DNA from: an uncultured Pirellula sp.
GTDB taxonomy: Bacteria; Planctomycetota; Planctomycetia; Pirellulales; Pirellulaceae
Direction of reading: 5' to 3'
Length of the DNA stretch: 41,397 nucleotides
Assembly (NCBI GenBank): GCA_903892355.1
Contig: CAITIE010000045.1
Location: forward strand, 1 to 41,397
The notes under the pieces are model-generated. The model was given only the letters and a program-made list of their open reading frames with translations, was not told the DNA's origin and made no database searches. Below are positions 1 through 41,397 of this stretch, piece after piece; position 1 is the stretch's first letter; every line of letters begins with the position of its first letter. Both the position numbers and the translations under genes were made by a program.

Positions 1-2292
1 CAACTGCTTTGCCAGGGCGTCCGCCTTTGCATAGGGGATTTCATTTTCTAATTCATAGGCCACTCGCTGAGCTGGCCATCGATCCAACTCATCCATGGTT
101 GGCAATTGCTTGCCAGACGCAGTTGGCTGTGCCACGACGGATGGCTGCGCCAATGCAGCTCGAACCGTAGACGTCGCATAATTAGGTCCAAAGTACTTGA
201 TCAAGGAGGCCAATTCGTTGGTTGCAGTCGCTCGCTTCAATTCGCCAGAGTAGGTCGCGAACAACTGGCTACTGCGTCGTTGCTTTGCAAGTGTCGCTGC
301 GTCCAGCATGAGATAATCTCCACCGTCGAGCGACGATTCCATTACAGATGCCGGAGCTGACATCGCAACCCAATAGACTAAACGTCTCAAGCCAATAGAA
401 TCCCGCTGAAGCTTGGAACCCAAAAATTGCAATAGATCTCGGCGTTCATCGGCTCCTTCCTCATCCGTCAAACCTAAAGGCGGGACCAAAGGCTGGCCGA
501 ACGATTGAGTCCAAACCAAATCAACGAGCGATTGCCTAGCGCTAATTGCCCCTTCAAACCACTCACCCAGCGCCTCTCGACGATCTTGCTTGCTGATCAA
601 TCGTTTGCCATCCGGAAATACCGGCGCAACGATCGCTAATCGATCCTCTGAATCGGCCAGGAAAAAATCGGGTTTGGAAGCGCCAGCGACCGTCGACCAT
701 ACCGCGGCTAATCCCGCAAAGAGACCCGATTCTCGCTTCCCATCAACTTGAGAGAGATTTTTTGACCACTCAGCGCGATCGCTCATACTTTTTGAGTCCT
801 CAGTATGACAATGACTGCATGCAGCAGTAGACTTGCCCGCCAGCTTGAAACTTTGCAATGCGAGAGACTCAAGGGACCCCAGCTGATTCCGGTTCAGCCC
901 AACCGCCTTGCGCGAACCAGAATCTAGAAGTACGCGTTCACTACCCTTCCCTGATTCCAGCCAATGCTTGACCCAGTATGCTTCGGGGTGTGATGAAATC
1001 TCGTTGGGATCTGCCGTCACCATCGAGCGTTCGATACCACCAATCGACTCATTGCGGTGAATCGCCTGACGCAACCAAGAAACAAACGCTTGACGGTCTG
1101 AATCAGCGGTCGGCTTGGCGCTCACTCCAACGTAATAACCTGCGAGTACATCAGCCCAATACTGATCAAACTCTTCGCTGGCTATCCACTTATTCGCAAG
1201 TTGCTCGATTGCATCTGATGCGTTCTTTGCGCTTTTTCGGACAGACTCTCTTTCTGCTGAGGTCGGAGCTCGTCCGATGACTATCTGCCCTATTCGATCT
1301 TCAAGATGTTCTCGCTCCGTGACGACTTGCGTTTCAATATCCAATCGTTTCCATAAATGCTGGAACTGATCGTCAATAACGCCGATCGTCTCCGTGTCTT
1401 CACTCGCCCCTAGCGTGAACGGCTTTGCCCCCGCCGCGATCGACGTAACCTCGGTGCTCGAGGCCGCATCCTTCGATTCAACCTCAGTCATAGGTTCCTT
1501 GGGAAGATCCCCTGCGACAACAACATCAGACCGATCACTGTCCAATTCAGCATCAGGAATCCGCATGTGATCGCGAGCGTCGTTTTGGCCGAGCGGGCGA
1601 TTGCTGACCCCGCCAGCAACATTGCTTGGATGCACGCTCTTACTGGCTACCACTCCATCATTTCGCGGGATCGTGGAAACGGATCCCCCATCGAGGACTG
1701 GGGTGTTCGCAACGATCTTTTCCGCATGGATCGGTTCCCGGTTCGCCGTCGGTGGCCCCGCTACAGATTCGTTGACAGATTCGTTGGCGAGCTTACTCTC
1801 CTCCGAACGCTGCCACCATGAAATCCCTAGCAGCGTACCAACCAATGATGCCGCCACGGCGAGAAACACCCATCGTCCTAACTCACCGCGTCCCTCGCTC
1901 GCTACTGCCGAGGGGGCTACCGCCGATTGAGAGTTCCTCGGGCTACCCGAATCCGCCGCACAACGAACATGGGACAACGGCGAGTCGACGGACACTTGGA
2001 TCGGGGGTGCAACTACAAAGCTTGGAACTCGCTCAAACAGTTTCAGATCACCTTGGGCGGCTCGGGCAGCCATGTCCAATTCTTCTACGGTAAAGAAACC
2101 GTGATCGGTTTCGGAATCAACGTTATCGAATTCAACTCGATCCGCGATCTTTTTGGCTTGCGAAAGGGGATCCTCAGGTCGATCCCCACGAAGCATTTCG
2201 AAAAGCAACGCATCGAGCGCCATCTCCGCACCGTGCTCAATAGGTTGCATCAGCAACGGATTCTCGTTTTCGTCGGGTGTTGAGGGATTCAT
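1..2292 (-). CDS. Membrane-anchored DUF1549-like protein with CxxCH motif, probable anti-sigma partner (partial, C-terminus off window)
   Basis: This reading frame is open from an ATG at 2292 to the window edge, giving 764 codons with no stop. The ATG lies 5 nt after the stop of the ECF sigma gene, so the two are surely co-transcribed. Residues 1-140 are acidic and cytoplasmic-looking. A single hydrophobic helix covers about residues 141-160 (starts WVFLAVAASL). A Ser/Asn-rich linker follows. Residues about 303-385 resemble the helical DUF1549 domain of planctomycete cytochromes, and C492-S-H-C-H496 is a CxxCH heme-attachment motif. The order sigma then one-helix membrane protein is typical of anti-sigma factors, so I infer that the N-terminus binds sigma and the outer part senses redox state or a ligand. 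The inferred anti-sigma role rests on gene order and topology, not on a recognised anti-sigma domain. Confidence 0.8.
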   Translation of the reverse strand, partial: MNPSTPDENENPLLMQPIEHGAEMALDALLFEMLRGDRPEDPLSQAKKIADRVEFDNVDSETDHGFFTVEELDMAARAAQGDLKLFERVPSFVVAPPIQVSVDSPLSHVRCAADSGSPRNSQSAVAPSAVASEGRGELGRWVFLAVAASLVGTLLGISWWQRSEESKLANESVNESVAGPPTANREPIHAEKIVANTPVLDGGSVSTIPRNDGVVASKSVHPSNVAGGVSNRPLGQNDARDHMRIPDAELDSDRSDVVVAGDLPKEPMTEVESKDAASSTEVTSIAAGAKPFTLGASEDTETIGVIDDQFQHLWKRLDIETQVVTEREHLEDRIGQIVIGRAPTSAERESVRKSAKNASDAIEQLANKWIASEEFDQYWADVLAGYYVGVSAKPTADSDRQAFVSWLRQAIHRNESIGGIERSMVTADPNEISSHPEAYWVKHWLESGKGSERVLLDSGSRKAVGLNRNQLGSLESLALQSFKLAGKSTAACSHCHTEDSKSMSDRAEWSKNLSQVDGKRESGLFAGLAAVWSTVAGASKPDFFLADSEDRLAIVAPVFPDGKRLISKQDRREALGEWFEGAISARQSLVDLVWTQSFGQPLVPPLGLTDEEGADERRDLLQFLGSKLQRDSIGLRRLVYWVAMSAPASVMESSLDGGDYLMLDAATLAKQRRSSQLFATYSGELKRATATNELASLIKYFGPNYATSTVRAALAQPSVVAQPTASGKQLPTMDELDRWPAQRVAYELENEIPYAKADALAKQL

Positions 2293-2297
2293 GGAAC

Positions 2298-2870
2298 TCA
2301 TTTCGATTCGGGCGTGTCTTTGTCTCGTGTAGTGACGATCCGTTTTTCATCGAGGCACAACTTTAATTGGGTTTTTGCTCGCTGCATTAAGTTCTTAGCA
2401 CCATGCTCGGAGATACCCAGTTCCTCGGCGATCTTTTCTCGCGATGCATTCTCGGAGAACCTCAAGCGTAGCGACTGCTGCGCTCTTGGGGATAATCGGG
2501 AGAAGCAATCCGTGAGCGCATCGGCAACCTCATTGCCTGACGAATCCGCTCCAGCCCACCGGACCCAATGGCTGTCGAGAACCTCCATGTCGTCCGTTAC
2601 TGCAACGCGATCCTCTCGACGACGCAGGGTGACCAACAAATGAAACGCAACTCGGCGGAGGTAGGATGCGGTCGATGCGTGGCTGAAATCCTGAAAGGGA
2701 CGCCGCAATACGGCGACGAACGTTTCCTGAGTCAGATCATCGGCCAAACTAGGGTCACAACCGATCGCGCGGAGGTACCTCCACACCCCGGCTTGATGCT
2801 CGGCGACTAGCACCGTTGCATCGAACCTATTTCCGTCAGCCTCTGGAGTGTTGGTCAATTCATCAAGCAC
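2298..2870 (-). CDS. ECF-type RNA polymerase sigma factor
   Basis: This 190-residue protein has the two-domain ECF layout. Region 2 is at about residues 22-95 (LADDLTQETFVAVL is the core-binding helix). Region 4 is at about 118-172 (LSPRAQQSLRLRF, then the helix-turn-helix IAEELGISEHGAKNLMQRAK). It should direct RNA polymerase to a small regulon. The start is a GTG at 2870, one base after the stop of the upstream DUF1501 gene, so translation is probably coupled. The next gene begins 5 nt after its stop and encodes a one-helix membrane protein that I take as its anti-sigma partner. The family assignment is secure. The regulon and the inducing signal are not visible in the sequence. Confidence 0.93.
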   Translation of the reverse strand: MLDELTNTPEADGNRFDATVLVAEHQAGVWRYLRAIGCDPSLADDLTQETFVAVLRRPFQDFSHASTASYLRRVAFHLLVTLRRREDRVAVTDDMEVLDSHWVRWAGADSSGNEVADALTDCFSRLSPRAQQSLRLRFSENASREKIAEELGISEHGAKNLMQRAKTQLKLCLDEKRIVTTRDKDTPESK

Positions 2871-2871
2871 G

Positions 2872-4146
2872 CTACGCGAACAGATCCTTGATCAATTTAC
2901 CGCTGTTAGCAATCTTCATCGGGCGACCGTTTTTGCTCGTGAAGGTTGTTTCGAGGGAAATCCCGAGAGCGTGACATACCGAAGCCATCAAATCTTCCGA
3001 CGAGTATGGCTCGCCGACAACTTCGGTACCATCTTCATTGGTCGCACCAACCGCTTGGCCACCCTTGATTCCGGCCCCACCGACCACGACGCTCCAAGCT
3101 CGTGCCCAGTGATCACGGCCTGCATCTGCATTGATTCGAGGCGTGCGGCTGAACTCACCCATCCAAATGATGCAGGTATCTTCGAGCAAGCCCCTGTCGG
3201 AAAGGTCGGATGTCAGCGCAGCCATGGCCTTGTCCAATACAGGCAATCGATCGTTCTGAAGCGTACGGAAGATGTTTTGGTGATTGTCCCAACCACCTAG
3301 ATCAACCTCGACGAACGGCACTCCAGCTTCCACCAAGCGGCGAGCCAACAAGCAACCTTGGCCGAAGCCATTCTTGCCATACATCTCTTTCATCTCCTCT
3401 GGCTCTTTATCGACTTGGAACGCTTCCATTTGCTTGCTAGTGAGCAAATCAAACGTCTTCCCGAGAACCTTTCGGTGATCTTCGAGTACGCTTCCTCGCT
3501 TCTGAGCGATGAACGAGTTCTCGATCGTTTCGAGAGCAACCCGGCGTTGCATCAATCGATCGTTGTCGACGCTCATTTCCAAGTTGCGAACACGTCCATT
3601 GCTGGTGACGTTGAAGGGCGCCCATGCCATCCCCAAGAACCCTGGTCCTTCGCTGGCTCCCCCGACCGAAACGAAGGGAGGGATTTCCAATTCGGGTCGT
3701 TGCGAAATCACTTCGTGCGAAATCACCGAACCATAACTCGGGTAATCGACGTTTGCATCGGGAACATAGCCGGTATGCATGTAGTAGCGACCGCGATTGT
3801 GATCGGCCTCGCGAGTGCTCATCGATCGAATGATCGCCATGTGGTGCATTTGCTGCGCCATCATCGGCATATGCTCACTGATGAGAACATCTCCAGACGT
3901 ACTGATCTGCTTGAACTCGCCACCGTTATCGGTTCCCGGCTTCAAATCCCAGATGTCCATGCTCGAAGGGCCGCCACCCATCCATAACAGAATGCAGGAC
4001 TTCCGGCTCTTCTTCAACTCGTCGGCATGCACGCGGAGCGAGTGACCGAACGACAGGGAGGCTCCCATCATTGCCCCAGCCCCTGCGGCGTGAGACATGA
4101 AGTGCCGTCGTGTCATTCCACTTGGTGTTACATATCGATTCCACAT
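2872..4146 (-). CDS. DUF1501 family exported protein (Tat signal)
   Basis: This 424-residue protein belongs to DUF1501, a sulfatase/alkaline-phosphatase-fold-like family that is expanded in planctomycetes. A Tat-type signal is visible near the start (TRRHFMSH, then a hydrophobic Ala/Gly/Met stretch), so it is probably exported folded. Family hallmarks include CILLWMGGGPSSMDIWDLKP at about residues 51-70, the EADHNRGRYYMHTGY segment, VEVDLGGWDNHQN and IWMGEFSRTPRIN. DUF1501 genes usually pair with DUF1549/DUF1553 genes, and one lies 118 nt upstream here. The biochemical function is not established. Degradation of complex or sulfated polysaccharides is a frequent proposal based on context. Confidence 0.93.
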   Translation of the reverse strand: MWNRYVTPSGMTRRHFMSHAAGAGAMMGASLSFGHSLRVHADELKKSRKSCILLWMGGGPSSMDIWDLKPGTDNGGEFKQISTSGDVLISEHMPMMAQQMHHMAIIRSMSTREADHNRGRYYMHTGYVPDANVDYPSYGSVISHEVISQRPELEIPPFVSVGGASEGPGFLGMAWAPFNVTSNGRVRNLEMSVDNDRLMQRRVALETIENSFIAQKRGSVLEDHRKVLGKTFDLLTSKQMEAFQVDKEPEEMKEMYGKNGFGQGCLLARRLVEAGVPFVEVDLGGWDNHQNIFRTLQNDRLPVLDKAMAALTSDLSDRGLLEDTCIIWMGEFSRTPRINADAGRDHWARAWSVVVGGAGIKGGQAVGATNEDGTEVVGEPYSSEDLMASVCHALGISLETTFTSKNGRPMKIANSGKLIKDLFA

Positions 4147-4264
4147 AGTTCAATCTCGCTTGATCTGCCAAAAACGGCCGCCTAAAAAACCTTGAATCAA
4201 AGGATCGCCAGTCACCCGATGTCCACCTACAAGGTGCACGCAGGACACTTCCCGGCGAGTGCTG

Positions 4265-6013
4265 TTAATGATTAAAAATAAACTCGTTGCTGTTCAAGAT
4301 CGCCCACCACATGTCTTGCAACATGCCGCCGACCTCACCTTTCCTCGCTGCCAAAATCTGAGTCGCAACCGTCAACTCCTCAGGCTTGGGCTTGCGCCCT
4401 AACCCCGCGATGAACAGATACTGGACTTTATCCTGCGGTGCTGCGCGATTCTGGCTCAGTTGATGCAACCAAGTGCCTGGTTCGAGCGATATTGCCTCTC
4501 GTATCAGCTCCCCATTGAACATCATCAAGCTCTGCGGAATCGAGCCGTTGAACGTCGTCGTTTCATCCCCCTCGTCAGTACCAAACGCGACAATAAACTG
4601 ACGCATCCAATCCTCGCGCCGACGTTGTTGCTCCTCCAAATTTCCCTTGCGGTTGGCTTGTGTCGCAACAGCCAACGAGGTGTACAACTGCTCCGCAGAC
4701 ATTTGACGCGTGTAGAAATGAGAGAACTTCGGCAACTCGCCAACACTCGGATCGTCGCTCTCGTTCTCCTTGCCAATCTTCGATGTCAACTGATACGGCT
4801 TGGACATAGCAATCCATACCATCAACTGCTTCAAGTCGTAGCTCGAGTTCCTAAAATCCTTTGCCAATTGCTCGAATAGCTCAATGTGCGATACTGGGCT
4901 GTGCGGCCCTAAATCGTCGATCGGCTTTGTGAAGCCATACCCCAAGAAATGGGACCAAACTCGGTTCACAATTGCCTTATCGAGGAAGTCGCTCTCCATC
5001 ATCATTTTTCCGAGCTCGTCGCGACGGTTCACTTCGCTCACGTACCCGCTCTTGCCGATCGCAGTTCCATCGATAAAAACAGGATAAGCAACCTTGGTCA
5101 CACCATTTCGTAACTGGTAGTAGATCTCCGCCTTATCAGGATGCGACCCTTCACCCGCAAAGTCTTCGTTTACCAGTTCCACGAAGTTGATATCGTTGGT
5201 CCCCTTGGTAAACCGACGCAGTGCACGCGATTGACGGAAGAACGCGTTGAACTCCCAGAACTTCTGTTGCTTCCACTGATTGAATGGATGGTTGTGGCAT
5301 TGCGTGCACTGGACCTGGAGGCCCAAGAAAATCTTCGAGACCGCAGCCGTGGCTTGGACGCCATTCTCTTCGTTGACCTTCATCGCTAAGAAATTGGTCG
5401 CACCGTTGAAACCTTCCGTCCCAGGCTTGGTCGTCCCCGTGGCGGTGACTAACTCGTAAACCATCGTGTTGTAAGGCTTGTTGTTCGCGAACGAATCTCG
5501 CAGATACTTGTTCATCCCTTGACGATCTATCAACGATCGCTCTTCCATGCCACCGTTGCGACCGATCAAGGTATTGGTCCAGATCGTCGACCAATGGGCT
5601 GCATATTCCTCCGTGTACTGGTCGTCGTTGAGGAGTTTGTTCACCAGCGTATACCGTTTGTCCGGCGACTTGTCCTTCGCGAACTCGGAGAACTCCTCAA
5701 AACTAGGGATGCGTCCGATCAAATCCAAATAGACCCGACGGCACCACTTGATCTCATCCTCCACCGCCGATGGCTTGATTTTGGCATCCGCCCACGCCGA
5801 CTCCATTGCCTTGTCGATCTTTTCGACCTGAGGCGGAAGCACCGCCCGCTTGCTCGCGCGACCAGCGGATGCCGAAGCCCCTTCCGTCGCCTGGAACGCA
5901 CACACGGTTGACGCCAGACCCAACCAACCCAAAACCGCCGCACCCAACACCACTCGGATCGTTCGGATCGTTCGGGCGAACATGGTTCGTTGCATACGAT
6001 GAATCGATCGCAT
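4265..6013 (-). CDS. DUF1549/DUF1553 domain protein with CxxCH heme motif
   Basis: This is an exported protein of about 582 residues with the planctomycete DUF1549 (about residues 60-240) and DUF1553 (about 330-560) pair. The first domain carries the typical stretch WCRRVYLDLIGRIPS. C236-T-Q-C-H240 followed by NHPF is a c-type heme site, as in the planctomycete cytochrome families. The frame is open upstream to 6136, but the ATG at 6013 is preferred. It follows a Shine-Dalgarno-like GGGAAG by 6 nt and gives a normal signal peptide (Arg-rich, then VVLGAAVLGWLGLASTVCAF). The gene heads the block with DUF1501, the sigma factor and the heme anti-sigma-like gene. Role unknown; probable periplasmic redox protein acting with its DUF1501 neighbour. 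Confidence 0.92.
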   Translation of the reverse strand: MRSIHRMQRTMFARTIRTIRVVLGAAVLGWLGLASTVCAFQATEGASASAGRASKRAVLPPQVEKIDKAMESAWADAKIKPSAVEDEIKWCRRVYLDLIGRIPSFEEFSEFAKDKSPDKRYTLVNKLLNDDQYTEEYAAHWSTIWTNTLIGRNGGMEERSLIDRQGMNKYLRDSFANNKPYNTMVYELVTATGTTKPGTEGFNGATNFLAMKVNEENGVQATAAVSKIFLGLQVQCTQCHNHPFNQWKQQKFWEFNAFFRQSRALRRFTKGTNDINFVELVNEDFAGEGSHPDKAEIYYQLRNGVTKVAYPVFIDGTAIGKSGYVSEVNRRDELGKMMMESDFLDKAIVNRVWSHFLGYGFTKPIDDLGPHSPVSHIELFEQLAKDFRNSSYDLKQLMVWIAMSKPYQLTSKIGKENESDDPSVGELPKFSHFYTRQMSAEQLYTSLAVATQANRKGNLEEQQRRREDWMRQFIVAFGTDEGDETTTFNGSIPQSLMMFNGELIREAISLEPGTWLHQLSQNRAAPQDKVQYLFIAGLGRKPKPEELTVATQILAARKGEVGGMLQDMWWAILNSNEFIFNH

Positions 6014-6339
6014 GAAGAGCTTCCCTGACTGAAAAAACATTGAAGACCGATAGGAGGTAGCGAATGTCCACATCTCTAGAGAACACCGATATTTAATTGT
6101 ACTCAACTCCTTGAGACGCCGCTGACAAGTTTTCAAAGAGTAAGCCTGTCGGTTCGAAATTTCTTAAGTCAAGGTTCTACAAACGGTTTCGAAGGCCCAG
6201 GAGGGGCCAATATCCCGAAACCTCCCGCTGATCAGAAGCCTCGTCGCTTACGCACGGATGAACAAAATCCATAGGAATCAGGGGTGGCGCAACTCCCCGA
6301 ACATCGCATCCGACAACGCTCACAGGAAACAATTCCCAG

Positions 6340-6387
6340 GCTTACTCTGGGGCTTGCTTACTCTGGGGCTTGCTTACCCTGGGGCTT
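6340..6387. repeat. Tandem repeat, 16 bp x 3
   Basis: Three adjacent copies of GCTTACTCTGGGGCTT; the third differs by one base (CCC for CTC). It is non-coding and lies between the DUF1549 and DUF2293 genes. Confidence 0.95.
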
Positions 6388-6398
6388 AACATGCATAA

Positions 6399-6428
6399 GT
6401 CGCCATCCTGGACGTCGCCACCCTGGAC
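6399..6428. repeat. Tandem repeat, 15 bp x 2
   Basis: Two adjacent copies of GTCGCCATCCTGGAC, with T/C variation at one position. It starts only 12 bp after the preceding 16-bp repeat and is unrelated to it in sequence. Confidence 0.85.
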
Positions 6429-6439
6429 GAAGAACGAGG

Positions 6440-7381
6440 CTAGCCTCGTCGTCGCTCGGTCATGCCGACTCCGGCCTTGCCCGATGGAGCTTCACTCATC
6501 AAATGGGGTCTCCCGCTGGGGAGGGGTTTTTCGCGGGGGGGCGTTTCCAGGGGCACCGTTTCGCGGGTGAGTTTCTCCAACGCTTTGCGAAGTGGGCAAT
6601 CCTCCATCAACGGTTTACCAGCCCGATAGCGATCGAGCAAAAAGCGTGATTTTGCGGCCAATTCGCGACGAACCTCGCGACGAGCACCACGTTGGCGAGG
6701 GATTTTCATGCCATCGTAAGCAGTCGTCTGATGCCGCATCCAAGCGATCACCGCGGACTCGGCTCGCTGCTCCACCGGTATCCGCTGCGTTCGGGCCACG
6801 GTCCCGCTCCCGACCGGTGTCGCATGCGCGGCGATTGCCGTCGCCATTTGTTTTTCGAGCCCGGCATAGGAAGGCGCGAACTTCAGGAATCTCGCCACTT
6901 CGGCCTCAAACTCGAGCACATAGTCACTCTGCTGTTCCGCACGACGCTCGGCAGCCTTTTCAAGTTTGACCGCATAGCTAACCTTGGAACGCTCTTCGTC
7001 AATCTCACGCTTGACGGCAGAAATCACCTCCGATGGGGCCCACAGCCCCTTGGAAAAAAGCTTGCGCCCAACTTTCTCTTGCACCAACCAGTGCTCCGCC
7101 CGAGCCTTCACCCTGCGAGTCCACATGGGATCCCCAGGAAGCAACAACACCCAACCGGCCGGAACGTCCACGATCTTGCCCGACGCTCCCCGAACCGTTC
7201 GTTCCGATGGCCCCGGTTGATACACGTTGCTCGGTGTCGCTTTTGCGCTAGGTGTCGCTTTTGCGCTAGGTGTCGGTTTTGCGCTAGGTGTCGCTTTTGC
7301 GCTAGGTGTCGCTTTTCCGTTAGCTGTCGCTTTTGCGTTAGCTGTCGCTTTTGCGGAGGTCGAAACTGCTTTTCGAGTCAT
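6440..7381 (-). CDS. DUF2293 domain protein with AKATPS repeat near the N-terminus
   Basis: This protein of about 313 residues has a C-terminal half matching DUF2293 as I know it: IPVEQRAESAVIAWMRHQTT, then YDGMKIPR, followed by an Arg-rich helix (RREVRRELAAKSRFLLDRYR). The family is uncharacterised and basic, and nucleic-acid binding is a guess only. Residues about 9-50 are a low-complexity AKATPS/AKATAN tract encoded by an 18-bp tandem repeat. The reading frame is open up to 7573, but upstream it runs through other tandem repeats and looks non-coding. The ATG at 7381, directly before the repeat tract (MTRKAVSTSAKAT), is the likely start, although no strong ribosome site precedes it. A perfect hairpin at 7401-7420 sits in the leader. 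Confidence 0.8.
   Translation of the reverse strand: MTRKAVSTSAKATANAKATANGKATPSAKATPSAKPTPSAKATPSAKATPSNVYQPGPSERTVRGASGKIVDVPAGWVLLLPGDPMWTRRVKARAEHWLVQEKVGRKLFSKGLWAPSEVISAVKREIDEERSKVSYAVKLEKAAERRAEQQSDYVLEFEAEVARFLKFAPSYAGLEKQMATAIAAHATPVGSGTVARTQRIPVEQRAESAVIAWMRHQTTAYDGMKIPRQRGARREVRRELAAKSRFLLDRYRAGKPLMEDCPLRKALEKLTRETVPLETPPREKPLPSGRPHLMSEAPSGKAGVGMTERRRG
7233..7357. repeat. Coding tandem repeat, 18 bp x 7 (encodes AKATPS/AKATAN)
   Basis: Seven head-to-tail units of GGTGTCGCTTTTGCGCTA (plus strand), the last one base short. The first four are nearly identical and the outer three have drifted. The unit length is a multiple of three, so slippage would change protein length without shifting frame. 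Confidence 0.95.
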
Positions 7382-7427
7382 ACAAGCCCATCCAAGAAAT
7401 CCAGCGGGCAAATCCGCTGGTAACGTA

Positions 7428-7485
7428 CACTGGGAAAATACCCTGTGAAAATACACGGGAAAATACACTGGGAAAATACCCTGGG
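7428..7485. repeat. Tandem repeat, 12-14 bp x 4 (core GGGAAAATAC)
   Basis: Four units of about 13 bp sharing the core GAAAATAC, in the leader of the DUF2293 gene. Unit length varies between 12 and 14 bp. Confidence 0.9.
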
Positions 7486-7507
7486 CACGCGTTGAAATAC
7501 TCGTCCC

Positions 7508-7566
7508 ATTGCTGAACCGGCAAATTGCTGAACCGGCAAATTGCTGGAACTTCAAATTGCTGGAAC
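7508..7566. repeat. Tandem repeat, 16 bp x 4 (core ATTGCTG.AAC)
   Basis: Two exact copies of ATTGCTGAACCGGCAA, one diverged copy, and a partial fourth copy. It is non-coding and lies between the DUF2293 and oxidoreductase genes. Confidence 0.93.
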
Positions 7567-7668
7567 GCCCCATCGCGGCGAACGATGCGTCCTGCGGACG
7601 CCATCAACCGAACCTGACACCAACCAGGCATGCAGGAGGAACAGTGCCCATGGATTCCAGTGTCGGCC

Positions 7669-8793
7669 TTAGTTGCCAATACCCTTCAATCGCTCCGCGG
7701 CGATGGCTTTTGATTCGGCCATAACGTCTTTGACGAGAACAGGGGTCCCCCCACCGTCAGACGACTTTTGTGCCGCTTGGATAAAAGCCATGATCTCGAC
7801 CGATTCTTCCGGCGACACCGGAGGAACACCGCCAGCAAAAAACTCGGCAACCCGCCGCACTAACGGTTCGTAACCTTCGTACTTGGCGTCGTTCTCGATG
7901 AAATCGGCTCCGAAAACGGTCAGCCCGTATCCAGCCGTTCCGTTCCGGATCCCTCGGAAAACGCCGATGCGTCCTCCCTCCCAATTCCCAACCACGACAT
8001 CGGTACCTTCCGATTTGGTTCGCGTGACCTGCTCGCACCCCGTCCCCATCGCCGTGTAAAGCGCTTCCACGCCGTGAATCCCATACCATGACAAATCGAC
8101 ATGATGAGGCTCCAAAGCGCACGGACTCCATGCGCTCGCACCGAGGATCTTCCGATCCGCTCGCTCGCGGTAGCGGTAGATGGTCGGTGTAAATCGCAAG
8201 CTCGACGAGGTGAACCACGGTGTTTTGGTCTTTGCACCCAACTCTGCAATCGCGATGGCATCCGCCAGGTCGGCCGCCAGCGGTTTGTCGATGAAAAGCC
8301 GCTTCCCCGAGGCCAAAACGGGGGCAGCTTGACGAAGGTGTGTCCGACCATCGAGGCTATGCAAGATCACCGCATCAACCTTCGGTAGCAACGCTTCGAC
8401 GCTTCCTACCATCTCGACACCGGAAGCTTTCAGCTCTTGGGTGTACCCTTCCACACGGTCAGCACTCGATGGAATATCTGGGCTTCCTCCAGGAAACGCC
8501 GCCACAACTTGCAACCTGGAAACCGGGCTGCCAGCTGCCGCCTCCCGAATAATCTTGGCAAAGGCACCCGCGTGCGACGTGTCCAAACCAATCAATCCGA
8601 CCCGGATTTTTTCCCCCTCAGGCAATTTCTCAGTCTCCTCAGCTGCAAGCACCATCGGCATACCCACCACCAAAATCCCAAACGACAACAAGTAACCTCG
8701 GGGCAGGCGCGTTAGAAATCGCTTACCCATAGATGCAAACGTTTCGGAAAACCTTTCGCTACGGAGCCTCAACTCACAAGGGATTTGCGACAT
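7669..8793 (-). CDS. Exported Gfo/Idh/MocA family oxidoreductase
   Basis: This is a dinucleotide-dependent oxidoreductase of about 374 residues. After a long signal-peptide-like region ending VLAAEE, the Rossmann strand reads IRVGLIGLDTSHAGAF, with the glycine-poor loop seen in many planctomycete members. The family EKP-type motif appears as IDKPLAADL, where the Lys is the usual catalytic residue. Planctomycete genomes carry many secreted paralogues, presumably acting on sugars or polyols in the periplasm. Two starts are possible: ATG 8793, with AAAGG 7 nt upstream, and ATG 8730, directly before the signal peptide but with no ribosome site. I chose 8793. The ORF extends to 8937 but the extra part looks non-coding. 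Substrate unknown. Confidence 0.88.
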   Translation of the reverse strand: MSQIPCELRLRSERFSETFASMGKRFLTRLPRGYLLSFGILVVGMPMVLAAEETEKLPEGEKIRVGLIGLDTSHAGAFAKIIREAAAGSPVSRLQVVAAFPGGSPDIPSSADRVEGYTQELKASGVEMVGSVEALLPKVDAVILHSLDGRTHLRQAAPVLASGKRLFIDKPLAADLADAIAIAELGAKTKTPWFTSSSLRFTPTIYRYRERADRKILGASAWSPCALEPHHVDLSWYGIHGVEALYTAMGTGCEQVTRTKSEGTDVVVGNWEGGRIGVFRGIRNGTAGYGLTVFGADFIENDAKYEGYEPLVRRVAEFFAGGVPPVSPEESVEIMAFIQAAQKSSDGGGTPVLVKDVMAESKAIAAERLKGIGN

Positions 8794-8968
8794 GGCAGGA
8801 CCTTTCAATGGAACCCTCGCCGCTACCAAGCCAGCGTGGGTAATCAGCAAATGTGTAGGGAAGAACACCAGAGCCTTCGCTCGAGCATGCCCATTGCAAA
8901 GAACGGGGATACCCCAATATATCGCGAGAACCGCCAAGCCGTTACACGCTTAAAGGATCCTCCTTGAT

Positions 8969-9032
8969 GAGTTCGAACCAGTGCGAGTTCGAACCGGTGC
9001 GAGTTCGAACCAGTGCGAGTTCGAACCAGTGC
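8969..9032. repeat. Tandem repeat, 16 bp x 4
   Basis: Four adjacent copies of GAGTTCGAACCAGTGC with a single A/G change in copy 2. Each unit contains the palindrome TTCGAA. It lies upstream of both the oxidoreductase (minus) and rpsO (plus), so it may sit in or near their promoters. Confidence 0.96.
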
Positions 9033-9262
9033 CGGCCCCAAAAACCGCGATTGCGGCATATAATGGTCGGAAAGTCGCCTTTGGTCGCCAGGTTGGTCTG
9101 GATAGGCGGGATCGGTCAGTTGCAAGGATCAGCAGGATTGGAGTTGCGTTGTGGGGAAAAGTCGTTACCATTCCGTGCTTCGAAGACTGTAGTTGGCCGA
9201 GTCGAGCGTGTAGTGAACGGCCTTAAGCATTGGTTGTCTGTTGTTTGTGAGTTGTTCTCTTC

Positions 9263-9532
9263 ATGACCGTTACGAAAGAGCGTAAGCAAGAAATCGTTAA
9301 AGAGTTTAGTAAGCACGAGAACGACAGCGGTTCTGCTGACGTTCAAATTGCGGTGCTCACTGAACGCATCAATAGCATGACCGAGCACATGCGGTCTGCG
9401 GTTCGAGATTATTCGAGCCGCCGAGGTCTATTGAAGATGGTCAGCAAGCGGCGAAGTTTGTTGGACTACGTGCGAAAGCATGAGCCGCAGCGGTATCTCG
9501 AGCTGATCACGAAATTGAACATTCGTAAGTAG
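9263..9532 (+). CDS. rpsO: 30S ribosomal protein S15
   Basis: This 89-residue protein has the standard S15 length and sequence throughout: the N-terminal helix KQEIVKEFSKHENDSGSADVQIAVLTERI, the central HMRSAVRDYSSRRGLLKMVSKRRSLLDY and the C-terminal YLELITKLNIRK. It binds 16S rRNA helices 20-22 in the small-subunit platform. In many bacteria rpsO lies directly before pnp, as here, though about 700 nt separates them. A hairpin with a T-run follows the stop, so some transcription probably ends there. No clear Shine-Dalgarno sequence precedes the ATG. Confidence 0.98.
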   Translation: MTVTKERKQEIVKEFSKHENDSGSADVQIAVLTERINSMTEHMRSAVRDYSSRRGLLKMVSKRRSLLDYVRKHEPQRYLELITKLNIRK

Positions 9533-9547
9533 TTTCGTTGTAATACA

Positions 9548-9580
9548 AGGGCTGTTGCGTGGGTGCCAGCCCTGTTTTGT
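9548..9580 (+). terminator. Probable intrinsic terminator after rpsO
   Basis: A perfect 7-bp stem (AGGGCTG at 9548-9554 with CAGCCCT at 9567-9573) and a 12-nt loop, followed by GTTTTGTT. It is 15 nt after the rpsO stop. It could instead attenuate read-through into pnp. Confidence 0.7.
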
Positions 9581-10228
9581 TGCTGCCCGAACCTGAACCA
9601 AGAACTCGCGTTGCTTAGGTTTAGTGGCAAGCGAGAGTGTTGACTCGCTTACCGGCAGCATGTTTTGACAGGCGCCTTGAACGAGCTTGGCCTTTGGGGG
9701 AACTCGATGGCCTCCGTCGGTTTTGGGATCCAGGTGCGGTATGCAGGATCTAAATTTGGTGTTGGGATCACTTTCGCTCAGCGGGAGTGCTGATGGAGTC
9801 GCTCAGCGAGATCGCTGATGGAGTCGTGGTGAGCTAGACGCAGCGAGCGGGTTTGGCTTAGCTCGCGACCTGACTGTGGTTTGAGCCAGAGCGTGCTAGG
9901 TGGTTAGGACGTATTAGGTTTTGTGGTAGGTAGTGTGGCTGAACGTGGTTTGGCGTTTTGTTGGATTGCTGGAGTTTGGATTTCTGAAGTCGGCATGATG
10001 CCCGAAGCTCGCCAGACTTGGCCGAGATTGCTGCTGCGGCTTGTTGCGTAGCTTGTGGTTGGTGAATTGAATCGAGTTGTTGTTTATTGGTTTTTTGGAT
10101 TGCGGGCAGGCGACCCTCGTTTGACCGTCGCTGCCATTCCTTTTCTCTTTTTTGGCTTTTGGGAATAGCCGATCCTTTCTAGTGGTTCTCTTTTTGTTGT
10201 GTCGTTGTGATTAAGGATTGAAATTGTC
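9581..10228. other. Long G/T-rich non-coding stretch between rpsO and pnp
   Basis: About 650 bp with no plausible gene on either strand. The plus strand is visibly rich in G and T, especially 9880-10080, unlike its neighbours. It contains a 25-bp direct repeat (listed separately). It may hold the pnp promoter and a long pnp leader, but I can point to no specific box. Confidence 0.5.
9775..9824. repeat. Tandem repeat, 25 bp x 2
   Basis: Two adjacent 25-bp units sharing CGCTCAGCG, a 5-base variable part and GCTGATGGAGT. It lies in the non-coding stretch before pnp. Confidence 0.9.
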
Positions 10229-12598
10229 GTGAAGATTCGCGTTGAAAAACAAATTGGTGACTCTGTATTGTCTTTTGAAACCGGCCAATTGGCCAAGCAG
10301 GCGACGAGTGCCGTGCTATGCCAGTATGGGGAGACTGTGGTCCTCAATGCTGCGACGTCAGGCCCATCTCGGCCTGGTACTGATTTTTTCCCGTTGACCT
10401 GCGATTACCGCGAGCGATTTGCGGCGGCGGGTAAATTCCCAGGTGGGTTCCTGAAGCGAGAAGGTCGCCCGACGACCAAGGAGACGCTGACCAGTCGGTT
10501 GGTCGATCGTCCTATCCGTCCATTGTTCCCAGAAGGCTTCATCGACGAAGTCCAAATCCAGTCGATGGTGCTCAGCAGCGACGCCCAAAACGACGCAGAC
10601 GTTCTTGCGATGAACGGTGCGGCGTGCGCGTTGCTAGTGAGTACCCTGCCCTTCCAAGGCCCGATCGCGTCGGTGCGAATCGGACGTGTCGAAGGAAAGC
10701 TGCTGGCGTTCCCAACGGTTAACCAGTTGGATGAAAGTGATCTCGACATGATCGTCTCCGCCAACGAGCGAGAAGTCGTCATGATCGAAGGCTTCTGCCA
10801 TGAGATTTCCGAATCGGATATGGTGGAGGCGATCAAGTTCGCTCACGGGATTTGCCGTGAAGTGATCGACTTGCAAAAGGAACTGCTTGAGAAGATCAAG
10901 CCGGTCAAGGTCCAGTTTGCCTCGCCAGACGATTCCGCATTGATCGCGCAAATGAAGGATAAGTACTACGATCGGTTCCGCGCGGCCAAGCAAACCGAAG
11001 GCAAACAGGCTCGCAACGAAGCTTGTGCAGCCCTGCGAGATCTCGCAAAATCAGAAATGATTCCCGATCCTGCGGCTCAGGGTGCTCTGTGTCCGAATGT
11101 ATTCGGTCGCGCATGGCACACCCTCGAGAATCGGGTTGTTCGCGACTTGATCATGGCGGGAACTCGAAGCGATGGTCGAGACACAACCAGCCTTCGAAAT
11201 ATTCATTGTGAAACCGACTTGCTTCCACGTACCCACGGAACAGCCTTGTTCCAACGGGGTGAGACCCAAGCCTTCATCACCGTGACGCTCGGTACCAACC
11301 GTGACGAGCAGCGGGTTGATGGCTTGATGGATGAGTACAGCAAAAAGTTTATGCTCGATTACAACTTTCCTCCATTCTCCGTCGGTGAGTGCAAACCGAA
11401 CCGCGGGCCTGGACGTCGTGAAATCGGACACGGAATGCTGGCCGAGCGATCGCTCGAACCCATTCTCCCAGACCCAGACGATTTCCCGTACACCATCCGC
11501 TTGATCAGCGACATCCTCGAGAGCAATGGATCCTCCTCGATGGCCAGCGTTTGCGGTGGCTGCCTGGGATTGATGGCTGCTGGCGTTCCTATCACCAACC
11601 CGGTTGCTGGTATCAGCATCGGATTGGTTCGCGATAAAGAGGATCGCTTTGTGCTCCTCACCGACATCCTCGGTGACGAAGACCATCACGGCGATATGGA
11701 CTTCAAGATCGCCGGTACCCAAAACGGAATCACCGGGATCCAGCTCGATCTCAAGATCGACGGGATCAGCGAAGAAATCATTCGAGCATCGCTCAAACAA
11801 GCTCGTGAAGCACGGATGGAAATCCTGCGTAAGATGCTCACCTGCATCCCTCGCCCCCGCAGTGAGATCAGCCGTTACGCTCCACGATTGCTCCGTACCA
11901 AGATCGATCCGGACAAGATCGGTTTGCTCATCGGTCCTGGTGGAAAGAACATCCGTTCGATCCAAGAGGACACCGGAGCTACGATCGATGTGGATGACGA
12001 AGGCAATGTAACCGTAGCTAGTTCCGATGCCGATGCAGCTCGCGCCGCTCTCAGCCGCGTGGAAGCATGCACAGCAACAGTTCAAATCGGCAAGATCTAC
12101 GACGGTGTCGTTACGAGCATTCGTGACTTCGGCGCATTCGTCGAAATTCTTCCTGGCAAAGATGGCCTCTGCCACATCAGCGAACTGTCCAACGGTTATG
12201 TGGCCAGTGTCGATGCGGTTTGCCGCGTCGGGGATCCAATGAAGGTTCTCGTCATCGATATCGATGATCATGACCGCGTCAAACTCTCGCGACGCCGAGC
12301 CCTCGAAGAACTTGGAATCGAAGATGATCTAGCGACCGACGAAGAAGCACCACTCGATGATGAGTTTGTTGGTGATGAAGAAGGTGGCGAACGCTCCGAG
12401 CGAGGTGGCGGTGACCGAGGTGGCGATCGCGGCGAACGACGTCCTCGAGGTGGCGACGATCGCGGCGGAAGCGGCGGTGGCGGTGGTGGTGGCGGTGGTT
12501 TCCGACGTCGCGGCGGCCGTGGCGGTAGCGGAGGCGGTGGTGGTGGCGGCGGACGCTCTCGCGGCGGACGCGGCGGCGATCGCGGTGACCGTCGCTAA
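10229..12598 (+). CDS. pnp: Polyribonucleotide nucleotidyltransferase with Gly/Arg-rich tail
   Basis: This 789-residue PNPase degrades RNA 3' to 5' by phosphorolysis and normally works as a trimer. Both RNase PH-like halves are present: the first from residue 1, and the second from about 310 (RSDGRDTTSLRNI) with EDHHGDMDFKIAGT holding the catalytic Asp residues. A KH domain (LLIGPGGKNIRSIQ) starts near residue 563 and an S1 domain covers about 618-690. From about residue 718 the protein ends in about 70 residues made almost only of Gly, Arg, Asp and Ser, rich in RGG, which is longer and more extreme than usual. Translation starts at GTG 10229, preceded by AAGGA. A strong terminator lies 84 nt after the stop. 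Confidence 0.98.
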   Translation: MKIRVEKQIGDSVLSFETGQLAKQATSAVLCQYGETVVLNAATSGPSRPGTDFFPLTCDYRERFAAAGKFPGGFLKREGRPTTKETLTSRLVDRPIRPLFPEGFIDEVQIQSMVLSSDAQNDADVLAMNGAACALLVSTLPFQGPIASVRIGRVEGKLLAFPTVNQLDESDLDMIVSANEREVVMIEGFCHEISESDMVEAIKFAHGICREVIDLQKELLEKIKPVKVQFASPDDSALIAQMKDKYYDRFRAAKQTEGKQARNEACAALRDLAKSEMIPDPAAQGALCPNVFGRAWHTLENRVVRDLIMAGTRSDGRDTTSLRNIHCETDLLPRTHGTALFQRGETQAFITVTLGTNRDEQRVDGLMDEYSKKFMLDYNFPPFSVGECKPNRGPGRREIGHGMLAERSLEPILPDPDDFPYTIRLISDILESNGSSSMASVCGGCLGLMAAGVPITNPVAGISIGLVRDKEDRFVLLTDILGDEDHHGDMDFKIAGTQNGITGIQLDLKIDGISEEIIRASLKQAREARMEILRKMLTCIPRPRSEISRYAPRLLRTKIDPDKIGLLIGPGGKNIRSIQEDTGATIDVDDEGNVTVASSDADAARAALSRVEACTATVQIGKIYDGVVTSIRDFGAFVEILPGKDGLCHISELSNGYVASVDAVCRVGDPMKVLVIDIDDHDRVKLSRRRALEELGIEDDLATDEEAPLDDEFVGDEEGGERSERGGGDRGGDRGERRPRGGDDRGGSGGGGGGGGGFRRRGGRGGSGGGGGGGGRSRGGRGGDRGDRR

Positions 12599-12681
12599 GT
12601 GCACGCGGTGGTAGTAAACTAGTGCCACCAGAAGCCACTTGGACCAATGCCGGACAGTCCTCCGGCGAACATGACTGAACA

Positions 12682-12723
12682 CCGACTGAGGGAGCGATTT
12701 TCCGCTCTCTCAGTCGGTTTTTT
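12682..12723 (+). terminator. Intrinsic terminator after pnp
   Basis: A 15-bp stem with one G-T wobble (CCGACTGAGGGAGCG at 12682-12696 with CGCTCTCTCAGTCGG at 12703-12717), a short ATTTTC loop, then six T residues. A textbook rho-independent terminator closing the pnp transcript. Confidence 0.95.
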
Positions 12724-12766
12724 CTTCGAATGGATTCGAAGCGTAGCCCGTTGATCTCCTGAGAAT

Positions 12767-14803
12767 ATGATCTTTTTCGAATCCATGGTACTTCCACCTA
12801 TGAATTGCTTAAACTCGATTGCCGCCCTCGGACTTGCCTCTGCATTCTCACTAACAACCATCAGCGTACCGCTATTCGCGCAGTCGGCCAGTAATGCGGG
12901 AACCAGTAAAGCTGCAAACGCGCCGTCGGTGATCCGGCCTGGCGATAACCTCAAGACCGATGGGCTTCCAGACGTACCCAACGAACTGGCCGATTCCGTC
13001 CGCTTGTACACCGAAGCTCGCGGCGCATCAATGTTTTCGTGGCATCCTAAAGAACGAGGAATGCTCATCTCAACACGATTCGCGAACTCAAACCAAGTTC
13101 ACCGCGTGTCGATGCCCGGTGGCGCTCGGTACCAACTCACATTCTTCAATGAGCCAGTAGGTTCCGCAGCCTATCCACCCAACGATGACTCGTACTTTCT
13201 CTACACCCGTGATGTTGGAGGTAACGAGTTCGCGCAACTTTACCGCTTCGACTTGGATTCCGGCAAGTCAACGCTACTGAGCGATGGTGGACGCTCACAA
13301 AACGGCGGTTGGGTCTGGGATCGTTCCAAGTCGATGGTCTGCTATGCCTCGACACGACGCAATGGTGCCGATCGGGATATCTGGGGAATGAACCCGAAAG
13401 ACCCCACCAGCAACCGTATCCTTTTTGAACTCAAAGGAGGCGGATGGTCCGCCCAAGACTGGTCGGAAAACAACGTCCACGTCCTGATCCGAGAAACATT
13501 ATCCATCAATAAATCCAATCTCTATCTTGGCGAAATTGCTCATGGACGACTCCGTCCTATCACCCCTCAAGACGAAGAAGTGTCGTTTGGCGAAGCCGCA
13601 TTCACCGCCGATGGCCGCGCGATTTATGTTACATCCGACCGCGGTAGTGAGTTTCAACAACTCTCCAAGATGGATCTCGAAACAGGTAAATTCGAGTCGA
13701 TCACCGGCGATATCCCGTGGGATGTCGAGAACTGGGGACTATCCGAAGACCGAAAGCAAATTGCCTTGGTCGTGAATCGCGCGGGCATCTCTGAACTTTA
13801 CGTTTACGACACAACGACAGGCACCCGACGCCGTGTCGAAAAACTTCCCACCGGTGTGATCAGTCTCGGCCCATGGCGAAACGACAACTCCGAGTTCGCG
13901 ATTACGATCACATCAGCGCAAAGCTCTTCGGATGTGTACAGCGTTCGAACAGACTCCCTCGAGGTAGCACGATGGACGGAAAGCGAAATGGGGGGACTCA
14001 AGCCTGATTCGCTTGTCACTCCCAAGTTGATCGAATGGAAATCGTTCGACAATACCGCAATCAGCGGGTTCCTCTATGAACCTCCACCCTCATTCGCCGG
14101 CCCACGCCCAGTAATCATCAATATCCATGGTGGGCCGGAAGGGCAGTCCCGACCAAACTTCCTCGGACGAAGCAATTATTTCATCAACGAACTCGGTTGC
14201 TCAATCATCTATCCAAATGTGCGAGGTAGCGTAGGCTATGGCAAGTCGTTTACGAAACTCGACAACGGCTTCAAACGCTTGGATTCTGTAAAGGATATCG
14301 GCGCACTTTTGGATTGGATCGGAAATGATCCTCGTTTCGACAAAGAACGAATCATGATCACTGGCGGTAGCTACGGGGGCTACATGACCTTGGCATGTGC
14401 CGTCGAATACAATTCAAAAATCGCATGCTCGCTCGATGTCGTCGGCATCTCGCACTTCGGTACCTTCTTGAAGAACACCGAAAGCTACCGCCGCGATCTG
14501 CGCCGCGTTGAATACGGCGATGAACGCAATCCAGACATGGCAGAGTTCTTCGAGAAAATGGCCCCGCTGAACAACGCTCAGAAAATAACCAAACCTCTCT
14601 TCGTCGTCCAAGGTGGTAACGATCCACGAGTTCCACTCAGCGAAGCTGACCAGATTGTGGCCAAAGTGAAAGGCAATCAAGGAGCGGTCTGGTACCTGAT
14701 GGCAACCGACGAAGGGCACGGATTCCGCAAAAAGAACAACGCGGACTATCAGTTCTACGCCACCATCCTGTTCATCAAGAAACATTTGCTGGGGGCTCCA
14801 TGA
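12767..14803 (+). CDS. Exported S9 family (prolyl oligopeptidase-type) serine peptidase
   Basis: This protein of about 678 residues starts with a signal peptide (LNSIAALGLASAFSLTTISVPLFAQ). A beta-propeller-like region with TolB/WD-type repeats follows (about residues 60-400), then a C-terminal alpha/beta-hydrolase domain. The catalytic triad is readable: Ser535 in ITGGSYGGYM, Asp619 in GGNDPRV and His651 in DEGHGF. It should cleave short peptides in the periplasm. Several in-frame starts exist (residues 1, 7 and 12). Residue 12 gives the most compact signal peptide, but none has a clear ribosome site. The stop overlaps the next gene's start (ATGA at 14800-14803), so the two genes are translationally coupled. 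Confidence 0.93.
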   Translation: MIFFESMVLPPMNCLNSIAALGLASAFSLTTISVPLFAQSASNAGTSKAANAPSVIRPGDNLKTDGLPDVPNELADSVRLYTEARGASMFSWHPKERGMLISTRFANSNQVHRVSMPGGARYQLTFFNEPVGSAAYPPNDDSYFLYTRDVGGNEFAQLYRFDLDSGKSTLLSDGGRSQNGGWVWDRSKSMVCYASTRRNGADRDIWGMNPKDPTSNRILFELKGGGWSAQDWSENNVHVLIRETLSINKSNLYLGEIAHGRLRPITPQDEEVSFGEAAFTADGRAIYVTSDRGSEFQQLSKMDLETGKFESITGDIPWDVENWGLSEDRKQIALVVNRAGISELYVYDTTTGTRRRVEKLPTGVISLGPWRNDNSEFAITITSAQSSSDVYSVRTDSLEVARWTESEMGGLKPDSLVTPKLIEWKSFDNTAISGFLYEPPPSFAGPRPVIINIHGGPEGQSRPNFLGRSNYFINELGCSIIYPNVRGSVGYGKSFTKLDNGFKRLDSVKDIGALLDWIGNDPRFDKERIMITGGSYGGYMTLACAVEYNSKIACSLDVVGISHFGTFLKNTESYRRDLRRVEYGDERNPDMAEFFEKMAPLNNAQKITKPLFVVQGGNDPRVPLSEADQIVAKVKGNQGAVWYLMATDEGHGFRKKNNADYQFYATILFIKKHLLGAP

Positions 14804-16041
14804 GCGACGAACCTACCAGCGACCACTCTGCCGATTCGATGGAACTCGGCAGCGAAATGCGGATCTCGGCAACTCCCCCGATATCGGACAAAAACGCCTC
14901 GGACCGCGCAACCGCCTATCGGCTTTCTCCCAAAGTCGAAGAAAAACGCCTCGCCGAGATCGCTTGCGATTTTCTGGAGAACCCCCGAAAGCCGATCGGT
15001 GTTCCCCAGAGACTCGAGGTTATCGCCATGTCCACCGGACGAGGACAAACCGCCGAATCGATCGCACGCCAACACGAACATGCGCATGTGATTCTTTGGT
15101 ACATCGACCAATACCACTCGCTCCGAGCGATTGCACACTCGCAACTCCAAGAAGCACCTGCGATCGATCCCGAAGCAACCGATGCCGGAGTGGTAAGCGT
15201 AGAGAGCCCAACCAATCTCGAGATCCGTTGTATCGCAGACCTCCCTGAAAAGGAGTTCGATCTCGCACTGCTGCCTCTTCAAACCAGCGGTGAACAAGAA
15301 CTCGCACGGGATTTTCTGCAACAGTGTTACGATCGGCTTCGTGTCGGTGGAACACTTATAGCCTCCGTCGACAACCCTAAGGACCGATGGTTGCATGACC
15401 AATTGAAGGGTTACGAAAAGAGTGTCAAGGTTCGACCGTTCGAGGACGCGATGGTGTATCTCGTCGAAAAAACCAAAACCTTGAAAAAGCTCAAGGACTT
15501 CAGCTGCTCACTCGCGTACCGAGACTGCGATGAATTGATTCAGCTGATCACGCGCCCAGGGGTCTTTTCGCACCGGCAACTCGACAACGGGGCTAGGCAA
15601 TTGCTGGATGCCGTAGACGTCTACCCCCAATCAAGGCTCATCGATATCGGTTGCGGAAGCGGATCCGTTGCTCTCGGACTCGCCATGCGAGATCCATCTG
15701 CGAGGGTGCACGCGGTCGACTCCAATGCCAGAGCCATCTGGTGTGTGGAACAAGGAAAACAGCTAAATAAACTCTCCAACATCACCACCGAACTCAACGC
15801 TACCGGCATGTATGACGCCCCCGGTACGTTTGATATGGCCTTGGCCAATCCACCCTACTTCGGCGATTTCCAGATCGCGGAGAAGTTCATTGAGGCAGCA
15901 CACCGTTCCCTGAGGCCCGGTGGACGCTTGGTATTGGTGACCAAGCAACCAGCGTGGTACGAGGAAAACCTGGTGCGTTGGTTCCATGACACAGAAGTAT
16001 TCCCGTCGCGACGTTACCATATCGCATCAGGTGTGAAATAA
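14800..16041 (+). CDS. Class I SAM methyltransferase, RsmC-like
   Basis: This 413-residue protein has the two-domain plan of the RsmC/RlmG rRNA guanine-N2 methyltransferases. A degenerate N-terminal methyltransferase-like domain covers about residues 50-225, and a catalytic C-terminal domain follows. Motif I is IDIGCGSGSVALG at about residue 280, and motif IV is ALANPPYFGDF at about 349. NPPY is the hallmark of N-methylation of amino groups on bases. The likely substrate is 16S rRNA guanine (the G1207 type), by family inference. The start overlaps the stop of the S9 peptidase gene. The N-terminal 45 residues are acidic and low-complexity. RlmG-type specificity cannot be excluded. Confidence 0.85.
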   Translation: MSDEPTSDHSADSMELGSEMRISATPPISDKNASDRATAYRLSPKVEEKRLAEIACDFLENPRKPIGVPQRLEVIAMSTGRGQTAESIARQHEHAHVILWYIDQYHSLRAIAHSQLQEAPAIDPEATDAGVVSVESPTNLEIRCIADLPEKEFDLALLPLQTSGEQELARDFLQQCYDRLRVGGTLIASVDNPKDRWLHDQLKGYEKSVKVRPFEDAMVYLVEKTKTLKKLKDFSCSLAYRDCDELIQLITRPGVFSHRQLDNGARQLLDAVDVYPQSRLIDIGCGSGSVALGLAMRDPSARVHAVDSNARAIWCVEQGKQLNKLSNITTELNATGMYDAPGTFDMALANPPYFGDFQIAEKFIEAAHRSLRPGGRLVLVTKQPAWYEENLVRWFHDTEVFPSRRYHIASGVK

Positions 16042-16207
16042 CACTACGACGCGGGCGGAACCGATCTCTGGAACAAGCCGCTGATGTTCGCGAACTCAAA
16101 AATTGAGGAAGCATTGGCTAGGTCCATCACTGGGCCATGAGAAGGGGACGGAGAATCTGCCCTCATCCAACCTCACGGTTGTTACGGTTTTTTACTCCAG
16201 TGAGTGC

Positions 16208-16242
16208 AAAAAAAATCCACCGGGCTGTCACCACGGTGGATT
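16208..16242 (-). terminator. Intrinsic terminator of the 89-aa gene (minus strand)
   Basis: Read on the minus strand, AATCCACCG (16242-16234) pairs perfectly with CGGTGGATT (16222-16214) and is followed by a run of T residues (A-run 16208-16215 on the plus strand). It lies 46 nt after the stop of the small basic gene. Confidence 0.9.
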
Positions 16243-16288
16243 CCATCGTTTTAGAGTTAGCGAACGCGGAAGAATCCACACCCGAGGA

Positions 16289-16558
16289 TCAAGTCACCAC
16301 TTCCTTGATCTTTTGCAAGAAGTGGTCATTACCGTCTTTGCTCAATTCCTTGGCATGACGTTCTGCCTTTTTGACATCTTGGTACTCAAAAACCGCTACA
16401 CGCTTGAGGTGCTGGTTAAACACACCCCAATACAACTTAATCCGTGGTTCCGCGGCCGCTTTACGCGTTCGCTTTGGTTTCGCTTCGACTGCGACTGGAT
16501 TCTGGTCGACTTCCGTGGCGGCCTTCTTCGTACGTTGAGCTTTCGCAACGCTTGCCAT
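16289..16558 (-). CDS. Small basic protein of unknown function (89 aa)
   Basis: The first half (about residues 1-40) is a Lys/Ala/Arg/Thr-rich tail similar to histone H1-like or low-complexity DNA-binding tails (KPKRTRKAAAEP). The second half is a compact segment beginning IKLYWGVFNQHLKRVAVFEY and ending in a Lys-rich helix. The ATG at 16558 has GGAG 7 nt upstream and is far better than the longer open frame to 16714. The gene has its own strong terminator and so is probably monocistronic and well expressed. I do not recognise a named family. A nucleoid- or ribosome-associated role is only a guess from its charge. Confidence 0.75.
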   Translation of the reverse strand: MASVAKAQRTKKAATEVDQNPVAVEAKPKRTRKAAAEPRIKLYWGVFNQHLKRVAVFEYQDVKKAERHAKELSKDGNDHFLQKIKEVVT

Positions 16559-16979
16559 GATTAGGCTCCAAACTGAATGAGAAGAAAGCAAAAAAAGTAA
16601 AATCCGCGTGGATGCAACGCCTTGGGTTACAAAGGGAAGGAAGGAGGCAACCCGGGTGGGATACGTTTCCAAGCGGCAAACCTCCATTATAAACGAAACC
16701 CGCGAAACTCCCATCCTGTAGACTCCAACTGGAAGGAAATTACTTCTCGGGTAGCTTTGCCGGTTAATGCAAGCATCCTTGCCTGACCAGCCCTCTCATG
16801 GACGAAAAGGCGGGATTTGCTGGGGAAAACGGCATTGAAGGGATATGTGTAATCTCCTGTCTCGTTGCCGTAACCCCCCGATTGAGCCAAAAAGAAAACC
16901 TTTCAGCCAGGGCGCTCTGACCATGGATGCGATCGGAGCATCCTCCTAGTACCGATTCCCAGCGAGTCTTAACGGCCGT
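16559..16979. other. Intergenic region, no gene seen
   Basis: This gap lies between two minus-strand genes and should hold the promoter of the 89-aa gene and the 3' end of the BBP7 transcript. A 10-bp palindrome AACGGCCGTT covers the BBP7 stop region. No convincing ORF or RNA gene was seen. Confidence 0.45.
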
Positions 16980-19073
16980 TTAGTAACGGTACTGCAAACC
17001 GTAGTTCACGCTGTGGAGAGTGAAATTGCTTTCGGTCAGCGAGAAGCTCGGACGTGCCGCACCTACCAATGGACTGCTGAGGTTCGATGCGAGTTGCGGG
17101 TCGAATTGATCCGCAGCCCTGACCACTTTGGGAAGCTCCAAGAACGAATACCCAACGGTTGCTTCGAGATTCCGAGTCAAACGATAACCTAGCGTTACAT
17201 TCAACTCAGGCGAAACGACGAAAGTATCGTTGGAGTAAAACCCATTGTTCGTGCTGCGAGCTTGCAACCCGTTGTTGGAACTGGTCACCGACGGTGGCGT
17301 GCCTGGCACTGTGATCGTCTGCGTACCGTTGATGGTGACGTTTCGTTCCATGTTTCCAAGCCCGAGCTTGAACATCCCGGACAGGCTCCAACTGCGGCCG
17401 TAGGTGATGCTCGACACGCCCAACGTACCACCGTAAAACCGGTTGTTGGTGATGAATGTATCGTTGAGTTGCAGGAGGTTTCCTGAAGGGATAGCCGAAG
17501 TCGTCGAACTGACCGAGATGCTATCGGACAACCGTGCCGCTTGAGCTCCCGCCAGAAACTCCGTCCGACCCATGTAATTGTTTCGGATGATGCTCTTGAG
17601 GAGCAAATCTCCTCCGTAAACATCGGAGGTTGCATGGGCGAGCAACGACCCGGAAGAGACCCCTGGCTCGACCACGGAGATCGATTGCTGTGTGTTTGTC
17701 GTCGGATCTAAATAGGGTCGCACAATCGACGTCGCATTAGACTGCGTGCTATCAAAAGTCAGAGCCTGTGCTCCGGAATCAAAGAATCGCAATTGCATGC
17801 TGGAACAAAGATCGTTTCGAAACAACCAGCCGAATTCCCCTCGCAGTCCCTGCACGGTTTCATCCATCGGTACCGTACCTCCGAACAAGTCCGAAGAACC
17901 TGCACTGCCTACCGCTCCCGTTCGCACCAAACCTGGAATTGTCGAGTCGCTTGGCCAAAAGGTCGCCGCCTCCAACCGAGCCGAGAATCGATTCAAGACA
18001 AACCCATACGGGAACGCTAATTGGATATTCAGTGTGGGTACTTCTCCACAGCCGCATTGCCCTAGATAACCGCCGCAGCCAGTACATCCACCGCTGCTGG
18101 TTTCGGTCTCACCTTCGATCGTGCCCTCGCCGACAACCATTTCCCCTTCGGAGACGGTACCTCCGTTGGAATCTGCAATGACTTCTTGGGCATGCGTATG
18201 GGAAATACCTTTGTTGCAACTGGGGCATGATGCAAGCTGAACCGTGCTCGGTGATACCGTAATGCTCTGTGATGCCGCAATGCTCGGCGCTGACCGGGCG
18301 GCAATCGGCTGGGCGGTAGTCGGCTGGGCGGAAACAGTCGTCGCTGCAGCGGGTTTCGTAACAGTGGGTTTCGTACCGGCGGACTGGCCAACTCTAGCTT
18401 GTGAGGCCGTGGATTGAGCGGGGTTGCTCTTCGCTGGGACCAACTTCGACGAACCCGCTGCTACAACTCCGCGTGCCGGTCGATTTTGCTGAACCAGTTG
18501 AGGCGGACGCTGGACTGCTTGGGTCGCAGGGGGCAACGGTTGAGTGGGGGCTGGTGCCGCCAACACCGATTTCGGCGCCACCTTCTTGGTTCCTGAAGCG
18601 GAAACCATGGTTCCGGCAACCGCAGGAGTGCGAGTTGCTTGTTCGCGGGAACTGGAAGCATCGTTCAATGACTTCGCATTCTCAGCAGATTGTTGCTGCA
18701 GTCGTTCGACATAGCTCGCGCGACTTACTCGTGTACCTTCGGACGTATTTCCAGGGGCTTGCCCGTTCGAGCGATCCGAGTCCCTATCGTCGGCCGTCCA
18801 GTCGAACCGTTCGTTTACCGGGCTGGAAATCTCGAGCGAAGCCCCGCTCGAAACCCCGGGCGTTACGGACTTTGTGGATTGCACATCGGTGATCTGTGGC
18901 GAGATCGATGTTCCGTAAAAATCACGACTCGATTGACGGCCTGTTCGTAATTGAGCGACCGCGTCCGAAGCCATGAATAGCGGCGAGGCGACCGCAAAGG
19001 CGGCTACCAGCTTGGCGATGCTTCGGGCGCGTTCCGCGCTGTTTCGAGCGATTCTCATCTTGGATTCCACCAT
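16980..19073 (-). CDS. BBP7-type outer-membrane beta-barrel protein
   Basis: This protein of up to 697 residues has three parts. A signal peptide (AFAVASPLFMASDAVAQ) is followed by a long Ala/Pro/Thr/Ser/Gln-rich low-complexity linker (about residues 45-295). Cys clusters (CPSCNKG; CTGCGGYLGQCGCG) cover about 285-345. The C-terminal barrel (about 350-697) has alternating hydrophobic strands and ends in an aromatic-terminated strand (NYGLQYRY), as outer-membrane barrels do. The pattern matches the planctomycete-specific BBP7 family, whose function is unknown. Two starts are close: 19073, and ATG 19058 with GGTGGA in front, which may be the true one. The small secreted gene at 19465 is divergently transcribed. 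Confidence 0.85.
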   Translation of the reverse strand: MVESKMRIARNSAERARSIAKLVAAFAVASPLFMASDAVAQLRTGRQSSRDFYGTSISPQITDVQSTKSVTPGVSSGASLEISSPVNERFDWTADDRDSDRSNGQAPGNTSEGTRVSRASYVERLQQQSAENAKSLNDASSSREQATRTPAVAGTMVSASGTKKVAPKSVLAAPAPTQPLPPATQAVQRPPQLVQQNRPARGVVAAGSSKLVPAKSNPAQSTASQARVGQSAGTKPTVTKPAAATTVSAQPTTAQPIAARSAPSIAASQSITVSPSTVQLASCPSCNKGISHTHAQEVIADSNGGTVSEGEMVVGEGTIEGETETSSGGCTGCGGYLGQCGCGEVPTLNIQLAFPYGFVLNRFSARLEAATFWPSDSTIPGLVRTGAVGSAGSSDLFGGTVPMDETVQGLRGEFGWLFRNDLCSSMQLRFFDSGAQALTFDSTQSNATSIVRPYLDPTTNTQQSISVVEPGVSSGSLLAHATSDVYGGDLLLKSIIRNNYMGRTEFLAGAQAARLSDSISVSSTTSAIPSGNLLQLNDTFITNNRFYGGTLGVSSITYGRSWSLSGMFKLGLGNMERNVTINGTQTITVPGTPPSVTSSNNGLQARSTNNGFYSNDTFVVSPELNVTLGYRLTRNLEATVGYSFLELPKVVRAADQFDPQLASNLSSPLVGAARPSFSLTESNFTLHSVNYGLQYRY

Positions 19074-19464
19074 TTTCTTGGTTCAGGCTTCTTGGTCCCC
19101 CTGAAACGTCGAATGCTTGCAATCGCAGGCATCGCCGCATCACTTAGGACCGGTTCTCCGAGAGGACTCGCTGCGCAGGAAAGCTTCTGGAAAGGCCTTT
19201 TTGGAAAACTCTTCCTCGTGCATCGGCTATTCCGCCTGAGAAGATTGAGCAAACCTGGAAGATTTTGACGGCTGCGTTCGTTTTTGCGGCGGCAATGCTA
19301 GCGTAGCCCAAAGCATCCATCACCAAAGCTCGTGGGGCAATCTCCTGATCGTAACGGCTCTATCGCTTCTTCCATGGATCATCACCCAGGCAGGCCGAGA
19401 GCGTCGATATGGAAGAGTGGGGAGGATGCCCCCAGCAGGATTTCATTCGTAAAAGGATTTACCT
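19074..19464. other. Divergent promoter region, no gene seen
   Basis: This 391-bp gap lies between the minus-strand BBP7 gene and the plus-strand small secreted gene, so it must contain both promoters. I see no confident -35/-10 pair, repeat or RNA gene in it. Confidence 0.5.
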
Positions 19465-20040
19465 ATGCGTCGCCTATGGATTGGTGGTTTGGTATTGGGA
19501 TCGCTTTCTATGGCTACAGAGTCCGCTCAAGCACAATGGTCAGAGGCGAAGCATCATTGCCATGTGGATTTCGCACGCAATAACTCATGGCCGCAGCCCT
19601 TTCGAGGCCAAGACGCGCGATCGGTAATCGCTCCTTTCGAAGTCATGAAGAATAACGGATGGCGCGACAACAACACCGTCGGTAATCTGATGTTTAAGGA
19701 TGGCGATATCTCAGAAGCAGGGCGTCTTAAGATCGCTCAGATCCTGACTGTTCCACCCCCGAGTCGACGCGTTGTTTATATTCAGGCCGCTCCGACGGTC
19801 AAGGAAACAGAAGCTCGCATCCAAAGCGTTCAAGTCGCAATTTCGGAAATGGTACCTACCGGACCACTTCCTGACGTCGTCGTAACGAACATTCCTCCGA
19901 GCACCTCGTCCGGATCCTACCAAACTTTCGTGCATCGGGCGATCGCCAACTCGACCCCAGTTCCTCGCTTGCCTGCCTTCAGTGGCATCAACGCTCCGTC
20001 AGCGCAAACGTCAGCGGCTCCGCAAGACTCAGGCAACTGA
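19465..20040 (+). CDS. Small secreted protein of a planctomycete type, function unknown
   Basis: This 191-residue protein starts with a clear signal peptide (MRRLWIGGLVLGSLSMATESAQA, cut before QWSE). The mature N-terminus has CHVDFARNNSWPQPF, then APFEVMKNNGWRDNNTVGN and LTEAGxLKI-like text. I associate these with a recurring planctomycete secreted family, from memory and not searched. The C-terminal third is Pro/Ser/Thr-rich and probably disordered. The ATG has AAAGGA about 8 nt upstream. It is divergent from the BBP7 barrel gene, which suggests an envelope role. No enzyme motif is visible. Confidence 0.8.
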   Translation: MRRLWIGGLVLGSLSMATESAQAQWSEAKHHCHVDFARNNSWPQPFRGQDARSVIAPFEVMKNNGWRDNNTVGNLMFKDGDISEAGRLKIAQILTVPPPSRRVVYIQAAPTVKETEARIQSVQVAISEMVPTGPLPDVVVTNIPPSTSSGSYQTFVHRAIANSTPVPRLPAFSGINAPSAQTSAAPQDSGN

Positions 20041-20135
20041 TCGTGGCTCCGCCGAACGATGCTGGTCGGGTATCGCGTTCATCTCGGATAACCGCGGGAA
20101 TCCGCTGAGCCGTTGGTGTTGCTAAATTGGTGTTG

Positions 20136-21353
20136 CTAAATGCGTACGAAGATGCCTTGGCGGTACATCCACCTCAGGATGCACCAAAACAGGAGCAAAG
20201 TCATGGCACCAATGAGCATCGGCTGCACGGCATCGCTTGCGACCTGATCCAGTAGAGCGCCAAGGTGCCGTTCAATCGCGTCATGGGTCGGTTTCTCTAG
20301 CGTCCAACTCATCACGTAGGCGGCAATCGAATTGGCACCGATCACGGTCCAAAAATACGCCCATCTGGTAAATCCACCCACATCGCAGATCCAGTGCAAA
20401 GCGAGCAACCAAACGAAGCAAAGACCGCCGCTCCAAAGGGTCCAGGAGGGCGTCCAAATCCGTTTTACAATTGGGCATACGCCGAAATAGTCCAATCCCC
20501 AAGCCATCGCCAAACAGACTGCTGCTGCGAGGAGAAAAAAACGACTCCGCTCGGATTCAGTAATCTCCAGCCGTAACCAACCCCCGGCGATCAGCCCCAG
20601 AGTCATCGTCGCTAACGTAGGCACAAAGCTCAGCGTGCAATAACCTCCGCCGGAAAACAAAAACGGCTTCTCGCGAGGGAACTGGTTCATCCACCAGGTA
20701 TCAAACGCCCAGGCCAAATTGCTATTCTTGTTCCAATGTGCCCCAAAGCCGTCCACATGATGAGGCCAGGTCGATGGTACTCCGACAGCCGCGTAATCAA
20801 ATTCGGACGTCGGCAATGGAAAAGCGGCAAACGCTCCCCAGACCAACCCCAGGATCACCACTACCGTTGCGATCCACCAGCGCGTACCTAACGACGCAAC
20901 CATAAAAAGAATCCAGTACCCAAGTCCAATCTGGGTGAGGGTGTCGTCAAACGTAAAATTGGTTTGAGACTTGCCCAAACTGCGCAGAAAGATACCGAGG
21001 GATATCAAAATCACGCTGCGCCAACACGCGTGCAGAAACATCCACCCCCACGCCTGCCCGGATGCAACTCGTTTGGCATACGAGAAGGCCAACGATGTTC
21101 CTACTAAAAAGGAAAAGCTCGGCTGAATCATGTCATGCAGCGAACAGCCTCGCCATTCAACGTGGGACGTATGAAACGACACCCACTCAAATACCGATTG
21201 GATCCACGGGGAGAAGCCCTCTTTAAACTCGCGCAGTTGACTCCAATGAAGCACCTCCGCCAGCATGAGGAACATGACCATACCACGATAGATGTCGATA
21301 CTGGGCATCCGGCGACTGTTGGGTCGTAGCGCAGCCTCCGTCGCATCCACCAT
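20136..21353 (-). CDS. Multispan membrane protein, HGSNAT/DUF5009-like acyltransferase family
   Basis: This 405-residue protein has about ten hydrophobic helices. The N-terminal signature RMPSIDIYRGMVMFLMLAE, followed by an exposed segment and HDMIQPSFSFLVGTSLAFS, matches the DUF5009 / heparan-alpha-glucosaminide N-acetyltransferase-like family, which moves acetyl groups across membranes onto sugars. The ending IGANSIAAYVMSW is also typical. The ATG at 21353 has AGGTGG 6 nt upstream. Substrate unknown; a cell-envelope or exopolysaccharide sugar is plausible. Confidence 0.82.
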   Translation of the reverse strand: MVDATEAALRPNSRRMPSIDIYRGMVMFLMLAEVLHWSQLREFKEGFSPWIQSVFEWVSFHTSHVEWRGCSLHDMIQPSFSFLVGTSLAFSYAKRVASGQAWGWMFLHACWRSVILISLGIFLRSLGKSQTNFTFDDTLTQIGLGYWILFMVASLGTRWWIATVVVILGLVWGAFAAFPLPTSEFDYAAVGVPSTWPHHVDGFGAHWNKNSNLAWAFDTWWMNQFPREKPFLFSGGGYCTLSFVPTLATMTLGLIAGGWLRLEITESERSRFFLLAAAVCLAMAWGLDYFGVCPIVKRIWTPSWTLWSGGLCFVWLLALHWICDVGGFTRWAYFWTVIGANSIAAYVMSWTLEKPTHDAIERHLGALLDQVASDAVQPMLIGAMTLLLFWCILRWMYRQGIFVRI

Positions 21354-21373
21354 AAGACCACCTGAAATTCATT

Positions 21374-21703
21374 CTAACGAATTCGGAACATCGGAACGAC
21401 AAAGTCCATCAGCGGGGAGCCTGCGGTCAGCAAGAACCCCCATAACCACGGTAGGTTATCCCAAAGCTCAGACGGTAGCATGGTGGCGGCTGCCAGCAAG
21501 CCGATTGCTGCCACCAGAAAAAATTCTGCTCGCAAAGGCCTCTGCCACGCAGAAAACCACAAGACGACCACCCAAAACGCAATCATCAAGCCAACTACCC
21601 CCATCGCCATCCAGCCGAACAAGATCAGCAGGAACAAGTGGATTAGGTAGTAGTAGGTTAGCTTGAAGGAAAATAAATTTCGAAGCTTGATTAGTAGATT
21701 CAT
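21374..21703 (-). CDS. Small membrane protein (109 aa), unknown
   Basis: This is a short hydrophobic protein with three or four helices (YLIHLFLLILFGWMAMG; VGLMIAFWVVVLWFS; FFLVAAIGLLAAATM). Positive charges at its start (NLLIKLRNLFSFK) suggest the N-terminus is inside. The open frame continues to 21904, but that part translates to Arg/Cys-rich text over tandem repeats and looks non-coding, so I prefer ATG 21703. It ends 20 nt before the start of the DUF5009-like gene and probably shares its transcript. I do not recognise a family. Confidence 0.65.
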   Translation of the reverse strand: MNLLIKLRNLFSFKLTYYYLIHLFLLILFGWMAMGVVGLMIAFWVVVLWFSAWQRPLRAEFFLVAAIGLLAAATMLPSELWDNLPWLWGFLLTAGSPLMDFVVPMFRIR

Positions 21704-22035
21704 AGGCGGCTTGATTCTACACCTTCTTCGATTTTTTTTCGAGTTCCAGCAGGGACTCCTTCCACGACAATCCCCCCCGGCCTTCACAACCCCCGCCTTC
21801 ACAACCCCTGCACAGACGGCCTCCCGCAATCCAATTCTCGTCGCGATCCAAGTCTCGTCGCCAGGTGCAGGTGCGTTTCTCTCGCTCCACACGGCACAAC
21901 GCACAATCTTTCCCGTACGCTCTTCTGAAACGTTACGCCTTCGCCCTCGAACGGACCATCAAATCGAGTGCGTTCAAGAGTGAAATACTCCATTACCATC
22001 TGGATGCGGGCTCTCGACCATCGTCCAGTATCCGA
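21704..22035. other. Intergenic region with a 15-bp tandem repeat
   Basis: No credible gene is present. A C-rich stretch includes a 15-bp repeat (GCCTTCACAACCCCC-like) twice at 21780-21809. It should contain the promoter of the 109-aa gene. Confidence 0.5.
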
Positions 22036-22965
22036 TCACCATTCGGGCTCCGCAGTTACCAAGAAATAAATCAGCGGAATCAGCATCGCACAACAAATAC
22101 CTGCAGCCACGGTAGCTCGTAACCACGGGTTCAAACGTCGAGCGTATAAATCGACAATTCCCACCATCGACGGCAGAAATAGAACAGGCCAAAACCATTG
22201 ACTCCGCAATGCCTCGCTCACGTAAAATGTTGAAACCACCAAGCATGCCACCCCCATCCAGCTCAGCCCCACTACGACGGGCGCTAGAGGCCAAGAAAAT
22301 GGTACTTCATGGGAACGAGTAGGCCGGAATAACTGGACCGCACTGACCCCACTAGAAACACCGACACCTACCAGCACCCACTCACTCAACGACGCATACG
22401 ATGACAATACCATCGCAACAATACAACCAAATTGCGCGAGCAAAACCAAGGGATACCATCTTCCTCCTGATCCATTCGCAATCCAATCCATCGCATACGC
22501 ATTCCACACCGCGGCAACAGCGCTCGATACAGCCAATCGTCCCAAGGTGGGAAGTTTGTCCTGATACCCCTCCCCCATCGGGAAAAGCAAGTAACTAGCC
22601 CCGATCCAAAACGTCAACAAACAAGGAACGCTCCATCGCTGAAAGCGTTCCGAAGATCCCAAAAAGAATCGCACGAGGGCCAATGCCAAGATGACTGCAG
22701 GCACGAGCCAAACCATCAACATCCATGGCTCGCGTGCCTCCCATTCCAACCACTTCCTGGGAGACAGCAAAATCCCCCGTTGCATAAAGTCGGACACGAT
22801 GAAGGCAGCGCCCACGAACATCGCTCCAATCAATCCAGTCCTAGTGGATACCCCTCGCGAGGTTGCTTCCGGTTCCTGGTGTCGCACCAGCAACCAAGCA
22901 CCGATCAATGCGATTACCCCAGGAACCAGCAATCGCTGAATCGCAATTTGCATTTCAAACCCCAC
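22036..22965 (-). CDS. Multispan membrane protein of unknown function
   Basis: This 309-residue protein has eight or nine predicted transmembrane helices and only short loops. A pair of Arg residues before LNPWLRATVAAGICCAML is the only charged landmark near the end. No transporter or enzyme motif is visible and I do not recognise the family. The frame begins at GTG 22965, preceded by GAGGTG about 7 nt upstream; ATG 22953 four codons later is the alternative. It is in the same direction as the two membrane genes downstream but separated from them by 332 bp. Confidence 0.72.
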   Translation of the reverse strand: MGFEMQIAIQRLLVPGVIALIGAWLLVRHQEPEATSRGVSTRTGLIGAMFVGAAFIVSDFMQRGILLSPRKWLEWEAREPWMLMVWLVPAVILALALVRFFLGSSERFQRWSVPCLLTFWIGASYLLFPMGEGYQDKLPTLGRLAVSSAVAAVWNAYAMDWIANGSGGRWYPLVLLAQFGCIVAMVLSSYASLSEWVLVGVGVSSGVSAVQLFRPTRSHEVPFSWPLAPVVVGLSWMGVACLVVSTFYVSEALRSQWFWPVLFLPSMVGIVDLYARRLNPWLRATVAAGICCAMLIPLIYFLVTAEPEW

Positions 22966-23410
22966 AACAACACCTCGCGCTCGTGTATGCCCTAGGACAA
23001 CTACCTAGCCATCCAATTCCCGGCCCAGAAAATGAATGGTTAGAAATCTTTTCTCACACCGACTTTCCAAATCGTTCCAAAGGTCGCCATTCGAACCACA
23101 ATGATCGTAGCGACTACTCCATTCTTCGAAGAACGAGTTTTGCTGAGAACCATCTTTTCCACAATGATCCTCGGTAAAAACGGTTCGTAGAACCCCAGGA
23201 ACTCTTGACTCGTATTTCGATCGATTGACTTAGAAATCCTGTAACTCATGGGATTTGTTGGCAGCAAATCGTTCACTCCCCGCCGGAAAAATTGCCGGCA
23301 GGATATAGTATGGCAGGGTGGCCGGGTGTCGCGTTCGATTTCCACCGGCCCAAACTCCATCGCGTGGCTACGCCACCCTTGACGTTGCTTTTTCAAATTT
23401 GACTCTCGCC
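22966..23410. other. Divergent intergenic region upstream of the Fur-family gene
   Basis: This 445-bp region has no gene that I trust. A minus-strand open frame covers 23040-23450, but its product lacks any family signature and it runs across the start of the Fur-family gene. Promoters for the minus-strand membrane gene and the plus-strand regulator should be here. Confidence 0.45.
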
Positions 23411-23944
23411 ATGCCTGATTCGCCATCTCCGAAAACCGAACCAATGGCAAAAACCGAACCGCTGGCTTCGGTCTCTGTCTCCATGACCCCTTTGGCTCGC
23501 TACGAGGAGTTTCTGCAGTCGCGTGGACTACGGAACACCAATCAGAAAAAGTATTTGCTAGAACAAGTCTTCAATCGGCACGAGCACTTCGATGCCGATC
23601 AATTGATCGATCAACTTCCCTCCAAGGGAAGCCCGAATTATGTGTCCCGTCCCACCGTTTATCGAACCCTTCGTGAGTTCGTCGACGCCGGGTTGCTTCA
23701 CCGCTTCGAACTCGACGGCCGAAGTATGTATGAGCTCAATTATGGATATCCCGAACACGATCATTTGTACTGTTCCAAGTGCCGGAAGTTGATCGAGTTC
23801 ACCTGCGAAGAGATCGTCAAAATCCGCGATGAAGTCGCTCGAGCCCACCGGTTTCGCGTGCGAGACCACCGTTTCATCATCCAGGGTGTTTGCGACGAGT
23901 GCGCCAAAAAACGCTCTTTAGGCCGCCGGCAAGACCGCGTTTAA
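23411..23944 (+). CDS. Fur-family metal-dependent transcriptional regulator
   Basis: This 177-residue protein has the Fur layout. The N-terminal winged helix includes RLRNTNQKKYLL-like text and SRPTVYRTLREFVDAGLLHR, the DNA-recognition helix. The dimerisation and metal domain has YPEHDHLYCSKC and GVCDEC, giving the HxH site and the two CxxC zinc pairs. It should act as a metal- or peroxide-responsive repressor. Fur, Zur and PerR cannot be told apart by eye. The ATG at 23411 is preferred over the upstream frame because the family match begins shortly after it. About 20 residues of Pro/Lys-rich tail precede the domain. The neighbouring metal permease-repressor fusion at 34.4 kb is too far away to be tied to it. 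Confidence 0.93.
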   Translation: MPDSPSPKTEPMAKTEPLASVSVSMTPLARYEEFLQSRGLRNTNQKKYLLEQVFNRHEHFDADQLIDQLPSKGSPNYVSRPTVYRTLREFVDAGLLHRFELDGRSMYELNYGYPEHDHLYCSKCRKLIEFTCEEIVKIRDEVARAHRFRVRDHRFIIQGVCDECAKKRSLGRRQDRV

Positions 23945-24312
23945 GCCAAGATCCGTCAGATTGGCGCCCTCTCTTTCCTTTCGTTTTACCCATCGATAAA
24001 TGCTAGCGAATCATCATTTCCTCGCTCAATGCTTCGCTCCCGTGTACAAGTCGATTTGGTGAAAGTCCTGTGCCACCCGCGGAACGATTCCGCCAGGGTC
24101 CAAACTGAGCAGTCAGCCTGGGCGACGCAGTCTCCCCAAATTGTTTCGGCACCTAGCAAATCTTTCGAAAATCCTAACGTCTTTAACGGCTGACATTGCT
24201 TCGGATTTTCTCTTCTTGTATTCACTCTTAGCGAGTCCCTATCGGGAGCGGTCCCCTTTGGGAAACCGCCTCACGTGTACGCACGTTCGCCCACGTTTAG
24301 GAGGTCAAGCCA
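23945..24312 (+). promoter_or_regulatory. Structured leader of the split bamA operon
   Basis: This 368-nt stretch holds strong RNA structure. A hairpin at 24075-24099 pairs ACCC-GCGGAA with TTCCGC-(CA)-GGGT around a CGA loop. The motif GGTGAAAGTCC sits just before it at 24058-24068 and AGTCAGCC just after at 24111-24118. A second hairpin, GCGGT...ACCGC, is at 24248-24269. The parts resemble pieces of cobalamin riboswitches, but the conserved ACTGT-type loop is missing, so I do not call it one. TTGCTT-17 nt-TATTCA at 24196-24224 is a weak promoter candidate. The leader ends with an excellent ribosome site, AGGAGGT, 8 nt before the bamA-like ATG. Confidence 0.45.
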
Positions 24313-25755
24313 ATGGCTCTGATGTTCATGACTAACACACGGCTGAAAAGACGCAACTCGATCGGCCGAGGTATTGCACTCGGGTTCATCACACTCGTCA
24401 GTTCGAGTGCCTTTGGCCCCAATGCTGTTGTGCCTTGCAGTTATGGTCAAGGAGGTGCTGGTGGGGGCCAAGCGGGTATGCCTGCGTTCAATGAACCAAC
24501 CTTCAAAGAGCGAATGTACGAAGCTGGCGGTTTACCCGTTCGTGAGGTTCGCGAAGGGGCAGTCATCCTATCGGTCAAGGTCGAAGGCAACCAATCGGTC
24601 TCGGAAAACTTTATCTTGTCGCAAATGCAATCGCGCGAAGATCGCGCGTTTGACAAGGAGACTTTCAATCGCGACATCGCGGCCCTGTATCGAACTAACC
24701 TGTTTCGAAAGATCGACTCCTACCCGACGGAGACTCCCGAAGGAGTTCATATACGATTGATCGTTTCCGAGAGACCGATCATTAAGTCCGTCGATTTTCT
24801 GGGAAATGAAAGGGTCGATGAAGGCCCACTCAAAAAGCACTCCGGCCTCCAAAAAGGTGACCCTCTCGATCCATTCTCCCTCAACTCAGCCCGTGGACGG
24901 CTTATCGAATACTATCAAGACCAAGGGATGAACCAAGTCGACATCCAAATCATCAAGGGGCTAAAACCTGGCGAACGCGAGGTCCAATTCCTGATCAATG
25001 AGGGACCGGTCGAACGGATCAACACCATCCGTATGATCGGAAACGTTGAGTTCAAGGAAGACCTTTTGAAAGCTCGCATCAAAAGTCGCGACTCTCGCAT
25101 GGGGCTGACCTCATTCGCCGGCAACAAGTGCTCGGATGCCAAGCTCGCCGATGACCGCGACGGTCTCCTGGGCTATTACCGGTCCCTGGGCTACTTTGAC
25201 GCTCGCGTCGATTATCAAAAGGCCTACAGCGAAGCTGGTGACTTCGTGGATGTCACCTTCGTCATTTCGGAAGGGAAACGCTACTACATCAATTCGGTTT
25301 CGATCATTGGGACCAAACGTTACCAACCGAGTGAGCTGATTCCACACATGACGATGAAGTCTGACGCGGCCTTCCTGCAGGTCAACAAGATGAAGGATGA
25401 AAAATTCCTTCGCGATCTGTTTGGAGCACAAGGGCACATCTTCTGCGACGTCGAAGGTGAAGTCGTCTACCAACCGAACAACAATCGAGTCGACATCGTC
25501 TACCACGTCCGTGAAGGTGACGTCTATCGAGCCAGCGACATTCGAGTCAACATCGACGGTGATCACACGCAGCGTCGAGTCGTCCTGCAGCCACTGCGAA
25601 ATCTGCGACCCGGGCAAACCATCGATTCTCGCGAACTCGAAAACGGAGAACGCCGACTTCGTTATTCAACCATATTCAACACAGACCCATCGCGCGGTGA
25701 CTTGCCGAGCGTTTCGGTACAACCCCCTGAACGAATGGAAGACGATAGTTTCTGA
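24313..25755 (+). CDS. BamA-like POTRA-only outer membrane assembly protein
   Basis: This 480-residue protein begins with a signal-peptide-like segment (GIALGFITLVSSSAF). It then carries five POTRA repeats at roughly residues 79-155, 155-230, 232-325, 327-405 and 408-462. Each has the usual pattern, as in VEGNQSVSEN, FLGNERVDEG, MIGNVEFKED, IIGTKRYQPS and VNIDGDHTQR. POTRA repeats of BamA bind client outer-membrane proteins and partner lipoproteins. The usual C-terminal 16-strand barrel is absent: the protein stops after ERMEDDSF. The barrel lies in the next gene. The ATG at 24313 has AGGAGGT 8 nt upstream, the best ribosome site in the window. POTRA identity is sure; that the two genes jointly act as BamA is inferred. 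Confidence 0.92.
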   Translation: MALMFMTNTRLKRRNSIGRGIALGFITLVSSSAFGPNAVVPCSYGQGGAGGGQAGMPAFNEPTFKERMYEAGGLPVREVREGAVILSVKVEGNQSVSENFILSQMQSREDRAFDKETFNRDIAALYRTNLFRKIDSYPTETPEGVHIRLIVSERPIIKSVDFLGNERVDEGPLKKHSGLQKGDPLDPFSLNSARGRLIEYYQDQGMNQVDIQIIKGLKPGEREVQFLINEGPVERINTIRMIGNVEFKEDLLKARIKSRDSRMGLTSFAGNKCSDAKLADDRDGLLGYYRSLGYFDARVDYQKAYSEAGDFVDVTFVISEGKRYYINSVSIIGTKRYQPSELIPHMTMKSDAAFLQVNKMKDEKFLRDLFGAQGHIFCDVEGEVVYQPNNNRVDIVYHVREGDVYRASDIRVNIDGDHTQRRVVLQPLRNLRPGQTIDSRELENGERRLRYSTIFNTDPSRGDLPSVSVQPPERMEDDSF

Positions 25756-25835
25756 TCCTCGAATCGCGACCCCAAAAATCAGCCTGTTGGATCCATCAGA
25801 CGTACTCGACAAACTGCCAAACCGAGCTTTTATCT

Positions 25836-27401
25836 ATGCAGCCACTTCATCCAACCAATTCGATCGCAATCGCAGAGCATGCATCGATGCTTGGGCATAA
25901 ACGATGTCTGGCAGTGCTTGCAGTGTGCTCGATCGCGATGTTGTTGAATGCTCGCAATGCTCACGGTCAATTCGGAGCACCAGCGCCGGCACCGCCTCCT
26001 GTATCGGCAGCAACTCCCTACGGTTACGGAACAATTCCTTCCGCGGCAAACCCGCAACCCGGATACCCCGCGGTCAATCCCGCTCCCGCGGCCACCAACT
26101 TTGGACAACCGGTCGGCGCACCATCCACAACCGTCTATGGACCGGGCGTGCAACCGCCCGGCTACCCAGTTTCGCAACCGATGGCGGGGTATCCTCAAGG
26201 CCCGGCATATCCACCATTGGTTCCTGGCCCGATGAATCAACCCGCGCCACCTTTGAATCAGCCATGGACCATCGATCCCAATATTGGCTTCATGAGCCCC
26301 CCACCCTTTGGTTATAACCCCAGGATCCGCGATGTCCCCGTCAATGTTAATGTTGCCGAAGGCCAAACAGGTCGATTTTCCGTTGGCGGAGCGGTCAACA
26401 GCGATTTGGGTGTGACAGGGAATATCATTCTGGAAGAGCGTAATTTCGACATCTTCCGGCTCCCAGGTCGCCCGAGCGATATGTTCAATGGTGCCTTCCG
26501 CGGTGCCGGCCAGAACTTTCGTTTGGAATTGGTTCCCGGTAACCAAGTCCAACGTTACACCGTCAACTGGACCGAACCGAGCCTATTCGGTTACTCTCCA
26601 TTTAGCTTGTCGGTAGGTGGTTTTTACTTCACCCGTTTTTATAGTGACTGGTCGGAACAACGCTTGGGGGGACGCATGGCTTTGGGCTACGACATCACCC
26701 CCGACTTGTCCTTGTCCACGGAACTTCGAGGCGAGGATGTCAAGATCTTCAATCCTAGTACCACGGGGTCCGAAGAGCTCAATGCCGTTCTGGGTAGCAA
26801 TGACTTGTACACGAGTCGATTCCGACTGGCCCACAACACACGCGACAGCCCGTTCATTCCCACCGAAGGCCATCTGCTGGAGCTGATCTACGACCAAGTC
26901 TTCGGGGAATTCGATTTCCCGCGGGCGCAAATCAACTATAGCAAGTACTTCCTAGTACGCGAAAGAGCCGACGGCACCGGGCGTCACACTTTTACGACAG
27001 CGTTCCGAACAGGGTTTGCCGGTGACGACCAGCCGATCTTTGAAAACTTTTTTGCTGGGGGTTTTTCGACCTTTCGAGGCTTCCAATTTCGGGGGGCGAG
27101 CCCCGTACAAAATGACGTGCAGGTCGGTGGTACGTTCCAATTCCTCGGAACCTTCGAATACATGTTCCCGATCACTGCGGATGACATGCTTAGAATGGTT
27201 GCGTTCGTCGATTACGGTACTGTCGAACAAGACATCGAGATCAATTGGGATCAATTCCGCGTCGCGCCTGGTCTCGGTTTCCGCGTTGCTGTTCCAGCCC
27301 TCGGCCCGGCACCTCTCGCTTTCGACTTCGCCGTTCCAGTGGCTTACGCCGATACGGACACTCGACAGGTATTCTCATTCTCAGCAGGCTTGACGCGATA
27401 A
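25836..27401 (+). CDS. BamA/Omp85-type beta-barrel protein without POTRA domains
   Basis: This protein of up to 521 residues has an N-terminal signal peptide (HKRCLAVLAVCSIAMLLNARNAHGQ, starting at either ATG 25836 or 25887). A Pro/Gly/Ala/Gln-rich linker covers about residues 45-165 and an Omp85-type barrel about 170-521. The barrel has paired strands such as GAFRGAGQNFRLELVPG, VQRYTVNWTEPSLFGYSP and FSLSVGGFYFTRFY. GGFSTFRGFQFRG near residue 412 corresponds to the conserved VRGF-like lid motif of the family. It is the missing barrel of the preceding POTRA protein. Its stop overlaps the scpA start (TAATG at 27399-27403). The frame upstream is open to at least 25752 but does not encode POTRA-like text. 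Confidence 0.9.
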   Translation: MQPLHPTNSIAIAEHASMLGHKRCLAVLAVCSIAMLLNARNAHGQFGAPAPAPPPVSAATPYGYGTIPSAANPQPGYPAVNPAPAATNFGQPVGAPSTTVYGPGVQPPGYPVSQPMAGYPQGPAYPPLVPGPMNQPAPPLNQPWTIDPNIGFMSPPPFGYNPRIRDVPVNVNVAEGQTGRFSVGGAVNSDLGVTGNIILEERNFDIFRLPGRPSDMFNGAFRGAGQNFRLELVPGNQVQRYTVNWTEPSLFGYSPFSLSVGGFYFTRFYSDWSEQRLGGRMALGYDITPDLSLSTELRGEDVKIFNPSTTGSEELNAVLGSNDLYTSRFRLAHNTRDSPFIPTEGHLLELIYDQVFGEFDFPRAQINYSKYFLVRERADGTGRHTFTTAFRTGFAGDDQPIFENFFAGGFSTFRGFQFRGASPVQNDVQVGGTFQFLGTFEYMFPITADDMLRMVAFVDYGTVEQDIEINWDQFRVAPGLGFRVAVPALGPAPLAFDFAVPVAYADTDTRQVFSFSAGLTR

Positions 27402-28216
27402 TGATTGCCTTCGATGTGGATCTGCCAGGCTATCACGGCCCACTCGATCTACTCCTTTATCTGATCCGCCGCGAGGAATTGGAAATCGAAAGTATTTCCC
27501 TCGCTAAGGTCACCAAGCAGTACAGCCAATTCATCGAAGTCCTCAGCCAGCTCGATCTCGACAACATCAGTGAGTTCGTTGACATTATCAGCCAATTGAT
27601 CGAATGGAAGGCGGAACGGGTACTGCCCACGACTCCGGACGAATCAGACCCGCTTGGGCGAGAAGAAGACGCCCAGTCTCCGCACTTGATTGAGCGTTTG
27701 ATTCAATACAAGCGATTTCGAGACATCGCGAGCGTCCTCGACGAACAGAGCCGATTGTGGCAACTCCGGTATCCTCGCCAATCCGTCGAAATCCCGAAGC
27801 GCCGCGTCCCTGCAGACGAGCAGCCTATCGCGAAGATCGAGATCTGGGATTTGGTCAGTGCTTTTGGTCGAATTCTCAAAGCTCGGCAAACACCTCCCAC
27901 CCAAGAAATTCGTTACGACGACACCCCAATTCATGTTCACATGCAGCGCATCCATGCTCGCGTTCAGGAATGCGAGCGGGTAGAACTGCAGGATCTCTTC
28001 GTTCCAGGGATGCACAAAAGCGCTTTGGTGGCCATGTTCCTCGCAACGCTTGAGATGACTCGCTACCATGGCCTCATCGCTGTGCAATTCGATTGCGACG
28101 GTCCTCTCTGGCTCGAAAAAGGAGCCGGATTTCCAGCAGAGCTCGAAGTGCATAAAGTCGACTCGATGGATGCCAATGCCATCGCGAACTCCAACATGCC
28201 GGTACGACCTCGTTAG
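27401..28216 (+). CDS. scpA: Segregation and condensation protein A
   Basis: This 271-residue ScpA is the kleisin subunit that bridges the SMC heads in the bacterial condensin complex. The N-terminus is textbook: FDVDLPGYHGPLDLLLYLIRREELEIESISLAKVTKQY. The winged-helix C-terminal end includes DLFVPGMHKSALVAMFLATLEMTRYHGL. The ATG at 27401 shares its A with the stop of the barrel gene, so translation is coupled to outer-membrane assembly genes. scpB is not in the window. Open frame upstream of 27401 is only the barrel gene read in another frame. Confidence 0.95.
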   Translation: MIAFDVDLPGYHGPLDLLLYLIRREELEIESISLAKVTKQYSQFIEVLSQLDLDNISEFVDIISQLIEWKAERVLPTTPDESDPLGREEDAQSPHLIERLIQYKRFRDIASVLDEQSRLWQLRYPRQSVEIPKRRVPADEQPIAKIEIWDLVSAFGRILKARQTPPTQEIRYDDTPIHVHMQRIHARVQECERVELQDLFVPGMHKSALVAMFLATLEMTRYHGLIAVQFDCDGPLWLEKGAGFPAELEVHKVDSMDANAIANSNMPVRPR

Positions 28217-28467
28217 CCCCTTTTTGTTCCAGCATTGGGTTCGGGCAGGTTTCTCAAGTAATTCCCTTTCGGGGTGATTTTGGCCCGATCTACGTCTGAG
28301 AACTTCGTTTTTATCCCTACCCTCTCGAAAATGCCCTCCGGGTGTTGTCGAAATCCAGGATTTCGGTCAGCATGTTCGTTATAGCAACGCTGGTTCGGAT
28401 GCGACGAAACAAAGAAAACCATCTAGGTACCTACACTCTCCGCAGTTAGGCCAAGTAAACTTGCGAC

Positions 28468-31400
28468 ATGGCCCCGAACAACGATTCCGAACAGGTCAGC
28501 TCATTCATTGAATCCATCCTGGCCCTCACGCCTGATCCTGCACTAAGGCAGTTCTTGGATCGATTGCTGCGCTCGCAGCTTCAAACGCTTAACAATCCGA
28601 CGCGATGCCTGGATCGACTCCGGCGTTTTGTAGAGGCTTGCCGACTCCCGAGAAATCAACTCAATCAATGGGAACGAGAACCGGATCTTCTCGGTGCGCT
28701 CCTAAGACAACTGGATGTCGATAGTCCAATGGTTGAGTGGCTCATCGCAGACCCTGATGCCGTGGATTGGTTCCGTGTTGTCGAGACATCCAGCGAAGGA
28801 GAATCATTCCCTCGCAAACTTCTCTTGGCAGAGCTCAAATGCCTCGAGGACGATACTCAAATCATTTCTGCAATGCAGCGTTTTCGACGACGTGAACTGC
28901 TTCGCGCTATGTTCGCGATGACGCTCCAGGATCGCTCCGCCCAGTCGGTCGAAGAACAGTTGAGCAAAATCGTCGAGGATCTTGTCCGAGGTATCTTTGA
29001 AGTCGTCATTCGCGACATCTCGGCGGATACATCATTGTTGTCACCAATTCCAGTCGCGTTGGTCGCCACCGGACGCCTGGGAGGAGCGGAATGCGACTTC
29101 AACAGTCCCTGCGATCTCCTGTGCATCTACGAGGAGGAATCTACCTCCCTTCGCCACCGGGACCAGAAGCAATCCAAAGTGGATCTTTGGCAGCGCAAAC
29201 TCCAACGACTTGTCGGTTTCCTGAAGGCTCTTGAGCCGAGCACACCAAGTGCTGGCGGATTGAATATTCGCTTTCCATTGCAAGCTGACGCGGTTGCATC
29301 CCGTTCCGTGGATGATTCATCGCCTGCCATTTTTGAATGGCACCATTGGCTCGAAATAGCGGCTTCCATCGGCAGTGCGTTGCATCGCACTGAATTGCTA
29401 AAGGCGAGGCCTATCGCTGGCGATCTTCGCATGGCCCAACGATTTATCGACGAAGCCGCTAATTTCGTTTTTCCGAAGTACTTGAGTCGCTCCGAAATCG
29501 CTTCCCTAGCGGCATACCTTCGCAAAATTGAGCGGACTTCGAAATCCGAATTGATGACTGCAATTCCTGAATCCCTCTCGGCGAACGACTTGCATGGAAT
29601 GCTATCGGAAATCAACTCGTTGGTTCTGTTTCTCCAATTGATCCATGGATCAGAACTTGACGAAGTCCGCTCCCGATCGACCTTGGTGGCGATCGACGCG
29701 TTGCTGCGACATGGATGTTTGACGAGCCAAGAACACTCGCTGCTCGCATCGACCTACACCTTGGCGCAACGGTGCTGGCTCCAGTTCCAGATACGCACCT
29801 TCCCAGCACCACTTGCAACCGACACCCAAAACAATTCCCAACTCGCTCTTGAGAACTCGCTGTTGTCGCTGAGCGACTGCGATGGGAACGCGCGCGTGAA
29901 ATTGCTCGAGGCAATCCCCAGAATTCGGCAAATGGCGAACCATCTACGGGGCCAGGTCTTCTCGGCCGATGACCAGCTCACTGTCGATGAGTCGGATCTC
30001 ATTCTCGATCCGAATCCCGATCCGGAATGGGTCCGACGGGTTCTCGAGCGATTCCATTTTCACGATGTCGAACTCGCCCATCAGAATCTAAAGGCCCTCG
30101 CGGTAGAAGACGTGCGCGTTCTCTCTACGCAACGATGCCGATACTTTCTGGCTGTCATTGCACCCAAACTGCTAGAACGGGTTGGCCGCACGCCGTCCCC
30201 TGACCTGACGCTAAACAATTTAGTTTCAACATGCCGATCGATCGGTGCCAAAGGTGTACTCTGGGAACTGTTCAGCCTCCACGAACCCTCAATGGATCTC
30301 TATGTTCGTCTTTGCGGGGCCAGCCCCTATCTGGTGAGCATCCTCAACAGCCACCCGGGGATGATCGATGAACTTCTTGATTCTCTCATGCTTGGGAGGC
30401 TACCTACCCAGTCTCACTTGAGCCTGACGCTCGATGAACTTTGCCGCGGTGCGGAAGACATCGATGCCATCGTCCAATCCTTCAAAAACACGGTGCACCT
30501 CAGCATCGGAGTTCGCGATATCCTCGGCAAGGAAAACGTGTCCGAAACTCACCGAACGTTAGCCGATGTCGCCGATGTTTGCTTGCAACAAACTATTCAT
30601 CACCATTTCAACACCCTCGTGAAAAGGTATGGAATTCCGACGTTGGATTCGGGAGACCTTTGCCGATTCGGTGTGATCGCGATGGGTAAACTCGGAAGTC
30701 GCGAACCGAATTACCACAGCGATGTCACTGTGCTTTTTCTATTCGAAGGATCGGGATCCACGCGCCCCGTGGGCCCTGCACGCCATCACCAAGCGATCGG
30801 TAATGATTTCTTTTTCCATCAATTGGCCCAACGCGTTGCCCAAGGCGTCAATCGAGTTACGCGGCATGGTCGCCTTTACGAACTGCACCATTGGCAATTC
30901 CTCCGCGAAAGACAATCCAACCTCGCTTGGCCGGTCCTATCGTTCCTCGATCAGTTTCTCCACGGAAACGTAGCCGCAACGCAACGCATGTTACTCAGCA
31001 CCTCGCGCATCATCGCTGGTGACCCATCCTTTGAAGGAGGTATTCGCGATACGATCCATCAAGTTCTTCGCGAGATCCCTTGGACGCAATCCGACACCGA
31101 TGAGGCTCTAAGTGCTCGCAGTCTCTTGGAGCGAACCGCAAGGCCGGAAAATCTTAAACGAGGTGTTGGCGGCACCATGGATGTCGAGACATTAGCTCAA
31201 ATCCTTTCAATGCAGCAATCCAGCACCCATGCGGCGTTTCCTGTTCCAGGCACCATCGATTCTCTCGAATTGCTGCGCAAGGTTGGAGCAATCCCTCCCG
31301 AAGATGCACTGCAATTAAAGGATGCTTACAATTTCCTGAGAGGTGTCGAATCAGGCTTGCGGTTGATGAACTCAAAGGCCAGGCACGACCTTCCCAAGGA

Positions 31401-31590
31401 ACCGCTTGAACTGGCCCGCCTCGCATACGGTCTCCACATCCCAGATCCAACTCAATTGCAGGAAACCTGCGATCACTACCGTCGTACAGTCCGCGCGATT
31501 TTTGAGCGATTGCTCGGTAAGCCTTTTCCCCAGAACGACCTCTCCGCAACATCATCCTCCCCCCCTGCCACCGAAGAGCTTCATCGATGA
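28468..31590 (+). CDS. GlnE-like bifunctional adenylyltransferase homologue with altered active sites
   Basis: This 1040-residue protein matches the tandem nucleotidyltransferase plan of glutamine-synthetase adenylyltransferase GlnE. The N-terminal motif at residues 202-216 reads GRLGGAECDFNSPCD, and the C-terminal motif at 740-754 reads GKLGSREPNYHSDVT. In GlnE each half carries G-K/R-L-G...SDxD, with two metal-binding Asp residues. Here the first half has Pro214 where the first Asp should be, and the second half has Thr754 where the second Asp should be. Each active site therefore seems to have lost one Asp. It may be a weak enzyme, a regulator or a diverged paralogue. It overlaps the next gene by ATGA at 31587-31590. 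Family membership is likely; activity is doubtful. Confidence 0.85.
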   Translation: MAPNNDSEQVSSFIESILALTPDPALRQFLDRLLRSQLQTLNNPTRCLDRLRRFVEACRLPRNQLNQWEREPDLLGALLRQLDVDSPMVEWLIADPDAVDWFRVVETSSEGESFPRKLLLAELKCLEDDTQIISAMQRFRRRELLRAMFAMTLQDRSAQSVEEQLSKIVEDLVRGIFEVVIRDISADTSLLSPIPVALVATGRLGGAECDFNSPCDLLCIYEEESTSLRHRDQKQSKVDLWQRKLQRLVGFLKALEPSTPSAGGLNIRFPLQADAVASRSVDDSSPAIFEWHHWLEIAASIGSALHRTELLKARPIAGDLRMAQRFIDEAANFVFPKYLSRSEIASLAAYLRKIERTSKSELMTAIPESLSANDLHGMLSEINSLVLFLQLIHGSELDEVRSRSTLVAIDALLRHGCLTSQEHSLLASTYTLAQRCWLQFQIRTFPAPLATDTQNNSQLALENSLLSLSDCDGNARVKLLEAIPRIRQMANHLRGQVFSADDQLTVDESDLILDPNPDPEWVRRVLERFHFHDVELAHQNLKALAVEDVRVLSTQRCRYFLAVIAPKLLERVGRTPSPDLTLNNLVSTCRSIGAKGVLWELFSLHEPSMDLYVRLCGASPYLVSILNSHPGMIDELLDSLMLGRLPTQSHLSLTLDELCRGAEDIDAIVQSFKNTVHLSIGVRDILGKENVSETHRTLADVADVCLQQTIHHHFNTLVKRYGIPTLDSGDLCRFGVIAMGKLGSREPNYHSDVTVLFLFEGSGSTRPVGPARHHQAIGNDFFFHQLAQRVAQGVNRVTRHGRLYELHHWQFLRERQSNLAWPVLSFLDQFLHGNVAATQRMLLSTSRIIAGDPSFEGGIRDTIHQVLREIPWTQSDTDEALSARSLLERTARPENLKRGVGGTMDVETLAQILSMQQSSTHAAFPVPGTIDSLELLRKVGAIPPEDALQLKDAYNFLRGVESGLRLMNSKARHDLPKEPLELARLAYGLHIPDPTQLQETCDHYRRTVRAIFERLLGKPFPQNDLSATSSSPPATEELHR

Positions 31591-33083
31591 CCGAACAGGA
31601 ATTCCTACAGCATCATCAACTGATCCGAAACCCATTCGTCGATGAAGACGCACAAACCGATACGGTGTTCCGAGACTTCTGCATCTCAGGTACCTTTCAC
31701 CCGTCTTGGAGCAAAGTCGTCGGTGATGCAAAGCAACCTGCCACCGCGATCGTCTTCGGCGCTAAAGGCTCTGGGAAGACTGCAATGCGTCTGCAGCTAA
31801 TCAATCATATCGAGTCCCATAACCAGTCCCATCCGGACCAAAAAGCGTTTTTGATCTGCTACGACGACTTCAATGCGTACCTAGGCCCATTCGAGGAGCA
31901 TCTTCCTCGCCGCTCTCGTAATCATCCCGACCGGGTCCTCAACTCCCTCCGTCTATGGGACCACATGGACGCCATGCTCAGCGAAGGTGTCACGCAATTG
32001 CTCGACCAAATCCTGGCCGCTGACCTACCAACCAATAGCTTAACCAACGAATCCACAAATGCTCCGTTACCCATCGAGCGGCTCGATCGCGGCCAAAAAC
32101 GAGATCTCGCCTTGCTCGCTGCCATGTATGACCGCTCCAAATCTGGGAACCTGCAGGATCGTGTCCATTCGTTGCGCCGGAAACTTCGATTCTGGTCTTG
32201 GTCGACGTGGATCCCATCCATCACCGGTTGGTTGTTGTCCATTTTCGCAACTTGGGCGCTGATCAGTTTGGTCAGGAACGAAACCATCTCCTTAAAATCA
32301 GCGCTCATCGCAGCCCCCATCGCGGCTTTGGTAGCCTGGGGATGGTACGGCGCTCTCTGGTTTCGCCGCCATCGACTCGCTTCGCGAATTTGCAAAAACC
32401 TCCGCATTCTCAACCGGGATTCTGGCCAACTTCGACCATTATTGCTCGAGTTCACTTCCAAAGAAATCGATGAACAGCCCGCGCCTCAGTCGCAACGATC
32501 CGACGATCGTTATGCCCTCCTCGAAAAACTACAACTCATTTTAAGAACCCTCGGATATCCCGGATTGATTGTCATCATCGATCGCGTCGATGAACCCGAC
32601 TTGGTCAACGGTCAAGCCGAACGGATGAAGCAACTGGTCTGGCCACTGATGGACAACAAATTGCTCAAGCACGAGAGCTTTGGGATCAAGATGCTCCTAC
32701 CCAGCGATCTGCAGCCCTTTGCCGAACGCGAAACGCGAGAGTTTCATGAGCGGGCACGGCTCGACAAACAAAATGTAGTCGCCTCCTTTGACTGGACCGG
32801 TGAAGCTCTTTACGACCTGCTCGGGTCGCGCATGAAGGCGTGCGCCATGCCTGGAACATCTCCTTCACCACAAAAGTTCTTCAGCACCGAGATTTCGGAT
32901 TCCCGTTTTATCGCGGCCCTTCAATCGTTACGAACACCTCGGAATGTATTCCGATTCCTATACCAACTCATCGCGGAACACTGCAAACGGTTTCGATCGG
33001 AATCGCCGAGTTTTCACATTTCAAGCGAATTGTTTGAGTCGACATTGGCTCTCTATCAAGCGGAAGATCGTCGTAAAAACTAA
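31587..33083 (+). CDS. Membrane-anchored P-loop NTPase (KAP/STAND-like)
   Basis: This 498-residue protein has a Walker A motif G58-A-K-G-S-G-K-T65. Two hydrophobic helices lie in the middle (about residues 208-229 and 235-258). A Walker B-like segment LIVIIDRVDEPD is at about 328-339. A P-loop domain interrupted by a helical hairpin in the membrane recalls KAP-type NTPases. C-terminal text LRTPRNVFRFLYQLI looks like the arginine sensor region of such ATPases. Its start overlaps the stop of the GlnE-like gene, so the products probably act together. No known partner domain is visible and I cannot name its substrate. Confidence 0.8.
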   Translation: MTEQEFLQHHQLIRNPFVDEDAQTDTVFRDFCISGTFHPSWSKVVGDAKQPATAIVFGAKGSGKTAMRLQLINHIESHNQSHPDQKAFLICYDDFNAYLGPFEEHLPRRSRNHPDRVLNSLRLWDHMDAMLSEGVTQLLDQILAADLPTNSLTNESTNAPLPIERLDRGQKRDLALLAAMYDRSKSGNLQDRVHSLRRKLRFWSWSTWIPSITGWLLSIFATWALISLVRNETISLKSALIAAPIAALVAWGWYGALWFRRHRLASRICKNLRILNRDSGQLRPLLLEFTSKEIDEQPAPQSQRSDDRYALLEKLQLILRTLGYPGLIVIIDRVDEPDLVNGQAERMKQLVWPLMDNKLLKHESFGIKMLLPSDLQPFAERETREFHERARLDKQNVVASFDWTGEALYDLLGSRMKACAMPGTSPSPQKFFSTEISDSRFIAALQSLRTPRNVFRFLYQLIAEHCKRFRSESPSFHISSELFESTLALYQAEDRRKN

Positions 33084-33116
33084 TCGATAATCCCCGCTTG
33101 CACGGGCGACCCTGGC

Positions 33117-33854
33117 ATGCAGTTCAAGAACCTTAACACCGATAGAACCACAAGAGTTGAGTTCTGCTCCGATGTTTTTATCCAGACCATGGTCATTCTG
33201 TCCTTGGTCGCTTTCTCAGTCGAAACGCTCCCGGATCTCGATCCTGCGACGATCAACTTTCTGAGTTGGTTTGAACTCTTCTCAGTCATCGTCTTTTCAT
33301 GCGAGTACTTGATCCGACTCTATTTTGCCAAACCTAAAAGAGAATACGTCTTCAGTGTTTTTGGAATGATCGACTTGCTGGCGATCCTTCCCTTCTTTCT
33401 GGGCCTCGCGCTCGACCTTCGGTCCATTCGAATCGTTCGGGTTCTTCGGGTCTTTCGGATCCTAAAATTCGCTCGATATAGCCGCGCGATACGCAGATTC
33501 CACATCGCACTCGATATCGCACGCGAAGAACTCATCCTGTTCTTGTGTGTCACCTTGATCCTGATCTACCTGGCTGCGGTAGGGATCTACTACTGCGAAA
33601 ACGAAGCTCAACCAAAAGTATTTGGGTCCGTATTCCATTGCCTTTGGTGGGCAATCTCAACCCTCAGTACCGTGGGTTATGGCGACATCTACCCGATCAC
33701 CGTCGGTGGGAAAATTTTTACCTTTATCATCCTTTTGATCGGATTGGGCTTCATTTCCGTTCCCGCAGGCTTAGTCGCATCGGCGCTCGCGAAAGCCCGA
33801 CAGATCGAAGATGCCGAAAATGCGTCCGGGACCACTCCAAACAAGCATGAATGA
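33117..33854 (+). CDS. Voltage-gated-type potassium channel (6-TM)
   Basis: This 245-residue ion channel has six membrane helices. The S4 helix carries regularly spaced Arg residues (RSIRIVRVLRVFRILKFARYSR, about residues 102-123). The pore loop has the K+ selectivity filter TVGYGD at about 184-190, followed by the inner helix with GLGFISVPAGLVASAL. It should pass K+ across the cytoplasmic membrane in response to voltage. It follows the ATPase gene by 33 nt and may be part of its operon. No cytoplasmic RCK domain is attached. The ATG at 33117 has no obvious ribosome site. Confidence 0.95.
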   Translation: MQFKNLNTDRTTRVEFCSDVFIQTMVILSLVAFSVETLPDLDPATINFLSWFELFSVIVFSCEYLIRLYFAKPKREYVFSVFGMIDLLAILPFFLGLALDLRSIRIVRVLRVFRILKFARYSRAIRRFHIALDIAREELILFLCVTLILIYLAAVGIYYCENEAQPKVFGSVFHCLWWAISTLSTVGYGDIYPITVGGKIFTFIILLIGLGFISVPAGLVASALAKARQIEDAENASGTTPNKHE

Positions 33855-33880
33855 GCGATCGGTGTGGGTATGGCCCCCCC

Positions 33881-33896
33881 TTTTTTCGCGAAAAAA
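33881..33896. other. Perfect 16-bp palindrome TTTTTTCGCGAAAAAA
   Basis: The palindrome lies 27 bp after the channel gene, directly behind a run of seven C. Its A/T arms with a CGCG centre could form a hairpin with T-tracts on both strands, hence a possible bidirectional terminator. The rest of 33855-34079 contains no gene that I can see. Confidence 0.5.
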
Positions 33897-34079
33897 CGTA
33901 TCGGCTCGTTGGAAAGCAACGTTTTTACTGGCCTCCGACTACCCTTCTCAAGCCCTCCAACCCCTCTAAGGCTTGCCGAAGCCCCATTCGCGAATTACCC
34001 TTGATCGGGTTCGCGTGGATTCCAACCGCGGAATCTCCCTAGTTCTTCCATTCCAGTCCACCAGACGGTCCGTGACATC

Positions 34080-34280
34080 ATGTTTAACCTGCTGCCCTAC
34101 CTTTGGATGGCCTTCATGTTGGCAGTGATTCTCTTTCCAACCATCGTAGGACTGATGAATCGACCCAAACGACAACCCAAGGTGAAATCTGCTGACGGTG
34201 AGCTCGTCGAAGGGGCTATTGAGAACCCAGAACCCGTCCTCGATTTCGGAGATGAACTCGCAGGAATCGAAAACAAGTAG
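34080..34280 (+). CDS. Small single-pass membrane protein (66 aa)
   Basis: One hydrophobic helix (YLWMAFMLAVILFPTIVGLM) lies near the N-terminus. A short basic stretch (NRPKRQPKVK) and an acidic tail (ENPEPVLDFGDELAG) follow. The layout looks like a real small membrane protein with a cytoplasmic tail, and the strand and position fit the following permease gene 126 nt downstream. No ribosome site stands out before the ATG, and I do not know a family for it. Confidence 0.55.
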   Translation: MFNLLPYLWMAFMLAVILFPTIVGLMNRPKRQPKVKSADGELVEGAIENPEPVLDFGDELAGIENK

Positions 34281-34406
34281 CGAACCATCGGGTTTGGTTA
34301 CCAATGTTCAGGAGAAACCGCCAAGGAGCAAGGGTTGCATTTGCCTGCGGGGATGACGCATTCGCTGTGGTCTGATCAAGGAAGGTAATTTCAGGGAAGG
34401 TAATTG

Positions 34407-35717
34407 ATGTTTTGGTATTGGCAGGTGGACGGTTGGATTGCACTCGCAGGCACTCTGTGCGCCATCGCATGTGCTCTGGTAGGGAACTTCCTCGTACTTC
34501 GTCGACTGAGTTTGATCGGTGACGCTATCAGCCATGCCGTCCTCCCAGGGATTGCTGCTGCGTTTCTTTGGAGCGGCTCCCGCAGCCAATTCGTCGCTCT
34601 CCTAGGCGCGGTCGCCGTCGGCATGATTACGGTGTGGCTAACCGAGTTGATCCGCCGATTCGGTAGCGTTGAGGAAAGCGCTGCGATCGGTGTTGTCTTT
34701 ACCGCGCTTTTTGCCCTCGGCATCATGATGGTTTCCCGTGCTGAGCATGTTGATCTGGATCCATCCTGCGTGCTTTACGGGAACTTGGAAACCATCATTT
34801 TAGAAATGGTCCCAACTCCCCTTGGGAAAATGCCGCTAGTCGTTGTCGAACTCGCATGCATCTGTTGCTTCAATGCTGCAGTCTTGGCCATGTTCTACCG
34901 CCAATGGACACTGAGCACGTTCGATCCAACCATGGCGCAGGCCCAAGGAATCCCGGTTGGTGTTTTTCATTACGCACTCGCTGCCATGGTCGCAGTGACC
35001 TGCATCATCTCGTTTCGTGCGGTCGGGAATATCCTCGTAGTCGCCATGCTCATCGTTCCCCCGGCGACTGCATACCTGCTTTGCAATCGACTCGCACCCA
35101 TGATCTGGATCAGCGCGCTCTTTGCAGGCATCGCTGCTATCTTCGGCCATCTATCCGCAATTAGCTTGCCGCACACTATCGGATTTAAATCGGCCAATTC
35201 GGCTGCGATGATCGCCGTTGTCGCGGGCCTGCTCCTTTTACTTGCGGCCATATTCAGCCCAAAAAGTGGCGTCCTGGTTCGATGGTTGGCACAACGAAAA
35301 CTCTCGCGACGGATCCTCGGAGAAGATATCCTCGCTTTCCTTTACCGCGAGTCAGAAGTGTCTGCACCCGCATTGGCCACGGTATCCATTCAGGCAATTG
35401 CAGATCGCCTGAAGATCTCATTATCTCCACTGTCGAATGCGGGCCGCGACATGATGCGCAGCGGTTACTTGACCTCGACGAATGATGGTTGGGCGTTAAC
35501 CCCCGACGGTTACCGGCACGCCCAAAACTTGATACGTTCTCACCGTCTCTGGGAGCAATTCCTAAGCATGGAAACCGGGTTGGGCGATCACCGGCTGCAC
35601 TCCCAAGCGGAATCGCTCGAACACTACACGTCGAGCGAACTTCGCAGCCAACTCGATCGGACCAGCGGCTCCCCGTCGATCGATCCACACGGCAAGCAGA
35701 TCCCGCCAGAAAGCTAA
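34407..35717 (+). CDS. Metal ABC transporter permease fused to a DtxR/MntR-like repressor domain
   Basis: This 436-residue fusion has two parts. Residues about 1-290 are an ABC-3 family (ZnuB/MntB/TroC-type) permease with eight or so helices and typical text such as GNFLVLRRLSLIGDAISHAVLPGIA. Residues about 300-436 form a winged helix and dimerisation domain like DtxR/MntR. RSHRLWEQFL and QAESLEHY preserve the metal-site pattern: His379, Glu402, Glu405 and His406 align by eye with MntR His77, Glu99, Glu102 and His103. Chlamydia has the same architecture in YtgCR, where the repressor part is released by cleavage. The ATG at 34407 has GGAAGG 6 nt upstream. No ATPase or substrate-binding gene lies nearby, so it depends on distant partners. 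Confidence 0.93.
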   Translation: MFWYWQVDGWIALAGTLCAIACALVGNFLVLRRLSLIGDAISHAVLPGIAAAFLWSGSRSQFVALLGAVAVGMITVWLTELIRRFGSVEESAAIGVVFTALFALGIMMVSRAEHVDLDPSCVLYGNLETIILEMVPTPLGKMPLVVVELACICCFNAAVLAMFYRQWTLSTFDPTMAQAQGIPVGVFHYALAAMVAVTCIISFRAVGNILVVAMLIVPPATAYLLCNRLAPMIWISALFAGIAAIFGHLSAISLPHTIGFKSANSAAMIAVVAGLLLLLAAIFSPKSGVLVRWLAQRKLSRRILGEDILAFLYRESEVSAPALATVSIQAIADRLKISLSPLSNAGRDMMRSGYLTSTNDGWALTPDGYRHAQNLIRSHRLWEQFLSMETGLGDHRLHSQAESLEHYTSSELRSQLDRTSGSPSIDPHGKQIPPES

Positions 35718-35729
35718 TCGAAACGATCT

Positions 35730-36101
35730 ATGTTTGTTCGAATCTACCCTCGAAAACACTCCGATGCCGTGGTCACCTTCGAGGCATTCTCTGAATCGAT
35801 ACAACCATGGCCCGGTATGTTCGCCGAGCCGGACGGTTCGTTCGTATGGGTAATCCCTACCGCAGAAAATCGCTATCAACTCGATGGCATGATCTACGAT
35901 CGAGATGGCGCAATCGAATACGTAGAACTCAAAGGGACCGCTTGTCGCTCGATGTGGGATGCGCTCTGCCTTAATTTATTCCTGGATCAAAACGGCCGAC
36001 TTCTCTCCGACGCTTGGTACGAGCAGCCTTCGATCCACGATGTCGAAAACAATTCTTGGCTCTCACCATCAGAGATCGCGTCGAAATTCGAGTCGATGTA
36101 G
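35730..36101 (+). CDS. Small protein of unknown function (123 aa)
   Basis: This is a soluble, aromatic-rich acidic protein beginning MFVRIYPRKHSDAV. It has no signal peptide and no recognisable domain. It starts 12 nt after the permease-repressor stop and so is probably in the same transcript. Codon use is like that of its neighbours and the frame does not overlap another gene, which supports it being real. Confidence 0.65.
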   Translation: MFVRIYPRKHSDAVVTFEAFSESIQPWPGMFAEPDGSFVWVIPTAENRYQLDGMIYDRDGAIEYVELKGTACRSMWDALCLNLFLDQNGRLLSDAWYEQPSIHDVENNSWLSPSEIASKFESM

Positions 36102-36170
36102 TCATGCACATTCCACACGACAAAGAAGCTGCACAAAAAAAGCATCCGTCCGGAAAATACGAAACATCGG

Positions 36171-36494
36171 TTAATGGCTGCCTCCCGATAAATTCAAGAC
36201 AACCACGCCTGCGATGATCGTGATCAATCCAATCGCTCGCATCATTGTCAATGGCTCACGAAAGTAAATGATACCAACGGCAGCGATGATCGCTGTGCCT
36301 ACGCCACTCCAAATCGCATACGCCACCCCGACGTCGATTTTCTTCAGCGTTAAGGCCAAGAATGCAAAACAGACTGCATAAAAAACCCACATCAATACAG
36401 AGGGTAGAGTTTTGGTAAAGCCCGCTGACAGCTTCATACATACCGTGCCAGCAACTTCCGAAAGAATGGCCAAAACCAAATAAAACCAATGCAT
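36171..36494 (-). CDS. Small multidrug resistance (SMR) family transporter
   Basis: This 107-residue protein has four helices and the SMR signature. The conserved Glu lies in the first helix (LAILSEVAGTVCMKLSAGF). The middle has KKIDVGVAYAIWSGVGTAIIA and the end LTMMRAIGLITIIAGVVVLNL. It works as an antiparallel dimer exchanging protons for cationic drugs or guanidinium-type compounds. It begins 26 nt after the stop of the methyltransferase-like gene. EmrE-like rather than guanidinium-exporting subtype is not certain from motifs alone. Confidence 0.93.
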   Translation of the reverse strand: MHWFYLVLAILSEVAGTVCMKLSAGFTKTLPSVLMWVFYAVCFAFLALTLKKIDVGVAYAIWSGVGTAIIAAVGIIYFREPLTMMRAIGLITIIAGVVVLNLSGGSH

Positions 36495-36520
36495 GATCCG
36501 GGAATCTTTCTAAACGAAGA

Positions 36521-37519
36521 TTACTTTTTTCTGGCAACGGTGTACCACGCGAACAAATCTGTTTCGAGCTTCATCCCACCCGGCGCGTCCCAGCCTAGCC
36601 GATGCCCCAGCTCTCTCGCCTCTTTGTCGTCCACCACATCATATTCGAGAACCTCAAAACCAGCATTGGCTAGTTCCTCACGCGTGAACGGACACTCACC
36701 CTCCGCCCACGGAATGTAAGGTTTATCCATGGCCGCTTTTGGAGGGCAAAAGTTATAGATCACGAAAAGCCCACCAGGTTTGAGCATGCTGGCAACTCGC
36801 TCGAGATACTTTTCGTCCGTCACTCCCAGTTGAATAATATGCCGAGGACTCGCAGGCTCTCGCGACGGATGGATGTAGCCGCGTTTCAAAGTATTCTTCG
36901 ACAAGAAAAGATCGTACCCATCCCCTGCCGCTTCGACCAATTTTTCCTCGGCCGGAAAACGCCCATTGAGCAGCTGCACACTTCCTTCACCCAGTGGACC
37001 TGAACAGCCTTCATACATCACTGGCAATAATGGCTCCACATCAACACCGGTCGCGTTCAACCCCATTTGTGCAAACATTCGTAAATGCCCGATACTTCCA
37101 TAGCCAAAGTCAAACACCTTGGCCCCCTTCGACGGGGCAAAACCATGTTTCTCGGCGAGGTCCAATGCTCGAGCATAGGTCAGCGGGGATCCGTAGCGTC
37201 CGGAGTAAAACAAAGATTCATCGACCAGTATCTCTCGCTCCCCCAATTTGATTTTTTTCGGCTCCACCTTTCCCAGTCGTCCCACTTCGTCCATCCATGA
37301 CTTTGTCCACGTGCCTTGCACAACGGGCCGGACCTTTTCGATCTCCTGCTGCAACTCTGCAACCACCGATCCAGGCACCGCAGGTTCCGCTACCTCTTGC
37401 CCGTACAAGCATGATCCGGAGAAAATCGCGAATCCTAGCATTGCTCGAGATAGGATACAGCCGAGATTTTCTAGCCTGAGTCCCAAAGCAAAATATTCCA
37501 TGACAGCCAACTTCTTCAT
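36521..37519 (-). CDS. Exported SAM-dependent methyltransferase-like protein
   Basis: This protein of about 332 residues shows a hydrophobic N-terminal segment ending LGFAIFSGSCLYGQ, so it looks exported. The body carries a methyltransferase fold. Motif I is VFDFGYGSIGHLRMFAQMG at about residues 133-151, with the acidic residue in TGVDVEPL following. MLKPGGLFVIYNFCPP and CPFTREELANAGFEVLEYD match post-motif regions. Motif I has GYG-S-I-G rather than the usual GxGxG. Export of a SAM-dependent enzyme is odd because SAM is cytoplasmic. The frame is open to TTG 37582; ATGs at 37519 and 37501 are both better, and I chose 37519 with low certainty. The SMR gene follows 26 nt later. Confidence 0.75.
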   Translation of the reverse strand: MKKLAVMEYFALGLRLENLGCILSRAMLGFAIFSGSCLYGQEVAEPAVPGSVVAELQQEIEKVRPVVQGTWTKSWMDEVGRLGKVEPKKIKLGEREILVDESLFYSGRYGSPLTYARALDLAEKHGFAPSKGAKVFDFGYGSIGHLRMFAQMGLNATGVDVEPLLPVMYEGCSGPLGEGSVQLLNGRFPAEEKLVEAAGDGYDLFLSKNTLKRGYIHPSREPASPRHIIQLGVTDEKYLERVASMLKPGGLFVIYNFCPPKAAMDKPYIPWAEGECPFTREELANAGFEVLEYDVVDDKEARELGHRLGWDAPGGMKLETDLFAWYTVARKK

Positions 37520-37762
37520 CTCTCGTCGCAAGATCTTCGGTTCCCTTCTTACGTAACCAAAAGCAATAGCACCAAGGTACAATTTCCTTGGTATTTGACA
37601 CAGCTGTCTTCGTCGGCAACACTCAATTCTTGAATTTACAAATCGTTTTTAGCTGGAAAGCTGCACGAACATGGCTAAGCTCCCCAACAGCGGCGGGTCG
37701 GCTTTGAGTTCTCTATTTTCCAATCGCCCCCTTTCGGATTTGCTGATAGCCTTTCTCAACAC

Positions 37763-38791
37763 TTAAATCGGCTTCGAACGCCCAATCAATTGAAAGGAAC
37801 GGACTAGCTCTTCAACACCGGGATCTAGCGACCGATAACAAACTATCTTCACATCCAATTCATGATACCGAAAAATCTGACAAGCCCTCTGAATGGCGCT
37901 TTCTATCCAACGCCGATCGTTTCCAAAGGCTCCACCACCAACGCTGGTTAGGTAGAGTGCTCGATTTCCAGTCGTTGCGGCATTCGCGATGGCGACCGCA
38001 AATGTTGCCTCGTAGGTCGCTTCTAAAATTAACTTGGCAAACGGCTCCCACAGCGGTCGCGGAAGACCGCTGTATGCAACGGGCAGCGCCGAACAGTACG
38101 CTTGCGTTACGCTATGCTCACTCCCCTCCAGTGTTACCTGCGTATCCCACTGGACGCCTATCCGGAGTTGTCCGCGGAGAGCATCCAATTCCTCGTCCGA
38201 CTTGGATCGCAGTTTGCCAACAACTTCTTCTAGACCACGCGCTGTGGGCAAGGCGTACCCGTTCTGCATTTTCCAAAGTCGCTGATTATTGTTTCCGAGT
38301 GCCTCGCCAAGATCGAACAAGCAATCGATTTGCTTGGACTCCGACTGACCGGTTTGCCCGTCCAACTCTACAAAGTAATTGCGATAGATGGTTCCTGCAC
38401 CGCAAGCGATCGCGCACGCGGGGCCTTGGGTGCCGTCATGCTCATAAATGCCGACCCCGCGCTCCGGGGTTACATTCGGCGACACCATCTCCAACAAATT
38501 GAATTGCGATGCAACTTGAAAGACCGCTCCCGCATTCGACGCATCGGCATGCAGCGCCCTGGCATCTCCGACCACACCCGACACCGATATTCCACGCTCG
38601 CTTTGACTCCCGGTCAGAGCGCGTTTTCGCAACTCCTCGAGAGATGGAACCTCCAGGCGTCCACACCGGTAGGTCGCGTGATTGACACTCGAAGTCATCA
38701 TCTCACCGTCTACCGAAATCGACTGACGAACACCCTCAGGGCTCCGCTCCGAAAACCCGGTAATCCTCGTGAACCAATCTTGGTGAACCAT
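37763..38791 (-). CDS. Conserved protein with GGGAFGN motif, possibly macro-domain-like
   Basis: This 342-residue soluble protein has the blocks VSGVVGDARALHADASNAGA, FQVASQFNLLEMVSPNVTPE, IYEHDGTQGPACAIACGAG and, from residue 285, GGGAFGN. I recall similar proteins scattered in bacteria and algae with the same blocks. A glycine-rich GGGAFGN after a hydrophobic strand (ALYLTSVGGG) followed by a helix is like the ADP-ribose-binding loop of macro domains and PARG-like proteins. That fold is inferred only. The ATG at 38791 follows AAGGGATA. The phosphatase gene lies 25 nt upstream in the same direction, so the two form an operon. Confidence 0.72.
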   Translation of the reverse strand: MVHQDWFTRITGFSERSPEGVRQSISVDGEMMTSSVNHATYRCGRLEVPSLEELRKRALTGSQSERGISVSGVVGDARALHADASNAGAVFQVASQFNLLEMVSPNVTPERGVGIYEHDGTQGPACAIACGAGTIYRNYFVELDGQTGQSESKQIDCLFDLGEALGNNNQRLWKMQNGYALPTARGLEEVVGKLRSKSDEELDALRGQLRIGVQWDTQVTLEGSEHSVTQAYCSALPVAYSGLPRPLWEPFAKLILEATYEATFAVAIANAATTGNRALYLTSVGGGAFGNDRRWIESAIQRACQIFRYHELDVKIVCYRSLDPGVEELVRSFQLIGRSKPI

Positions 38792-38816
38792 GAACGAACA
38801 CTATCCCTTCGCGACT

Positions 38817-39395
38817 TTAGCTCTTACAACCATGAACCGAACCCCACTGGAGCACGAACGATTTCTGCTTGTCATTCTCAGGCGCCTCTCGCCACGACCT
38901 CTCTTCATCCGCTTGTCTCAATAGCTGAAGAATTTCGAAAACGTTGTCAACCGTCGCATACCCATGTCGCAATAGCCAGCACGAAACGACAGTTCCTGTT
39001 CGCCCTATCCCACCGTAACAATGGACGTACACCGGTCGCGTATCAGCAACAGAACGATCGATCGCGGCAAGAATCTCATTCATCCTTTCGTTGCTGGTGA
39101 TATCTCGATCCTTGATCGGGAAACGCAAGCACTCGACTTGTTCCTGACAGCGATCCGCGATCTCTCGAAGATCTTTTTCATACGGAGTGAACGGCACTCC
39201 TTCAGGGTTTACCTCATCCTCTTCCATCAAATTGACAAAGGTTCGGATGCCAGTGTCAAACAGTCCGGAAACCCGCTCAAGATGGGGCTTCGGCTTAGGA
39301 CGACCGACATAGGAACCGGCCAACAACATGCTTTCGACCACCCAATAACACCGCGGCAAAGGTGGCTTACCACGGGGGATTTGAAATTCGCTCAT
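38817..39395 (-). CDS. Dual-specificity/tyrosine protein phosphatase
   Basis: This phosphatase of about 192 residues has the catalytic loop YVHCYGGIGRTG, with the nucleophile Cys126 and Arg132. The general-acid Asp is likely in FPIKDRDI upstream. The family removes phosphate from Tyr/Ser/Thr or from small molecules through a cysteinyl-phosphate intermediate. The frame reaches TTG 39407, but the ATG at 39395 is the first good start. It is followed 25 nt later by the GGGAFGN protein gene, and preceded by the ThuA gene 88 nt away. Confidence 0.93.
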   Translation of the reverse strand: MSEFQIPRGKPPLPRCYWVVESMLLAGSYVGRPKPKPHLERVSGLFDTGIRTFVNLMEEDEVNPEGVPFTPYEKDLREIADRCQEQVECLRFPIKDRDITSNERMNEILAAIDRSVADTRPVYVHCYGGIGRTGTVVSCWLLRHGYATVDNVFEILQLLRQADEERSWREAPENDKQKSFVLQWGSVHGCKS

Positions 39396-39483
39396 GCTTC
39401 GGTGCAAACCTTCTATAAAATGCTAACAGCCTGTTAAATCAGCGGTTTCCAATCGGCTGCAATCTGAGTCAATCCCTCGCCCA

Positions 39484-40425
39484 TCATCGAGCGAGAGGAT
39501 ACCTAACTGCATTCTCGATCAACTGCAGCATGTTGGGATCTTTGTAGATCGGAAACGTTTCATGGCCCGGCCGGATGTAAATGACCGTCCCTTTCCCCAA
39601 TTTCCACAGCATCACGCTTCGAAACTCTTCACCTGCATCCCAGCGCTCATGAAGAATCGTTTCATCCGGCTCTGGGACATGAAACGGTTCATCGTACATT
39701 TCCGTCCGCGAAAGCGAAAATTTCTCAGGCAGGTTTTTGGCGAGAGGGTGATCAGGTTTCAACACCTGTAGAAAACTCGGTTTGCCATCGTTCCGATACG
39801 CTGGAAAGCAGCAATTCGGAAGAAACAGCTTCACCGTTCTTTTCTTGGACGAACCACTTGAATCCGCCGATTGGACTTCCCAGTAGGGTGTCCTTCGTGC
39901 ATCGCGTGAAGGGGCTTTGAAACGATCAGCTGGGATCTCCTGAATATCCGCGTTTTCGATTCCTTGCTTCGTCAGCTCGGCGCTCAAACGACCTCGAGTA
40001 ACTTCATTCATTGCCTCCATAAAGGGAGTGGACCAATGCGCTGAATGGATCGCGACCAAATTGCATTGGCCTTGTTGAATACGCCGTACGATATCTTTCC
40101 CAATCTCTGATTTGATTTCCGGGTGCCGAATATGCCCCCACCATACGATGACTTGGGCGAAATCAAGCAACGCCGGCGACAAACCTTGCTCTCCATCATG
40201 GATCGAGGAAGAACGAATCTGGAGTCCAGATTTAGACTTCAAATGCTCCGCAATCGCATTCCCTAAAAAGTTTTCATAGGCCTCCTTCTGGGCCGGTTGC
40301 TGCTCGTCCCAAACCAGCACCCGAATCGGCTCATCCGCCGTGCTTCGCGCGGCACAGCCCACGGTAAACAGCGTGAATCCAACAGTGCACGAAAAGCACA
40401 ATGCCCAACGAATGAAACTCGACAA
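39484..40425 (-). CDS. ThuA-domain exported protein
   Basis: This 313-residue protein has an N-terminal signal peptide with a lipobox-like end (LFTVGC), so it may be a lipoprotein. A ThuA (trehalose-utilisation type, class I glutamine-amidotransferase-like) fold follows: IRVLVWDEQQPAQKEAYENF, WWGHIRHPEI, LVAIHSAHWSTPF and the end KGTVIYIRPGHETFPIYKD. The RPGHE motif is usual for the family. In planctomycetes ThuA proteins sit near oxidoreductases and sulfatases in carbohydrate breakdown. Translation probably starts at TTG 40425, which has AGGG 8 nt upstream. Enzyme activity is not established for the family. Confidence 0.9.
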   Translation of the reverse strand: MSSFIRWALCFSCTVGFTLFTVGCAARSTADEPIRVLVWDEQQPAQKEAYENFLGNAIAEHLKSKSGLQIRSSSIHDGEQGLSPALLDFAQVIVWWGHIRHPEIKSEIGKDIVRRIQQGQCNLVAIHSAHWSTPFMEAMNEVTRGRLSAELTKQGIENADIQEIPADRFKAPSRDARRTPYWEVQSADSSGSSKKRTVKLFLPNCCFPAYRNDGKPSFLQVLKPDHPLAKNLPEKFSLSRTEMYDEPFHVPEPDETILHERWDAGEEFRSVMLWKLGKGTVIYIRPGHETFPIYKDPNMLQLIENAVRYPLAR

Positions 40426-40656
40426 ATGGAATCCCTTTCAATGATGGATCGGATCAATGGACCGGCTAGGATGGATACCGCAGATTATACACCAGTCTCG
40501 CGTTCAACCAGGAGTTTTATCTCCATCTCACAAGGGCTCATGAAATCCAACTTGCCCAAAAACTAACGTGCAAAAACCCCAGTATTTTTGAGTCTAACCG
40601 ATGCTAAACTAGGTGCACGTTGCGATAACAAGATCCAAAGCCGACAGCCGATGGAA

Positions 40657-40757
40657 CCACGGATAACACAGATACCACTGATGGACCCAAATCCGTGCCA
40701 TCCGTGAAATCCGTGGTCAAAAATCTTGCACGGAACATGCACGCAGCAATTATCCAA
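40657..40757. repeat. Direct repeat, copy 1 (101 bp, complete)
   Basis: Complete unit beginning CCACGGATAACACAG and ending GCAGCAATTATCCAA. Inside are short inverted elements (CCACGGAT with ATCCGTGG). Confidence 0.97.
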
Positions 40758-40825
40758 CCACGGATAACACGGATACCACCGATGGACCCAAATCCATGCC
40801 ATACGTGCCATCCGTGGTGAAAAAC
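40758..40825. repeat. Direct repeat, copy 2 (68 bp, truncated)
   Basis: It begins exactly where copy 1 ends and matches it to TCCGTGG, with a variant middle. It then diverges just before the GxxExxY ribosome site. Confidence 0.95.
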
Positions 40826-40837
40826 AGGATCGAGAAA

Positions 40838-41209
40838 ATGAGCGAGCTAATCCACAAAGAACTGAGCGAAGCAATCATCGGGGCGGCTATGACCGTCCTG
40901 AATGTACTTCGTCCCGGACTGGATGAAAAGCTTTACGAGAATGCCCTGGTAATCGAACTTAGGAAGCAAGGCTACAAAGTCGAACAACAGCGACAATTCC
41001 CGGTCTATTATGACGGCCAACTCATCGGAATGCTGATCCCTGATTTGATTGTTGACGAACTTGTGATCGCTGACCCGAAGGTTGTGACTGCCTTCAACGA
41101 TTCGCATATGGCCCAAATGCTAGGCTACCTGAATATCACCCAGCTTCAACTAGCACTCCTGCTCAATTTCAAGAACGCTCGCTTGGAATGGAAGCGAGTG
41201 GCTCGATGA
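40838..41209 (+). CDS. GxxExxY family protein (PD-(D/E)XK nuclease-like)
   Basis: This 123-residue protein begins MSELIHKELSEAIIGAAM and has the family signature GLDEKLY (G-x-x-E-x-x-Y). LIPDLIVDELVIADPKVV is the region where other members usually have D...VELK, the putative PD-(D/E)XK nuclease site; here the last part reads DPK. The end LALLLNFKNARLEWKR is also typical. Function unproven; a nuclease role is proposed from fold similarity. The ATG at 40838 has AGGA 8 nt upstream. The gene lies inside a direct-repeat array, and its stop codon directly abuts repeat copy 3. Confidence 0.9.
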   Translation: MSELIHKELSEAIIGAAMTVLNVLRPGLDEKLYENALVIELRKQGYKVEQQRQFPVYYDGQLIGMLIPDLIVDELVIADPKVVTAFNDSHMAQMLGYLNITQLQLALLLNFKNARLEWKRVAR

Positions 41210-41282
41210 CCACAAATCCGTGCCATCCGTGAAATCCGTGGTCAAAAATCTTGCACGGAACGTGCACGCAGCAATTATCCAA
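41210..41282. repeat. Direct repeat, copy 3 (73 bp, internal deletion)
   Basis: It starts with CCAC directly after the TGA stop of the GxxExxY gene and continues with AAATCCGTGCC. It lacks the following ~28 bp (GGATAACAC...GGACCC) present in complete copies, and ends with the same TTATCCAA. Confidence 0.95.
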
Positions 41283-41384
41283 CCACGGATAACACAGATA
41301 CCACCGATGGACCCGAAATCCGTGCCATCCGTGAAATCCGTGGTCAAAAATCTTGCACGGAACGTGCACGCAGCAATTATCCAA
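41283..41384. repeat. Direct repeat, copy 4 (102 bp, complete)
   Basis: A complete unit, nearly identical to copy 1. It has one extra base in the GGACCCGAAATCC segment and GGAACGTGC in place of GGAACATGC. Confidence 0.97.
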
Positions 41385-41397
41385 CCACGGATAACAC
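41385..41397. repeat. Direct repeat, copy 5 (cut by window end)
   Basis: The first 13 bases of another unit (CCACGGATAACAC), so the array continues beyond the window. Confidence 0.95.

What the first reader, a model, noticed from the sequence alone, without database searches (positions are those of the whole stretch)
40657..41397. GxxExxY gene enclosed by a ~101-bp direct-repeat array
The gene fills the space between repeat copies so tightly that its stop codon touches copy 3 and its ribosome site touches copy 2. Two copies are complete, two have end or internal deletions, and a fifth runs off the window. Copies are nearly identical, so the array is young or kept similar. Such layout suggests a small nuclease-encoded mobile or REP-like unit, or a family spread by the nuclease. 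Read on the minus strand, the repeats give spurious FTDGTD-type peptides.
Basis: partly seen in the sequence, partly recalled or inferred. Interest (0 to 1): 0.72.

Follow-up and report, generated by a model that had tools for sequence, protein, structure and literature searches.

The report
Nuclease genes paired with matching repeats
A tiny, uncharacterised nuclease gene sits among hairpin-forming repeats, and relatives of this gene in many kinds of bacteria sit among repeats of the same design whose sequence changes in step with the nuclease, so gene and repeats look like one small, probably mobile, DNA element.

Summary
The array is real: five copies of a ~101-bp unit, two complete, around an intact GxxExxY (TIGR04256, PD-(D/E)XK) gene at the contig end. 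Each full unit holds a 62-nt hairpin whose arms are three heptamers (CACGGAT, 9-bp period). The layout is general. Of 80 GxxExxY loci from many phyla, 65 have a three-heptamer tract within 400 bp (control positions 10 of 383); motif-free, the two flanks share a repeat in 55 of 76 (15 of 383). Repeat class differs between loci and follows the nuclease tree, also within one host family; the last heptamer base is A/T in 22 of 22 typed members of one clade and 1 of 90 others. Flanks of two other gene families from the same host family have the tract in 0 of 30 and 0 of 30. Simple units read arm-gene-inverted arm (~460 bp); relatives lacking the gene exist at three sites. Many repeats lie away from the gene, as in REP/RAYT systems, but the enzyme is unrelated to RAYTs. 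My paper searches found nothing linking gene and repeats. Association, specificity and lineage matching are shown; that the nuclease recognises and spreads its repeats is inferred.

The parts
40655..40755 (+). Repeat copy 1, complete (101 bp): hairpin 40656-40717 plus spacer
   Evidence: (fold z -3.25)
40756..40824 (+). Repeat copy 2: complete hairpin, spacer replaced by the gene's leader
40826..40829 (+). AGGA, likely ribosome-binding site
   Evidence: sequence; role inferred
40838..41209 (+). GxxExxY gene, 123 aa, PD-(D/E)XK nuclease family
   Evidence: TIGR04256 E 7e-37, PF13366 E 1e-34, model pLDDT 97.3; 40796-41209 was the range scanned
41204..41280 (+). Repeat copy 3: left arm replaced by the gene's 3' end
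41281..41382 (+). Repeat copy 4, complete (102 bp)
   Evidence: (fold z -3.49)
41383..41397 (+). Repeat copy 5, cut by the contig end
   Evidence: the array continues in G010:C254

Best explanation
The window holds one member of a widespread family of minimal elements: a single ~120-aa PD-(D/E)XK nuclease gene (GxxExxY) enclosed by inverted tracts of three heptamers at 8-10-bp period. Shown here: the association, its specificity, matching of nuclease lineage and repeat class, presence and absence of the gene at three sites, tandem arrays, and gene-less copies. Inferred: the nuclease, probably as a dimer or oligomer, binds the heptamer tract of its own class and nicks or cuts there; repair or recombination then copies the unit, giving arrays, gene-less hairpin copies (as MITEs or REPs stand to a transposase gene) and occasional new insertions.
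For: Tract within 400 bp in 65 of 80 loci vs 10 of 383 control positions; flanks share a repeat in 55 of 76 vs 15 of 383. In the host family 31 of 39 vs 11 of 378, with density falling from 3.25 per kb within 150 bp to about 0.02 per kb at 4-9.7 kb. Specificity: 0 of 30 four-helix-bundle loci, 0 of 30 Y1-transposase loci. Lineage matching: on the protein tree repeat features change less often than in all, or all but one, of 200 shuffles, also inside the host family; 22 of 22 vs 1 of 90; tracts over 1.5 kb from the gene match its class in 8 of 9 typed regions. Inverted layout: 38 of 67 loci with tracts on both sides are forward/reverse. Sites with and without the gene. Gene kept by selection, dN/dS 0.04-0.10 in the 6 pairs that could be computed. 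Nuclease fold.
Against: No activity, binding or movement was measured. No clean insertion with exact ends or target duplication was seen; within the host genus the compared repeat sites gave none. The S. parapaucimobilis copy has only a left arm. 29 of the 141 loci have no tract of this form. The genome G043 has CACGGAT tracts but no TIGR04256 match. The tree has few columns and 61 of 137 inner forks open. The gene is under strong constraint, which would also fit a host function.
Confidence: 0.6

Rival explanations
1. Homing: the repeats spread by other means, and the nuclease cuts its cognate repeat so that its gene is copied between two arms by gene conversion.
For: The window's gene stands exactly where a spacer and one arm of the array would be; many tracts lie without the gene; lineage matching fits recognition.
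Against: Three sites in relatives lack gene and arms together rather than showing an array without the gene; some units are just one arm on each side.
Confidence: 0.2
2. Passenger or host gene: the nuclease has another task (for example trimming cruciforms or junctions), and the tracts are its regulatory or stability sites, not mobile ends.
For: Strong purifying selection; upstream heptamers such as GGAG can supply a ribosome site (sequence; inference); fold related to exonucleases and a Holliday-junction resolvase.
Against: Tracts lie on both sides, in long arrays and dispersed without the gene; genes come and go at conserved gene pairs.
Confidence: 0.13
3. The tracts are REPs of a Y1/HUH transposase (RAYT) and GxxExxY is merely beside them.
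For: Layout and dispersed palindromes resemble REPtrons (passages of PMC3733652); Y1 transposases occur in 45 of 60 genomes of the host family.
Against: 0 of 30 Y1 loci have a tract within 400 bp or anywhere in the fetched locus; the tracts follow GxxExxY lineage.
Confidence: 0.03
4. Type III toxin-antitoxin: the repeats are an RNA antitoxin for a nuclease toxin.
For: Tandem repeats beside a small nuclease gene; the repeats can fold.
Against: Tracts lie on both sides, mostly in opposite orientation, sometimes as one arm each, and are dispersed without the gene; no Rfam family reaches its threshold in 39000-41397; no PADLOC model hits the window protein.
Confidence: 0.04

Closest known systems
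REPtrons and TIRtrons: RAYT (TnpA-REP) genes flanked by REPs or inverted repeats, with dispersed REP copies (passages of PMC3733652; listing and abstract openings of PMC8266576, PMC2817692, PMC3116915)
   Same: One small DNA-processing enzyme gene flanked by palindromic repeats of its own class, gene-less copies elsewhere, arrays
   Different: PD-(D/E)XK instead of HUH/Y1 enzyme; periodic three-heptamer arms instead of tagged short palindromes; Y1 loci here lack the tract
Insertion sequences with their MITEs
   Same: Inverted ends, one gene, shorter gene-less relatives, sites with and without the unit
   Different: No DDE or HUH transposase; ends are periodic heptamers; target duplications not seen or not testable here
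Cas4 / lambda-exonuclease / Holliday-resolvase branch of the PD-(D/E)XK superfamily
   Same: Fold of the model: best Foldseek match SSO0001 (E 3e-4; a Cas4, as recalled), then LHK-Exo, lambda exonuclease, a named Cas4 (E 0.017) and a Holliday-junction resolvase (E 0.03); weak Cas4 profile hits for two relatives
   Different: Only 123 aa, no cysteine for a Fe-S cluster, no cas genes in the unit, sequence identity about 12-17% in those matches
Four-helix-bundle (23S IVS-type, TIGR02436) genes
   Same: Small, often multi-copy genes; in 12 of 30 loci the two flanks share a repeat
   Different: Never the heptamer tract (0 of 30); protein unrelated

Membership tests
GxxExxY family (TIGR04256 / PF13366) | Profile match above the curated cut-off | tested here: met
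   126.3 bits vs cut-off 35; 119.6 vs 22
PD-(D/E)XK superfamily | Core fold with D...(D/E)xK | tested here: met
   Model pLDDT 97.3, matches to known members; D69 and K81 invariant, D79 in place of the usual E. Activity not tested
REPtron (RAYT plus REPs) | HUH/Y1 tyrosine transposase | tested here: not met
   The only family found in the gene is PD-(D/E)XK; Y1 loci lack the tract, 0 of 30
REPtron (RAYT plus REPs) | Palindromes beside the gene and dispersed copies elsewhere | tested here: met
Mobile element with inverted ends | Inverted repeats enclosing the gene | tested here: met
   Forward/reverse in 38 of 67 loci with tracts on both sides; inverted sharing 51 of 76 vs 2 of 383
Mobile element with inverted ends | Sites occupied in one genome and empty in a relative | tested here: met
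   Three sites; distant relatives, so exact ends not resolved; not met for the window's own site
Mobile element with inverted ends | Target-site duplication or another trace of the insertion reaction | tested here: inconclusive
   Relatives too distant at the three sites; closer pair gave no clean empty site
CRISPR array | Different spacers between identical repeats | tested here: not met
   The inter-hairpin spacers are near-identical copies of each other
Type III toxin-antitoxin | Antitoxin repeat array on one side, upstream of the toxin (recalled) | tested here: not met
   Tracts on both sides, inverted
Cas4 | Cysteines binding a Fe-S cluster (recalled) | tested here: not met
   The window protein has no cysteine (translation)

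The most novel reading that the evidence does not exclude
A categorically new class of selfish DNA spread over many bacterial phyla (and one 3-kb archaeal MAG contig): a ~450-bp element whose sole protein, a ~120-aa PD-(D/E)XK nuclease, recognises its own three-heptamer ends and mobilises itself and gene-less hairpin copies, nuclease and repeat co-diversifying as matched pairs.
Probability: 0.4. Interest if true: 0.92.

Novelty: new variant of a known kind. Interest (0 to 1): 0.8.

Why it matters
A gene family that annotation names only by a motif gets a testable role, and a repeat type scattered through many genomes, where it breaks assemblies and yields spurious ORFs, gets a partner. If the nuclease moves the repeats, this would be among the smallest self-sufficient mobile elements (comparison recalled) and a second, unrelated solution to the problem that REP/RAYT pairs solve. 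Dozens of natural nuclease-repeat pairs differing in heptamer and period would let recognition be worked out.

Tried and rejected
Clean empty sites for gene-less repeats inside the host genus: of the repeat sites compared between G000 and G010, most paired as the same site in both; two G010 sites followed up in G000 (C424, C351) gave an unrelated intergenic sequence and a re-expanded variant, not an empty site. The window's left flank had no match in G074. A flank search of L064 in five genomes found tRNA-like and scattered matches only (tRNA is my reading). Phage collection: no match for one GxxExxY protein (L013) at E 1e-5. Rfam: two sub-threshold miRNA hits, taken as chance. PDB sequence search with profile A1: none up to E 10. 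PHROGs: none for the window protein; weak or CRISPR-linked hits (E 4e-4 to 0.04) for two relatives. CRISPR, type III toxin-antitoxin, Cas4 and RAYT membership were considered and rejected (tests above). Concerted evolution of the array: difference too small. A lone left arm does not fold as a hairpin (L013, z 0.37).

Limits of the counts. The tract motif was made up after looking at L012-L041, so 26 of 30 there is not independent; the 80 loci are, and 33 of the 39 regions (six repeat a discovery locus). The 39 were chosen by me from the listed places, favouring long contigs and genomes with several copies. The flank-sharing test uses no motif. Control positions are mostly coding; the two other gene families are the control for gene flanks. 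The clade split was chosen after seeing the labelled tree; the shuffles were not. Phylum labels were assigned by me from record titles, mostly MAGs, some possibly misbinned.

Full report
WHAT IS THERE. The window is one whole contig (C45) of a 6.18-Mb draft genome in 158 contigs. At its right end lie five copies of a ~101-bp unit around a 123-aa GxxExxY gene. The two full units fold as single-stranded DNA better than shuffles (z -3.25 and -3.49); the hairpin proper is 62 nt (40656-40717) and its arms are three heptamers, CACGGAT-like, at 9-bp period, with unpaired 2-nt gaps. In the same-genus genome G010 (left flank 96-97% identical) the array has one copy upstream, the gene, one partial and four further copies, then a truncated 5' piece of the gene. 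The gene differs there by 2 synonymous and 2 non-synonymous codons of 124.

A SECOND COPY WITH OTHER REPEATS. The same genome has a paralogue on C133 inside a direct repeat of about 258 bp (93% identical) of quite different sequence (ACGCGGAG, 8-bp period), again with a 5' piece of the gene after it. One search counts a third, unlisted match in this genome, which I did not see. This led to a survey.

ASSOCIATION. TIGR04256 is found in 73 of 100 genomes drawn from the host family. In 39 regions (10.8-20 kb) three-heptamer tracts (three C-R-C-D-R-A-D units, gaps 1-4) reach 3.25 per kb within 150 bp of the gene, against 7 in 430,908 bases at 4-9.7 kb; 27 of 39 genes have one within 300 bp, 15 on both sides; the reversed pattern gave 0 within 1 kb and 5 beyond. 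Without any motif, 400-bp flanks on the two sides share a repeat in 31 of 39, against 11 of 378 control positions in the same regions (Fisher p 3e-30). Three of 39 have neither. By that table 78 of 80 have a tract or a shared repeat. Four of the 80 matches hold a stop.

SPECIFICITY. From 60 genomes of the same family, 30 four-helix-bundle loci (TIGR02436) and 30 Y1-transposase loci (PF01797) have the tract in 0 of 30 and 0 of 30 flanks. Four-helix loci do have flank-shared repeats of their own in 12 of 30 (one not testable).

LINEAGE MATCHING. Of 150 loci I used 141 (6 duplicates and 3 without a full-length frame dropped; where a locus had two hits the better one); 112 have a tract within 350 bp and were typed, 29 not. 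The window's gene is represented by its G010 orthologue. On a quick maximum-likelihood tree (few columns; 61 of 137 inner forks open) the changes needed, against the range in 200 shuffles, are: last heptamer base 7 (19-23), period 20 (41-57), second base 18 (22-30), positions 4-5 40 (53-65), whole heptamer 55 (71-80). Among the 49 typed host-family loci: 6 (13-22), 8 (15-24), 11 (11-19, reached once), 21 (22-31), 30 (34-43). Among the other 63 the last base is almost constant and uninformative, the second base is reached once, the rest never. One supported clade of 28 rows has A or T last in 22 of 22 typed rows, the remaining 113 rows in 1 of 90. Paralogues in one genome carry different classes (G011: four genes, four classes). 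Tracts more than 1.5 kb from the gene repeat its class in 8 of 9 typed regions; L087 is the exception; some of these are the far end of a long array. Neighbouring heptamers agree at 1757 of 2032 variable positions (about 42% would agree if the permitted letters were even, my arithmetic), gaps at 79 of 233.

UNIT AND SITES WITHOUT IT. The nearest upstream tract reads forward in 67 of 97 loci, the nearest downstream one reversed in 59 of 82, both at once in 38 of 67 (p 2e-4 and 9e-5). In Bacteroides finegoldii (a record filed as plasmid, probably a chromosome piece) an arm-gene-arm unit fills the 478 bp between radA and an FAD-protein gene; in Parabacteroides distasonis 13 bp separate these genes, and Phocaeicola massiliensis has another gene there. 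In Sphingomonas parapaucimobilis the gene, with a left arm only, lies between fabD and fabG (464 bp); S. paeninsulae (fabG by my reading) and Sinorhizobium meliloti (24 bp) have them adjacent; I looked at these two of the listed records. In G053 and its genus-mate G097 the gene lies between a peptidase and a UvrD-like helicase gene (names recalled from the frames); G056 and G058 have 164 and 108 bp between the same matched stretches against about 550 in G053. I inspected these four; in several other genomes of that listing, such as G019, the two stretches are not adjacent, so this pair is not conserved family-wide. Gain is the simpler reading, but ends cannot be read exactly at these distances. 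No site without the gene was found for the window's own copy: G010 has it and G074 has no match to the flank.

GENE-LESS COPIES. Relatives of one ~200-bp hairpin region give 10 matches on 8 contigs of G000 and 12 on 9 contigs of G010. Of 34 partly overlapping loci around such places (two of them fetched for four-helix genes), only L048 holds a GxxExxY frame. CACGGAT tracts occur in 18 of 100 genomes, 17 of which have a TIGR04256 match, G043 being the exception; in the capped lists most tracts are not beside a listed gene. So the repeats are not confined to the gene.

THE PROTEIN. The model is confident (pLDDT 97.3, pTM 0.88). Four Foldseek matches have E up to 1e-3: three chains of SSO0001 and LHK-Exo; lambda exonuclease, a named Cas4 and a Holliday-junction resolvase follow. 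D69 and K81 are invariant in 51 sequences; the window has D79 where E is usual. Selection is purifying: dN/dS 0.04-0.10 in 6 of 10 pairs; three had saturated dS and one unequal length.

MECHANISM. Shown: association, specificity, lineage matching, inverted layout, sites with and without the gene, arrays, gene-less copies. Inferred: the nuclease reads the heptamers of its own class and cuts there, and repair makes arrays and new copies. Homing into existing repeats, a host function, a RAYT and an RNA-controlled toxin are weighed as rivals.

LITERATURE. Full-text searches for GxxExxY (2 papers; one passage read in each, PMC8934634 and PMC12085832, neither about repeats), PDDEXK_3 (0), PF13366/TIGR04256/IPR026350/COG5614 (3, listing only), six motif strings (0) and broader terms gave no paper that links this family to repeats. 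The library lacks most subscription journals. RAYT comparisons rest on passages of PMC3733652 and on listings with abstract openings.

HOST.

Noticed in passing
L170-L199: Four-helix-bundle (TIGR02436) genes of the host family have repeats shared by their two flanks in 12 of 30 loci, but never the GxxExxY tract: perhaps a parallel gene-repeat system.
   Followed up: partly
L273:1600-2250: Phocaeicola massiliensis has another gene between radA and the FAD-protein gene, at the place of the Bacteroides GxxExxY unit.
   Followed up: no
L257 (G058:C25, about 24370-24450): The peptidase-helicase gap of G058 holds a different palindromic element (GGCAGGCTTCCAGCCTGCCC and its partner).
   Followed up: no
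L213 and L214 (G000:C126, G010:C62): The same site differs in length between the sister genomes (4347 vs 4371 aligned bases), probably by number of 9-bp CACGGATAA-like units.
   Followed up: no
L220, L221, L008, L212 (contig ends of C64, C141, C52, C125): Several contigs of the host genome end in or near these elements, as the window's does: the repeats break the assembly.
   Followed up: no
L069:18173-18937; L071:12940-13414: Tandem truncated GxxExxY pieces, spaced 492 and 346 bp, near intact genes: the gene-bearing unit itself gets duplicated.
   Followed up: no
window 39484-40425: ThuA-like gene on the minus strand next to the array (PF06283, E 1e-17); ordinary neighbour.
   Followed up: no
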